The notes beneath the pieces were generated by a model. That model was given only the letters and a program-made list of their open reading frames with translations. It had not been told where the DNA came from and did no database searches. The translations under genes and the position numbers were made by a program. Source: Sphingomonadales bacterium (GTDB lineage: Bacteria; Pseudomonadota; Alphaproteobacteria; Sphingomonadales; Sphingomonadaceae). From it: a DNA stretch of 64,000 nt. Where the stretch lies: NCBI GenBank assembly GCA_025352685.1, contig JANXSN010000106.1, positions 59,730 through 123,729 on the forward strand, in the 5' to 3' direction. Shown in pieces: positions 1 through 64,000 of this stretch. Every line of letters starts with the position of its first letter. Positions within the stretch are counted from its first letter, which is position 1.

Positions 1-10
1 CGGCACCCAT

Positions 11-1126
11 TTGCGCGTCGTCGCTCAGCCGGTTCCCGACGGCGGATTGCTTGTCGTGTTCGAAGATCAGACTGAGCAATTGCAGCTGGCAACGGCGCGC
101 GATACGTTGCTCCGGGTACGCACCGCAACGTTTGACAATTTGTTCGAAGCGGTAGGCGTGTTCGCGGCGGACGGGCGGCTCAATTTGTGGAATACACGAT
201 TCCGTGAGGTCTGGGGTTTCGAAGAGAGCCTGCTTTCGCGCCACCCGCGCGTCGATACACTCGCCGAGGCGGCGGCAGGGACGCTGACGACCCCAGCCCG
301 CGCCGCGTTAATCCGCGATGTCGTACGCGCAGCGACGGTCGACCGCACCTCACGTTCGGGTCGCGTCGCAATGAAGGACGGGCGACATTTCGAATTTGCT
401 GCTGTTCCCCTGCCTGACGGGAATGCGCTGTTCACCATGCTCGATGTGACCGACAGTCGACGGGTAGAACGCGTGCTGCGTGACCGGGCCGAAGCGTTCG
501 AGGCGGCGGACAAGGTGAAGACGGCGTTCGTCGCAAACATGAGTTACGAGCTGCGCACGCCGCTGACGTCTATCGGCGGTTTTGCAGAAATGATGGCCAA
601 GGGCTACGCGGGCGAGCTGAGCGGCGAGGCCAAGGCCTATGTTGACGCCATTCTGGAATCGGTCGGAAAACTCGGGTCATTGGTCGACGAGACGTTGCAA
701 CTGACACAAACCGAGGCTGGACTTGCAGCAGTCGACCGAGAGACGGTCGATCTGTTGCAGATGCTCGATCGTGCTGTCGCTTCGAATGAGGAAGCTGCGC
801 TTGTCAAAGACATCGATTTCGCCACCGATCTGCACGTATCGATCGGGCGGGTCGAGGGCGATGCGCGTCGGCTGTGTGAAGCGGTGGAGAAACTGCTGGG
901 GAATGCAATTGCACAGACCCCCGCCAAGGGCCGCGTTCTGCTTCACGCGAGCGGGACTACGGAGGGCGCGTTGATTGTGGTGTCGGACAATGGGCCGGGC
1001 GATGAAGCGGGAGGTAGTGGGACGATTACTTCGGCACGCGAGTCGATCAAGGTGCACGGCGGCGCGCTGTCTGTGATGGCCAAGGCGGGGCAGGGAACGC
1101 TTGTGCGGATTGATTTGCCGCGATGA
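11..1126 (+). CDS. divL: C-terminal part of a PAS/HisKA/HATPase sensor kinase-like protein, DivL-like (Tyr at the phospho-acceptor position); 5' end may lie outside the window
   Basis: Translation has a PAS-like region, the H-box variant 'AFVANMSYELRTPLTSIGGFAEMM', the N-box 'LLGNAIAQTP' and the G1 box 'SDNGPG'. It is followed by tsaE/amgK/murU/addBA. Confidence 0.75.
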   Translation: MRVVAQPVPDGGLLVVFEDQTEQLQLATARDTLLRVRTATFDNLFEAVGVFAADGRLNLWNTRFREVWGFEESLLSRHPRVDTLAEAAAGTLTTPARAALIRDVVRAATVDRTSRSGRVAMKDGRHFEFAAVPLPDGNALFTMLDVTDSRRVERVLRDRAEAFEAADKVKTAFVANMSYELRTPLTSIGGFAEMMAKGYAGELSGEAKAYVDAILESVGKLGSLVDETLQLTQTEAGLAAVDRETVDLLQMLDRAVASNEEAALVKDIDFATDLHVSIGRVEGDARRLCEAVEKLLGNAIAQTPAKGRVLLHASGTTEGALIVVSDNGPGDEAGGSGTITSARESIKVHGGALSVMAKAGQGTLVRIDLPR

Positions 1127-1569
1127 TTGTATTGCAATCTCCAGAGGAATCTCTGGCGTTCGGAGCGAAGCTCGGCGCTGTGTTACGGACTGCTGACGTG
1201 GTCGCACTGTCGGGCCCTCTGGGAGCGGGCAAAACTTTAGTGACAAAGGGGATTTTAATGGGCCTCGGCTACGACGGGGACGTCCCAAGTCCCAGTTTTC
1301 CTCTCATGATTCCCTATGAGCCGCCTGCCGTCAGCGTCCCTCTTACCCATATCGACCTCTACCGCATCCACGACTCTGCCGGGCTAACCGAACTCGGGCT
1401 CGCCGACGCCCGGGCAGAAAGTGCCCTGGTGGTCGAGTGGCCGGACCGCCTCGTCAACGAGGGCTGGAAGGACATGCTCCTCCTTTTTTTCGAGATCATG
1501 TCTAACACTTCGCGTGTCTTGACAGCGCAGGTGCCTCCAGCCTGGGAAAGCCGATGGCCGCTGAGATGA
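1123..1569 (+). CDS. tsaE: tRNA threonylcarbamoyladenosine biosynthesis ATPase TsaE
   Basis: Walker A 'SGPLGAGKTLVTKGIL', 'VPSPSFPLM', 'HIDLYRI', 'VVEWPDRL'; ATGA overlap with the upstream CDS. Confidence 0.9.
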   Translation: MIVLQSPEESLAFGAKLGAVLRTADVVALSGPLGAGKTLVTKGILMGLGYDGDVPSPSFPLMIPYEPPAVSVPLTHIDLYRIHDSAGLTELGLADARAESALVVEWPDRLVNEGWKDMLLLFFEIMSNTSRVLTAQVPPAWESRWPLR

Positions 1570-2543
1570 CTCCGCCCGCCGCGGCGCCCGCTTTCCTTAC
1601 CTCTGCTGGGTGGGGAAACGCGCGCATCGAGCCGCTCGCGGGCGATGCGTCGTTTCGCCGATATTTTCGCGTTATCGACGCCGGTCGTCGCGCCGTGCTG
1701 ATGGATGCGCCGCCGCCGCACGAGGATCCTCGTGCTTTCCTGCGCATTGCGCGGCATTTGTGCGCACAAGGCTTTGCCGCGCCCAAGATCCTCGCGGAAG
1801 ATCTCAATGCCGGGCTCGTTCTGCTCGAAGACTTCGGTGACGCGCGGATGCGCGAAATGGTCGACGCAGGCGATGTCGATGAGGCCGCTACCTATGCTGC
1901 GACTATTGCACTCTTGGCAGAGCTCCACCGTCATCCGCCTGCAGCCGTACCTCCCTATTCGCGTGCCGAGCTGCATCGCGAGGCTGGATTGTTCACTGAA
2001 TGGTATTGCCCTGCGGCGGGTCTCAAAGTCGACGCAGAGACATATCATGCCGCGTGGAACATCGTCTTCGACCGGATCGGAGACGCGGCATCGGTAACAG
2101 TGCTGCGCGACTACCACGCCGAGAATATCATGCTGCGCGCCGGACGGGACGGATACGCGCATCTCGGGTTGCTCGATTTTCAGGACGCGCTCGTCGGCCA
2201 CCCGGCTTATGATCTGGTTTCAATGCTGCAGGACGCGCGGCGCGATGTCCCGCCTGCGATCGAAACAGCGATGCTCGTCGAGTACCAACGCATTGCCTGT
2301 CCTGGCCCTGACTTCGCTGCGAGCTACGCAATCTTTGGTGGCCAGCGAAACGCCAAGATTCTGGGTATCTTTACGCGCCTGTGGCAGCGCGACGGGAAGC
2401 CGCGCTACCTCGACTTTTTGCCGCGCGTTTGGGGCTATCTTGAGCGCGATCTCGCCCACCCCGCTCTTGCCGAGGTGCTGGCGTGGTTCGACACAAACAT
2501 CCCGGCCAACAAACGCAACGACTGTCTGAAGGTTTCTGCATGA
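1554..2543 (+). CDS. amgK: Aminoglycoside phosphotransferase-fold sugar kinase, probable N-acetylmuramate/N-acetylglucosamine kinase AmgK
   Basis: APH-fold motifs 'VLRDYHAENIML' and 'GLLDFQDALVGHPAYDLVSMLQDARR'; directly coupled to a MurU-like nucleotidyltransferase. Confidence 0.8.
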   Translation: MAAEMTPPAAAPAFLTSAGWGNARIEPLAGDASFRRYFRVIDAGRRAVLMDAPPPHEDPRAFLRIARHLCAQGFAAPKILAEDLNAGLVLLEDFGDARMREMVDAGDVDEAATYAATIALLAELHRHPPAAVPPYSRAELHREAGLFTEWYCPAAGLKVDAETYHAAWNIVFDRIGDAASVTVLRDYHAENIMLRAGRDGYAHLGLLDFQDALVGHPAYDLVSMLQDARRDVPPAIETAMLVEYQRIACPGPDFAASYAIFGGQRNAKILGIFTRLWQRDGKPRYLDFLPRVWGYLERDLAHPALAEVLAWFDTNIPANKRNDCLKVSA

Positions 2544-3265
2544 CCGGCGTGCCTGTCCCCAAGACCGCAATGGTCATGGCAGCTGGCCTTGGCAAGCGGA
2601 TGCGGCCGTTGACCGCGGCGCGACCCAAACCACTGGTTGAGGTTGCCGGCGCGGCGCTGATCGACCATGTCCTCGAACGGCTCGCAGCAGCTGGCGTGAC
2701 CCGCGCTGTGGTCAATGTACATTATTTCGCCGACGCGCTCGAAGCGCATCTGGAGCGGCATGATCACGGGCTCGAAATCGTGATTTCCGACGAGCGGACG
2801 AAGCTTCTCGAAACTGGCGGCGGCATCGTAAAGGCATTGCCGCTCATCGACGCAGATCCGTTCATTCAGGTGAACAGCGACAATTTCTGGGTCAACGGCC
2901 CCGTCGATGCGCTCGACCTGCTTGCGCAACGTTGGGACGACACAACGATGGACGCGTTGCTGCTGCTGGTGCCGCTCGCGCGTGCGAACTGCCACAGCGG
3001 GAAGGGCGATTTCCATATGGAGGCAGGGGGCAAGATCGTACGGCGGCGGGTCGGCCGCATTGCCCCGTTTGTTTGGACCGGCGTGCAGATGTTGTCGAAG
3101 CGTCTGATTGCGGAGCCGCCGGCCGACGCATTCTCGACAAACGTTTTTTGGGACCGTGCGATTGCTGCGGCACGGTGCTACGGCGTTGTGCATCAGGGGC
3201 TGTGGTTCGATGTCGGCAGTCCGCCTGCGATTGCGCGAACCGAGGCGATCCTCGCCGATGCCTGA
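2540..3265 (+). CDS. murU: Nucleotidyltransferase, probable N-acetylmuramate-alpha-1-phosphate uridylyltransferase MurU
   Basis: 'TAMVMAAGLGKRMRPLTAARPKPLVEVAG' sugar-nucleotidyltransferase signature; ATGA overlap with the upstream kinase. Confidence 0.8.
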   Translation: MTGVPVPKTAMVMAAGLGKRMRPLTAARPKPLVEVAGAALIDHVLERLAAAGVTRAVVNVHYFADALEAHLERHDHGLEIVISDERTKLLETGGGIVKALPLIDADPFIQVNSDNFWVNGPVDALDLLAQRWDDTTMDALLLLVPLARANCHSGKGDFHMEAGGKIVRRRVGRIAPFVWTGVQMLSKRLIAEPPADAFSTNVFWDRAIAAARCYGVVHQGLWFDVGSPPAIARTEAILADA

Positions 3266-6194
3266 CGGGCGCGGCCCTAAAGTCTTCGCAATTCCCGTTT
3301 ACCGATCGTTCGCCGACGCTTTGGTTACGGGATTGCTCGCGCAATGTGGCCATGACCGTATGGCGCTGGCGCGCGGCATGATCCTCGTTCCCAACAATCG
3401 GGCAATCCGCGCGATCACCGATGCGTTCGTGCGCCGTGCCGCCGAGGGCCTGCTCCTGCCGCGCATTGTCGCGATTGGAGACGCGGGCGAGTCTCCCGGG
3501 ATCGCTCTTGACGACATCGAGAACGATGTTCCGCCCGCCGTGGACCCGATGAGCCGCCGATTGATCCTTGCGCGGCTCATCCAAGAACAAAGTCGCGTCG
3601 GGGGACGTCGCGTCGGAGCAGCAGAGGCCGTCCGCCTTGCCGTTGAGCTGGGTGGCGTACTCGACGAACTTATCGCAGAAGACCGTACGCCCGGTGATGT
3701 GCGTGCACTCGATGTCGGACCAGACCTTGCCCGGCACTGGCAAAAATCGCTCGACGTGCTCGCGACGGTGATCGAACGCTGGCCCGAGGAATTGGCGAGA
3801 CTGAAGCGCATCGATCTGCCGGAACGGCGCAACCAGCTGTTGCGTGCTCTCGCCAGACGGTGGCGCGACCATCCTCCAGGTCATTATGTTTTTGCAGCAG
3901 GCGTGACAAGCTCAGCCAAGGCAGTCGCCGAAGTCTTGTCGGTCGTGGCCTCGATGCCGCACGGATCAGTCATTCTCCCAGGACTCGATCTTGCGAGCCC
4001 TGATGCGGAGTGGGAGGCGATCGCCGGCGATGAGCACCATGTCGCGATCGAGACGCACCCGCAACACCATCTACGCCTCCTCCTGGACCGCATCGGCGTC
4101 GCGAGGGCCGAAGTCGTGCGCTGGCGCTGGGGCGATGGCAAACCGCGCAAGGCCGTGCGCGGTCGGGCGGTCGCCAACGCTTTTGCGCCAGCTCGTTTCA
4201 CAAGCAAATGGATCAATTTACCGAAACCGCAGCGGTCGCTGAAGGGTGTCCGCCTCGCTACCTTCGCCGCCCCCGCCCATGAAGCGCAGGGAATTGCGAT
4301 TGCGCTGCGCGAGACGCTGGAGACGCCGGGTCGAACCGCGGCGCTGGTAACCAATGATCGTGGTCTCGCAGCGCGTGTAGGGGCGCATCTTCGGCGCTGG
4401 GGGATCGAGGCTGACGATTCAGCGGGACATCCGCTCACGGTCATGCCGATCGGTGTCTTGATTCAGGCGATTGCTGCACTCGGCGTCGAGCGCTTCGCTC
4501 CGACCGCATTGCTCACCGTCCTCAAACATCCGCTTGTCCGCAGCGGCGCAGACCGGCTGGTGTGGCTTGACGGCGTCCGCCGGCTCGATGTCGCCCTACG
4601 AGGACCGCGTCCCGCGCCCGGCCTTGACGGGTTAGCGGCTTGGCTAAAGAGTGGCAATGAACGCGAACGGGCAAACCGGGATCGCGCCGTTGACTGGTGG
4701 GCCGAAACCGCGCCTGTGTTCAAGGAATTTGAGGCGGCGTTTGCTTCGGCGCGCGCGTCATTCGGTGATCTTCTGACTGCGATCCGAAACCTGCTCGAAA
4801 TACTGGGCGGCGAACATGTTTGGGCTGGCACAGCTGGCCGCTGCGCGGCTGATCTCTTTACCGAACTTTCAAGCCGCCACGAACTCGGTCCCAACGACTT
4901 TGCGCACGACGACCTGCTGCCCTTGCTCCGTCTATTGCTCGCCGAAAAGGCGATACGGCCACCTCAAGGCGGCCATCCGCGCGTTGCAATCTACGGATTA
5001 ATCGAAGCACGATTGCAGCAGCCCGACTTTCTTATTCTCGGCGGTCTGAATGAAGGCAACTGGCCATCCGGGACGGGGGTAGACCCCTGGCTTAGCCCCC
5101 GTGTACGACGCGAGTTGGGCCTTGCCAATTCTGAACGTCGCGTTGGTCTCGCGGCGCATGATCTCGCGATGGCGCTAGGGGCAGGCGAAGTCCTGCTCAC
5201 CCGCACTGTTCGTGATACCCGATCGGCAACGATCGCCTCGCGTTTCGTGCTCCGGTTGGAGGCCATGACTGGCGGCCTCGACAGTGATGAACGGCTTCCC
5301 AAACTCGCAAACGTGATCGATGCCAATACCGGGGCTTCGGAACCTGTGGATCGACCTCGACCGTCGCCGCCTATCGCCGACCGCCCTCGGCGCATATCGG
5401 TCACCGAGGTCGACCGTCTCAAAGCAGACCCGTACGCATTTTACGCGCGCGCCATGCTTCGCCTGTCAACGCTTGATCCGGTGGATGCCGATCCCGGACC
5501 GGCCTGGAGGGGTAGCGCCGTTCATGCTGTGCTTGACCAGTGGATGCGAGAGGACCAGTTGAGTCCCGACAAAATCCTTCCGCGTATCGAAAGGCTGCTG
5601 AACGGAGCCGGCGTTCACCCGCTTGTCCGCACGCTTTGGCAGCCGCGACTGGTTGAAGCCTGCGAATGGATCGCCAGCAGAATTGCGACGTCACGCATCG
5701 AAGACAGGCGTGAGCCGCTCGTCACCGAAATAAGGGGCACGGCGCAGATTGCCGGAATCGAGCTGAGCGGCATCGCTGACCGCATCGATCGGCTGGATGG
5801 CGGTAACCTTGCCATCGTCGACTATAAAACGGGCAGCGCCCCCAGCAGCAAGGCCGTCGCCGCAGGTTATTCGATGCAACTTGGTCTGCTCGCCGCCATT
5901 GCCGAGCGCGGCGGGTTTCCAGAGGTCACGGGCAAGGCGGCCAAGTTCGAATATTGGTCGCTTGCCAGCGACGGCAAGCGTGGTTTCGGTAAGGTCTCGT
6001 CACCCGTCGGTGGAACTGGCCAGGGTCAGATCGAGCTTTTCGTTGCCGAGGCAGAACGCGCCTTCACTGAAGCCGCCGAAAGGTGGCTCACAGGCACTGC
6101 CCCCTTTATCGCGAAGCTGGTGCCCGAATATGCGCCCTACGACGACTATGATCAGCTGATGCGCAGAGACGAGTGGTATGGCCGCGAAGACTGA
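3258..6194 (+). CDS. addB: Double-strand break repair protein AddB
   Basis: Long ORF with the C-terminal nuclease motif 'LAIVDYKTGSAP' and 'FLILGGLNEGNWP'; directly upstream of addA. Start set at ATG 3258. Confidence 0.9.
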   Translation: MPDGRGPKVFAIPVYRSFADALVTGLLAQCGHDRMALARGMILVPNNRAIRAITDAFVRRAAEGLLLPRIVAIGDAGESPGIALDDIENDVPPAVDPMSRRLILARLIQEQSRVGGRRVGAAEAVRLAVELGGVLDELIAEDRTPGDVRALDVGPDLARHWQKSLDVLATVIERWPEELARLKRIDLPERRNQLLRALARRWRDHPPGHYVFAAGVTSSAKAVAEVLSVVASMPHGSVILPGLDLASPDAEWEAIAGDEHHVAIETHPQHHLRLLLDRIGVARAEVVRWRWGDGKPRKAVRGRAVANAFAPARFTSKWINLPKPQRSLKGVRLATFAAPAHEAQGIAIALRETLETPGRTAALVTNDRGLAARVGAHLRRWGIEADDSAGHPLTVMPIGVLIQAIAALGVERFAPTALLTVLKHPLVRSGADRLVWLDGVRRLDVALRGPRPAPGLDGLAAWLKSGNERERANRDRAVDWWAETAPVFKEFEAAFASARASFGDLLTAIRNLLEILGGEHVWAGTAGRCAADLFTELSSRHELGPNDFAHDDLLPLLRLLLAEKAIRPPQGGHPRVAIYGLIEARLQQPDFLILGGLNEGNWPSGTGVDPWLSPRVRRELGLANSERRVGLAAHDLAMALGAGEVLLTRTVRDTRSATIASRFVLRLEAMTGGLDSDERLPKLANVIDANTGASEPVDRPRPSPPIADRPRRISVTEVDRLKADPYAFYARAMLRLSTLDPVDADPGPAWRGSAVHAVLDQWMREDQLSPDKILPRIERLLNGAGVHPLVRTLWQPRLVEACEWIASRIATSRIEDRREPLVTEIRGTAQIAGIELSGIADRIDRLDGGNLAIVDYKTGSAPSSKAVAAGYSMQLGLLAAIAERGGFPEVTGKAAKFEYWSLASDGKRGFGKVSSPVGGTGQGQIELFVAEAERAFTEAAERWLTGTAPFIAKLVPEYAPYDDYDQLMRRDEWYGRED

Positions 6195-9100
6195 GCACTT
6201 TTCTGTCCTCAAGGACGCACAGGCGGCGGCGTCTTCCCCCGATCTCGATGTGTGGCTCTCGGCTTCGGCAGGGACGGGCAAGACCTATGTACTCGCCGCA
6301 CGAGTGCTGCGGTTACTGCTGCGGCCAGGCGTGCGCCCCGAATCAATCCTGTGCCTGACGTTCACCCGCGCAGGCGCAGCCGAAATGGCCGAGCGGGTCC
6401 ATCGTCGCCTCGCTTGGTGGGCGCGGCTGGATGAAGATGCCCTGCGTCGCGAGCTGACCGCGCTGGGCGAAGACCATAGCGAAACGGCGATTCGTAAGGC
6501 ACGGACCTTGTTTGCGGCAGTGCTGGAGGCGCGAGGCGGCGGTTTGCGTGTCATGACCATCCACGCTTTTTGCCAAACGCTGCTCGGCACGTTCCCGCTC
6601 GAGGCTGGGCTGGCTCCGGGGTTCCGCGCTGTTGAAGGTCGCGAACAGGCAGCGCTTGCATTCACGGTTCTCGGGGCGCTGGCTGAGGACGCCGAGCGGG
6701 AGAACGATGCCCGGCTTATCGCGGCCTTGCGGGCGCTGTCGCGGCGGCTAGGCGAAGCAGGCGCGCGCAGCTTCCTGCTTCGCGCCGCAAAGCACCTCCA
6801 AGCACTCGACTCGCTGTCCGAAGGCATCGACGCCCAGGTCCGCCGCGCGCTCAATGTGCCTGCGGAGTTTTCAGCTGCGACCATCATCGAGGCCTGTCGG
6901 GACGGAAATTTTGACCGAGAGATGCTGTTCGGGCTCGGCCAGCTCCTAACCGAGTGGGGCAAGACCGGAGAGAAGCGCGCCACGACGATTTCGGAATGGT
7001 TCCACAGCGACCCGGAAACACGCGCCGCCCAGCTTGGCGTGCTCCACCTCGTCTGGAGCAAGGCGGACGGTGAACCGCGTACCGGCAGGGGCCAGGTGCC
7101 GACCGATCGCGCCTACGAATCACTCGCAGCACAGATGCATGCGTGGTGCTCGGACTTGATCGCTCGCCAACAACGCGCTGTTCTTGCCGACGACATAGCT
7201 CACGGGCTGTACGCCGCCCGTCGCTATGCGCGAGCTTATGCCGACGCCAAGCAGGCGGCCGGACTGGTCGATTTCGATGATTTGATCGATAAGGCAGTCG
7301 AGTTGCTGACTGACCCCGGCATGGGGGCCTGGATCGCATACAAACTCGATCAGGCGACAGATCACGTCCTTGTCGATGAGGCACAGGACACGAACTTACG
7401 CCAATGGGACATAGTCAAAGCACTCGCGGGTGAGTTCTGGACAGGAGACGGTGCGCGCGGCGACGCGTTACGGACCCTATTCACGGTCGGCGATTACAAG
7501 CAGGCGATATTCGGCTTTCAGGGCACTGACCCGCGGTACTATGCGGCAGCTGGCAATGAATTTGGTGAAGCAGCGCGGGCTGTGGGCCGCAAACTGGCTC
7601 GGCTGTCGTTGGACCGCTCCTTTCGCTCGACGCCGCCCGTGCTTGATGTCGTCGATGCGCTACTCGAGGAATTGGGCGAGGATGCATTTGGCGATCAGGC
7701 CCGCGACCGCCATCAAAGCGCGTCTGGAGGAGCCGGGAGCGTCACCCTGTTGCCGCCGGTCCGTACGCCAGAAGACGAGGACGAGGACGGCGAAGAGGGG
7801 TGGGTGCCAACCGCAACCCGTGCGCTGGCTTCGGCTATCGCTAAGCAAATCCGTCGCTGGATCGACGATGGACTGATCCTCGCAGCCAAAGGACGCGCGC
7901 TGACCCCGGGCGATGTCATGATCCTTGTCCGCAAGCGGGGCGATCTGGCTGCCTTGCTCGTCGCACGCTTACAAAAGGAGGGCGTTCCTGTCGCGGGCAT
8001 AGACCGCTTGCGGCTCGCGTCACCGCTGGCAGTCAAGGACTGCCTGGCGGCGATGCGCTTTGCGGTGCAGCCCGACGACGACTTGACGCTTGCTTGCCTG
8101 CTCGTGTCACCGATCTGCGGGTGGACGCAGCAAGAGCTTTACGACGTCGCGCATAGCAAGCGACAGGGATCGCTGTGGGCAGAGGTGCGGCGGCAGAGCG
8201 ACGACCGCATTCTGGGTAAATTGCTCAACATGGCCGATTTCGTTACGCCGTACGTCTTTCTCGAAACAATGCTTTCAGGCGAAATAGGTGCCCGCAAGAA
8301 CTTGCTCCGTCGTCTGGGCAACGAGGCCGCCGATCCTCTCGACGAACTTTTGAACACTGCTCTGCAATTCGAACGTGAAGGCATAGCGTCGCTGCAGGGC
8401 TTCCTCGACTGGTTCGATAAGGGCGACGGCGAAATCGTACGTGATGCTGGTGGTCCGGGCAATGCCGTCCGTGTGATGACTGTTCACGCCGCAAAAGGCT
8501 TGCAATCTCCGCTCGTCATCCTTGCCGATGCGACGGCCGATCCTGACGCAGGCAACGACCGTGATTTCAACTGGGTGCTGGACGAAACCAATGTTCCCTT
8601 GTTCCGCCCACGGGCTGCGGAGCGGCGACTGGTCGCCGAATTGGAAGCCATGGCAACGCGCCTCGCCGAGGCGGACCGCCGTGAACACTGGCGTCTGCTC
8701 TATGTCGCGATGACCCGTGCCGAGGAACAACTCGTCGTCGCCGGATCGTTAACTCAGCGACACAAGGTCGTACCCGAAGCAAGCTGGCACAGCGCGATCG
8801 AACGCGCGATGCGGCGCGTGGGCGCAGCGCAAGTCGAACTGCCCGAATGGGGCGTCGGGTGGGTCCACGCGGTTGGTGGGCATGCCAACGCGCCGACGGC
8901 AAAGGCCGACGAACCGTCTCTACCGGTCCCACGCCCCACGTGGCTCGACTGTTCCGCACCCCTCGAGGCCCGGCCGTCACGCCCCCTCAGCCCCTCGTCG
9001 CTGGGGGAAGATGCGATTTCAGACCCACCGCCGAGCAGCGCGATGCAGGTCGCTGTCGAGCGCGGCCGCTTGATGCACGCACTTTTTGAACGCCTCCCTT

Positions 9101-9585
9101 CACTGGCACCTGAAATCCGGGCTGCAGCTGCCGCTCGGTGGCTCGAGCGGTCTTCAGGCGTGACCGATCCCCGAACGCGCGATGCCCTCGCGGGCGCTGT
9201 GCTCAGCGTTATTCACCATGCAGATTACGAGGCTCTGTTCGCGCCGGGCGGCCTTGCGGAAGTTCCTGTAGCGGGCGTCGTGGAGGGGATCGTGATTTCT
9301 GGCACCATCGACCGGCTGATTGTCGGTTCGGACTGCGTGGATATCGTCGATTTCAAGACAGGTCGCCGCGTGCCCGCCGGTTCCAGCGAGGTTCCAGATG
9401 CCTACAAACGTCAGATGGCAGCTTATGCAGCTGTATTGCGCGGGGTATTTCCCAGTCACAAGGTCCGAGCTGCGTTGCTCTACACCTCTGGTCCCAAACT
9501 TATCGTCCTGCGCGATGCCGATTTGGATGCGCACAAGCCCGGCTTGCAGACGACACAGGAACTCTTGCCACCTAGTACCAGTTGA
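6178..9585 (+). CDS. addA: Double-strand break repair helicase AddA
   Basis: UvrD/REP motifs '[21 protein letters not shown]', '[11 protein letters not shown]', '[13 protein letters not shown]', '[19 protein letters not shown]', and the C-terminal nuclease motif '[10 protein letters not shown]'. Confidence 0.95.
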
Positions 9586-9634
9586 GTCCGCTGAATTTGG
9601 CGCTACGTTGGTGACCAACAAACCGGAGATTCCC

Positions 9635-9958
9635 ATGGCTACCAAAGCGATTACCGACGCCAGCTTTGCCACTGACGTAATTGGCGCGGACGGCCCTGTA
9701 CTTGTCGATTTCTGGGCAGAATGGTGTGGACCGTGCAAGATGATCGGGGCCAGCCTTGAAGAGATTTCTGATGAACTGGGCGTGCGCGTAACAATCGCAA
9801 AGCTCAATATCGACGACAATCCCGATGCGCCCGGTAAATACGGCGTTCGCGGTATCCCAACGATGATCCTGTTCAAGAATGGACAGCCGGCAGCGACCAA
9901 GGTCGGTGCCGCGCCGAAGTCTCAGTTGAAGGCCTGGCTGGAGAGCGAGCTTGCCTAG
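9635..9958 (+). CDS. trxA: Thioredoxin
   Basis: '[17 protein letters not shown]' active site; 107 aa. Confidence 0.95.
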
Positions 9959-11181
9959 CTTCGGTAGTCCGCATTGATCGAGATGTAGCCGTGCGTTAGG
10001 TCGCACGTCCATACGGTTGCACGCCCTGGCCCGACGCCAAGATCGACAGTGATGTCGATTTCTGAACCTTTCAGATGCGCGGCCACGGGCGCCTCGTCAT
10101 AGCCTTCGACAACACACCCCTCAGCTGCCACTTCGACGCCCCCGAAACGGATGGAGAGTTTGTCGCGATCGGCGGGCTCGCCGGCCTTGCCCACGGCCAT
10201 GACCACGCGGCCCCAGTTGGCATCTTCGCCGGCGATGGCCGTTTTTACCAGCGGCGAGTTGGCAATGCTGAGTGCGACGCGGTGCGCGCTGGTATCGCTT
10301 TCGGCACCCGCCACCCGCACCTCGATAAACTTCGTCGCACCTTCCCCGTCACGAACGACGAGGTGGGCAAGCTGACGGCACAAATCATTGAGCGCGGCCT
10401 GAAATGCAGCGGCGCCCGTATTATTTAGATTTGAAAGTGACGCATTGCCTGCCTGGCCGGTCGCAAAGACCAAAACCGTATCGCTGGTCGAAGTGTCGCT
10501 ATCGACAGAAATACAGCTGAACGTGGTTCGGTTGGCAGTGCTCAGCATCGACTGTAGGAACGCCGGTTCGACGGTGGCATCGGTAAAGATGAACCCCAGC
10601 ATCGTCGCCATGTCGGGCGCAATCATGCCGCTGCCCTTGATGAACCCGACCAACGTTACTGTACGGTCGCCGATCACCGCACGCGTGACGGCCCCCTTGG
10701 GAAAAGTATCCGTCGTACCGATCGTGTTGGTGGCTTCCTGCCAGCTCGCAGGCGGCGCGACAAACGCGGCGTCCAGACCCGCTTCAGCTTTGAGAATGGG
10801 AAGCGGTGTCCCGATTACTCCGGTCGAGGCGACGAAGACATCGGAGGGTTGGCAGCCCAAATGTCCTGCAACCTTGGCCGCTATCGCTTCGACGGCAGCA
10901 CGCCCCCGGTCGCCGGTAAACGCATTGGCATTGCCCGCATTGACCACGAGTCCTCGTGCGGAACCGAGCGCGAGAGCTGCACGGCACCATTCCACCTCGG
11001 GAGAGGGGCATCGGCTTTGTGTCGTGACGCCGGCAACTGCAGTACCGGGTACAAGCTCGGCAAAGGTCAGGTCGCACCGACTCCAGTCCTTGTATCCGGC
11101 ACGGGCAACACGCAGCGTAACGCCATCAATGACTGGCATGGCGGGGAACGGCGTGGCGAGGGGGGAGCGGGTGACAGACAT
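9955..11181 (-). CDS. argJ: Bifunctional glutamate N-acetyltransferase/amino-acid acetyltransferase ArgJ
   Basis: '[21 protein letters not shown]' and '[14 protein letters not shown]' (self-cleaving ArgJ family). Start set at ATG 11181. Confidence 0.93.
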
Positions 11182-11281
11182 GAGTATCCTGTAGCGCCAA
11201 GTACCGGACTGACAAAGAGCGCGACACAAATGCCGCGACAAGGTGGACGAACGTGGCACGCGCCATTACACGTCGACTACA

Positions 11282-11536
11282 ATGCGCTTGCTGCTTCTCC
11301 TTTCCGCATTTCTAACCGCGCTGATCGGCGTTGGTCAGACTGCGCCTGCTACCGCACGCCCGGTATGCGAGCTTTCGGCTCCGGCAACGACGGGGACGGA
11401 GCGTAAGGCGCCGCTTATTGCAGCGGTTTTGCCTCACCATCTCGGTGCGTTGGACCTTGTCGATGCGGGGTCCAATGAAACTTACAACGCCGTTATGCGG
11501 GCTCTCCCACTCTACGCGGATCGGTTGCGCGTTTAG
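11282..11536 (+). CDS. Small hypothetical protein with N-terminal signal-peptide-like segment
   Basis: 84 aa, 'MRLLLLLSAFLTALIGVGQTAPATARP...' hydrophobic N-terminus; lies between argJ and secA. Confidence 0.45.
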   Translation: MRLLLLLSAFLTALIGVGQTAPATARPVCELSAPATTGTERKAPLIAAVLPHHLGALDLVDAGSNETYNAVMRALPLYADRLRV

Positions 11537-11614
11537 CTGCTGGCGCCCATTTGTTGCCACTATCCATATCCGTGCCGTGTGCCGGGTTCTTCTAAATCAT
11601 CACAGGAATTTCTT

Positions 11615-14347
11615 ATGCTGGGCGGCATTGCCAAGGCCATTTTCGGGTCATCAAACGATCGTTACGTCAAATCCTTGAGCGGACTCGTTGCTCAAATCGC
11701 CGGGTTTGAACCCGCCGTATCCGCAATGACCGACGCCGATCTGGCGAACCAGACAGTCAAATTCCGCGCTCGTCTCGACCAAGGCGAAACTCTGGACGAC
11801 TTGCTGCCCGAAGCGTTCTCAACCGTACGCGAAGCGGCCAGACGAGTGCTGGGCCAGCGACACTATGATGTACAGATGATCGGTGGCATCGTCCTCCATC
11901 GCGGTGAGATCGCCGAAATGCGGACGGGCGAAGGCAAGACATTGGTCGCCACCCTGGCAACCTATCTGAACGCGCTGCCCGATTCCGGCGTCCACGTTAT
12001 CACCGTTAACGATTATCTCGCCCGTCGCGACGCCGAATGGATGGGCCAGGTCTACAAGTTCCTGGGCATGACGGTCGGTGTGATCGTACCAAATATTGGT
12101 GATCAGGAGCGCCGGGATGCATATGCGTCCGACATAACCTACGGTACTAACAACGAGTTTGGTTTCGACTATCTGCGCGACAACATGAAATACGAGCGCG
12201 CCGATATGGTCCAACGCCCATTCAGTTTCGCCGTGGTCGACGAGGTCGACTCGGTGCTGATCGACGAAGCACGCACACCACTCATTATTTCGGGTCCGAC
12301 CGACGACAAATCCGAGCTGTATATGCAGGTCGATGTAATCGTGAAACGACTAGTCCCCGAAGATTACGAGTTGGATGAGAAGCAGAAATCGGTAATTCTA
12401 ACCGAAGACGGCACCGAAAAAATGGAGCGGATGCTCGAAGATGCAGGTTTGCTCGAAGGCACCAATCTCTACGATTTCGAGAATACCCAGGTGGTTCATC
12501 ACCTCAACCAGTCGTTGCGCGCCAACGTCATGTTCCGAAAGGATACAGATTATATCGTGAAGGACGACAAAGTCGTCATTATCGATGAATTCACCGGGCG
12601 CATGATGGATGGACGCAGGTGGTCCGACGGCCTGCATCAGGCTGTCGAGGCCAAGGAAGGGGTCGAGATCGAGCCCGAAAACCAGACAATGGCCTCAATC
12701 ACTTTCCAGAATTATTTCCGGATGTATCCAAAGCTTGGGGGCATGACCGGCACGGCAGCGACCGAGGCGGCCGAGTTCCATCAGATCTACAAGATGAATG
12801 TTGTCACAATTCCGACCAACGTCCCGGTTGCACGGGTCGATGAGGAAGACACGTTTTACAAGGACACTAACGACAAATTTCAAGGGATCGCCAAGGCGAT
12901 CGCCGAAAAGGCCCGCGAGGGACAGCCAGTTCTTGTCGGGACCGTGTCGATTGAAAAGTCCGAACTCCTCAGTGAGTTCCTGACTGCGGAGGGTGTCGAA
13001 CACAAGGTACTCAACGCCCGCTTCCATGAGAGCGAAGCCCATATCGTGGCCCAAGCCGGCAGTATCGGCGCGGTCACGATTGCGACAAACATGGCGGGTC
13101 GCGGTACCGACATCCAACTCGGCGGCAATGTCGAGTTCCGGGTTGAAGACGAGTTGCGCGATATGCCAGGAGGGCCGGAACGCGACGTCGCCATCACCAA
13201 GATCAAGGCCGAAGTTGCCGAGAACAAGGCGCGGGTCATCGCCGCCGGGGGTCTGTTCGTGCTCGGTACCGAACGCCACGAGAGCCGTCGCATCGACAAC
13301 CAGCTGCGCGGACGCTCTGGTCGTCAGGGTGACCCCGGCCTGTCGCGGTTTTATCTCAGCCTTGATGACGAGCTGCTGCGCATCTTTGGCCCCGACACTA
13401 TGTTCGCCAAGATGATGCGCGCCAACCTCGAAGACGGCGAAGCGCTGCCGCCGTCGCGATGGATGTCCAAAGCGATTGAAACCGCACAGAAAAAAGTCGA
13501 GGCGCGCAACTACGATATCCGCAAACAGGTTGTCGAATACGACGATGTCATGAACGACCAGCGCAAGGTCGTGTACGAACAACGTGCCGATATCATGGAT
13601 TCAGAGACGGTCGACGATGTGGTCGCAGACATGCGAGCCGAAACGGTTAACGGGCTCATCGCCGATTCTTGCCCGCCGAATTCATATCCCGAGCAATGGA
13701 ATGTCGCACAGCTTACCGAGCGAACAATCGAGACCTTCGCGCTCGAACTGCCCTACGCGCAATGGGTCGACGAAGAGGGGATCGACCCTCACGCACTCGA
13801 AACGCGACTCCAAGAGGCCGCCGATGCCACGATCGCAGCGAAGATCGAAGAGATAGGCAAGGAAACCTGGGGCACGGTTGAAAAGAGTTTGCTTCTTCAG
13901 AACCTCGATCACCACTGGAAGGAGCATCTGTCGACGCTCGACGCGTTGCGTCAGGTCATCCACCTGCGCGCGTATGCTCAAAAGACGCCGATCAACGAGT
14001 ATAAGCAGGAAGCGTTCGCGTTGTTCGAGCGCATGTTGCAGGCAATCCGCGAGGACGTAACCAAGCTGCTCGCGCACGCCCAGTTCATGGCTCCGCCCGA
14101 ATTGCCGCAAATGCCCGACATCTTCACCAATCTTGACGCGTTCCCGGAGGCTGGCACCTCCTGGTCTGACATGAATGCCTTTGCCGACTACGCTGGGGGT
14201 GGGGCGGGAACGCTGACGATGGCAGCACCTACCGAAGCCATTCAGCTCGGAAGCGATCCCGCTTCATGGGAAGGGCAGGTCAGTCGAAATGCAAATTGTC
14301 CGTGCGGATCGGGGAAAAAATACAAGCACTGCCACGGCGCGCAATAA
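11615..14347 (+). CDS. secA: Preprotein translocase ATPase subunit SecA
   Basis: '[13 protein letters not shown]', '[20 protein letters not shown]', '[13 protein letters not shown]', C-terminal SEC-C zinc motif '[14 protein letters not shown]'. Confidence 0.97.
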
Positions 14348-14377
14348 TACAATGGTCTGCGTCCGCGGCACGATGAA

Positions 14378-15124
14378 ATGACCTTTCTTTTCGTTGCCTT
14401 TTTCCTCACTGCGCTACTTTACGCCAGCGTCGGATTTGGGGGCGGATCGACCTATATCGCGCTTCTCGTCTTTGCTGGAATCAGTGCCCCTCTGGCGCCA
14501 GTGGTGGCGCCGCTGTGCAACATCGTAGTGGTAACGGGCGGAACGATACGGTTCGCGCGCGCGGGCATGGTGCCCTGGCGGCGGGTGTTGCCCTTGGTAA
14601 TGGCGTCAGCCCCGCTCGCCTATCTTGGTGGGCTGACGCCGATCAAACAGGCGACATTCCTTGCGCTGCTGGCCGTCAGTCTTTTCGTCGCCGGGCTACT
14701 CTTGGTATTTCAACCAACGCGCGTCGCGACAAATGTCCGCCAGACGACAACGATTGGCGATGCCGCATTGGGCGGTGCAGTCGGATTTCTGTCGGGTATC
14801 GTCGGGATCGGCGGTGGGATCTTTCTCGCGCCGCTCCAGCATCTGATGCGCTGGGCAAACCCGCGCCAGATCGCGGCGACCGCAAGTGTGTTCATCCTCG
14901 TCAATTCGCTGGCGGGCCTCGCCGGGCAATTGACCAAGCGCGGCATCACCGGTTTGGTCAGCCTCGTGGATTTCTGGCCGCTGCTGCTGGCCGTCTTCAT
15001 TGGCGGACAGGTTGGCAGTCACGCAGGCATTCGTCTATTCAGCGAACCTGCCGTTCGCCGTGCGACTGGCATTCTCATCCTTTATGTCTCCGGTCAGTTG
15101 CTCTGGAAAACCTTTAACGGTTGA
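14378..15124 (+). CDS. TauE/SafE-family sulfite exporter-like membrane permease
   Basis: Multi-TM protein with paired 'GFGGGSTYIALLVFAG' and 'GIVGIGGGIFLAPLQHLM' repeats. Confidence 0.8.
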   Translation: MTFLFVAFFLTALLYASVGFGGGSTYIALLVFAGISAPLAPVVAPLCNIVVVTGGTIRFARAGMVPWRRVLPLVMASAPLAYLGGLTPIKQATFLALLAVSLFVAGLLLVFQPTRVATNVRQTTTIGDAALGGAVGFLSGIVGIGGGIFLAPLQHLMRWANPRQIAATASVFILVNSLAGLAGQLTKRGITGLVSLVDFWPLLLAVFIGGQVGSHAGIRLFSEPAVRRATGILILYVSGQLLWKTFNG

Positions 15125-15165
15125 CGTGCCCGTCAATTCCACGGACATTAAAGAGAAATATTGGA

Positions 15166-16641
15166 GTGCAAGCTGTGGAACATGTGGACGTCCTGATCGT
15201 CGGTGCCGGTCTGTCAGGGATTGGGGCTGCTTGGCATCTGCAGGATCGCTGCCCAGGCAAAAGCTACGCAATCTTCGAGGCACGCGACGCCATTGGCGGG
15301 ACATGGGATCTTTTCCGTTATCCCGGCATCCGTTCGGACAGCGACATGCACACGCTGGGCTATCGCTTCCGCCCGTGGACGGACGCCAAGGCCATCGCCG
15401 ACGGCCCTGCCATCCGCCGCTATGTTGACGACACCGCTCGCGAGGCCGGGATTGACCAGAATATTCGCTTCCATCACCGCGTGTTGTCAGTCAGCTGGTC
15501 GACGGCAGAGGCGCTTTGGACAGCCGTTGCGGACCATGATGGGCAGACCGTCACGATAACGGCCTCGTTCATCTTCTTCTGCTCGGGCTATTATAGTTAT
15601 GATGAAGCTCATCGTCCGTCTTGGGAAGGCGAAAGCGGCTTCAAGGGGCAGATCGTACACCCGCAATTCTGGCCCGAGGACCTCGATTACATCGATAAGC
15701 GGGTGGTCGTGATCGGAAGCGGTGCGACCGCCGTTACGATCGTTCCGGAGATGGCAAAGACTGCCGCCCATGTAACCATGCTGCAACGTTCGCCGACCTA
15801 CGTGGTTTCGCGGCCCGGCGAGGACAGCATCGCTAATCTGCTACGCCGCTTTCTACCCGTGGGCGCTGCTTATGCGATCACGCGGTGGAAGAATGTGCTG
15901 TTTCAGCTGTTCTTCTTTCGCATGGCGCGCAAATCGCCCGCCAAGGTCAAGGAACGGTTAATCGGCATGGTCAGCAGTGAACTGGGCCCGGACTACGACG
16001 TCGGGACCCATTTCACGCCCAGCTACAACCCCTGGGATCAGCGGCTGTGCCTGGTGCCTGACGCTGACCTGTTCACCTCTTTGAAGTCGGGCAAGGCTTC
16101 GGTCGTCACCGACCAGATTGCACACTTCACCGCCGACGGGATCGAACTGAAATCTGGTCGGGTCTTGGCAGCCGATATCGTCGTCACCGCGACTGGCCTG
16201 AAGCTCAACATTCTAGGCAGCGTTGCCGTCTTGGTCGACGGCGTGACGATCGATCCGTCTAAGAAACTGACGTATAAAGGGATGATGCTCAGCGATGTCC
16301 CGAACGCCGCTTTTGCATTCGGTTACACCAACGCGTCCTGGACGTTGAAGGCTGACCTTACTTCCGAGTTCGTCTGCCGCACACTCAACTACATGGACAA
16401 GCGCGGGATGAGGATTGCGACTCCCGTTCGGACCGATCCTTCAATGAGCGAGGAACCCTACCTCGATTTCAGCAGCGGCTATGTCCAACGCGCCCTCGAC
16501 ATTCTGCCAAAACAAGGTGTGAAGGCGCCTTGGAAGCTCAACCAGAATTACGCCCTCGATCTCATGATTTTGCGGTTCGGCAAAATCGACGACGGAACGA
16601 TGCAGTTTTCTAACCCCCCCGCGTTAAAGAAAGCGGCGTAA
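15166..16641 (+). CDS. Flavin-containing monooxygenase, Baeyer-Villiger type
   Basis: FAD Rossmann 'VLIVGAGLSGIG', NADPH Rossmann 'VVVIGSGATAV', and the BVMO fingerprint FxGxxxHxxxWP as 'FKGQIVHPQFWP'. GTG start inferred. Confidence 0.85.
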   Translation: MQAVEHVDVLIVGAGLSGIGAAWHLQDRCPGKSYAIFEARDAIGGTWDLFRYPGIRSDSDMHTLGYRFRPWTDAKAIADGPAIRRYVDDTAREAGIDQNIRFHHRVLSVSWSTAEALWTAVADHDGQTVTITASFIFFCSGYYSYDEAHRPSWEGESGFKGQIVHPQFWPEDLDYIDKRVVVIGSGATAVTIVPEMAKTAAHVTMLQRSPTYVVSRPGEDSIANLLRRFLPVGAAYAITRWKNVLFQLFFFRMARKSPAKVKERLIGMVSSELGPDYDVGTHFTPSYNPWDQRLCLVPDADLFTSLKSGKASVVTDQIAHFTADGIELKSGRVLAADIVVTATGLKLNILGSVAVLVDGVTIDPSKKLTYKGMMLSDVPNAAFAFGYTNASWTLKADLTSEFVCRTLNYMDKRGMRIATPVRTDPSMSEEPYLDFSSGYVQRALDILPKQGVKAPWKLNQNYALDLMILRFGKIDDGTMQFSNPPALKKAA

Positions 16642-16747
16642 CACATCGCTATCGGGCAGAATTGCTATCGGCCAGACTTTTCAAGCATATGTGTGGTGCC
16701 TACCCTTCATGAGGTCCGCACTCCTACATTGCCACCCCTCAGGGCGG

Positions 16748-16822
16748 TGGCTCCCCGGGCCTGATTCGAACAGGCGACCATTCGATTAACAGTCGAACGC
16801 TCTACCGCTGAGCTACCGGGGA
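16748..16822 (-). tRNA. tRNA-Asn(GTT)
   Basis: Reverse complement TCCCCGGTAGCTCAGCGGTAGAGCGTTCGACTGTTAATCGAATGGTCGCCTGTTCGAATCAGGCCCGGGGAGCCA folds as a cloverleaf; anticodon GTT; CCA encoded. Confidence 0.95.
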
Positions 16823-16880
16823 ATACCGCTGCGGAAGGCGCGCGTATAACGACGCACGACGGCTTTGCAAGCCGCAGAAC

Positions 16881-17657
16881 TTATGTCGCAAATTGTTCCA
16901 TCACAATGCGGTCGTCGAGGGCGTGTTCGGGATCAAACAGCAGCTTTAGCGTCTGACTTTTGTCAATCGACACCGTGATCGTCGCGACATCACGGACTTC
17001 GCGCTGGTCGGCAACAGCCGACACCGGGCGCTTGACCGCGTCGAGAACACGAAAACCGATCCGCGCGCTTTCGGTCAGAATCGCACCACGCCACCGGCGC
17101 GGTCGAAACGGACTGATCGGTGTTAACGCGAGCATCGCTGAACCCAGCGGCAGGATAGGCCCTTGCGCCGATAGATTATAGGCCGTCGAACCTGCTGGCG
17201 TCGCAACCAGCACGCCGTCGCAGACGAGCTCAGGAATGACGACGCGGTCGTTGACGCTGACTTCAAGCTTTGCGGTCTGACGTGTTTCGCGTAGCAAGGA
17301 AACTTCGTTGATCGCGGGCAAGGTGATCTTCTCTCCGTCGATCGTCGTCGCCTCCATCTTGAGCGGGGCGACGTTGAACAATTTCGCACTGTAAATCCGC
17401 TCGTCGAGGCGTTTATCGCGCCATTCATTCATCAAGAAACCGACAGTGCCGAGGTTCATTCCGAACACCGGCAGAATCCGCCGTCGTTCGAGCATCGCGT
17501 GCAGCGTCTGCAGCATGAACCCGTCGCCACCAAGCGCCACGATCATCTCGGCGTGATCGATATCCACCCAGTCGCGACGCTCCTTCAGCCGCATCGCTAC
17601 GTCCTGCGCCGCATCGGTCGGCGAGACAAGCAGCGCACGTTTGGGTTCTGCGATCAT
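16881..17657 (-). CDS. nadK: NAD kinase
   Basis: 'MIVALGGDGFMLQTLH', 'GMNLGTVGFLMN', 'LVCDGVLVATPAGSTAYNLSAQGPI'. Confidence 0.95.
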   Translation of the reverse strand: MIAEPKRALLVSPTDAAQDVAMRLKERRDWVDIDHAEMIVALGGDGFMLQTLHAMLERRRILPVFGMNLGTVGFLMNEWRDKRLDERIYSAKLFNVAPLKMEATTIDGEKITLPAINEVSLLRETRQTAKLEVSVNDRVVIPELVCDGVLVATPAGSTAYNLSAQGPILPLGSAMLALTPISPFRPRRWRGAILTESARIGFRVLDAVKRPVSAVADQREVRDVATITVSIDKSQTLKLLFDPEHALDDRIVMEQFAT

Positions 17658-18658
17658 CCGCCGGTGACGCTCATATGGCGCGCCGTTGCAGGTACCGAAA
17701 GGTCGAACTCATGACGGGCAGGTTTCAGGCGCAAAGCGTGGTCAATGGCAACGTTGAGCGCGGCCTCGTCCCCTGAGCGCAGTGCCGCCCGCAAATCGAC
17801 ATTATCCTCATGGCCAAGGCACATATAAAGCTGTCCCGCCGCCGAAACCCGGATGCGATTGCAACTATCGCAGAAATTGCGGGTTAGCGGAGAAATCAGC
17901 CCCAGCGTTACTCCAAGCTTGGCGACCTGCCAGTAGCGTGCCGGACCACCCGTGCGCTGCGTGCTCGGAACAAGGGCATAATCGACCTCGATCCGGGCGC
18001 GAGCCTCGGTCAGCGGGAAAAAGCGGTCCTCGCGGTCGTCTTCAACCTGGCCCAGCGGCATCGTCTCGATCAGCGACAGCCCAAATCCACGTTCACCGCA
18101 CCAGCGCAGCATGGGTACGATCTCATCGTCGTTCAGCCCCCGGAGCGCGACCATATTCACCTTGACCGCAAACCCCTGCACGCGCGCTGCCTCGATGCCG
18201 TCCAGCACGCGGGTCAGGTCGCCGGTGCGGGTAATGTGCCGGAACCGGTCAGGCTTAAGTGTGTCGAGGCTGACATTAATCCGCCGCAGGCCAGCATCCC
18301 AAAGGCTACCGGCGTGTTCGGCCAGCCGCGTCGCATTTGTCGTCATCGTCAGCTCGTCGAGCCCGCTCCCGATCAGCTTGCCGATATCACGCGCAACCTG
18401 AACCGCCCCTCGTCGAGCCAGCGGCTCACCACCAGTAAGCCGGATCCGCGTGACGCCGCGCGCCACGAAGCGGCGCGCGAGGTCGGCGATCTCCTCCAGC
18501 GTCAAAACATCGTTGCGCGGCAGAAAAACCATCTCTTCGGCCATGCAGTACCGGCAGCGCAGGTCGCAGCGGTCGGTCAAGGAAAGGCGCACATAGTCGA
18601 TCCGGCGACCGAAGCCGTCGTGCATTGCCGTTGAGGCGTGCGTTCCTGCGTCACTCAT
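17654..18658 (-). CDS. moaA: GTP 3',8-cyclase MoaA
   Basis: Radical SAM 'SLTDRCDLRCRYCMAEE', C-terminal Fe-S 'FCDSCNRIRVSAAGQLYMCLG'. Confidence 0.93.
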   Translation of the reverse strand: MSDAGTHASTAMHDGFGRRIDYVRLSLTDRCDLRCRYCMAEEMVFLPRNDVLTLEEIADLARRFVARGVTRIRLTGGEPLARRGAVQVARDIGKLIGSGLDELTMTTNATRLAEHAGSLWDAGLRRINVSLDTLKPDRFRHITRTGDLTRVLDGIEAARVQGFAVKVNMVALRGLNDDEIVPMLRWCGERGFGLSLIETMPLGQVEDDREDRFFPLTEARARIEVDYALVPSTQRTGGPARYWQVAKLGVTLGLISPLTRNFCDSCNRIRVSAAGQLYMCLGHEDNVDLRAALRSGDEAALNVAIDHALRLKPARHEFDLSVPATARHMSVTGG

Positions 18659-18770
18659 CTTGTTGGGGGTATTACATTTACCCTTGGCGCGCGACAAGCG
18701 GCACGGCTAGCGTGCTAACCGCAAGGGAAAGATTCTGACTGACACCCCAACTGATCCGACCCGGCCGACT

Positions 18771-20375
18771 GTGCTGGCGATGTCGAGCGTTAACAGGAAC
18801 GCACTGGTCACAGCTTTGTCACGCAGCGGGTGGAACGTCGTCGGTGCACGCGGGTTCGACAATGCGCTCGACCGAGTTAGCGAGGCCGGCGCCGCCGGCG
18901 TGATAATCGACCTGCGCGATGATGCCATTTCGGCACTGGCGGCAATTCGCGAACTCGCCGGGCACGCTTTGGTTCTCGCGATTGTGCCGGGGCGTGACAT
19001 CAAATGGATCACGGCCGCGATCGACGCGGGTGCCACACATTATTTAACGAGCCCGTTTCCGCAAGTCGAACTGACGCAAGCGACCCGCCTCATCGTCGCA
19101 ACCGGCATGCAGGGCCGCGTCGCCTCGCATGTCGAGGGCGGCATCATTCTCGAAGGGGTAAAGGCGACCAGCGAGATCGAACGAAGGTTGAAGGCCGGCC
19201 GCGTGTCGGCACTTTTGGTTGCTGCGACACGGTTCGAATCGGTCAATGCGGCCTACGGTCGAGAAGTCGGCGACGAATTGCTCGGCGCCGTCGCCCAACG
19301 TATCGCAAGCGCGGTCCGCGAGGTTGATCCCACAGCGACGATTGCGCGGGTATCGGGCGCGGAATTTGCGGTGTTGGTCCCGCACGGGCGCGGTGTCGCG
19401 CTTGCGACTGATATCTGTCGCCGCATTGACCGACCGTTCATGATCGGAGGGCAAATCGTCGCGATCGGCTGCCGTATCGGCGTGGTCGAAAGCGCGGTCG
19501 CCGAAGATTCGGTAGGCCTGTTGCGCCGCGCCAGCCTCGCGCTCTCGCAAGCACGGATGTCAGACGTGTCGCCCATCCACTCGATCGGCGCCGAAGAGCA
19601 GGGAGCGGCGCTGTTCGACGCAAGTCTCGAATCTGATCTGCGTCAGGCTCTTGAACACGACGAGATCGAACTGCTATTTCAGCCTCAGATTGAGGTTTCG
19701 TCCGGCAAGGTGATCGGAGTCGAGGCGCTCGCACGCTGGCGGCACCCCACGCACGGTGATCTCGGCGCCTCGACGCTGTTCACGGTCGCCGAGCGGTCGG
19801 ATTATTTGCTGACCCTGTCGCAGCACGTGCAACAAAAAGCCCTGGCCATTGCGGCTGCATGGCCATCAATACTAGCCGCGCAACGCCTGTCGATCAACCT
19901 GACCGCTACCGACATCGCGCAGACAGATTGTGCCGAGGCCTTCCTCAAGGTCGTCGATGCCTCAGGCTTTCCCCGCGGGCAGCTCACTGTCGAAATCACG
20001 GAAAGCGGCCTGATAGACAATCTTGAGCGCGCTGCGGATGTGTTTGCAACCCTGCGTGCCAATGGTCTGCGCGTGGCGATTGACGACTTCGGCACTGGCT
20101 ATTCAAGCCTCGCGTGGTTGAAGGCGTTGCCACTCGATTACCTCAAGATTGACAAGGAACTGTCGCAGGATATCGCCGGTACCACCCGTGACCGTATCGT
20201 CGTTCGCGGCGTCATCGACATGGCGCGCTCGCTCGGCCTGTCGGTGGTCGCAGAGGGCGTCGAAACCGAAGAACAACTTTCGCTGTTGGCAGCCGAGGGC
20301 TGCAACTATTGGCAAGGGTTCCTGTTCGCGGAACCCTTATCGGTTGAGGCCTTGGCCGAGCGAATGGCCGACTAA
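18771..20375 (+). CDS. Receiver-like/degenerate GGDEF/EAL protein, probable c-di-GMP phosphodiesterase
   Basis: Degenerate GGDEF as 'ARVSGAEFAVL'; EAL domain with 'VIGVEALARW', 'EITESGLI', 'IDDFGTGYSSLAWLKALPLDYLKID', 'VVAEGVETEEQ'. Confidence 0.88.
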   Translation: MLAMSSVNRNALVTALSRSGWNVVGARGFDNALDRVSEAGAAGVIIDLRDDAISALAAIRELAGHALVLAIVPGRDIKWITAAIDAGATHYLTSPFPQVELTQATRLIVATGMQGRVASHVEGGIILEGVKATSEIERRLKAGRVSALLVAATRFESVNAAYGREVGDELLGAVAQRIASAVREVDPTATIARVSGAEFAVLVPHGRGVALATDICRRIDRPFMIGGQIVAIGCRIGVVESAVAEDSVGLLRRASLALSQARMSDVSPIHSIGAEEQGAALFDASLESDLRQALEHDEIELLFQPQIEVSSGKVIGVEALARWRHPTHGDLGASTLFTVAERSDYLLTLSQHVQQKALAIAAAWPSILAAQRLSINLTATDIAQTDCAEAFLKVVDASGFPRGQLTVEITESGLIDNLERAADVFATLRANGLRVAIDDFGTGYSSLAWLKALPLDYLKIDKELSQDIAGTTRDRIVVRGVIDMARSLGLSVVAEGVETEEQLSLLAAEGCNYWQGFLFAEPLSVEALAERMAD

Positions 20376-20402
20376 CTACTGATCGCTGCTGCTCGAAGGC
20401 GC

Positions 20403-23400
20403 TTATCCCGCGACCTTCGCCAACCCCTTCGACAACTGTAGCGCACCGTTGAGACGCGCCTTTGGCGTCCCCCATTCACGCGTGATTACCAGCTTGTTGT
20501 CGGGACGCAGTCTTGCAGTCCCTTTCAACCGGTCGACATAGCCGAGCAGGCCAGGAATATTTGGAAAGCTGTCGTTCCAGAAGCTGACCAGCGCTCCTTT
20601 TGCACCCACATCGATTTTTGCGATGTGTGCGTCGCGCGCGTTGAGTTTAATCGACATCAAAGTCAGCAGATTTTCAGCTGCGTCAGGAAGCGGGCCGAAA
20701 CGATCGATGAGTTCGGCCCCGAATGCCTCGATGCGTTCTGCTTCGTCGATCTCGTTGATCCGACGATAAAGCGACATGCGCAGGTCTAGGTCGGGTACAT
20801 AGTCCTCGGAGATAAGGATCGGCGCATCGACCGTGATCTGCGGCGACAGGTCGGCTTTGCGCGCAGCGATGATCCCGCCGGCCCTGGCCTCCATGATCGC
20901 CTCCTCGAGCATCGACTGGTAGAGTTCGAAGCCGACTTCGCGAATATGGCCCGATTGCTCGTCGCCGAGCAGGTTGCCTGCACCGCGAATGTCCAGATCG
21001 TGGGACGCAAGCTGGAATCCTGCGCCCAGGCTGTCGAGATCGCTCAAGACTTTCAGACGTTTCGTGGCGCCCTCGGTCATCGACCGGTTCGTCGCCGTCG
21101 TAAAATAGGCGTAAGCACGTATCTTTGCGCGACCGACGCGTCCTCGCAACTGGTAGAGTTGCGCCAGCCCGAACCGGTCAGCCCGGTGAATGATCATTGT
21201 GTTGGCAGAGGGTATGTCGAGTCCGCTTTCGACGATGGTCGTCGAAAGCAGCACATCGTACTTGCGATCGTAGAACGCCGACATGCGGTCCTCTACTTCG
21301 GTCGGCGACATTTGGCCGTGCGCTGTGACGGCTTTCACCTCGGGCACTTCCTTGGTCAAGAACTCCTCGATATCAGGCAGGTCAGCAATGCGCGGGACCA
21401 CGAAAAAACTCTGACCGCCACGGTAATGTTCGCGCAGCAACGCCTCGCGCACAACGACGGGATCCCAAGGAATTACATAGGTACGCACCGCGAGGCGATC
21501 CACCGGAGGGGTCTGAATGACCGACAGCTCGCGAAGGCCCGACATGGCCATTTGCAGCGTGCGGGGAATGGGCGTGGCGGTGAGCGTGAGCATATGAACG
21601 TCGGTTTTGAGTGCCTTCAACCGCTCCTTGTGGGTGACGCCGAAGCGCTGTTCCTCATCGACGATCACAAGACCGAGGCGTTTGAATTCGACGGACTTGG
21701 CAAGGATCGCGTGCGTACCGATCACGATATCGAGTGTGCCATCGGTGATGCCCGCCCGGGTATCGCTCGCTTCCTTGGCAGGGACAAGCCGCGAAAGACG
21801 ACCGATCCTGAGCGGGAATCCCTGATAACGCTCGACAAACGTCTTGTAGTGCTGTCGTGCGAGCAACGTGGTTGGGCAAACTACCGCCACTTGCTGCCCT
21901 GCCATCGCCGCCACGAAGGCGGCGCGCAAAGCGACTTCGGTCTTGCCGAAACCGACATCGCCGCACACGAGGCGGTCCATCGGTTTGCCCGCGCCCAGAT
22001 CGTCAATGACCTCTGCAATCGCGCGGTCCTGATCGTCGGTTTCCTGATACGGGAAGCGGTCGACGAATTCGTTAAAGGCACCGTCTGGCACCATGACGTC
22101 AGCGGGCCGGAGCGCGCGTTCGGCGGCGACCAGAATGAGCTCGCCCGCGATTTCGCGGATTCGGTCCTTCATCTTCGACTTGCGACGTTGCCAGGCTTCG
22201 CCACCAAGGCGGTCGAGGACGACGCCGTCGCTTTCACTGCCGTAGCGCGAAAGGACGTCGATGTTCTCGACCGGGACGAACAACTTGTCGCCCCCTGCAT
22301 AGGTTAGCTGGACGCAGTCGTGCGGCGATTTGCCAACGGGGATCGAGGTGAGCCCTTCAAACCGGCCGATGCCGTGGTCGCGGTGGACCATGAAGTCGCC
22401 GGGGGACATAGTCGCAAGTTCGGAAAGGAACGCATCAGCCGATTTCTTGCGCTTAGCGCGGCGGACAAGCCGGTCGCCGAGCAGGTCCTGTTCGGTGACA
22501 ACGGTGAGGGCAGGGGCAACGAAACCCCGGTCGAGCGGCACGACGACGAGCGCGACTTTGCCCTGGGCGGCGAGTCCCTGTGCCTCCTGCCATGTATCGG
22601 CCATTGCAGTGCTGGTCAGACCGTGATCGGCGACGAGACCCGCCAGACGCTGGCGCGAGCCGCCTGAGTAGCTCGCGAGGACGAGGCCGGTTTGCCTTAA
22701 CGAGTCCCGGTATTCGGTGAGCGCCTCATAGACATTCTCCGACCGACTCCGTTCGGCGCCGAAGTCGCGCGGACCATCGATACCAAAATCGACGACACTG
22801 GCAGATTCGGGTTCATGGAAGGGGGTGACGAGATGCGCGCGACGATCGCTTAGGACGCCGTCCCATTCCTCGCGTGATAAATAGAGTGCGTTTGCTGGAA
22901 GCGGACGATAGCTGCCGAGGTCGGTCGACGCGGCCCGAACGCGGTTGGCGTGGTAATCCGCAATCCCCTCGAACCGGGCGTCGACTGCACCCGGTGATCC
23001 AGCGTCGCGCACGATGATATCGTCGGGGCCGATATGATCGAACAAGGTAGCAAGCTTGTCCTCGATCAAGGGCAGCCAATGGTCCATCCCCGCTAGCCGT
23101 CGCCCTTCGCTGACTGCTTGGTAGAGCGGATCGCCTGTCGCGGTTGCGCCAAATGTTTCGCGGTAACGGCTGCGAAACCGCTTGATCGACTCCTCATCGA
23201 GCAAGCTTTCGGATGCCGGAAGCAAGGTAAAGCCGGCTATTCGCTCGATCGTTCGCTGATCGGCGGGATCGAACGTTCGAACGCTCTCGATTTCGTCGCC
23301 AAAGAAATCGAGGCGCATTGCGTGATCCATCCCGCTTGGGAAAAGGTCCACGAGGCTCCCGCGTACGGCGAAGTCGCCCGCATCGGCAACTGTTTCGCTA

Positions 23401-23855
23401 CGGACATACCCATTAGCCTGCAGCAGTTTGGCCAGATCGTCACGATCGATGCGCTCACCGGGCGCGAGCTTGGCGACCAGTTGGCGCAAGCGGAACGGTG
23501 TCAGCGTGCGCTGCGAGGCGGCGTTGACGGTCGTGACCAGCAGCTGGGGCCCGGCTGCTTTGTCCTGCAGAGCCGATAGCGTCGCCAGCCGCTCTGAGGT
23601 CGTACGCAAGCTCGGCGAAGCGCGATCGTAGGGCAGACAATCCCACGCCGGGAAAGTCAGCACGCGGACTTCGGGCGCAAACCAGTGCGCAGTATCGGCG
23701 ACGCCGCGCATTTCGGCCTCGTCTGTCGCGATGAACACTGCCCGCCGCGGAGCCGCACGCGCGAGATCGGTCATCAACCACGGAAGGAACCCCGTCGGCA
23801 CGCCAGCAAGCGTCAGCGGCCGTGGGGCACGCGTAATCCGGGAAATATCGGTCAT
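20403..23855 (-). CDS. mfd: Transcription-repair coupling factor
   Basis: 'DRLVCGDVGFGKTEVALRAAF', 'VIVDEEQRFGVTHKERLK', 'HGQMSPTEVEDRM', CarD-like/RID region. Start set at ATG 23855. Confidence 0.97.
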   Translation of the reverse strand: MTDISRITRAPRPLTLAGVPTGFLPWLMTDLARAAPRRAVFIATDEAEMRGVADTAHWFAPEVRVLTFPAWDCLPYDRASPSLRTTSERLATLSALQDKAAGPQLLVTTVNAASQRTLTPFRLRQLVAKLAPGERIDRDDLAKLLQANGYVRSETVADAGDFAVRGSLVDLFPSGMDHAMRLDFFGDEIESVRTFDPADQRTIERIAGFTLLPASESLLDEESIKRFRSRYRETFGATATGDPLYQAVSEGRRLAGMDHWLPLIEDKLATLFDHIGPDDIIVRDAGSPGAVDARFEGIADYHANRVRAASTDLGSYRPLPANALYLSREEWDGVLSDRRAHLVTPFHEPESASVVDFGIDGPRDFGAERSRSENVYEALTEYRDSLRQTGLVLASYSGGSRQRLAGLVADHGLTSTAMADTWQEAQGLAAQGKVALVVVPLDRGFVAPALTVVTEQDLLGDRLVRRAKRKKSADAFLSELATMSPGDFMVHRDHGIGRFEGLTSIPVGKSPHDCVQLTYAGGDKLFVPVENIDVLSRYGSESDGVVLDRLGGEAWQRRKSKMKDRIREIAGELILVAAERALRPADVMVPDGAFNEFVDRFPYQETDDQDRAIAEVIDDLGAGKPMDRLVCGDVGFGKTEVALRAAFVAAMAGQQVAVVCPTTLLARQHYKTFVERYQGFPLRIGRLSRLVPAKEASDTRAGITDGTLDIVIGTHAILAKSVEFKRLGLVIVDEEQRFGVTHKERLKALKTDVHMLTLTATPIPRTLQMAMSGLRELSVIQTPPVDRLAVRTYVIPWDPVVVREALLREHYRGGQSFFVVPRIADLPDIEEFLTKEVPEVKAVTAHGQMSPTEVEDRMSAFYDRKYDVLLSTTIVESGLDIPSANTMIIHRADRFGLAQLYQLRGRVGRAKIRAYAYFTTATNRSMTEGATKRLKVLSDLDSLGAGFQLASHDLDIRGAGNLLGDEQSGHIREVGFELYQSMLEEAIMEARAGGIIAARKADLSPQITVDAPILISEDYVPDLDLRMSLYRRINEIDEAERIEAFGAELIDRFGPLPDAAENLLTLMSIKLNARDAHIAKIDVGAKGALVSFWNDSFPNIPGLLGYVDRLKGTARLRPDNKLVITREWGTPKARLNGALQLSKGLAKVAG

Positions 23856-24142
23856 TGGGGAATCGAGATGAAATCGAGTCGTTGCATCGCGGTCAGCATC
23901 GATCCTACCAGATGCGACGGCGGGGCGGCGGAACCAGTGGCCCAAGCCATGATGTCGACGTCCTGCTCGTCCATGAGCTTTTCGTACCAGGCGATCTCGG
24001 TTTCGTCCCATTGACTCGAAAACCGCTCAAAAAAGCCACCGACCATCAGGTCCGCTTCCTTGGTTCCACGATGCCAGCTTCGAAAGCGTAGGCGTTTGAT
24101 ACGGGTTTCGCGGTCCACAACTAACTTTCCGGTTTTTGACAA
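23852..24142 (-). CDS. sdhE: Succinate dehydrogenase assembly factor SdhE (FAD assembly factor 2 family)
   Basis: 'RIKRLRFRSWHRGTKEADLMVGGFFERF' with the RGxxE-type motif; TTG start; overlaps the mfd start. Confidence 0.88.
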   Translation of the reverse strand: MSKTGKLVVDRETRIKRLRFRSWHRGTKEADLMVGGFFERFSSQWDETEIAWYEKLMDEQDVDIMAWATGSAAPPSHLVGSMLTAMQRLDFISIPQ

Positions 24143-24153
24143 AACGCCAAACG

Positions 24154-24182
24154 GTCGACAGGCATTTTCATTGCCTGCCGAC
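24154..24182. promoter_or_regulatory. Inverted repeat in the divergent sdhE/recG intergenic region (candidate operator or RNA hairpin)
   Basis: GTCGACAGGCA-TTTTCAT-TGCCTGCCGAC: 11-nt arms with a single mismatch and a 7-nt loop. Confidence 0.4.
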
Positions 24183-24205
24183 TTCGTGATAGACCCCCCC
24201 TAGCC

Positions 24206-26257
24206 ATGCGCCCCGACCTGCTCAACCCGTTGTTCGCTGAGATTGCCGTTCTCAAAGGCGTCGGACCTGCGTTGACCAAGCCGCTCGAACGCCTCGGGCT
24301 GTCGCGTGTTGTCGATGTCCTGTTCCATCTGCCGACGGGCAGCGTCACGCGCCATCGCGTCGAATGCCTCAACGAGGCAGTGCCGGGCGAGACGGTCGCC
24401 GTCGTTGTGACACCGGTAGAGTACCGCCAGCGCGGCCCGCGCAGCCCCATGAATGTGCACGCGGTCGACGTAAAGGGCGACCATCTGAGCTTGACCTATT
24501 TCGGATCGAACACCAGCTACGCGAAAAAGCTCTTGCCGCTTGGCGAACCGCGGCTCGTCTCAGCTAAGCTCGAACTTTATGGCGAGACCCGCCAGATGGT
24601 GCATCCCGAGATCGGTGGCCCCGATGAATCATTCGCACTCCGCGAATCCATCTACCCCTTGTCGGAAGGATTGACCGGCAAGAAGTTCAATCAGCTTGCT
24701 GCGCATGCGCTCGAGCGAGCGCCTGAGCTTGCCGAGTGGATCGAGCCGCGGTTGCTTGCCACGCGCGGTTGGCCGTCATGGCACGCAGCAATCGCGACAG
24801 GCCACGCCGATCCGGACGACACACGCCCGCGTGACCGGCTCGCCTATGATGAAATTTTTGCAAATCAGCTCGCGCTGATGCTTGTGCGCGCCTCAACCCG
24901 GCGGCGACGCGGGACGCCCCTCAACGGCGATGGACGACTACGCGCGGCGCTCAGGCTTCCCTATGCACCGACCGGCGCGCAGGTGCGGACAATCCGCGAG
25001 ATCGAGGGCGACATGGGTCAGTCAACACCGATGCTCCGTCTGCTGCAGGGCGACGTCGGGTCGGGAAAGACGCTGGTCGCGCTCAATGCGATGCTGATCG
25101 CGGTCGAAGGGGGCGCGCAGGCGGCGCTGCTGGCTCCCACCGAAATCCTCGTTCGCCAGCACTACGACACGCTGTCGCGACAGCTCGCCGGAGTAGATGT
25201 GCGCATTGCGGTGCTTACGGGCCGCGATAAGGGGCGGGTGCGCGAAGCAACCTTGATGGGATTGGCCGACGGCAGCATCGATATTCTGGTGGGCACCCAT
25301 GCGATTTTCCAGGAGGCGGTAACGTACCGGCGGCTTGGGCTTGCTGTGATAGACGAACAACATCGATTCGGTGTCGCGCAGCGCATCTTGTTGACGGCGA
25401 AAGGTGCAATGCCGCCGCATTTGCTGGTCATGACCGCGACACCTATCCCACGCACGCTGACGCTGACGACCCATGGTGAAATGGATGTCAGCCGTCTGGA
25501 TGAGATGCCCCCGGGCAGGACACCGGTTGAGACGCGCGTAATTGCCGCCGACCGGATCGATGAGGTTGTTGCCGGCTTGGCGCGCCATCTCGCCGAGGGC
25601 AAACAAGCCTTTTGGGTTTGCCCCCTCGTGGAAGACAGCGAAGTGAGCGACCGCGCTGCGGCGGAGGCCCGCGCCGTCGGCTTGAAGCTTCGCTTTGGCG
25701 AGCGCGTCGGCCTTGTCCACGGGCGAATGAAACCAGCTGAAAAAGACGCCGCCATGGCGGCATTTGCTTCTGGACAGCTGTCAGTTCTGGTCGCCACCAC
25801 CGTAATTGAAGTTGGCGTCGACGTCCCCAACGCGTCGTTGATCATCATCGAGGAAGCCGACCGCTTCGGCCTGGCCCAGCTCCATCAGCTGCGCGGGCGG
25901 GTGGGGCGCGGCGCGGCGCGCTCGGTCTGTCTGCTCCTCCGCGGCAATCGACTGAGCGAAACATCGCGCGCGCGCCTCGCCCTGATGCGCGAAACCAACG
26001 ACGGGTTCCGGATCGCCGAAGAAGATCTGCGTTTGCGCGGCGGCGGCGAGGTGCTCGGAACACGCCAATCGGGTGAGGCCCGGTTCCGGGTCGCGACTGC
26101 TGAGCAGATCATCGCGATGATTGCGACCGCGACCGACGACGCGCGGTTGCTTGTGGATCGCGATGGCGGGTTGGAAGGTCGGCGCGGACAAGCGGCCCGG
26201 ACAGCGCTATATCTGTTTGAACGGGATGCAGCGGTCGGGTTGCTCCGCGCTGGTTAG
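24206..26257 (+). CDS. recG: ATP-dependent DNA helicase RecG
   Basis: 'LLQGDVGSGKTLVALNAML', 'VIDEQHRFGVAQR', 'ADRFGLAQLHQLRGRVGRG', 'RLRGGGEVLGTRQSG'. Confidence 0.97.
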   Translation: MRPDLLNPLFAEIAVLKGVGPALTKPLERLGLSRVVDVLFHLPTGSVTRHRVECLNEAVPGETVAVVVTPVEYRQRGPRSPMNVHAVDVKGDHLSLTYFGSNTSYAKKLLPLGEPRLVSAKLELYGETRQMVHPEIGGPDESFALRESIYPLSEGLTGKKFNQLAAHALERAPELAEWIEPRLLATRGWPSWHAAIATGHADPDDTRPRDRLAYDEIFANQLALMLVRASTRRRRGTPLNGDGRLRAALRLPYAPTGAQVRTIREIEGDMGQSTPMLRLLQGDVGSGKTLVALNAMLIAVEGGAQAALLAPTEILVRQHYDTLSRQLAGVDVRIAVLTGRDKGRVREATLMGLADGSIDILVGTHAIFQEAVTYRRLGLAVIDEQHRFGVAQRILLTAKGAMPPHLLVMTATPIPRTLTLTTHGEMDVSRLDEMPPGRTPVETRVIAADRIDEVVAGLARHLAEGKQAFWVCPLVEDSEVSDRAAAEARAVGLKLRFGERVGLVHGRMKPAEKDAAMAAFASGQLSVLVATTVIEVGVDVPNASLIIIEEADRFGLAQLHQLRGRVGRGAARSVCLLLRGNRLSETSRARLALMRETNDGFRIAEEDLRLRGGGEVLGTRQSGEARFRVATAEQIIAMIATATDDARLLVDRDGGLEGRRGQAARTALYLFERDAAVGLLRAG

Positions 26258-26616
26258 CGCGACACGTCCCGCACGATCGCACCCATCTGCAACGGCGTCA
26301 GTGCCTCACGGAACGCGGCACCGATCCGTTCGCCCAGCACCCACACAATGTCGGCGCGGACCCATCCGACAATTGGCATATCGATACGGATTGGTTCCCG
26401 CTCGCACTGATCCATGTCCGTGATTGCCATGAACCCGTCCTCGGACAGGTTCAGCAGTCTTACGCCCGAGAGGCGCCCTTCGCGATCGGTCATCAAGGTG
26501 TCGGCATGAATTTCCTGGCGTGCCGCACGTCGGCGGTTGACCTGTGCGACATGTGCGGCGAGCCGCGCGGCGGAGGCTTTTTGCATAGCTGAGGCGTCTG
26601 ACAGCCATGCGACCAT
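26254..26616 (-). CDS. PilZ-domain protein (putative c-di-GMP receptor)
   Basis: 'NRRRAARQEI' (RxxxR-like) followed by 'LNLSEDGFMAI' (N/DxSxxG). Confidence 0.75.
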   Translation of the reverse strand: MVAWLSDASAMQKASAARLAAHVAQVNRRRAARQEIHADTLMTDREGRLSGVRLLNLSEDGFMAITDMDQCEREPIRIDMPIVGWVRADIVWVLGERIGAAFREALTPLQMGAIVRDVSR

Positions 26617-26655
26617 TTTTCCGTCAACAACTAAGCTTGCCGATGCGTTTACCCT

Positions 26656-27831
26656 TTAGCGAACGATCAAGCCGCGCATTTTTTTTCCCACCGAAACCAT
26701 GATGGGTTCTGCACCGGGCGCGATGAGCGCTGCCTCGTCGGTCACTTTCTGCCCGTCAATCCGCGCGCCGCCCCCTGCAATCATACGACGGGCCTCGCCC
26801 TTCGACGTTACGAATTCAAGCGCGATCAGCGCATCGACAATGGTTATGACTTCAGTCGCGATGGCATGGCGGGGCAGGTCGTCGCCCGTGACCGCATCGC
26901 CGTGCGCCAACGCAGTCGCCGCATCAGCCAGAATCTTCTTGGCATCGTTCAACTCTTCGCCTTGTAACGATTCAAGCCGCGCGATTTCGGATAACGGCAG
27001 GTCGGTGAAAAGCCGCAGGAAACGGCCGACGTCACCGTCCTGCGTATTGCGCCAAAACGTCCAGTAATCGTAGGGGCGCAGGGCATCGTCGTTGAGCCAC
27101 ACAGCTCCCGCCGCTGTTTTGCCCATCTTTCCTCCGTCTGACGTGGTGATCAGAGGCGTCGTCAGGCCGAACAGCTGAATTGAATCGGTCCGGCGGGTGA
27201 GCTCGATCCCGTTGACGATATTCCCCCATTGGTCGCTGCCGCCCATCTGAAGGCGACAGCCGACGCGGCGGGAGAGTTCAAGGAAGTCATAAGCCTGCAG
27301 GATCATGTAATTGAATTCGAGAAAGGTAAGCGGCTGTTCGCGCTCCAACCGCAGCTTAACCGAGTCGAACGTCAGCATCCGGTTGATCGTGAAATGCCGG
27401 CCGACATCGCGTAGAAACGGGACGTACTCCAGCGTATCGAGCCAGTCGGCATTATTGACCAGAATTGCATCGGTAGGCCCGTCCCCAAAAGTCAGGAACC
27501 GTTCGAACACGCGCCGGATACTCGCGATGTTAGCGGCGATATCGTCGTTGCTCAGGATCTTGCGCGATTCGTCTTTGCCCGACGGATCGCCGACCTTGGT
27601 CGTACCACCCCCCATAACGATGATCGGCTTGTGCCCGCTTTTTTGGAGGTGACGCAGCATCATGATCTGGACGAGGCTACCGACATGCAGCGATGGTGCC
27701 GTTGCGTCGAAACCGATATATCCTGGAATAATCTGCTGTCTGGCGATCGCGTCGAGGCCGGTTGGATCGGTTATCTGGTGGATGTAGCCGCGCTCTCGAA
27801 GCGTCTGAAGCAGAATGGAGGTATGTGTCAT
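26656..27831 (-). CDS. tyrS: Tyrosyl-tRNA synthetase
   Basis: '[18 protein letters not shown]', '[15 protein letters not shown]', 'KMGKT', S4-like C-terminus. Start set at ATG 27831. Confidence 0.96.
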
Positions 27832-28030
27832 GACGAAGTTGCGGATAGCAGATTGCGGCACTGCGTCATCCCCTCGACCGATTCGGCTCCGGATACGATG
27901 TAAATGCGATACTATTTTCATTTAAAGTTTTGAACTAAAATAATAGGCTGACGGGAAAGGTTGGCTCCACTCGGCGTGACCACGACCAGATCACGGTCAT
28001 CTGATTGACACCGAACTGGCGGGGGCATCG

Positions 28031-28198
28031 ATGAAGTCGGATTTCCGATATGATCAAAGGGGCGCGGTAACCGGGTGGGCGGCTGCAGCAAGGACAGTCA
28101 CGCAGCAGGCCCGCAATCGTCAGATGGCTCTTGCCCGCTCTTCACGGATGAAAGCGCAACGGTGCGTGCAAGCCAACGAGCTCGCGCTGCTCGTCTGA
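28031..28198 (+). CDS. Candidate small ORF (55 aa), unknown
   Basis: ATG-to-TGA ORF MKSDFRYDQRGAVTGWAAAARTVTQQARNRQMALARSSRMKAQRCVQANELALLV in an otherwise empty tyrS/VWA interval; shorter than the ORF-track cutoff. Confidence 0.25.
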   Translation: MKSDFRYDQRGAVTGWAAAARTVTQQARNRQMALARSSRMKAQRCVQANELALLV

Positions 28199-28201
28199 AG
28201 T

Positions 28202-29380
28202 TCAGGCTTTGCGGGTCAGTGTCCTCATCGCATTGTCAAGGCCGGTCAGTGAAAGCGGAAACATGCGCTCTCCCATCAGCCCGCGCATGAGTGCGATCGA
28301 CTGAGAATATCCCCAGTGCGCTTCAGGTACAGGGTTCAGCCAGGCCGCCGCCGGATAGGTTGTCGTGAGCCGCTGCATCCACGTAACGCCAGATTCCTCA
28401 TTAAAATGTTCGACTGACCCTCCAGGATGTGAAATCTCATACGGGCTCATCGAGGCGTCACCGATGAAGATCAGTTTATAGTCGTGCCCGAATTTATGAA
28501 GCACGTCCCAAGTCGGTGTGCGTTCAGCAAAGCGCCGTCGATTGTCCTTCCACACGCCTTCATAGGGGCAGTTGTGGAAGTAAAAGAACTCGAGATTTTT
28601 AAACTCGGCCGTTGCTGCGCTGAAGAGTTCTTCGCAAAGCTTGATATGCGGGTCCATCGAACCGCCGACATCCAGAAACAGCAACAGTTTGACCGCGTTA
28701 TGCCGTTCGGGCCGCATGTGGATATCGAGCCAACCCTGCCGCGCCGTGCCACTGACCGTGGCATCCAGATCGAGCTCGTCGGCAGCGCCTTCACGAGCAA
28801 AACGCCGTAAACGGCGTAGCGCGATTTTGATATTGCGGGTGCCGAGCTCCTTTGTCGAATCGAGGTTCTTGAACTCGCGTTTGTCCCAGACCTTGACGGC
28901 TTGGCCGTGCTTGGATTCCCCACCGATCCGGACACCCTCGGGATTGTAGCCTCCATTGCCGAAAGGTGATGTGCCGCCAGTACCAATCCACTTGCTGCCG
29001 CCCTCGTGGCGTTCTTTCTGCTCATCGAGCCGCTTTTGCAGCGTCTCCATCAATTCGTTCCAAGTCCCCAGCTTTTCGATCTCGGCCATTTCTTCGGGGG
29101 TCATGAATTTTTCGGCCACCGCACGTAACCAGTCGGCGGGTACTTCGGTTCCTTGTTCGCCGTAGGTTGTCGCAATACCTTTGAAGACCTTGGCAAAAAC
29201 CTGGTCGAACCGATCGATAAGGCCCTCGTCCTTCACATAGGTCGCGCGCGCCAGGTGATAGAAATCTTCAGGTGTGCGGTCGATCACGTCGCGGTCGAGC
29301 GCCTCGAGCAGCACAAGATGCTCTTTCAGACTGGCTGGTATGCCTGCGGCGCGGAGTTCATCAAGAAAATCGAGAAACAT
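28202..29380 (-). CDS. VWA-domain protein, CoxE-like family
   Basis: 'LLLFLDVGGSMDPHIKLCEELFSAA' MIDAS-like motif with 'GDASMSPYEI'. Start set at ATG 29380. Confidence 0.85.
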   Translation of the reverse strand: MFLDFLDELRAAGIPASLKEHLVLLEALDRDVIDRTPEDFYHLARATYVKDEGLIDRFDQVFAKVFKGIATTYGEQGTEVPADWLRAVAEKFMTPEEMAEIEKLGTWNELMETLQKRLDEQKERHEGGSKWIGTGGTSPFGNGGYNPEGVRIGGESKHGQAVKVWDKREFKNLDSTKELGTRNIKIALRRLRRFAREGAADELDLDATVSGTARQGWLDIHMRPERHNAVKLLLFLDVGGSMDPHIKLCEELFSAATAEFKNLEFFYFHNCPYEGVWKDNRRRFAERTPTWDVLHKFGHDYKLIFIGDASMSPYEISHPGGSVEHFNEESGVTWMQRLTTTYPAAAWLNPVPEAHWGYSQSIALMRGLMGERMFPLSLTGLDNAMRTLTRKA

Positions 29381-29516
29381 GGTCAAGGAAGTGCCCGATC
29401 TGCAACGGGTGCGCAATCCTTCCCTCCAATCCTTCCCGAATGCCTAACGCCGTCTCAACCACGTCTTTACGCCCTTCGGTTAGGGGACATGCTCCAAGGG
29501 CTGTGGGACGCGTCGA

Positions 29517-30206
29517 ATGAGCGAAAGGGTGTCAATGGTTGAGCTGTCGACAGCGACGTTTGCAACAAACGATGCAGCAATGAAATTTGCCGGCCTTGTG
29601 TTGCGCGAAGCCACGTGCGCCCACCCCTATGCAGCGTCACTTTTGGTGCTCGATAGCGCTGAAGCGACACGCAATGCCAGTGACGCAGTCCATCATTTGT
29701 CGATGTTGCACGGCCGTCATCCCGGCGTCATCGACCACGCAAGTGCGCGTACAGCATCGGACGCGGCGCGCTTGTCCCTATTCAGAATTGCCGATGCGTT
29801 TGCACTCGAACGCGAGTTCCTTGCCCGACTGGTGGTCGCCGCCGGGCCCATTCCGAGCACGCCAGGACAAGCTGAAACCGAAGCGAGCGTCATTGCGCAA
29901 CGTCATGCTATCGAAATGCTGGCTCAGTCCGATCGCCAGGGGTGCGCCATCGGCGCAGCGCTCGCCGTGGCCTATGACTGGTATGCCATTCGCCCCATTC
30001 TCGACGTCGCAGCCATTCGGTTTGGCGTAGAACCACCGAGAATGGTACTCCCCGATGAAGCCGAATATGTCGATATCGCCCGGAGAGCTTGCCCAACACC
30101 GGCTACCGAGCGGGCCATGCTTTTCGGCGTTCAGCAAATCGCGACCCAGCACCGCGGTCTGTGGGATCTGCTCGAAGTTCGGGCGAAGGCACGCCTCCAC
30201 TACTAA
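29517..30206 (+). CDS. Conserved-looking hypothetical protein, alpha-helical
   Basis: Continuous 229-aa ORF with coding-like composition between the VWA and MoxR genes; no family recognised with confidence. Confidence 0.6.
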   Translation: MSERVSMVELSTATFATNDAAMKFAGLVLREATCAHPYAASLLVLDSAEATRNASDAVHHLSMLHGRHPGVIDHASARTASDAARLSLFRIADAFALEREFLARLVVAAGPIPSTPGQAETEASVIAQRHAIEMLAQSDRQGCAIGAALAVAYDWYAIRPILDVAAIRFGVEPPRMVLPDEAEYVDIARRACPTPATERAMLFGVQQIATQHRGLWDLLEVRAKARLHY

Positions 30207-30273
30207 ATACTTGCAGGGTTGGTTGCAGCTCGCCATTGCGCTTTACGTCTACGTCAAAAAGGCAAGGGAGCGC

Positions 30274-31125
30274 ATGAAGTTCACAGGAACCGCCGATTAT
30301 GTCGCGACCGACGACCTAAAGGTCGCCGTGAATGCGGCTGTCACACTCCGCCGCCCCCTCCTGGTCAAAGGTGAACCGGGAACGGGTAAAACCGTCCTCG
30401 CGCATGAGATCGCCCGTGCAGCCGGCGCGCCGTTAATCGAGTGGCACATCAAATCCACGACTAAGGCGCATCAGGGGCTTTACGAATATGACGCGGTTGC
30501 CCGCCTGCGCGATGGCCAGCTCGGCGACGAACGGGTCCACGACATCCGCAATTACATTCGCAAGGGCAAATTATGGGAGGCGTTTACCTCGCCGGTGCTG
30601 CCCGTGCTATTGATCGATGAAATCGACAAGGCCGACATCGAATTTCCTAACGACCTGTTACAGGAACTCGATCGGATGAGCTTTGACGTTTACGAAACGC
30701 ATGAAACAATTGCGGCCAAGGAACGTCCCATTGTTGTCATTACGTCGAACAATGAAAAGGAATTGCCCGACGCCTTCCTGCGCCGCTGTTTTTTCCACTA
30801 TATCAAATTTCCCGACCGCGAAACGATGCAAGCGATCATCGATGTCCATTTCCCTGGCATCCAAAAAATCCTGGTCAACAAGGCAATGGATATATTTTAC
30901 GAAGTCCGAGACGTTCCCGGCCTCAAGAAGAAGCCGTCAACGAGTGAACTGCTTGACTGGTTGAAACTCTTGCTCGCCGAGCACATGCCCCTCGACGTTT
31001 TACAGTCACGCGACCCCAGCAAAGCCATCCCACCGCTACATGGGGCGCTCCTCAAGAACGAACAGGATGTGATGCTGTTCGAGAGGTTGGCGTTCATGGC
31101 GCGGAGACAGGGCGTGAAAGCCTGA
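30274..31125 (+). CDS. MoxR-family AAA+ ATPase
   Basis: 'RPLLVKGEPGTGKTVLAHEIARAAG', 'VLLIDEIDKADIEFPNDLLQELD', 'VITSNNEKELPDAFLRRCFFHYI'. Start set at ATG 30274. Confidence 0.92.
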   Translation: MKFTGTADYVATDDLKVAVNAAVTLRRPLLVKGEPGTGKTVLAHEIARAAGAPLIEWHIKSTTKAHQGLYEYDAVARLRDGQLGDERVHDIRNYIRKGKLWEAFTSPVLPVLLIDEIDKADIEFPNDLLQELDRMSFDVYETHETIAAKERPIVVITSNNEKELPDAFLRRCFFHYIKFPDRETMQAIIDVHFPGIQKILVNKAMDIFYEVRDVPGLKKKPSTSELLDWLKLLLAEHMPLDVLQSRDPSKAIPPLHGALLKNEQDVMLFERLAFMARRQGVKA

Positions 31126-31141
31126 TCGCTTGGTTCGATGG

Positions 31142-31174
31142 GCGCAGGGCGCGCGCCGCTATGGCGGCCTGCGC
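31142..31174 (+). terminator. Possible hairpin/termination structure downstream of moxR-like gene
   Basis: GCGCAG...GCCGC-TATG-GCGGC-CTGCGC nested stems with a 5' bulge, 17 nt after the stop; no U-tract. Confidence 0.25.
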
Positions 31175-31473
31175 GCAACCTGATGCGTGGACCGCCTCAC
31201 TTCGAATTCAAACTGGCATCTGCCTTTGCCTGTTCGGTTTCAGACAAATGGCGCATGTCCATTGGGGTGTCTGATTGTGGTGTGGGTGGGATTTCTATTG
31301 GTCGGGTCAGCCATCTGATGTGCCGCGGAACTTTTTGCGGTCTCTAGCGCCTCAATGACGCCGAGCCTGGGTCAGCTTGGTCATCTGTGTAGCCTGCAGG
31401 CTGGTGACGCGAGATTGAACACGAGCATTCGGGTTGTGCCGGTGTCGTGTGTCGAGGATTTTGCCGAACAACC

Positions 31474-32874
31474 TTAGTCGACCCGATATGCCACTTCGAG
31501 ATCGCCCCAGCGTTTGCCGTCGATGAAGAAGGGGACATAAACGTTGCGGACCACATGGAACCCACCGTCCTCGCTTTCGCGCCGATAGACGGCAACGTGG
31601 AACGGTTTCGTGCTGGTCTTGGCGATCAAATCAGTCGCATCGGACAGAATGCGGCGGTTGCGGCAAAATGCCGCATCATGGACCGGGTCGCCGGTCGGCG
31701 TGCGACTGTATTCGGTCGTGTGGGTCGGCAGGTATCCGTTTCTGTCGGTACACGCGGTTGAGATAATATAGGGATCCGATTGCCCGACCCGATCGAGTTC
31801 GGGCCGCCAATACATATCCGCAAACGCATTGAACCGTGTGTCGAACCGTTCGGGGTTCGACCCCGCTATTGGGCGGTAATCGGCGTCGAAGAGCGTCGCT
31901 AAATCGAGCACACCCTCAGCCAATGCCTTTTTGGTCAGCGCCACGAACTTGTCGCGTTCGCTCATAGCAATATCCACAAGACGGCGATCAGCGATCGCAA
32001 AGCCGGAGTGGACCATCGTGTCGAACATCTCGTTAGCCTGCTGTTCGAGCCCGATCATCGAGTCGCGCGCCGTTCCCAGCAGCCCGCTGTTTGCACTCGC
32101 TGCGCTTGAGAAGCCGTCGAGCTCCTCGCCGACTCGGCAAACGCTTTCGTGGATCATATTGGTCGCTCGAGCGATATCGGCAGCCTGCGCATCGACCTGA
32201 TCGACCAACCGGGTCACGTCGCCAACGGTTTTAGTAACTTGGGTAAATTTTGCTTCGGCAGTTCGACTGCGCGTCATGCCGTCCTGCAGTTCGGCCATGA
32301 AGCCTTCGCCTTCGCGCGACAGCGAATCCATCGTGGCGCCAATCTCTTCGGTGGCAACACGAGTATCGAGCGCAAGCTTTTTCACTTCGGCGGCCACAAC
32401 AGCGAACGTCCGACCGGCAGCGCCGGCCCGTTCGGCCTCAATTGCGGCATTCAAGGCTAGCATATTGGTGGTGCGCGCAATCGTGTCGATCGTCTCGACG
32501 GTGCGGCGAACCTGCTGCATCGCACCCGCAAAGCTGCCGATTTGCTGTCCAAGGCGCAGGACGAGCGCGGTTAGCTCGCCGAACTCGGCAATCGACCCTG
32601 CAATGATGCGTCCGCCTTCCGCGAGGCGCGTACGGGCGGATTCAGCCAGCAACCGAGATTCGTCAGTCGCATCGGTGACTTGGCGCTGGTCAGTTTCAAG
32701 CGAGGCCATGACGGCCTGCAACTCATTCAAGATAGTGATCTGGCCCGCGATGCTTGCTGCGACCCCGTCGATGACACCGCCTGCGTCGGTGCATCCAACA
32801 GCAACGACGCCGCACTGCCGCGCCACGCGATCCACAGCACTGGGGCCTGCGGGCTCGATTCGTCCTTCGAACAT
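31474..32874 (-). CDS. Soluble methyl-accepting chemotaxis protein with N-terminal signalling domain and C-terminal putative sensor domain
   Basis: MCP tip 'IDTIARTTNMLALNAAIEAERAGAAGRTFAVVAAEVKKLA'; no hydrophobic TM segments; C-terminal 'CTDRNGYLPTHTTEYSRTPTGDPVHDAAFCRNRRI'. Confidence 0.85.
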   Translation of the reverse strand: MFEGRIEPAGPSAVDRVARQCGVVAVGCTDAGGVIDGVAASIAGQITILNELQAVMASLETDQRQVTDATDESRLLAESARTRLAEGGRIIAGSIAEFGELTALVLRLGQQIGSFAGAMQQVRRTVETIDTIARTTNMLALNAAIEAERAGAAGRTFAVVAAEVKKLALDTRVATEEIGATMDSLSREGEGFMAELQDGMTRSRTAEAKFTQVTKTVGDVTRLVDQVDAQAADIARATNMIHESVCRVGEELDGFSSAASANSGLLGTARDSMIGLEQQANEMFDTMVHSGFAIADRRLVDIAMSERDKFVALTKKALAEGVLDLATLFDADYRPIAGSNPERFDTRFNAFADMYWRPELDRVGQSDPYIISTACTDRNGYLPTHTTEYSRTPTGDPVHDAAFCRNRRILSDATDLIAKTSTKPFHVAVYRRESEDGGFHVVRNVYVPFFIDGKRWGDLEVAYRVD

Positions 32875-32946
32875 TCTGGTTCCCGCTATGACTGGTCGCC
32901 GCAAACACTAATCCACAAGTCTTGAAGAGCCGTTAACCTCGTCGGG

Positions 32947-33999
32947 TCAAAGTGCCGCGAGAACGGCGTCGCCCATCGCGCGCGTCGAGAGCGTCCCGCC
33001 GATATCGCGTGTGCGCGCGCCGCGATCCAGCGCGCGCTTGACGGCTGCGAACAAGTTGTCCGCGACCTCTGCTCGCCCGAACGACCAGCGTAACGCCATT
33101 TCGAATGAGAGAATCGCAGCCAGTGGATTGGCCACGCCCTTGCCCGCAATGTCGGGTGCAGAGCCGTGGATTGGCTCATATAAGCCGGGTTTCCCCTTTT
33201 CTCCGAGTGCCGCCGAAGGCAGCATGCCAAGCGAGCCAGTCGCCTGCGACGCTGCATCGGACAAGATGTCGCCAAACAGATTGTCGGTGAGCAATACGTC
33301 GAACTGCGTAGGTGCACGGACAATCTGCATCGCTGCGTTGTCGGCAAGCATGTGATCGAGCATGACATCGGCGTAGTCGCGTGCGTGAAGAGCTGTGACC
33401 ACCTCGCGCCAGAGCACGCCCGATTCCATGACGTTCGACTTTTCAGCCGAAGTCACACAATTGCGACGCCCGCGCGCCAGCTCGAAAGCAACACGCGAAA
33501 CGCGCTCGATTTCGCTTGTTGTGTACACTTGGGTATCAAAGCCACGCCTCTGCCCGTCCGGCAATGTCTCGATCCCGCGCGGCTCACCGAAATAGACGCC
33601 GCCAGTCAGCTCGCGCACGATCATGATGTCGAGGCCGGCAACAATTTCGCGTTTCAAGGTCGAAGCATCGGCAAGGGCATCGAAGCACAGCGCAGGACGC
33701 AGATTTGCAAAAACCTGCATTTCCTTGCGGAGTCTGAGCAATCCAGCTTCCGGGCGCAGATCTCGCGGGGCGGCGACCCATTGCGGCCCGCCTACGGCGC
33801 CCAGCAACACGGCATCGCTGGCTAGCGCGCACGCGAGTACTTCATCGGTCAACGGGGTTCCGTGCACATCATAGCTCGCGCCACCATAAATGCGTTCATC
33901 GATCATGAGGTCAGGCGTTATCGCCGCCGCGACGCGGCGGACCTCAGCGCAGACTTCGGGCCCGATACCGTCACCGGGGAGGAGGAGGAGCGTGGACAT
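32947..33999 (-). CDS. leuB: 3-isopropylmalate dehydrogenase
   Basis: '[12 protein letters not shown]', '[27 protein letters not shown]', '[18 protein letters not shown]'. Confidence 0.95.
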
Positions 34000-34260
34000 A
34001 GCTCGCGCCGCTAGCGGGTGAGCGACAGCGGGGCAAGCAGTCAGGACAGCCACGAACGCCAGCGTCGACAGAGGGCTGCGGATTCCGCGCGCGACGCCGA
34101 GGCGTGGCTAAATATGGGCTTGGCGTCGGGTTCGCGGCAGACCAGTCGGCTCACAGAAAGTAAGCCGTCTCAACGGCTGGGTTCAGCTTCGGCAGCGAGA
34201 AAGAGCGGCGATCGACCGCGAACCCTTATTCGCAGGTAGTACAGGATACATGCGTCTCGG

Positions 34261-36300
34261 TTACTGGTCCAGAAAACTCCGCATCTTGCGTGACCGGCTC
34301 GGATGCTTCAACTTGCGCAACGCTTTTGCTTCGATCTGACGAATACGTTCGCGCGTCACACTGAACTGCTGACCGACTTCCTCGAGCGTGTGATCGGTGT
34401 TCATGCCGATCCCGAAGCGCATCCGCAGCACACGTTCCTCGCGGGGGGTCAGGCTTGCCAACACGCGCGTGACAGTTTCCTTAAGGTTCGCCTGGATCGC
34501 CGCATCGACGGGGATCACCGCGTTCTTGTCTTCGATAAAGTCGCCCAGGTGGCTGTCTTCCTCGTCACCGATCGGCGTTTCGAGCGAAATCGGCTCTTTG
34601 GCGATTTTCATCACCTTGCGAACCTTTTCGAGCGGCATCGACAGGCGCTCGGCCATTTCTTCAGGCGTAGGCTCGCGGCCCTGCTCGTGAAGGAACTGGC
34701 GACTGGTGCGGACCAGCTTGTTGATCGTTTCAATCATGTGGACCGGAATGCGGATCGTTCGCGCCTGGTCGGCGATGCTGCGAGTGATCGCCTGACGGAT
34801 CCACCACGTGGCGTAGGTGCTAAACTTATATCCTCGGCGATACTCGAACTTATCGACTGCCTTCATCAAGCCGATGTTGCCTTCCTGGATCAGATCAAGG
34901 AACTGCAGACCACGATTTGTATATTTTTTGGCGATCGAGATGACGAGACGCAGATTGGCTTCGACCATTTCCTTTTTGGCAATGCGCGCCTCGCGCTCGG
35001 CCTTCTGAACTGTGTTAACGATTCGACGGAACTCACTGAGCGACATGCCAGTCGCCTGAGCAATTTCAGCAATTTCTACACGGATTCTCTCGACCGCGTC
35101 GCCTTCGTTAAGCACGAAAGCGGCCCATTTCTTGTCGAGAGCCTTGACACTATCGAGCCAAGTTTCGTCGAGCTCGCGGTTCACATAGCTGTCGAGGAAC
35201 GCCTTGCGCGGAACTTTGTGACGTTCGGCGAGGCGCAGCATCTGGCCTCCCAGCGCGGTCAGTCGGCGATTGAAGCTGTAGAGTTGATCGACAAGATATT
35301 CGATCTTGGCGTTGTGGAACTGTACGCTTTCGACCTGCGCAGTGAGTTCCTCGCGCAATTTATGGTATTTCTTTTCTTCGGCGGCAGCAAAGTCGTTCCC
35401 AACGCCCAGCGCATCGATGCGGGCCTGCTGAACCTTGCTGAATTTCTTGAAAAGAGATGTGATCGTCGCAAATTTTTCGAGCGCCGACGGTTTCAGAAGT
35501 TCCTCCATCGCGGCAAGCGACAGCGTGTTATCTTCTTCCTCGTCGTCTGACGGGCGCGGTGTGCGGCGCTCAGTCAGCGAGTCCTCGTCATGATCGTCGT
35601 CGCTGGCGGCGACCACTTCTTCGGGTTCTTCCTCTTCCTTGAAAGTGGGACCAGCGTTTTTTTCCGAAATCTCGCCATCGCCCTCTTCATCGTCGTCTGA
35701 GAGACTTTCGGGGGCGGGATCCTTCGACAGCATCGCATCGAGGTCAAGGATTTCACGCAACTGCATCGTGCCGGCGTTGAGTGCTTCCGACCAGCCGATG
35801 ATCGCGTGGAAAGTAATCGGCGACTCGCAAAGGCCGAGTATCATTGTGTCGCGACCAGCCTCGATGCGTTTGGCGATGGCGATCTCGCCTTCGCGGCTGA
35901 GCAGCTCAACGGCCCCCATTTCGCGCAGGTACATGCGGACGGGGTCGTCCGTGCGATCGGTGACCTTGGTAACCTTTTCGGCGACGTGGCCCTGCTCGGA
36001 GCCATCGACAGCCTCGACCTCATCATCGTCGTCCTTCGAGTCGTCGCCGTCTTCCCCGGCCTCGTCATTCTCAACGACATTGACGCCCATCTCGTTGAGC
36101 GCCGACATCACATCCTCGATCTGCTCAGAGGACATCTGGTCCTGCGGCAGTGCTTCATTCAGCTGATCATAAGTGATGTAGCCGCGTTTCTTTGCACGCG
36201 ATAACAGCTTTTTGATCTCGGCATCGTTCAGATCGATAAGCGGTGCATCTCCCGACTCAGGAGCTGCTTCCGGTGCCTCGACCACATTCGTTTTCGCCAT
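34261..36300 (-). CDS. rpoD: RNA polymerase primary sigma factor RpoD
   Basis: Region 2 '[57 protein letters not shown]', region 4 '[40 protein letters not shown]'. Confidence 0.98.
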
Positions 36301-36317
36301 CTACTACCCGTTCCCAA

Positions 36318-38171
36318 TCAATCGTCTTCATCGTTCGATAACGCAGCCAAGGCCCGATCGGACTCTGCGCGTACCGAAATTAAACGCATTTGTTCCGCAA
36401 ATCCGTCGACATCGGCCCCCATTGCCAACCATGCCGTCGCAGCCTCCAACGCAGCGTCGAGTTCAGGGCGTGATGCCAGTGCCTCGATCGCCATGCCCAA
36501 ATCCCTGCGCGCAACCTCGGGGTTCGCTTCGCTGCGTGTGAACGAAAAGGCAAGCCCGTTCGCACATTGCAGCGTTTCAACCAAGGTCGTTAGACCCGCT
36601 TTTATGAATATGGTATCCGCGCTGTCTGATTCAACCGAAGACGGATCAAATGCCGCTTCGAGCATTACCGAGCGCAACAGGTTGAGGTCAGAATCCTCGA
36701 TCACGAGCATCGACAACGCCTCGGCGCACGTCCTGACCATTGTCGGATGACGAAGCAATCCCGCAAGAATGGCACGCGCGTAGAACGCGTCGACGCCCCC
36801 CTCACCAATCCGTCGTGCACGCCGACCGGGTAGGGCAGGCGCCGGATCGAACCATTTCTTACCCCGCGACTGAGTGCTACGTGGTCGCAAAGGCTGGCGG
36901 GCGCCGCGCGGTGCGAAAAACGCGGCTTCGAAACGCTGGCGAATCTCTTCCAGATATTGCTGACGCACATCGATATCGACGATCGTTGCTGCGAGCTCGG
37001 AGAGTCGCCGTTTCAATCCCGCACGGGCTTCCGGCGTTTTAAGCGGCAGGGCGGACACTTCGTGTTCCCATACCAGGTCGATCAATGACAATGCCCCTGC
37101 GATTACCGATTCGAATCCAGCGGCCCCGGCGCTACGCACGACATCGTCTGGGTCTTTTCCAGCAGGGAGCTTTGCAATTGAGAGCGAACGGCCCGGTGCG
37201 AGCAAGGGTAGCGCGCGCTCGGCAGCACGCACTGCCGCTTTCGTGCCCGCACTGTCGCCATCGAGGCACAGGACCGGGACGTCGACCACGCGCCATAGTC
37301 TTTCAAGCTGCGCCTCAGTGAGCGCAGTGCCAAGCGGGGCTACGGCTTCGGCGATGCCAGCCTGCGCCAGGGCGATGACGTCCATGTAACCCTCAACGAC
37401 GATCAAGCGCCCTGCCTTGCGTGCTGCCGCGGTGGCGCGATCGAGGTTGTAAAGCGTCCGCCCCTTGTCGAAGAGCGGCGTATCGGGTGAATTGAGATAT
37501 TTCGGTTCTCCCGCGTCGAGTATTCGGCCGCCAAATGCAATGACACGGCCGCGCGGATCGCGGATCGGGATCATTAACCGTCCTCTAAACCGGTCGTAAG
37601 GAGCCTTTCCCTCAACGCTGATCAGCAAGCCTGCTTCGATCAGCTGCGCATCGCCAAAGCGGGCGAGCGCCGCCTTCAGCGCATCGCGACGGTCAGGCGC
37701 GTAGCCCATTGCAAACGTCTCGATCGTTATTGGCGTGATGCCGCGTCGGATCAGATATGCCCGCGCCTCAGCGCCGCCCCCACCGCGCAGCTGCTCTGCA
37801 AACCATTCGGCCGATGCCGCCATGACGTCATGTTGCTTCGAAGCGCGTTCGTCGCGCTCGGCGGCGCGAGGGTCAGGTGGTGGCTGTGCCAGCCCTGCTG
37901 CATCGGCGAGTTCGTTGACAGCATCGACAAAGGGCAGCCCGCGCTGATCGGTCATCCAGCGGATTGCATCACCGTGGGCCGAGCAGCCGAAGCAGTGGTA
38001 GAAACCCTTGTCGTCGTTAACGTAGAAGCTTGGGCTCTTCTCGTGGTGAAACGGGCAGCAGGCTTTCCACTCGCGCCCCGCACGTGTCAGCTTCAACGAG
38101 CGACCAACCAACGCCGACAGCAAAGTTCGCCCGCGCAATTCGTCGAGAAACTGAGGGGAGAAGCGACTCAT
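36318..38171 (-). CDS. dnaG: DNA primase
   Basis: Zinc-binding 'CPFHHEKSPSFYVNDDKGFYHCFGCSAHGDAI', TOPRIM 'VVEGYMDVIALAQAG'. Confidence 0.97.
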   Translation of the reverse strand: MSRFSPQFLDELRGRTLLSALVGRSLKLTRAGREWKACCPFHHEKSPSFYVNDDKGFYHCFGCSAHGDAIRWMTDQRGLPFVDAVNELADAAGLAQPPPDPRAAERDERASKQHDVMAASAEWFAEQLRGGGGAEARAYLIRRGITPITIETFAMGYAPDRRDALKAALARFGDAQLIEAGLLISVEGKAPYDRFRGRLMIPIRDPRGRVIAFGGRILDAGEPKYLNSPDTPLFDKGRTLYNLDRATAAARKAGRLIVVEGYMDVIALAQAGIAEAVAPLGTALTEAQLERLWRVVDVPVLCLDGDSAGTKAAVRAAERALPLLAPGRSLSIAKLPAGKDPDDVVRSAGAAGFESVIAGALSLIDLVWEHEVSALPLKTPEARAGLKRRLSELAATIVDIDVRQQYLEEIRQRFEAAFFAPRGARQPLRPRSTQSRGKKWFDPAPALPGRRARRIGEGGVDAFYARAILAGLLRHPTMVRTCAEALSMLVIEDSDLNLLRSVMLEAAFDPSSVESDSADTIFIKAGLTTLVETLQCANGLAFSFTRSEANPEVARRDLGMAIEALASRPELDAALEAATAWLAMGADVDGFAEQMRLISVRAESDRALAALSNDEDD

Positions 38172-38189
38172 TTCCTCAGTTACACCTAA

Positions 38190-39287
38190 TCAGGCCATGA
38201 ACGGTAGGTCCAATGCGTCGGCAACGGCACGATGACGGATATGACCGCCTGACACATTCAGTCCTGCGGCAAGATACGGATCTGCAGCCATTGCGGCTTC
38301 CGCGCCTTGATTGGCGAGGCGTAAAACGAAGGGCAACGTGGCGTTGTTGAGGGCGAAGGCTGATGTCCGCGCGACCGCGCCAGGCATGTTGGCGACGCAG
38401 TAATGGATGACCCCTTCCTCGATGAATACCGGATCGTCGTGGGTTGTCGGTCGGCTCGTTTCAAAGCAGCCCCCCTGGTCGATCGCGATGTCGACCAGTA
38501 CGGAGCCACGCTTCATCGTTTTCAGCATATCGCGCGTAACCAGTTTGGGCGCTGCAGCGCCTGGTACGAGAACAGCACCGATGACAAGGTGGGCCCTTTC
38601 GACCGCTGCGGCAATCGCGGCGCGCGAGGCATACTGTGTCTTGATTTGGCTTGAAAAGAACATATCCAGTTCAGCCAGTCGATCGTTGCTGATGTCATAA
38701 ATCGTAACGTCGGCGCGCATTCCAACCGCCATTTGCGCAGCGTTGACGCCTGAAACGCCACCGCCAAGGATTGCGACCCGTGCTGGAGCAACCCCCGGGA
38801 CGCCGCCGAGCAGGACACCCCTGCCGCCCTGTTCCTTTTCGAGATAGTGTGCGCCAACCTGAACCGACATGCGGCCCGCGACTTCGGACATGGGTTTGAG
38901 GAGAGGCAGTGCGCCCGCGCGCGACGTGACGGTTTCATAGGCTATGCAGGTAGCGCCCGACTTCATCAATCCTTCGGCCTGTGGCTTGTCGGCCGCAAGG
39001 TGGAGATAGGTGAACAGTGTGTGGCGCGCCTGGAGCATCGCGATTTCCGCTGCTTGCGGTTCCTTCACCTTCACAATCATGTCCGCTGCGGAAAACACTT
39101 CGCTTGCGTTGGGCAAGATCCGTGCGCCGGCGTCCAAATAATCACGATCGCTAAAGTCGATTCCGTTGCCGGCGAGTGCCTCAACCACGACCTCGTGGCC
39201 CGCGGCCGTCAGTTCGGCAACCGACGCCGGGGTCAAACCGACGCGGTATTCATGATTCTTGATTTCCTTGGGAACACCAACGCGCAC
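38190..39287 (-). CDS. ald: Alanine dehydrogenase
   Basis: 'MRVGVPKEIKNHEYRVGLTPASV', 'GGGVSGVNAAQMAVGM'. Confidence 0.95.
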   Translation of the reverse strand: MRVGVPKEIKNHEYRVGLTPASVAELTAAGHEVVVEALAGNGIDFSDRDYLDAGARILPNASEVFSAADMIVKVKEPQAAEIAMLQARHTLFTYLHLAADKPQAEGLMKSGATCIAYETVTSRAGALPLLKPMSEVAGRMSVQVGAHYLEKEQGGRGVLLGGVPGVAPARVAILGGGVSGVNAAQMAVGMRADVTIYDISNDRLAELDMFFSSQIKTQYASRAAIAAAVERAHLVIGAVLVPGAAAPKLVTRDMLKTMKRGSVLVDIAIDQGGCFETSRPTTHDDPVFIEEGVIHYCVANMPGAVARTSAFALNNATLPFVLRLANQGAEAAMAADPYLAAGLNVSGGHIRHRAVADALDLPFMA

Positions 39288-39445
39288 CGCGATTCTCCTC
39301 GTGAAAATGTGCGTAACAATCTTGCGCGACTCTGTAACATCATTCGGCGTATTTGTCTCGATTGCGTGACCACGGACACGGTGCTACGGCCGCGCGTCCG
39401 GCGCTTGGTCGGGATTTTTGGCTGAGAGGCTGGGTTCGCCCGTCG

Positions 39446-41383
39446 ATGTCTACAACAGCATCTACGACACTATCTGCTGCATCCACTTATAGCGCAGTCC
39501 TCGACGGCGATGAGGACCAGCCGCACGGCATTCACGGCAGCTTTCACACGCTTGCTCTCGGCGCTCTGGGCGTCGTCTTCGGCGACATCGGGACCAGCCC
39601 GCTGTATGCGCTCAAAGAGGTTTTTGTCGGGCACCATCCGCTCACGGTCGATGTGCTACACATCTACGGCGCGCTCAGCCTGATTTTCTGGTCGCTCGTC
39701 ATCATCGTGACGATTAAATATGTCATGCTGATCATGCGTGCGGACAACAAGGGCGAGGGCGGGAGCCTGGCGCTTTTCGCACTCGTATCGCGGATGACGG
39801 GTGCCAAACGCGGAGGGCCTCTTTTGATGCTTGGCGTGCTCGCCACCGCGCTGTTCTTCGGTGATGCGATAATTACGCCCGCGATCTCTGTATTATCGGC
39901 GGTCGAAGGACTTTCGGTTGTCGACGCGCGTTTTACGACGCTGGTTATTCCTATCTCAATCGGCATCCTCGTCGGCCTTTTTTTCATTCAGGCGCGAGGC
40001 ACCGATACGGTCGGCAAACTTTTTGGTCCGATTGTGCTGGTCTATTTGCTGATGCTCACCATTCTGGGCGTCGTGAACATCATTCGGCGGCCCGAAGTGC
40101 TCGAAGCCTTGAGTCCCCTTTGGGGCTGGCGATTCATGGCCGACGACCCGAAGCTTGGCTTTCTCGCGCTCGGCTCGGTGGTTCTGGCCGTCACCGGTGC
40201 CGAGGCGCTTTACGCTGACATGGGGCATTTCGGGCGACGGCCAATTGCCTATGCTTGGCTGTTTGTCGTGTTTCCAGCTTTACTGGTTAACTACCTCGGC
40301 CAATGCGCCTTGTTACTCCGAGACCCGTCAGCGGCGCAAAATCCATTTTTTCTCATGGCTCCCGAAGCCTGGCGCCTTCCGCTCGTCATCATTGCCACAC
40401 TGGCAACGATCATCGCGAGCCAAGCGGTAATTACTGGTGCCTTCTCGCTGTGTCAGCAGGCAGTTCAGCTGGGCCTGATGCCACGCCTCAAAATCGAGCA
40501 CACCAGCGCAAATGCCGCCGGGCAGATTTATGTCCCGATGGCCAATTGGACGTTGATGATCCTCGTCGTCCTTTTGGTGTTGATGTTTCGCCAGTCGACA
40601 AGCCTCGCTGCCGCTTATGGTATCGCCGTTACGGGAACGATGTTTATCACGACGTGCATGCTCGCCGTGCTTACCGCCAAGGTCTGGAAATGGCCGCTCT
40701 GGCTGGTGGTCCTGACAACGGCGATCTTCTTGACCATCGATGCCGCCTATTTCGCGTCGAACCTGACCAAGGTGCCTGACGGCGGGTGGTTCCCGCTCCT
40801 CATCGGCGCGATTGCGTTTACGCTGTTGACGACATGGTCGAAGGGTCGCGAGCTCATGATCGCGCGGCTGCGCGAGGCGGCGTTACCCATCAAGGTATTC
40901 ATTTCCTCCGCCGCCGGCTCGGCAACGCGCGTTCCGGGCACGGCTGTGTTCATGACAACCGCAGCTGACGGCGTGCCGCACGCGCTGCTTCACAATCTCA
41001 AGCACAACAAGGTTATTCATGAACGGGTGATCTTGTTGACCGTCAAGATTGCCCATGTGCCGTTCGTTGAAGAAGAGGCGCGCTGCCGGCTCGAGGATCT
41101 CGGCGATGGGTTCCACCGTCTCGTCATCAAATATGGTTTTATGCAGGAACCCGATGTGCCCGCCGCACTGGCCCGACTGACCGGATGCGGCCCGGCGTTC
41201 AAAATGATGGATACCAGCTTCTTCCTCGCGCGGCAGACGTTGTTGCCGTCGTCCCGGCCGGGCATGGCAATTTGGCGCGAGAAGCTTTTTGCCTGGATGC
41301 TCAGAAACGCAGAAAGCGCGATGGAGTTTTTCCGCCTGCCCACCAACCGCGTTGTCGAATTGGGCAGCCAGGTCGAGATTTGA
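39446..41383 (+). CDS. kup: KUP-family potassium transporter
   Basis: '[25 protein letters not shown]', '[17 protein letters not shown]'. Start set at ATG 39446. Confidence 0.95.
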
Positions 41384-41659
41384 TCGGTGACCGCACAATA
41401 AGGACGGCACGCTGCGTTTGCGGCGCCCTGTCGATCTCGGCAGTCGGTGGACCCGTCAAAATATAAGCTTGCCACTGTCGCTCGTGTCAACGTCGCACGC
41501 GAACCGCGTTCAGCGTTGCCGTGTTGTACGCACGCGAACATATATCGGCGACCGGACTGTAAGCCGCCTTCACCCGCCTCGGCGAAAGCGGTCTATGAAC
41601 GTCATCGGCGTGGATGGATGACGATTAACGTCGATGATTTCTGACGCATCGGACGCGGG

Positions 41660-42286
41660 TCAAGCAGGGGAAAAAGTACCCGTTGCCTCGTTAAGTAAAT
41701 ACAAAATGCCTTCGGTCAGCGCAAAATAGCTGCCTCGCAAACGCAGCTTACCCGCAGCCTCGCGCTCGGGAATGCACGGGAAGGTTCGCAGATTGGCGAG
41801 GCTAACCTTGACGCCTTCGAGTTCAAGCGCGCGTTGCGCTGCCTCACCCGTTCCATATTCGGCCACCACGCGATCGCGGGCATCGTCGAGCAGATCAATC
41901 CAGTGGGCGATGAACCCGCCTTCACCTGCGCGGGCATGCTCAAATGACCGCGACAGCGCCGCGGCACACCCCCCGCAAGCGCCGTGACCCATGACCATCA
42001 CTTCGGCGACTTCAAGCTGCGTCACGGCGAACTCGAGTGCCGCCGAAACACCGTGACGCCCCCCGCCGATTTCGAATGGCGGTACCAAGGCACCGACATT
42101 GCGGACCACGAACATTTCGCCCGGGACAGCCTGAAAGATAATCGTCGGATCGACGCGACTGTCGGAACAAGCAATGATCATGGTGCGAGGATTCTGACCG
42201 TTCGCCAGTTCTTGCCAACGCGCTCGCTCGCGGACCCAATCCTTTGCGCGGAACGCGCGATATCCTTCGATCATTCGGTCGGTCAT
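41660..42286 (-). CDS. Beta-class carbonic anhydrase
   Basis: 'IIACSDSRVDPTIIF', 'VMGHGACGGCAAAL'. Start set at ATG 42286. Confidence 0.93.
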   Translation of the reverse strand: MTDRMIEGYRAFRAKDWVRERARWQELANGQNPRTMIIACSDSRVDPTIIFQAVPGEMFVVRNVGALVPPFEIGGGRHGVSAALEFAVTQLEVAEVMVMGHGACGGCAAALSRSFEHARAGEGGFIAHWIDLLDDARDRVVAEYGTGEAAQRALELEGVKVSLANLRTFPCIPEREAAGKLRLRGSYFALTEGILYLLNEATGTFSPA

Positions 42287-42351
42287 GAGGTTGCCGTAAC
42301 GACATGGGGCAGGGGCTGGCAAGACGGCGCGTGCGGCACTATCTCCGCGAC

Positions 42352-43266
42352 ATGAGCCAGATCGATCCTGTAGTTGTTCCCGCCCGTCCGCGAAAGCCAG
42401 ACTGGATCCGAGTGAAAGCGCCGATGGGGGTGGCGTTTGCTGAGACCAAAGCGTTGATGCGCCGTTTAAACCTCGCGACCGTCTGCGAAGAGGCTGCGTG
42501 CCCCAATATCGGGGAGTGTTGGACCAAGAAGCACGCGACCGTGATGATACTGGGAGACACGTGCACTCGGGCATGCGCGTTTTGCAATGTGAAGACAGGG
42601 ATGCCGCGTGCGGTCGACCCGCTGGAACCTCAGCATACCGCCGATGCAGCTGCCGAACTCGGCCTCGAACATATTGTCGTGACCTCGGTGGACCGCGACG
42701 ACTTGCCAGACGGGGGGGCGTCGCAGTTCGTCAAGGTGATCGAGGCGCTCCGTCGAACCACGCCGAATACGACGATCGAAATCCTTACACCTGATTTCAG
42801 AAACAAGTCGCAAGCGGCTGTAGAAGCCATCATTTCAGCGCGGCCCGATGTATACAACCACAATCTGGAAACCGTGCCTCGCCTCTATCCGACAATCCGA
42901 CCGGGGGCGCGCTACTATGCATCGCTACGGTTACTCGACAGCATAAAGCAGCATGACCCGACGATATTCACGAAGTCAGGCATGATGATGGGCCTAGGCG
43001 AAGATCGGATGGAAGTTCATCAAGTGATGGACGACATGCGCAGCGCCGATGTAGATTTTCTGACGCTGGGTCAATATCTGCAACCCACGCCTCGGCATGT
43101 CAAAGTCGAAGAGTTCGTGACCCCTGCAACATTCAACGCCTACGCCGCGATAGCCCGCGCCAAGGGTTTCCTCTTGGTTGCATCATCGCCGCTCACGCGG
43201 TCGAGCTATCATGCTGGCGATGATTTCGCGAAGCTGAAGGCCGCCCGCCAAGCCAAGTTGAGCTGA
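42352..43266 (+). CDS. lipA: Lipoyl synthase
   Basis: '[39 protein letters not shown]' radical SAM plus N-terminal Fe-S motifs. Confidence 0.97.
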
Positions 43267-43736
43267 TGCCGCGCCATCACGAGAAACGAACGCTGCCGTA
43301 CGGCGCGGAGGCAATGTTCGACCTCGTCGCCGACGTTGCTCGGTATCATGAGTTCCTGCCTTGGGTGACTGCGGTGCGGGTTCGCAGCGACAGCGACGAC
43401 GAAATGATTGCTGACCTGATCGTGGGCTTCAAATCACTGCGCGAAAAATTCACGTCGCGCGTGGTGAAGGACCGTCCGCGCAAGATCATCGTCGACTATC
43501 TTGACGGACCGTTAAAATATCTCCGCAATGAGTGGTCGTTTGCTCAGACGCCAACGGGGTGCGATGTCGATTTCAGCGTTGACTTCGCCTTCCGCAACAG
43601 ACTCTTTGAGATGCTGGCTGGGCAAGTGTTCGACCAAGCGCTGCGCAAGATGATCGGCGCTTTCGAAGCCCGCGCCAATGAGCTCTACGGCGTGTCAGGC
43701 GGCATCAACAGCTCCAGTGCACACAGCACTGCTTGA
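43266..43736 (+). CDS. Coq10/RatA-family START-like protein
   Basis: 'PYGAEAMFDLVADVARYHEFLPWVTAVRV...FKSLREKFTSRV' typical of the Coq10/RatA family. Confidence 0.88.
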   Translation: MPRHHEKRTLPYGAEAMFDLVADVARYHEFLPWVTAVRVRSDSDDEMIADLIVGFKSLREKFTSRVVKDRPRKIIVDYLDGPLKYLRNEWSFAQTPTGCDVDFSVDFAFRNRLFEMLAGQVFDQALRKMIGAFEARANELYGVSGGINSSSAHSTA

Positions 43737-44233
43737 AGCCGTACGCCACCGCGACCTTCATCGGGAAAAAGTTGTTTTTCGGCGACAATATCGTCCGGAT
43801 TGCCGCCCCGGACCGCTTTGGCAAAGATCACTGTTCCAACCGGTTTCTTTTCGCTGCCGCCATTGGGTCCGGCAATCCCGGTGATTGCTACGGCGACATC
43901 GGCACCGCTCCGTTCCATCATGCCGCGCGCCATTGCCCACGCTGTGGCGACTGAAACCGAACCGAAAGTCTCGACAATGTCGCTGCCAACTCCGAGCAGC
44001 GATGTCTTGGCTTCGTTGCTATAGGAAACAATGCTGGCGAGCAAAACGTCCGACGAACCCGCTATCTCGGTCAAGGCAGCACCAACCAAACCGCCCGTGC
44101 AGCTCTCGGCTACGGAAACGGTCCGCCCAACCGCCCGGTTCGCCTCCACTACGCGCCGTGCGGCCTCGACCAGAATGTCGGGCAGGAGGTAATCGCGGCG
44201 CGCGGGCGCGCCGGTTTCAGTCGCTTCGTTCAC
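43685..44233 (-). CDS. pncC: CinA-family nicotinamide-nucleotide amidohydrolase
   Basis: 'VSVAESCTGGLVGAALTEIAGSS', 'AITGIAGPNGGSEKKPVGTV'. Confidence 0.9.
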   Translation of the reverse strand: MNEATETGAPARRDYLLPDILVEAARRVVEANRAVGRTVSVAESCTGGLVGAALTEIAGSSDVLLASIVSYSNEAKTSLLGVGSDIVETFGSVSVATAWAMARGMMERSGADVAVAITGIAGPNGGSEKKPVGTVIFAKAVRGGNPDDIVAEKQLFPDEGRGGVRLQAVLCALELLMPPDTP

Positions 44234-45381
44234 ATACCCTCCGGGACACGAGCCGTCACAATCGCCTGGGCAGCAATCCCTTCACCGCGGCCCGTAAACC
44301 CTAATCGTTCGGTCGTCGTTGCTTTGACGCTAACGCTTGATATCGGAATCTCGAGGATGTCTGCAATGCGGATTCGCATTGATTCTTGATGCGGGGCGAT
44401 CTTTGGCGTTTCGCAAATCAGCGTTAAGTCGACGAAATCAATAATAGCCCCTCTTGCGGCAATGAGGCTCGCCGCATGAGAGAGAAACTGGTGGGACGCA
44501 GCACCCCGCCATTTGGGGTCACTGGGTGGAAAATGAAACCCGATGTCGCCGGCGCAGATCGTGCCGAGCACAGCGTCGGTAATCGCATGCAGCGCGACAT
44601 CTGCATCGGAATGCCCCGAAAGACCGTGAGTGTGTTCAATCCTTATCCCACCGAGCCACAGTTCTTCGTCCAGTTCGAGCTTGTGGACGTCGAACCCACT
44701 AGCGCTGCGCGAAATCATGCGCGTGGCGAGCATCGCTTCAACACGAGCAACGTCGCCAGGGTGCGTTATTTTGTCGAGCATTGCGTCTCCCGTAACAATA
44801 GTCACGGCATGCCCCGTGTCGCGAACCATTTGCGCGTCGTCGGTGGCTTCGGCATCTGCGGGCCAGGCGTGATGGGCTGCGACGAGGATATCGAAGACAA
44901 AGGCCTGCGGCGTCTGTACCCGAAACAAATGGTCACGCGAAACAGTCTCTCCCAGCGTGACGTCATGACGAACCAAAGTGTCAGCAACCGGCATCACGGG
45001 TATAGCGCCTCCGTACGTATCGAGCTGATATAACAGCTCCTTGATGACCCTGGCCGGCACAAAAGGGCGGGCGGCGTCGTGGACCAGCACTTTGTGCGCG
45101 CCGCCCGCCATTTTTATTGCCGTAAGTCCATTGGCCACCGATTCACGACGCGTTGCTCCACCCACAATAACTCCTGCGGGTTTCCTGTTCCCCAAAGCCT
45201 TAAAGAGATCCTCCTGCTGGTCCTCGGCCGTTACGACAAACACCGGGATGTCACCAAATGCGTCGAAGGCGCGAGCGATTACCGGTATGCCGCCGAGGCG
45301 AGCAAATTGCTTTGGCACCGAGCCCCCGGCACGCACACCGCGCCCGGCGGCAACAATAAGAACGGTCGTGTCATAGCGCAT
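44230..45381 (-). CDS. ispDF: Bifunctional 2-C-methyl-D-erythritol 4-phosphate cytidylyltransferase / 2,4-cyclodiphosphate synthase
   Basis: IspD 'LIVAAGRGVRAGGSVPKQFARLGG' fused to IspF 'GFDVHKL...HSDADVALHAITDAVLGTICAGDIGFHFPPSD'. Confidence 0.95.
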   Translation of the reverse strand: MRYDTTVLIVAAGRGVRAGGSVPKQFARLGGIPVIARAFDAFGDIPVFVVTAEDQQEDLFKALGNRKPAGVIVGGATRRESVANGLTAIKMAGGAHKVLVHDAARPFVPARVIKELLYQLDTYGGAIPVMPVADTLVRHDVTLGETVSRDHLFRVQTPQAFVFDILVAAHHAWPADAEATDDAQMVRDTGHAVTIVTGDAMLDKITHPGDVARVEAMLATRMISRSASGFDVHKLELDEELWLGGIRIEHTHGLSGHSDADVALHAITDAVLGTICAGDIGFHFPPSDPKWRGAASHQFLSHAASLIAARGAIIDFVDLTLICETPKIAPHQESMRIRIADILEIPISSVSVKATTTERLGFTGRGEGIAAQAIVTARVPEGM

Positions 45382-45464
45382 GCACTCCGTATCTAGTCGC
45401 CGCTTGGCTTGCCCGCCAGCGCGAATGAAGCTAGGGCGCTGCCTCATTTTTAGGCAATATCGAC

Positions 45465-46463
45465 GTGAAGCGCATCCACCCCATCATGATCGGCAATATT
45501 CGGGTCGAGGCACCTGTCGTGCTCGCGCCGATGACCGGCGTGACGGATATGCCTTTCCGGCAAATCGTGCGACGGTTTGGCTCCGGCCTCAACGTCACTG
45601 AAATGATTGCGAGCCAGGCGATGATCCGCGAGACGCGCCAGTCGCTGCAAAAGGCGGCGTGGCACGTGAGCGAGGAGCCCGTATCCATGCAGCTTGCCGG
45701 CTGCACGGCATATGAGATGGCAGAGGCCGCCAAGCTGAACGCCGATCGCGGTGCCGCGCTAATCGACATCAACATGGGTTGTCCCGTTAAAAAGGTCGTC
45801 AACGGCGACGCCGGGTCGGCATTAATGCGCGACTTGCCGCTTGCAGCATCGCTGATTGCAGCCACGGTCAAGGCAGTCGACGTGCCGGTGACGGTGAAAA
45901 TGCGCATGGGATGGGACCACACCTGTCTCAATGCACCCGAGCTCGCGCATATTGCGGAGGATCTGGGCGCCAAGCTGATCACCGTTCATGGCCGCACCCG
46001 CAACCAGATGTATCGCGACAGCGCCGATTGGGCGTTCGTTCGAAAGGTAAAGGACGCCGTGCGCATTCCCGTCATCGTCAATGGCGACATCTGCTCGCCT
46101 GGCGACGCGGTCTTGGCGCTCGACCAGTCGGGAGCCGACGGTGTAATGATCGGGCGCGGGGCCTATGGTCGCCCTTGGCTACTCGGCCAGACAATGGCCT
46201 TCCTGACAGAAGGCCGTCACCTCGCCGATCCGGGAATCGAAGAGCAATATCACTTGATTACAGAGCATTATAAAATGATGCTGGAACATTATGGCGAGCA
46301 AACGGGCGTCAATATGGCTCGCAAGCATATCGGTTGGTACACAAAAGGGCTGCATGGTTCCGCCGAGTTTCGCAACCATGTGAATCAGATACCCGATTCG
46401 AAAACCGTGCTGCGCATGCTCGACGAGTTCTACGCGCCGTGGCGCTCGCGCGCAGCCGCCTGA
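45465..46463 (+). CDS. dusB: tRNA-dihydrouridine synthase (DusB/NifR3 family)
   Basis: '[20 protein letters not shown]', '[10 protein letters not shown]', '[15 protein letters not shown]'. Confidence 0.95.
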
Positions 46464-47536
46464 CCCACGCGGGGCAACCCTCGACGGACGCGCTGATTGC
46501 GGCGCTGCCTACAGCCTTGCTCGTGCTCGACGGGGAAGGCTGTATAGCGAGCGTCAATGCCGCGGCGGAAATGCTGCTCAACGCGAGCGCTGCACACTTG
46601 TTACATAAACCACTTGGGATCGTTCTGCGCATTCCTGCGGCCTGTCACGCCGGCTTGCGCGAGGAGTCAGATTTCGCGGCCTATGACTGCCAGTTGGAGA
46701 CGGCGCGCGGCGTCCGCCTGCGCGCCCATCTTCTTGGTTCGCCTTTGCCAGACTACCCAGGCTGGCGGCTGGTGACACTGCACAGCGCCACGGCAGCACA
46801 CTCAATGGGACAGCAGTTCGACCGCCGCGACCGGAGCCGCTCCGCAATCGGCGCCGCTGCGATGCTCGCACACGAAATCAAAAACCCGCTATCGGGCATC
46901 CGCGGGGCTGCTCAATTGCTCGATTCGCATGTGGGCATCAACGGTAGCGACCTGACCCGGCTGATCCGGGACGAAGTAGACCGGATAACGGCACTGATAG
47001 ACCGAATGGAGGCTTTCACGGATAGCCGCCCGCTCGAGTGCACCTCGCAAAACCTCTACGCGATCCTCGAACATGCGCGTGCCGTTGCGGTAGCGGGGTT
47101 CGGCGACCGGATCGATATTCACGACGCCTACGACCCGTCCTTGCCACCGGTGTTCGTCCATCGGGATTCGCTTGTGCAGATACTGCTCAACCTGATCAAA
47201 AACGCCGCAGAGGCCGTGCCGGACGGGGAACGAGGAACCGTAACGCTGACGACGCGCTATCGCCACGGCGTCTCGGTGGCGAGCAGCGCGGCAAGCGGTG
47301 GGGAAAGGCGCCCCCTTTCGATCGAGGTTGGCATCGTTGACGATGGTCCAGGGCCCGGCGAAGAAATCGTCGATCATTTGTTTGAACCGTTCGTATCGTC
47401 GAAGTCTTCCGGTCGCGGCCTTGGCCTTGCGCTGGTCGACAAGTTGGTTCGCGACAATGGGGGCATTATCCAGTTTTCGCGTGACGGTACGCCGCCCAGA
47501 TCAGTTTTCCGCATCCTCCTGCCCCGGGCGGCATGA
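46439..47536 (+). CDS. ntrB: Nitrogen regulation sensor histidine kinase NtrB
   Basis: PAS-like N-terminus; H-box '[21 protein letters not shown]'; G-boxes 'DDGPGPG' and '[11 protein letters not shown]'. GTG start inferred; overlaps the dusB 3' end. Confidence 0.9.
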
Positions 47537-48957
47537 GGGGCGCGCGCATCCTTGTCGTTGATGACGACTCGGCGATCCGGACTGTGGTCGGCGAGGCGCT
47601 GCGCCGTGAGGGCTACCAGATACAGGCAGTCGGCACGATTGCAGCCCAAGCGCTTGCACTCGAAAAGTTCTTGCCCGACCTGTTAATCACTGACGTCATC
47701 TTGCCTGATGGCAACGGCCTCGATGCAGTACCCGGCGTATTGGCCAAGCGCCCCGACCTGCCGATCATCGTGTTGTCTGCGCAAAATACGCTCACAACGG
47801 CCGTTCGGGCGACCGAGCAGGGAGCGTTCGACTATTTACCCAAGCCGTTTGATCTCGATGCCCTGTGTCAGGCAGTGCGAAGCGGGCTGGCGCGGTCAGG
47901 CAGCTGGGACGAGGATCCCCCAAGCTCCGACGCCGCGCTTCCCTTGATCGGTCGTTCGCCGCCGATGCAAGACGTCTATCGCATGATCGCACGGGTTGTC
48001 GGCAACGATCTGAGCGTGCTCGTTCTAGGCGAATCGGGTACCGGTAAGGAACTGGTCGCAGGCGCCATCCATGAAATGGGCGGGCGGCGGGGAAGGCCGT
48101 TTGTGCCCGTCAATATGGCCGCCATTCCCCGCGAACTGATCGAGGCAGAGTTATTCGGTCATGAGCGCGGTGCTTTCACCGGGGCTAATGCCCGTGCAAC
48201 CGGACGGTTCGAAGAAGCGAACGGCGGAACGCTGTTTCTTGATGAAATCGGCGACATGCCGATGGAAGCGCAGACGCGGCTGCTGCGTGTGCTGCAGTCA
48301 AACGCGTTCACAACCGTTGGGGGGCGCACCGTCAACGTCGATGTCCGCATTGTCGCGGCGACGCATCAGAACCTGACCGCTCTGATCGAGGCGGGCCAGT
48401 TCCGCGAAGACCTGTACTACCGGTTAAACGTGGTTCCGATCTCGTTGCCGCCACTTAGAGAGCGCGGCGACGACATTTTGTTACTCGCCAATTCATTTCT
48501 CGACCGCGCCGCTGTCGACGGTCTTCCACGCCGTCGTTTGTCCGGTGACGCCGAGGCACGACTGCGCGCGCATAGCTGGCCGGGCAATGTCCGCGAACTC
48601 GACAATCTGATGCGCCGCCTCGCCGCGATCAGCCGTGATCCTGTCATTTCGGCAACGTTGATCGATGCGCAGCTCGGTTCCTCGGTCGCAGATCGTGCGC
48701 CTGTTGCTGAATCGTTGTCAGAAGCGTTCGATATGCACCTGGCGCGCTATTTCGTCGGCTTCGGTGACGGCCTGCCGCCGCCGGGACTTTACGATCGCGT
48801 CCTAGCCGACGTCGAGCGACCGCTGTTCCGTGCAACCCTCGCGGCGGTGCGGGGCAATCAGGTCCGCGCTGCAGATCTGCTCGGCATCAATCGCAACACG
48901 CTACGCAAGAAATTGACCGAGCTTGGAATCGATCCAGTCCGAAGAAGTCGCGACTGA
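47533..48957 (+). CDS. ntrC: Nitrogen regulation response regulator NtrC
   Basis: REC '[18 protein letters not shown]', AAA+ '[11 protein letters not shown]', sigma54 loop '[14 protein letters not shown]', Fis-type HTH C-terminus. Confidence 0.95.
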
Positions 48958-48995
48958 TCGCAAAATCGGTGACCTGTGCTTGGAATGTCACGGGT

Positions 48996-49015
48996 TTGTT
49001 GTATTGTAGCAACAA
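48996..49015. repeat. Short inverted repeat immediately upstream of the probable ntrY start
   Basis: TTGTTG-TATTGTAG-CAACAA, perfect 6-nt arms, ends at ATG 49015. Confidence 0.4.
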
Positions 49016-51213
49016 TGAAGTCGTCCGTCCTTCGGCAGTTGCGCGTCCGCTCCACTTTCTGGCTGCGTAGACGGCGCTGGGTGCCGGTTGTGGAAATAGG
49101 CACGTTTTCGCTGTCGGTAGCGATGGCAGTCGCGACGTGGGCGATCCTGACCGGCGGCGCCGACCGGCAGCGGCTGCTGACGCCGCCGCTCGTCGCGGTG
49201 TTGCTTATCGGTAATCTGGTTCCCGCGATTGCGTTGCTGGTATTGATTGGTCGGCGTATTGCAAAGGGCAGGGCGGCCCGTTCCATTGTCGGTGGTGATG
49301 GACGCCTCCACGTGCGGCTCGTGGCGATCTTCTCCCTGGTTGCCAGCGTACCGACATTGCTGGTCGTCGTTTTCGCATCGTTGCTGTTTCAAGCGGGCGT
49401 CCAGTTCTGGTTTTCGGATCGTGCCAAAGCCACGTTGGAAGGGGCTGCATCGATCGCCCAGGACAGTTTTGCGCGCGAGCAAGATCGAATCACGATCAAT
49501 ACTGAAACCATGGCAGGCGACTTGTCTCGCGATCTACGCGTGTTGCCCATCGACAGCCGCGAGTTCCTTGGCAATTTCGGCGGGCAGCTCTACCAACGTG
49601 AAATGTCGGAGGGGATGGTGTTCCACGCCTCTCCCGGCAAGGAAATTCAAACGCTGGTCCTACTCGACCCGCGGTCGCGCGACCCCAATAAATTCATCGT
49701 GCCGACGATGATCGAGGCCTTGCGTAAAGGCAAACCCAGCGTGACCGTGCCCAGCGCCAACGGCATCGGCGCCCTGACAAAGCTATCGATCGGGACAGAT
49801 AACTACCTCTATGCTGCCCGTTTCGACCCGGTATTTGGCGAACACATCCAACGCGCACGAACGGTCCTTGCTGATTATCGCGAACTCGGTGCCCGATCGC
49901 GGTCGTTGCAGTTGCGCTTCAATGCTGCGTTGCTGGTCATATCGCTCCTTATCGTTGGCGCTGCCGTCTGGATTGCACTGGGCGTCGCAGACCGGCTCGT
50001 GCAGCCCGTAGGCCGACTCGTCGATGCGGCACGCCGGGTCACGGGGGGCGACCTGTCGACCCGGGTGCTGGGGCCGCATTCACGCGATGAGATCGGAACG
50101 CTGGCAACCGCCTTCAACCGAATGACGACAAGGTTAGCCGAACAGACCAGCGACCTGATGGCTGCGAACGACCAGATCGAACGCCGCCGGGCGCTGATCG
50201 AGGCCGTTTTGTCAGGGGTCAGCGCTGGCGTGGTGTCGATAGACACGCGCGGCGAGGTCCGTCTGACGAACGCTTCTGCTGCTGCCCTTCTCTCATCATC
50301 GGACGGCACGCTCGTCGGTCGCCCGCTTGCTGATATTTCGCCCGAACTCGCAGACCTTATCACCAGTGGCAAGCGTGAGTCAGTGATCGAGATCTCGCGT
50401 CAGGGAGAAGCGCGGACGCTTGCGGTCAAGGTTGCCCGGGACGACAGCGGCCACGTCCTCACGTTCGACGATATGACACAACAGTTGAGCGATCAGCGCC
50501 GCGCTGCATGGTCCGATATTGCCCGCCGTATTGCTCACGAGATCAAAAATCCGCTAACTCCAATCCAGCTTGCGGCCGAGCGCCTGAAACGGCGTTACGG
50601 TGGCGAGATTACCAGTGATCCTGCTACCTTCACAAAACTGACCGATACGATTGTCAGACAAGTCGGCGATTTGCGACGAATGGTCGATGAGTTCTCGTCG
50701 TTTGCACGCATGCCGAAACCGTCGTTCAGACCAGAGTCGGTCGTTGATATCGCCCGTCAGACGCTGTTCCTGCACGAAGTCGCCCATCCTTCGATCAAAT
50801 TCAGGATGATTGCGCCTGACCAACATCCTGATCTCGTCTGCGACCGTCGTCAGCTTGGACAGGCACTCACAAATATCGTCAAGAATGCCGTCGAAGCGAT
50901 AGAGGCGGTCGAAGGTGAGAACGGCGGAGAAATCGTCCTGACGATCGCCGACGATGACCACGCCGTCCACCTGTCCGTCAGTGATACCGGCATCGGTTTG
51001 CCTGCTGACCGCGAGCGTATTGTCGAACCTTATGTGACAACCCGCGCACGCGGCACGGGTTTGGGCCTGGCGATCGTCAAAAAGATCGTCGAGGAACATT
51101 TCGCAACCATGCGCTTTGGCGATCGTGCAGGCGGCGGCACCGTCGTGACGATCGACTTCGACACCGCAGCATTAGCCGCGATGGAATCTGAACAGACGGA
51201 GGCAGCTGCCTGA
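49015..51213 (+). CDS. ntrY: Membrane sensor histidine kinase NtrY
   Basis: N-terminal TM helices, HAMP, PAS, H-box '[27 protein letters not shown]', HATPase 'SDTGIGLPAD...GTGLGLAIVKKI'. Alternative start at 48976. Confidence 0.93.
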   Translation: MKSSVLRQLRVRSTFWLRRRRWVPVVEIGTFSLSVAMAVATWAILTGGADRQRLLTPPLVAVLLIGNLVPAIALLVLIGRRIAKGRAARSIVGGDGRLHVRLVAIFSLVASVPTLLVVVFASLLFQAGVQFWFSDRAKATLEGAASIAQDSFAREQDRITINTETMAGDLSRDLRVLPIDSREFLGNFGGQLYQREMSEGMVFHASPGKEIQTLVLLDPRSRDPNKFIVPTMIEALRKGKPSVTVPSANGIGALTKLSIGTDNYLYAARFDPVFGEHIQRARTVLADYRELGARSRSLQLRFNAALLVISLLIVGAAVWIALGVADRLVQPVGRLVDAARRVTGGDLSTRVLGPHSRDEIGTLATAFNRMTTRLAEQTSDLMAANDQIERRRALIEAVLSGVSAGVVSIDTRGEVRLTNASAAALLSSSDGTLVGRPLADISPELADLITSGKRESVIEISRQGEARTLAVKVARDDSGHVLTFDDMTQQLSDQRRAAWSDIARRIAHEIKNPLTPIQLAAERLKRRYGGEITSDPATFTKLTDTIVRQVGDLRRMVDEFSSFARMPKPSFRPESVVDIARQTLFLHEVAHPSIKFRMIAPDQHPDLVCDRRQLGQALTNIVKNAVEAIEAVEGENGGEIVLTIADDDHAVHLSVSDTGIGLPADRERIVEPYVTTRARGTGLGLAIVKKIVEEHFATMRFGDRAGGGTVVTIDFDTAALAAMESEQTEAAA

Positions 51214-52589
51214 TGGCGCTCGATATACTCATTGTAGACGACGAACGTGATATCCGCGAACTTGTTGCCGGTGTGTTGGAAGATGAAGGATATTCAACCC
51301 GTGTCGCTGCCGACAGCGATGCTGCACTGGCGGCGCTGGCCGAGCGTCGCCCCTCGCTCGTCTTGCTCGATGTCTGGCTGCAGGGGTCGCGGCTCGACGG
51401 GCTTGAACTGCTCGATGTGCTTAAGGAACGTGATCCAACGCTTCCAGTGCTGGTGTTCTCGGGGCACGGCAATATCGATACCGCCGTTCACGCCATCCGG
51501 CGGGGCGCCGTCGATTTCATCGAAAAGCCATTCGAGGCGGAGCAGCTGACCCTGCTCGTTGCCCGTGCGACCGAAACCGAACGCCTTCGTCGCGAAAATG
51601 CGACGCTCAAGCAGCGCGTCGGCACTGACGACGAACTCAATGGGACGTCAAACGCGATCAATGCCGTGCGAGCAACGCTCAAACGGGTCGCACCGACCGG
51701 CAGTCGTGTTTTGATCACGGGACCCGCCGGCGTCGGGAAGGAGATTGCCGCGCGCATGCTCCATAATTGGAGCCCCCGGGCGAATGCGCCGTTCGTAACC
51801 GTTAGTTCTGCCCGAATGGACCCGGACCGCGTTGAGGACGAATTGTTTGGCAGCGAGGAGGGTGACCGCGTTCGCCCGGGCTTGCTCGAACAAGCCCATG
51901 GCGGCACTCTCTTCCTCGACGAAATCGCTGACATGCCAGTACCAACGCAAGCTAAGATTCTGCGCGTGCTCACTGATCAGAGCTTTACCCGGGTCGGAGG
52001 ACAGCGCGTTGTTCGCGTCGACGTCCGTGTCATATCCGCCACCGCGCGCACGCTGGCGGACGAAATCGCGGAGGGCAGGTTTCGGGAGGACCTCTACTAC
52101 CGGCTCAATGTCGTCCCTGTGCACTTGCCGTCACTGGCTGAACGGCGCGAAGACATTCCTGTACTGGCCGACCATTTCGTCGCGCGCTTCGCTGCGGAAC
52201 GGTGCGCGACGACGCCGGTGATTTCCCCCGAAGCGCTGGCCACGTTGCAGTCGTTCGACTGGCCGGGCAATGTTCGACAGCTCCGAAACATCATTGAACG
52301 CACCATCATCCTGGCACCTGGTGATCGGCTCGATCGAATTGAAGTTGACCTCTTGCCGAGCGAGGTTACCACTGCGACGCCTGCTTCCAACCCGGCTGCG
52401 CTGGCCATGGGCGCGCCCCTGCGACAGGCGCGCGAGACATTCGAGCGCGAGTATCTGCGCGTTCAAATTAGGCGCTTTTCAGGAAACATTTCGCGCACGG
52501 CCGCATTTATCGGGATGGAGCGGTCAGCGTTGCACCGAAAGCTGAAAATTCTCGGTATTGCCGAAGATCGCGACGATATCGAAGAGTGA
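51213..52589 (+). CDS. ntrX: Response regulator NtrX (AAA+ domain without GAFTGA)
   Basis: REC '[15 protein letters not shown]', AAA+ '[17 protein letters not shown]', '[13 protein letters not shown]', Fis HTH; '[21 protein letters not shown]' where GAFTGA would be. Confidence 0.93.
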
Positions 52590-52690
52590 CGTCTTGCGAG
52601 GCGAACGCGCTGCGCTATCTTGGGGTCGCGCACTGCGCGCCAAGAGCAACCGCGCACGGATGTGTGCCAAAAGCAAAAAGGTCATTTCCC

Positions 52691-53182
52691 ATGGCAGATA
52701 AGCCTAATAACCTGCAGGATTTGTTCCTGAATTCAGTGCGAAAGGCCAAGACACCAGTTACGATGTTTCTGGTGAAGGGCGTCAAGCTTCAGGGTATAAT
52801 CACCTGGTTCGACAATTTTTCCGTTCTGCTTCGCCGCGATGGACAGTCCCAACTGATCTACAAGCACGCGATTTCGACAGTGATGCCGTCAAACCCGCTC
52901 GACTTGGCACCCGTCGCCGCTGCATTTGCGGAGGACAACAAGAAGCCCAAGCAACTGCAGGATATTTTTCTGACTGCAGTGCGCCGCCAGAACAATCCCG
53001 TAACGATGTTTCTCGTGAACGGCGTCATGTTGCAGGGTGAGATTGCCGCCTACGACCTGTTCTGCATGCTACTTCAGCGCGATGGAATGGTGCAGTTAGT
53101 GTACAAGCACGCCGTATCGACCGTGCAGCCGGCGCATCCGTTGAACCTCGCTGAAGAAACCACAGATGAAACCGAGGACTGA
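52691..53182 (+). CDS. hfq: Tandem-domain RNA chaperone Hfq (two complete Hfq domains)
   Basis: Residues 8-70 and 88-151 each carry the full Sm1/Sm2 pattern with 'YKHA'; no stop or frameshift between them; located between ntrX and hflX. Confidence 0.97.
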
Positions 53183-54488
53183 TTTGTCGAGTTTCGCACT
53201 TGAAAGGGAAGAGGGTGTCTCGCGCGGCGCGCGAGCCCTCGTCGTCTATCCCGATCGGCAGGGCCCCCGGTCTGCCACGCGCGATGCCGATTCGCGTCTG
53301 GACGAAGCCACAGGACTCGCCGCAGCGATCGGAATCGATGTTGTTGATCGCGTGTCTGTCAAAGTCCGAGATCCACGTCCTTCGACATTGTTTGGAAGCG
53401 GCCAAGTCGAAACAATTGCAGCGCGGGGACGAGCCGCAGACGCTGAGCTGACCATCGTCGACGGAAAGCTGACGCCTGTCCAGCAGCGCAATCTGGAAAC
53501 CGAGACCAAGACGAAGGTCATTGACCGAACCGGACTGATACTGGAAATTTTCGGCGAGCGCGCGGCCAGTGCGGAAGGGCGTCTGCAAGTCGAGCTCGCT
53601 CACCTCGACTATCAGGCTGGGCGACTTGTTCGCAGCTGGACCCACCTTGAACGCCAGCGCGGCGGCTTCGGGTTTCTGGGCGGCCCCGGCGAAACCCAGA
53701 TCGAGGCCGACCGCCGTCTGATCCGCGACCGGATGGCCAAGTTAAAACGTGAGCTCGATCAGGTTGTCCGAACGCGTGGCCTGCATCGTGATCGACGCCG
53801 GCGAGCGCCTTGGCCGGTTGTTGCGCTCGTCGGCTACACCAACGCGGGCAAATCGACGCTTTTCAACAGGATGACTGGCGCAACAGTCATGGCTGAAGAC
53901 CTGCTGTTTGCGACGCTCGACCCAACGATGCGCGAGGTGTCTCTACCGGGTGTTTCCAAAGCGATTCTCTCCGATACGGTTGGTTTTGTGTCTGATCTGC
54001 CCACGCAACTTGTTGCTGCATTTCGCGCAACGCTCGAAGAAGTGACCTCGGCCGATCTGATCATCCATGTGCGCGACATCGCCCATCCCGACAGTGAAGC
54101 CCAGGCTGCCGACGTTGAGAGCGTTCTGACCGATTTGGGCGTGCTCGGTACCGCAGGTTCCACACCGATGATCGAGGCCTGGAACAAGATCGACCTGTTA
54201 GGCTACGAGGCCCGCGAATTCGTCACCAACGAAGCCGCACGACGCGACGACGTTTTCATGTTGTCTGCCGTGAGTGGGGAAGGGATCGGTATGCTGTCGA
54301 CGAACGCTTCATCGATCCTGACGGCAGCACGCAACCCGCACACCTTGCTGATCCCGGCCAATGACGGCTCGACGCTTGCCTGGCTTCACTCCCATGGCAG
54401 TGTCGAGAGTCAAACCGGGGAGGGCGACGCGCTCCGAGTTGTGGTCCGGCTAACTGCCGCCGATTTCGCTCGTTATTCCGCGCGTTGA
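53166..54488 (+). CDS. hflX: Ribosome-associated GTPase HflX
   Basis: '[21 protein letters not shown]', '[24 protein letters not shown]'. Confidence 0.95.
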
Positions 54489-55225
54489 GCCTCTTTCGCC
54501 ATCTGCCAAAGCTCTTCCTTTTCATCGAGTGACAACGAGGCAAACTCGGGGACCGTTTCGATGGCACGGAACCGCCTTTCGAATTTGGCATTCGCCTCTC
54601 TCAGGGCGACTTCAGGGTCGACGTTAAGGTGCCGGGCGTAATTTACGACGGCGAACAGCAAATCGCCGACCTCGTCGGCGCGTTCAGCATCAGAGGTCGC
54701 GGCTTCGATCTCGCCGATTTCCTCGTCTATCTTTGTTCGCGGACCCGACACGTCGGGCCAATCAAATCCTGCGCGCGCAGCGCGCTTTTGTAGCTTTTCA
54801 GCGCGCATCAGGGCGGGCAGCGCAAGCGCTACGCCGTCCAACGCACTGGTCGCGTCAGGGCGTTCTGACGCCTTGAGCGATTCCCAATCGGGACGAAAAA
54901 TAGCGTCGCCGAACAGATGCGGGTGGCGACGTTCCATCTTATCCGCAATCGCGTCCGCGACATCAGCCACGTTAAACGCGCCAAGCTGTTCAGCGATACG
55001 GCTGTGTAGGATGACTTGAAACAGCAAGTCGCCAAGTTCGTCCTTGATCGCGGCCAGATCGTTGCGCGCGATTGCATCGGCGACTTCATAGGCTTCTTCG
55101 ATTGTATAAGGCGCAATCGTCGCAAACGTCTGGACACGATCCCAATCGCAGCCGATGTCGGGATCGCGCAGTCGCTCGACGAGCGCAACGATGCGATCGA
55201 AGGGCCCTGCCGATTCAACCATCAA
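54473..55225 (-). CDS. mazG: Nucleoside triphosphate pyrophosphohydrolase MazG
   Basis: 'IEEAYEVADAIARNDLAAIKDELGDLLFQVILHSRIAEQ'. Confidence 0.93.
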   Translation of the reverse strand: MMVESAGPFDRIVALVERLRDPDIGCDWDRVQTFATIAPYTIEEAYEVADAIARNDLAAIKDELGDLLFQVILHSRIAEQLGAFNVADVADAIADKMERRHPHLFGDAIFRPDWESLKASERPDATSALDGVALALPALMRAEKLQKRAARAGFDWPDVSGPRTKIDEEIGEIEAATSDAERADEVGDLLFAVVNYARHLNVDPEVALREANAKFERRFRAIETVPEFASLSLDEKEELWQMAKEAQRAE

Positions 55226-55257
55226 TAATCCCGATAATATACATTATGTAAAACATC

Positions 55258-55851
55258 TTATTGTTCGAGAATGAGGGTGCGCCCCTCGACCTTCCAACTT
55301 TTGAGCTCCGACAAAAAGCTCATCCCCAACAGGTTCAGGTCACCCGACGCATCGCTGACTGTCGCACGCGCGTCAGTCTGACGGATTGGTCCGACCGCGA
55401 GCTCGCCGATCCGTATGGGCGACGCCATGATCGTGCCGTTCGCCGTATCGACGGGAATTTGCAGACTTGTCGTCGCATCGATACCGGCCATTCGCGCCGC
55501 GCTCGCCGACAATGCCGTTGTTGTCGCGCCGCTGTCGATCAGGAAATCTACGCGTTGACCGTTGACCGCGCCCACGGCCCAAAAATGGCCATCGCTGCGC
55601 ATAGGGATACGCAGTACATGACCGCTCGCATCAGCCTGCTGCCCTGAAATATCGACCTTGGCCCGGTCCCAGACCGCTCTCGCCTCGCCGCGGAACAGAA
55701 ACAGAACATAGATGCCCGAAAACAGGGCGGTCCAAATCAGCATCATCCGGATTGTTTGGCTGAAGTTAAGCCGCCGTCCCCACAGATTGCTTGCAACCAA
55801 GCCGATCATGAGTCCGGCTGCGACCAATCTCGCGGTCTCGTTGCCGTTCAC
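55258..55851 (-). CDS. Retropepsin-like clan AA aspartic protease, membrane-anchored
   Basis: 'VDFLIDSGATTTALSASAARMAGI' (DSGAT) and N-terminal TM segments. Confidence 0.85.
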   Translation of the reverse strand: MNGNETARLVAAGLMIGLVASNLWGRRLNFSQTIRMMLIWTALFSGIYVLFLFRGEARAVWDRAKVDISGQQADASGHVLRIPMRSDGHFWAVGAVNGQRVDFLIDSGATTTALSASAARMAGIDATTSLQIPVDTANGTIMASPIRIGELAVGPIRQTDARATVSDASGDLNLLGMSFLSELKSWKVEGRTLILEQ

Positions 55852-56612
55852 AGCGTCACTGCCATGCCGTCATAACCGGGCTCGACACCCAACGGTAGCT
55901 CCTTGCAAAGACTTCGGTAGTCCATGGATTGGTCCATGTGGGTCAGAACGGCGCGCTTGGGCGCGAGAGTTGCGATCCAATCGAGCGTCTGCTGCAGGTG
56001 CGGGTGGGTCGGATGGGGCGTGCGGCGGATAGCATCGACAATCCAAAGATCGACATGCTCGACCAATGCGGCTGCTTCCTCCGACATCGCGTTGAAATCG
56101 GTAAAGTAACAAATAGACTTGCCACCGGCATCGAACCGCAGTCCCGTACTGGTAATTCGTCCATGCGGAAGATCCACGGCGCGCACCCGTATGCCGCCAA
56201 TGGTGTCGTCGTCGGCCAGCTCGCTTAACGACATGTAAGGCGGATAGCCCTGGTGCCCGGCGAATACGAACTTGAAGCGCAGGTCGAGCTCGGCTCGGGT
56301 ACGCGCCCGAGCAAACCCCGGGATGACCTCCTTCCCGTAAAAATAGAACGGCCGCAGATCGTCGATGCCGTGGCAGTGATCGGCATGTTCATGGGTCCAG
56401 ATCACCGCCGATGGACGGCCGCCGCCTTCGGCCAACAATTGTTCACGCAGATCAGGCGAGCTGTCGACCAGGATACGGGTGCCTTTGTCCTCGACGAGGA
56501 TCGATACACGACGTCGCCAATTGCGCGGTTCATCCGGATCACAATCACCCCAGTTCCCATCCACGCGCGGTACGCCCGACGACGTGCCAGAGCCAAGAAC
56601 AGTGACCTTCAC
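55848..56612 (-). CDS. MBL-fold metallohydrolase (PhnP-like)
   Basis: 'VLGSGTSSGVPRV', 'WTHEHADHCHGIDDLRPF'. Confidence 0.9.
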   Translation of the reverse strand: MKVTVLGSGTSSGVPRVDGNWGDCDPDEPRNWRRRVSILVEDKGTRILVDSSPDLREQLLAEGGGRPSAVIWTHEHADHCHGIDDLRPFYFYGKEVIPGFARARTRAELDLRFKFVFAGHQGYPPYMSLSELADDDTIGGIRVRAVDLPHGRITSTGLRFDAGGKSICYFTDFNAMSEEAAALVEHVDLWIVDAIRRTPHPTHPHLQQTLDWIATLAPKRAVLTHMDQSMDYRSLCKELPLGVEPGYDGMAVTL

Positions 56613-57385
56613 GACATGGCTTTAGTAAACAACCGGTGAAAGTTCGTCGCGGTGGCCGTGCCGAGCGCCTCCACCGAAACGCCGCGCAGCGCGCTCAGAA
56701 ATCGCGCAGTATCGGCGACGAACGCCGGTTCGCCGGTTTTGCCGCGATGGGGAACCGGAGCCAGGAATGGGGCATCGGTTTCAATCAGCAGTCGGTCCTC
56801 GGGAATTGTCGAAGCAACCTCCTGCAAGTGTTTGGCATTCTTGAAGGTTACGATTCCCGAAATCGAAATATAAAACCCCAAATCGAGCGCGATTTGACCA
56901 AAGGAGGCGCTGGCGGTGAAACAATGGATGACGCCAGCAAAGGCCCCCTTCCCCATTTCGTCGGTCAGGATCTCGGCTGTGTCCGCTTCGGCATCGCGAG
57001 TGTGAACGATCAACGGCAGACCAGTCTGGCGGGACGCTGCGATATGGCTGCGAAAGCTCAGCTGCTGCCGGTCCCGATCGCTGTGATCATAATAATAATC
57101 GAGGCCCGTTTCGCCGATGGCGATCACCCGGGGATGGGCCGCACGCGCGATCAGTTTTGCCATATCGACGTCGGGATGGGCGTCGGCCTCGTGTGGATGA
57201 ATGCCGATCGAGGCCCACACATCAGGCTCGCGTTCGGCCGTGGCGACGATCTCGTCCCACTCGCGCTCACGCGTTGAAATATTGAGCATCGTATCCACGC
57301 CCGCCGCGCGTGCGCGTTCGAGCACAGCGGCCTGATCCTCGACCAATCCCTTGTAATTAAGGTGACAATGCGAATCGACGAACAT
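56609..57385 (-). CDS. TatD-family hydrolase
   Basis: 'FVDSHCHLNYKG', 'VIAIGETGLDYYYD', 'LIVHTRDAEADT', 'LIETDAPFLAPVPHRGKTGEP'. Confidence 0.95.
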   Translation of the reverse strand: MFVDSHCHLNYKGLVEDQAAVLERARAAGVDTMLNISTREREWDEIVATAEREPDVWASIGIHPHEADAHPDVDMAKLIARAAHPRVIAIGETGLDYYYDHSDRDRQQLSFRSHIAASRQTGLPLIVHTRDAEADTAEILTDEMGKGAFAGVIHCFTASASFGQIALDLGFYISISGIVTFKNAKHLQEVASTIPEDRLLIETDAPFLAPVPHRGKTGEPAFVADTARFLSALRGVSVEALGTATATNFHRLFTKAMS

Positions 57386-58953
57386 CAGACGAGCAGCTCG
57401 GTAGACAGTTCGAGACGAGGAAATAGCCCCTGGGGAGCCGACAAACGATAATCGCTCGCTGCCAGCGGCGAATACCACTGCAGTCCGATCGCACCAAACG
57501 TCCGCGAGTCCTGCGGCACGCCCATTTGATCGAGTAATTTACCAGCGCTGGCGGGAATGAGCGGTGCGATCCCGACAGCGAGCTGCGCGATGCAGATATA
57601 CAGCGTGGCCAACACCGTTTCCATTCGTTCGGGATTGGTTTTCTTCAGCGCCCAGGGCGCTTGGGCATCGATGTAGGCATTGCATGCAAACACTGCCTGC
57701 AGCCAAGTCTCTGCACCTTGCGAAAGGGCCAAATCGTCATACGCCCGCGGGATGGCCTGCCCGACCGCCCTGCCAACCGACGCCAGCAGCACGTCATCTT
57801 CAGGCGCCTGCCCATGAATGGAGGGCAAACACCCACCATAGTTCTTGACGATCAGGCTAAGCGTGCGCTGCGCCAGATTGCCGAAGCTGTTTGACAATTC
57901 CGCATTGCACCGTGTGACGATGGCTTCCTCGCTCCAGCTACCGTCTTGTCCAAAGCTGACCTCACGCAGGAGGAAATAACGGAATGCGTCAACGCCATAA
58001 CGCTCTGCCAACGCCATGGGGTCGACAACGTTACCAGCCGATTTCGATATCTTCGCACCGTCACGCGCAAGGAGGAAGCCGTGGCCAAAAATTGCCTTAG
58101 GTAGCGCGATCCGCGCCGACATCAGAAATGCAGGCCAATAGACGGCATGGAAACGGACGATATCCTTGCCTATGAGGTGCAAGCTCGCGGGCCAGAACCG
58201 CTGCCATTCCTCTGTGTTGTCTGGGAACCCGATTCCCGAGATGTAGGCGGTGAGTGCGTCAAGCCAGACATACATGACATGGTCATTGCTGCCGGGAACT
58301 TTGACGCCCCAATCGAAGCTGGTCCGCGATACTGACAAATCCCGTAACCCGCCCTCGACGAAGCGTATGACTTCGTTGCGCCGACTGTCGGGTCGGATGA
58401 AGTCAGCCTGGTCTGCGTAGAGCTTGAGCAGTGCATCCTGGTATTTTGACAAGCGGAAGAACCAGGTTTCCTCGACTGTCCATTCGACAGGGGTTCCCTG
58501 CGGCGACAGCTGGTTGCCGCCGGGTCCTTCGACGAGCTCGGTTGCATCATAAAATGCCTCGTCTCGGACTGAGTACCATCCCTCATAACGATCCAGATAT
58601 AAGTCGTCGTTAGATTCAAGGCGCTCCCACAGCGCCTGGCTTGCGCGGTGGTGATCGGGGGCTGTTGTACGAACAAAATGATCAATTGAGATATTGAGTT
58701 TCGCGCACATCTCACGGAAATAACCGGACATTTCATCGGCCAAATCACGCGTATCGCGGTCCTGCCCGCGCGCTGTCTGGACCATCTTCAGGCCATGTTC
58801 GTCGGTACCTGTAAGGAACCGGACCTCGCGCCCCTGCATCCGCTGAAAACGGGCAATCGCGTCCGCTGCGATCGCCTCATACGCATGACCGATATGCGGC
58901 CGGCCATTGGGATAGCTGATCGCAGTCGTAATGTAGAAGGGTTCACGAGACAT
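57385..58953 (-). CDS. metG: Methionyl-tRNA synthetase
   Basis: 'YITTAISYPNGRPHIGHAYEAIAADAIAR', 'KISKSAGNVVDP'. Confidence 0.96.
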   Translation of the reverse strand: MSREPFYITTAISYPNGRPHIGHAYEAIAADAIARFQRMQGREVRFLTGTDEHGLKMVQTARGQDRDTRDLADEMSGYFREMCAKLNISIDHFVRTTAPDHHRASQALWERLESNDDLYLDRYEGWYSVRDEAFYDATELVEGPGGNQLSPQGTPVEWTVEETWFFRLSKYQDALLKLYADQADFIRPDSRRNEVIRFVEGGLRDLSVSRTSFDWGVKVPGSNDHVMYVWLDALTAYISGIGFPDNTEEWQRFWPASLHLIGKDIVRFHAVYWPAFLMSARIALPKAIFGHGFLLARDGAKISKSAGNVVDPMALAERYGVDAFRYFLLREVSFGQDGSWSEEAIVTRCNAELSNSFGNLAQRTLSLIVKNYGGCLPSIHGQAPEDDVLLASVGRAVGQAIPRAYDDLALSQGAETWLQAVFACNAYIDAQAPWALKKTNPERMETVLATLYICIAQLAVGIAPLIPASAGKLLDQMGVPQDSRTFGAIGLQWYSPLAASDYRLSAPQGLFPRLELSTELLV

Positions 58954-58956
58954 GAG

Positions 58957-59979
58957 TCAGGCTTTAGCGGACGCGTCCCTCGGAGCAAGCGTTGCAACGC
59001 GACCGGCGATTTCGAAGACGACGCTTTCGGCAGGCAACGATTGCGGAATGGCCACATCGGCAAGCTGTCGTGCTTTTTCCCACGCTTCGACGGCGACCGC
59101 GAGCGCGGGACCCGATCTTGTGCGCGCCTGCGACGCAATGAACGCGGGCGCGCGCCTGAGGAAGGCTTCGTAGCGCGGCAACGCGGCCTTCAGTGCCAGC
59201 TTCCCGGCGAGGTCAAGGCGCAGCACATTAAACGGGTCGCCGGTGACTGCGATTTCGCGCAGAGCCGCATCGATGCCGGGCACGTCAGTTTCGATAACCG
59301 ACATCGCGGCGCCCGGAGCACCAGCGGCAACCGCAAGCACGACCGCGCGGGTCATATCGTCGAGATGCGGAGCTTGCTCGGCTAGGATTGCCGCCATAAT
59401 GTCGCCATCAAGCCTGGCAAAGGCAAGACTGCGGCATCGCGAACGGATTGTCGGCAACAGCCGTCCTGGAGCGTGGCTCACAAGTAAAAAAATGGTGCTG
59501 GCGGGAGGCTCCTCGAGCATTTTGAGCAACGCGTTTGCAGCCGGTGGTTCGAGGTCATCGGCCGCATCGATGACGATCACGCGACGATCTGCCATCGAGG
59601 GAGCCATCGACAGGATCGGTCCCAACCAGCGGATTTGGTTGATGCGGATGCTACGCGCCCGGGTTTCATCACCCTTCCGGTCGGCGTAGGGGACAAGGTG
59701 TGTGGCATCGGCCCAAATTTCGCGCTCGATCAACTGGTAATCCGGATGGCTGCGCGCGGCGATCAGCTTGGCGGTCGGATGATCCAAATCAACGACAAAG
59801 TCTGTGCTGCTCAATGCGTCTGAGATCGCGTCAGCAAGCAGTTTTGCTGCAACTTCTTTAGCGAAGCTTGCCTTGCCGACTCCGCGCGGCCCGTGGAGAA
59901 GCCAAGCATGGTGCATGCGCCCGTTATCCACAGCAGCGCGGATCGCCTCAAACTGCGAATTATGACCGAGGAGTTTCAA
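58957..59979 (-). CDS. holB: DNA polymerase III delta' subunit
   Basis: 'WLLHGPRGVGKASFAKEVA', 'NALLKMLEEPPASTIFLLVSHAPGRLLPTIRSRC'. Confidence 0.9.
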   Translation of the reverse strand: MKLLGHNSQFEAIRAAVDNGRMHHAWLLHGPRGVGKASFAKEVAAKLLADAISDALSSTDFVVDLDHPTAKLIAARSHPDYQLIEREIWADATHLVPYADRKGDETRARSIRINQIRWLGPILSMAPSMADRRVIVIDAADDLEPPAANALLKMLEEPPASTIFLLVSHAPGRLLPTIRSRCRSLAFARLDGDIMAAILAEQAPHLDDMTRAVVLAVAAGAPGAAMSVIETDVPGIDAALREIAVTGDPFNVLRLDLAGKLALKAALPRYEAFLRRAPAFIASQARTRSGPALAVAVEAWEKARQLADVAIPQSLPAESVVFEIAGRVATLAPRDASAKA

Positions 59980-60605
59980 AGCAGATCAGCCAGATGCACC
60001 ATCAGGCGTTCAGTCACAGCATCGGCGCTACCCTGCGCATCGACCCGACGGAATCGAGCGGGGTCCGCGGCCGCGAGTGCCTCGAACGCTGCGCATAGAC
60101 GAGCGTGGTACTGGTCGCCCTTGGCGCCGAAGCGATCGCAATTTCCTCCATCACGTTCGTTCGCCCGGATAACCGCTTCTGCTTGACCAAGGACGAGCAA
60201 TAGCGTTCGGTCAGGGATTAGCCCGCCACTGCCAAAGCCATGCAACTTGACAATCTCATCGTCGGGGATGCCGCCCGCACCGCCTTGATAGGCGCGTGTT
60301 GAATCGATGAACCGATCGCAAAGCACCCAATCACCGCCGTCGAGCGCAGGGCGAATGACGCGCTCGACGTGATCAGCGCGCGCGGCTGCGAATAACAAGG
60401 CTTCGACGCGAGCGCTCCAACGGTCCGCGCGTCCGTTCATGAGCAATTCGCGGATCGCTTCGGCGCCCGGTGTGCCACCGGGTTCGCGCGTCACGACGAC
60501 CGTCCTTCCCCGCGCGCGCAAGGCTTCGGCAAGCCGCTTTGCCTGCGTCGATTTGCCGACGCCCTCGCCGCCCTCAAGCGTGATGAAGCGCCCGGACAGG
60601 TTCAC
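59976..60605 (-). CDS. tmk: Thymidylate kinase
   Basis: 'RFITLEGGEGVGKSTQAKRLAEAL', 'VVTREPGGTPGAEAIR', 'CDRFIDSTRAYQG'. GTG start inferred. Confidence 0.94.
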   Translation of the reverse strand: MNLSGRFITLEGGEGVGKSTQAKRLAEALRARGRTVVVTREPGGTPGAEAIRELLMNGRADRWSARVEALLFAAARADHVERVIRPALDGGDWVLCDRFIDSTRAYQGGAGGIPDDEIVKLHGFGSGGLIPDRTLLLVLGQAEAVIRANERDGGNCDRFGAKGDQYHARLCAAFEALAAADPARFRRVDAQGSADAVTERLMVHLADLL

Positions 60606-61768
60606 ATCCCAAAAAACGACCAGAGGCCGGCCCACGCGCGGCGGAAGAACCCCGCCTGGCCCACAGCAGTCTCTGCAACGAGGGGCATCACCTGCGGCGG
60701 TGTCGAAGCCGTCTGTACGACGAGATCGGCGATATGCTGTCCTGCCGCAATGGGGGCCTTGATCGGGCCTTCATAGACCACCTTGACCTTTATCCCGTTC
60801 AGGGGACCCGCCGGCATTGTAACGGCAAGATTGCGTGGTGCGACCAAGCCAACGGTGGTCGCATCTCCTAATTGCACCTCAGCGGTTTCAACCTTTTGCC
60901 CCTTAGCCAGCAACGATTTGGTCGACCAGGCCCTAAAACCCCATTCGATGAACTTAACCGATTCTTCGATGCGCTGGTTGAAACTCCCCAGCCCCGCGAC
61001 GACCATCACAAGACGCCGGCCGCCCTGCTCTGCTGACCCCGTGAAGCCGTAACCGGCTTCATCGGTGTGGCCAGTCTTAAGCCCATCGGCGCCCGCAACC
61101 CGCCCAAGCAAGGGATCGCGGTTCGCCTGGGTAATGTCGCTTCCCGACCCCAAAGTCTTACCCCACGTAAACGATGGTAGCGAATAATATTTCTTGTACA
61201 GCCTAGGATGTTCTTCAATTGTTGCGGCCGCGAGCTTGGCAAGATCACGCGCAGTCACATAGGTTATACCCCCGTCGGGCCAGCCGTTCGAATTGCCGAA
61301 TTGACTGTTGGCAAGCCCAAGCTTCTTTGCTGCATCATTCATTCGCGCAGCGAAAGCAGCCTCGGTGCCTGAGATCCCTTCGGCAAGCACTACACACGCA
61401 TCATTGCCCGATAGCGTCACGATACCCTTCAGGAGATTGTCGACACTGACGCTCTCTCCCGATGATAGAAACATCGTCGAACCTGCTACCGGCCCATGCC
61501 ATTTCGACCACGTCTCTGGACGGACAGTAAACTTCTGATCGAGTTTCAACTCACCCTTTTTTATCATGTCGAACGCGACATACACGGTCATCATCTTGGC
61601 CATGGACGCCGGCGGCATACGGCGGTCAGCATCTTTGGAATAGAGCACCGCTTCAGACGACAGGTCGACCAGATAGGCGACGGGCGCCGCAGTTTCGAAC
61701 GGCGGTGCTGCAGCCGTTACGGGAACGCCAGCAAAGAGGGTGGCAATGAGCGGCAAGGCAAGCTTCAC
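60602..61768 (-). CDS. D-alanyl-D-alanine carboxypeptidase (penicillin-binding protein 5/6-type)
   Basis: Signal peptide; SxxK 'PPASMAKMMTVYVAFD'; SxN 'LSGNDACVVLAE'; KTG 'GLKTGHTDEAGYGFTGSA'. Confidence 0.94.
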   Translation of the reverse strand: MKLALPLIATLFAGVPVTAAAPPFETAAPVAYLVDLSSEAVLYSKDADRRMPPASMAKMMTVYVAFDMIKKGELKLDQKFTVRPETWSKWHGPVAGSTMFLSSGESVSVDNLLKGIVTLSGNDACVVLAEGISGTEAAFAARMNDAAKKLGLANSQFGNSNGWPDGGITYVTARDLAKLAAATIEEHPRLYKKYYSLPSFTWGKTLGSGSDITQANRDPLLGRVAGADGLKTGHTDEAGYGFTGSAEQGGRRLVMVVAGLGSFNQRIEESVKFIEWGFRAWSTKSLLAKGQKVETAEVQLGDATTVGLVAPRNLAVTMPAGPLNGIKVKVVYEGPIKAPIAAGQHIADLVVQTASTPPQVMPLVAETAVGQAGFFRRAWAGLWSFFGM

Positions 61769-61783
61769 ATCGGCTCCGTTCAG

Positions 61784-62623
61784 TCAGCGGGTAATTACGA
61801 CGTCCGGATAGCCCCTTGCGGCGAGAGGTGCCAGTGCAGCCATAGCTTTGCGTGCAGATTCATACGGACCGAGCCGGACCCGCCACGTACCGGCGATCGA
61901 AGAAATCTCGGCGTCGAGGTGTTCGGCCAAACTCCGCGCACGGTACTTGCTCAAAAAGCTGGCGATTTGAAGGTAGAACGGCCCTGGTTCGCTGATTTCA
62001 CGTGCCGCTGTCCCCTGAGACGACGATTGACGCGACGATGACTTCCAGTCATCCCGGTCACGCAGTCGTTCCAGCGTCGCATAGTAAGGAGAACGGCGCA
62101 GCGCTACGGCTTCCCCGCGACTCAAGACGTGCTTTTCAGCATCTGTGGGTTCGACGCGGCGGACACGAACTTGTCGCGCGCCATGGCCAGTCATACCCAA
62201 TTGTCGCGCGGCGCCGAGCGACAGGTCAATAATTCGGTTTGAGTGGAAGGGCCCCCGGTCATTGATGCGCACCAAAATCGTCCGACCCGTGTCAAGCGAG
62301 GTCACCTCGACATACGAGCGCAACGGCAGCGTGCGGTGGGCTGCGCTGATCCCGTTGGGTTCGAAGCGTTCACCGGTGGCAGTTGGGCTTCCCCGCAATT
62401 CCTCACCGTACCAACTGGCTGCACCGGTCTCGTCGAACTCTCGCGTGTCGTTCAGCGTATGGCGAGCGCGCCCGACGCTATAGTTTGGGCCAACCGTCAC
62501 GGTGCTGTTGTGTACGGACGACCAGACCTCTGGGCGTAGTCCAACATCTGCGCGCGGCGGAGGGAGCGCTGTGCAACTGGCGAATAAAACGCCTGCAGCT
62601 AGAAGCTCAACCGGCAACTGCAT
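61784..62623 (-). CDS. rlpA: Septal ring lytic transglycosylase RlpA family protein with SPOR domain
   Basis: 'GAASWYGEELRGSPTATGERFEPNGISAAHRTLPL', 'VRINDRGPFHSNRIIDLSLGAARQLGM'; C-terminal SPOR-like repeat. Confidence 0.92.
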   Translation of the reverse strand: MQLPVELLAAGVLFASCTALPPPRADVGLRPEVWSSVHNSTVTVGPNYSVGRARHTLNDTREFDETGAASWYGEELRGSPTATGERFEPNGISAAHRTLPLRSYVEVTSLDTGRTILVRINDRGPFHSNRIIDLSLGAARQLGMTGHGARQVRVRRVEPTDAEKHVLSRGEAVALRRSPYYATLERLRDRDDWKSSSRQSSSQGTAAREISEPGPFYLQIASFLSKYRARSLAEHLDAEISSIAGTWRVRLGPYESARKAMAALAPLAARGYPDVVITR

Positions 62624-63653
62624 CGGCCAGAAGCCCGACAGACAGGCCGTAAAAATTCGAGCAGTTATAGTCGAGGATCACCCGGTAGTTGCCCGTTAAC
62701 AGATATGCCGTTTCACCCGGTCCATCTGGTTCGAGAAGCGAAGCCATATCGCTGTCGCGCAGCTTGTTTGAGACCGGAGTGACGCCTAATGCGCGCCATT
62801 CGGACACTGTTTTCCACTGACTGTGGCGGTTATGGACGCGCGGGCAACGCGGACTGACAGTGCGGCTGACGGTGCGCGTGCGGTCGAGCGAAGCGGGGAC
62901 CCTGGCGGCAACTCCCCAAGCCTGATTGGGACGCCAGCCCGCGTGCACAAAATAGCTGGCGATGGACGCGAGGGCATCGGCTTCGCTCCGCCAGATATCG
63001 ACTCGCCCGTCGCCGTCCCCATCGCGGGCAATCCGCAGGATGACCGAAGGCAGGAATTGCGGATAGCCAGTCGCTCCTGCCCAGCTTCCCTTCAAAATCT
63101 CACGGGGAACGCCGCGATCAATCAACTTCAACGTGTCGATGAATTCCTGCTGGAACAGTGCGCGGCGGCGCCCTTCATACGCAAGACTTGCAAGCGAACG
63201 CGGCAGATCGAAATTGCCGGTAAAAGCTCCATAATTGGTTTCATTGCCCCAGATCGACACCATGATTGATTCAGGAACGCCAGTTTCGCGCTCGACCCTG
63301 CTGAGCAACGGACGCAACGCCTGATATTTGGCTCGCCCTGTGGCGATCCGCGCTCTGTCGACATGCTGTAAACGATAAGGAGCGAATGCCGGGATCGGGC
63401 CGTTGGGTGCGCTGCCGGGTTGTTCGCGGTCAAGCTCGACGACGCGCGCGTTGAACGTGAGCGTCGGCAAAACGCTGTCTAACGTGCCCTTGGAGATACC
63501 CTGCGCTCGAGCAGCCCCAGCAACTGTTTGAAGATAGGCCTGAAACCCTGCTTCCTCGCTTTGCGCCAGCGCTCGTCCGCCGCCAAGGCCAGCGATCGGT
63601 ACGATCATGGCCGCACCCATTGCCAAACACTGAACAAGTTTGAGCCCCCGCAT
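62607..63653 (-). CDS. Lytic murein transglycosylase (MltB-like)
   Basis: 'VSIWGNETNYGAFTGNFDLPRSLASLAYEGRRRALFQQEFIDTL', 'GSWAGATGYPQFLPS'. Confidence 0.93.
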   Translation of the reverse strand: MRGLKLVQCLAMGAAMIVPIAGLGGGRALAQSEEAGFQAYLQTVAGAARAQGISKGTLDSVLPTLTFNARVVELDREQPGSAPNGPIPAFAPYRLQHVDRARIATGRAKYQALRPLLSRVERETGVPESIMVSIWGNETNYGAFTGNFDLPRSLASLAYEGRRRALFQQEFIDTLKLIDRGVPREILKGSWAGATGYPQFLPSVILRIARDGDGDGRVDIWRSEADALASIASYFVHAGWRPNQAWGVAARVPASLDRTRTVSRTVSPRCPRVHNRHSQWKTVSEWRALGVTPVSNKLRDSDMASLLEPDGPGETAYLLTGNYRVILDYNCSNFYGLSVGLLADAVAG

Positions 63654-63743
63654 GCCGTGATCATGGCACAGCACCACCCCCAAGCGAAATCACTTCGTCG
63701 CGCGACTTGCACGGAAAGTCGCGCCGTCCTACCGGACACTAAA

Positions 63744-63833
63744 GGAAGAGTGTCCGAGTGGTTTAAGGAACTGGTCTTGAAAACCAGCGAGGGTGCAAGC
63801 TCTCCGTGGGTTCGAATCCCACCTCTTCCGCCA
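63744..63833 (+). tRNA. tRNA-Ser(TGA)
   Basis: GGAAGAG...CTTGAAA anticodon loop...long variable arm...GGTTCGAATCCCACCTCTTCCGCCA; class II tRNA, CCA encoded. Confidence 0.95.
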
Positions 63834-63934
63834 CTTTTCCGGTATAATGTAGCACCTGAACCACGGCCCCCTTAATGAAATCGTGGGACCTGTTCCGATA
63901 TCTGCGGTAAGAGCAGACGGCGAACAGGATCATC

Positions 63935-64000
63935 ATGGGTCAGACCAACCTGAAATATGCCCTTGAGCGCAAGTACGCGCTCCTAGCCGGCGAGTTGAAG
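63935..64000 (+). CDS. 5' end of an unidentified ORF truncated by the window edge
   Basis: Open frame MGQTNLKYALERKYALLAGELK running to base 64000. Confidence 0.4.
   Translation, partial: MGQTNLKYALERKYALLAGELK

Follow-up and report, generated by a model that had tools for sequence, protein, structure and literature searches.

DivL of a sphingomonad: a predicted pseudo-histidine-kinase with a tyrosine acceptor position and a deleted ATP lid

The window analysed here, a stretch of 64,000 nucleotides, opens inside a kinase-like gene whose product carries tyrosine where histidine kinases have the phospho-acceptor histidine, which raises the question of whether this gene is a divL, as known from Caulobacter crescentus, and what its ATP-binding (CA) domain can still do. 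The earlier note had placed the gene at positions 11-1126; its reading frame in fact begins at G000:C98:58540 of the source genome (G000), about 1.2 kb upstream of window base 1, and runs to a stop codon at 1124-1126, the TTG at 11 being merely the first start-like codon past the window edge. Recovery of the 5' part from beyond the window, as the note had advised, yielded a complete frame of 771 aa. In translation, the product shows an N-terminal hydrophobic stretch within residues 11-40, and ahead of the DHp-CA region matches to PAS_4, PAS_8 and, at two places, PAS_7 were obtained. Coordinates of the features are collected in Table 1.

Table 1. Features of divL and its neighbours in the window (window positions), and of two further incomplete kinases elsewhere in the same genome (contig positions).
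Feature	Position	Strand	Basis or remark
divL, 3' part (residues 398-771 plus stop)	2..1126	+	genome reading frame
Last PAS domain (residues 440-552)	128..466	+	Pfam PAS_7/PAS_4
DHp domain, HisKA-type with Tyr (residues 553-640)	467..730	+	Pfam HisKA 570-637
Tyr579 (TAC), phospho-acceptor position, equivalent of Caulobacter DivL Tyr550	545..547	+	
Arg582, equivalent of Caulobacter DivL Arg553	554..556	+	
Asp626, equivalent of Caulobacter DivL output-helix Asp595	686..688	+	
Degenerate CA (HATPase_c) domain	731..1123	+	HATPase_c E 1.1e-6
N-box Asn698	902..904	+	present in G000, absent in five congeners read
G1 box SDNGPG	983..1000	+	
Lid/F-box deletion site and G2 remnant (DEAG-GSGTITSARESIKVHGG)	1001..1063	+	G1-HGG spacing
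tsaE	1123..1569	+	TIGR00150 above cut-off; ATG overlaps divL stop by 4 bases
amgK-like sugar kinase gene	1554..2543	+	NF045698 E 4.7e-75, under curated cut-off
murU-like nucleotidyltransferase ORF, true start probably inside	2483..3265	+	NF045697 E 3.2e-75, under curated cut-off
addB-like ORF, true start probably inside	3108..6194	+	named from position and sequence, by eye
addA-like helicase/nuclease gene	6178..9585	+	ORF; name from sequence, by eye
Half-kinase L266/L184	G000:C9:58442-59194	-	no acceptor His (residue varies between orthologs), CA intact
Half-kinase L281/L188	G000:C9:845-1591	-	invariant HELRTP(L/V)NAI, i.e. HELRTPLNAIQGF-type H-box

Several lines of evidence identify the gene, as judged from its sequence, as divL of this sphingomonad. 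Caulobacter DivL (4q20) was the top PDB sequence match (E 7e-22), and both of its chains were the first two PDB matches in a fold search with the DHp-CA region as modelled by AlphaFold2 (pLDDT 87.9), in which DHp forms two long helices and the CA domain an alpha/beta, Bergerat-like core still predicted with high confidence. The matches of the fold search also included RetS-type regulatory histidine kinases (6dk7/6dk8). In these, a kinase fold regulates another kinase instead of phosphorylating a response regulator; the partners of RetS and DivL differ, and the fold search makes RetS no more than a structural neighbour. In a kinase tree of 89 sequences, where the non-DivL outgroup consisted of kinases of one genome (G000) only, all DivL orthologs together with 4q20 were set apart from nine other G000 kinases with moderate support (UFBoot 82). 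The equivalence with DivL put forward in the earlier note was thus supported by sequence match, fold and tree, including the phylogeny it had proposed as a check, as well as by the synteny and the joint loss with DivK and ChpT described below.

The H-box reads NMS-Y-ELRTPLTSIGGF, with an in-frame TAC codon for tyrosine exactly as had been reported, and fits the DivL pattern S-Y-(E/Q)-(L/F)-R-x-P-L. Tyr was found in 166 of 169 readable DivL orthologs across the class, a few of which represent duplicate strains, in agreement with its published conservation in DivL (PMC4211667). Since the residue is near-invariant among these orthologs, the Tyr alone is unsurprising. The other three carry His (two) or Val (one); these are L233 (G212), L252 (G458) and L232 (G162), and may be reversions or second paralogs. 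It should also be mentioned that L223 (G424) has an in-frame stop exactly at the position of the Tyr codon (LKSEFIANVS-stop), pointing to an error, a pseudogene or a real truncation.

The gene is the first in a cluster divL-tsaE-amgK-murU-addB-addA. Adjacency of divL and tsaE (and amgK) was found across Alphaproteobacteria, in many of the orthologs whose flank was read, and homologues of addB come after murU in relatives as part of the conserved neighbourhood. A large gene divergent from divL (L002:6360-8336, minus strand) has, by eye, the look of a CHASE2-type sensor with adenylate cyclase, and a lone GANTC site is located at L002:8421 in the upstream region common to both genes.

The kinase motifs of the CA domain were scored by alignment. 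The G1 box SDNGPG is retained, as previously noted, and the letters of the G2 region, SGTITSARESIKVHGG, were also described correctly; what had been read as a lid of altered sequence is a lid that has been deleted, as shown by the G1-HGG spacing. The stretch between the G1 box and the HGG motif is just 18 residues long, compared with 25-48 (32-48 in almost all, mostly 38-40) in other orthologs of the family, the exception being congener G092 with 17; because this spacing is so short, we conclude that the F-box, the ATP lid and the G2 box (about 20 residues) were deleted. Among seven sampled genomes of the genus a DivL match was found in six, and all five species with a complete DivL (G000 and four others) have the lid deletion. 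In the sixth species (G502), where DivL is split into two contig pieces, Tyr is present and the lid is intermediate. The N-box Asn is kept in G000 and gone in all five congeners read. Thus, of the features of an active HisKA kinase only the N and G1 boxes are present in the G000 protein, Tyr standing in place of His and the F and G2 boxes being deleted. Across Sphingomonadaceae, over half of the orthologs have a decayed F-box (Phe stands at its first position in 44 of 98, versus 60 of 64 in the rest of the class), and most retain G2. The suggestion that the HATPase is even more degraded than that of Caulobacter DivL therefore proved right, and it applies genus-wide. On the basis of these motifs we infer that DivL of this genus does not bind ATP; nevertheless, given the retained G1 box and alpha/beta core, the residual CA domain may bind nucleotide weakly. 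Loss of the lid as a consequence of DivK loss was considered and rejected, DivK being present in both G000 and G092.

The G000 genome encodes DivK, ChpT, CckA and CtrA, the latter 79% identical to Caulobacter; all CtrA identities given here are relative to a Caulobacter query. The DivK query was checked against PDB 1m5t, and the CckA query, a Caulobacter fragment, against PDB 5idj; a search for CckA with the pattern HDFNNLLT was abandoned, having matched just two other hybrid-type kinases. At an intact tsaE-amgK-murU locus, divL was missing in 12 of 121 family genomes (G003, G007, G021, G032, G040, G065, G074, G099, G103, G108, G112 and G115; loci L160-L162 and L164-L172). Two more genomes were left out of this count, G095 having no amgK match and the contig of G118 ending inside tsaE. 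No DivK was found in any of the 12 (best E 3e-21 or weaker, as against 7e-31 or better in DivK-bearing genomes), and no ChpT in 11, the twelfth giving a weak match. CtrA was lost in two and only 51-66% identical to the query in the other ten, the usual range being 71-81%. For CckA there was no match, a weak one or one in a shorter frame: the CckA-like matches of G003, G065, G074, G099 and G108 span 520-594 codons versus usually above 800. All five proteins are missing from G112, where the CckA-query match, at 2e-47, is no stronger than other kinases can give, and all five are present in G029 of the same genus.

Two further genomes, G014 (L113/L177) and G047 (L111/L178), keep the PAS part of DivL and have lost the Tyr motif of the DHp; DivK is absent and ChpT present in both. 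Co-occurrence of the DivL DHp with DivK gave a Fisher p of ~2e-14, a value that overstates the evidence because the genomes are related; the tree of tsaE-amgK-murU points to approximately 4-5 independent loss events. The link is not absolute, since G018, G058 and G059, and likewise the incomplete G023 and G084, keep DivL without detectable DivK. The joint loss connects DivL of sphingomonads with the DivK/CckA-ChpT-CtrA circuit, and extends a link between DivK and the DivL DHp proposed earlier (PMC2877005).

In Caulobacter, DivL promotes the kinase activity of CckA, and DivK~P bound to the DivL DHp stops that; the protein has neither kinase nor phosphatase activity and its CA domain was reported to be dispensable (PMC4211667, PMC7200025). 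More specifically, it shows no autokinase activity and binds TNP-ATP weakly, and it requires Arg553 for binding DivK~P (PMC4211667). The G000 protein resembles it (4Q20; Childers et al. 2014, PMC4211667) in the multi-PAS plus DHp-CA architecture, in the acceptor Tyr, in the predicted loss of kinase activity, in the presence of DivK, CckA, ChpT and CtrA in the genome, and in the DivK~P-switch residues R553/D595, conserved as R582/D626. It differs in that Caulobacter DivL has the N, G1, F and G2 boxes (PMC4211667), whereas the sphingomonad protein is without F-box, lid and G2, and in that Y562 and A601 of the former are Phe, conserved in the family, and Thr, respectively. As the switch residues are conserved, the same logic may be expected with an ATP-free CA domain, and by analogy with Caulobacter we infer that sphingomonad DivL activates CckA and senses DivK~P. 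A literature search returned no experimental study of any sphingomonad DivL.

The protein would thus be a membrane-anchored, multi-PAS pseudo-histidine-kinase that phosphorylates nothing, with the PAS domains and the helix bundle of the DHp probably serving as a docking platform. It would favour the kinase state of CckA, so that ChpT and CtrA become phosphorylated, and phosphorylated DivK settling on its DHp, where Tyr579 would occupy the place of His, would switch this stimulation off. With lid, F-box and G2 box deleted in the genus, the CA domain would have little capacity left to bind or use ATP, and it probably persists for its structural contribution to the DHp-CA-PAS assembly. We assign to the whole of this reading, a sphingomonad divL encoding a docking-platform pseudo-histidine-kinase with a deleted ATP lid and a probably structural CA domain, a probability of about 0.87. 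The earlier suggestion of a purely allosteric role is reasonable, but it does not mark a change of kind: since Caulobacter DivL already lacks kinase activity and its CA domain is reported to be dispensable, the lid loss would be a naturally occurring instance of a property already known.

Selection bears on what the CA domain still does. In close pairs, dN/dS amounted to 0.01-0.10 for PAS2-4, 0.03-0.05 for DHp and 0.09-0.11 for the CA core; the lid-end, computable in a single pair, gave 0.3, and in four congeners identity to G000 was 54-58% over CA versus 70-77% over DHp. These ratios indicate that DivL is in use and that constraint is seated in the PAS domains and DHp; given this strong purifying selection and the presence of DivK, CckA, ChpT and CtrA, divL is not a dying gene. 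The faster evolution of CA core and lid than of DHp, together with the F-box decay in more than half of Sphingomonadaceae and the two genomes already without DHp, could alternatively mean that the CA domain is drifting away neutrally with no role left, so that DHp-CA will eventually go and a PAS-only DivL remain. We consider this rather unlikely: the CA core still evolves at dN/dS of ~0.1 with its Bergerat-like core confidently predicted, and both DHp-less genomes are without DivK, whereas the genus of G000 keeps it. The same selection on the core after lid loss, and the confidently predicted fold, would also suit a residual CA domain with a new role, e.g. binding another protein or ligand instead of ATP; this is improbable, as the domain is highly divergent among congeners. 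That the gene encodes a common PAS histidine kinase, unrelated to DivL, in which His became Tyr by chance is very improbable, for although generic HK profiles match it too, tree, fold, synteny, the near-invariant Tyr across the class and the co-loss with DivK all disfavour such a kinase. Finally, a sequencing error, strain-specific mutation or pseudogene, for which only the shortened CA domain might speak, can be practically dismissed, Tyr and the identical deletion being common to four further species of the genus, the frame intact and the dN/dS values those of strong purifying selection.

This kind of DivL is already known, the lid-less variant is specific to the genus, and its biology fits published models. 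DivL forms without DHp-CA were described in DivK-less alphaproteobacteria (Brilli et al. 2010, PMC2877005), and G014 and G047 are such cases within Sphingomonadaceae. G000 DivL shares with these forms the loss of parts of the kinase domain; in them, however, the entire kinase region has gone along with DivK, whereas G000 DivL keeps DHp and DivK and loses the ATP lid and G2 only. A natural DivL with its ATP site disabled by deletion, and with DHp and DivK retained, would separate the two halves of the kinase fold: DHp for sensing DivK~P, and a CA domain not needed for ATP. Moreover, that DivL, DivK and ChpT were repeatedly lost together supports a place for DivL in the CtrA circuit in an order where this pathway has hardly been studied.

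As a side observation, contig C9 of G000 encodes two further related incomplete kinases (Table 1), one with an intact CA domain and one with the acceptor His; in proteins of the latter type no HATPase_c was recognisable even at E 0.1. A literature search found no description of such a pair. Three genera carry both: they occur in six genomes of the genus of G000, and in G001 and G002 from other genera. In G003, the sole DivK-less genome checked, nothing comparable turned up, and elsewhere in the order, in other families, their homologues are complete kinases. Judged by sequence, the two resemble a DivJ/PleC/PdhS-like kinase divided into complementary halves. An action on DivK is guesswork, and the formation of a heterodimer a conjecture; it is distinctly doubtful, though conceivable, that CckA in this genus, and maybe in a large part of Sphingomonadaceae, is controlled from above by a layer of incomplete kinases, namely a DivL lacking both His and ATP lid and a trans-phosphorylating pair that sets DivK~P. 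If so, the CA domain of one half-kinase would act on the His of the other, and DivL would sense the resulting DivK~P. The pair thereby raises a testable question, namely which protein phosphorylates DivK in sphingomonads.
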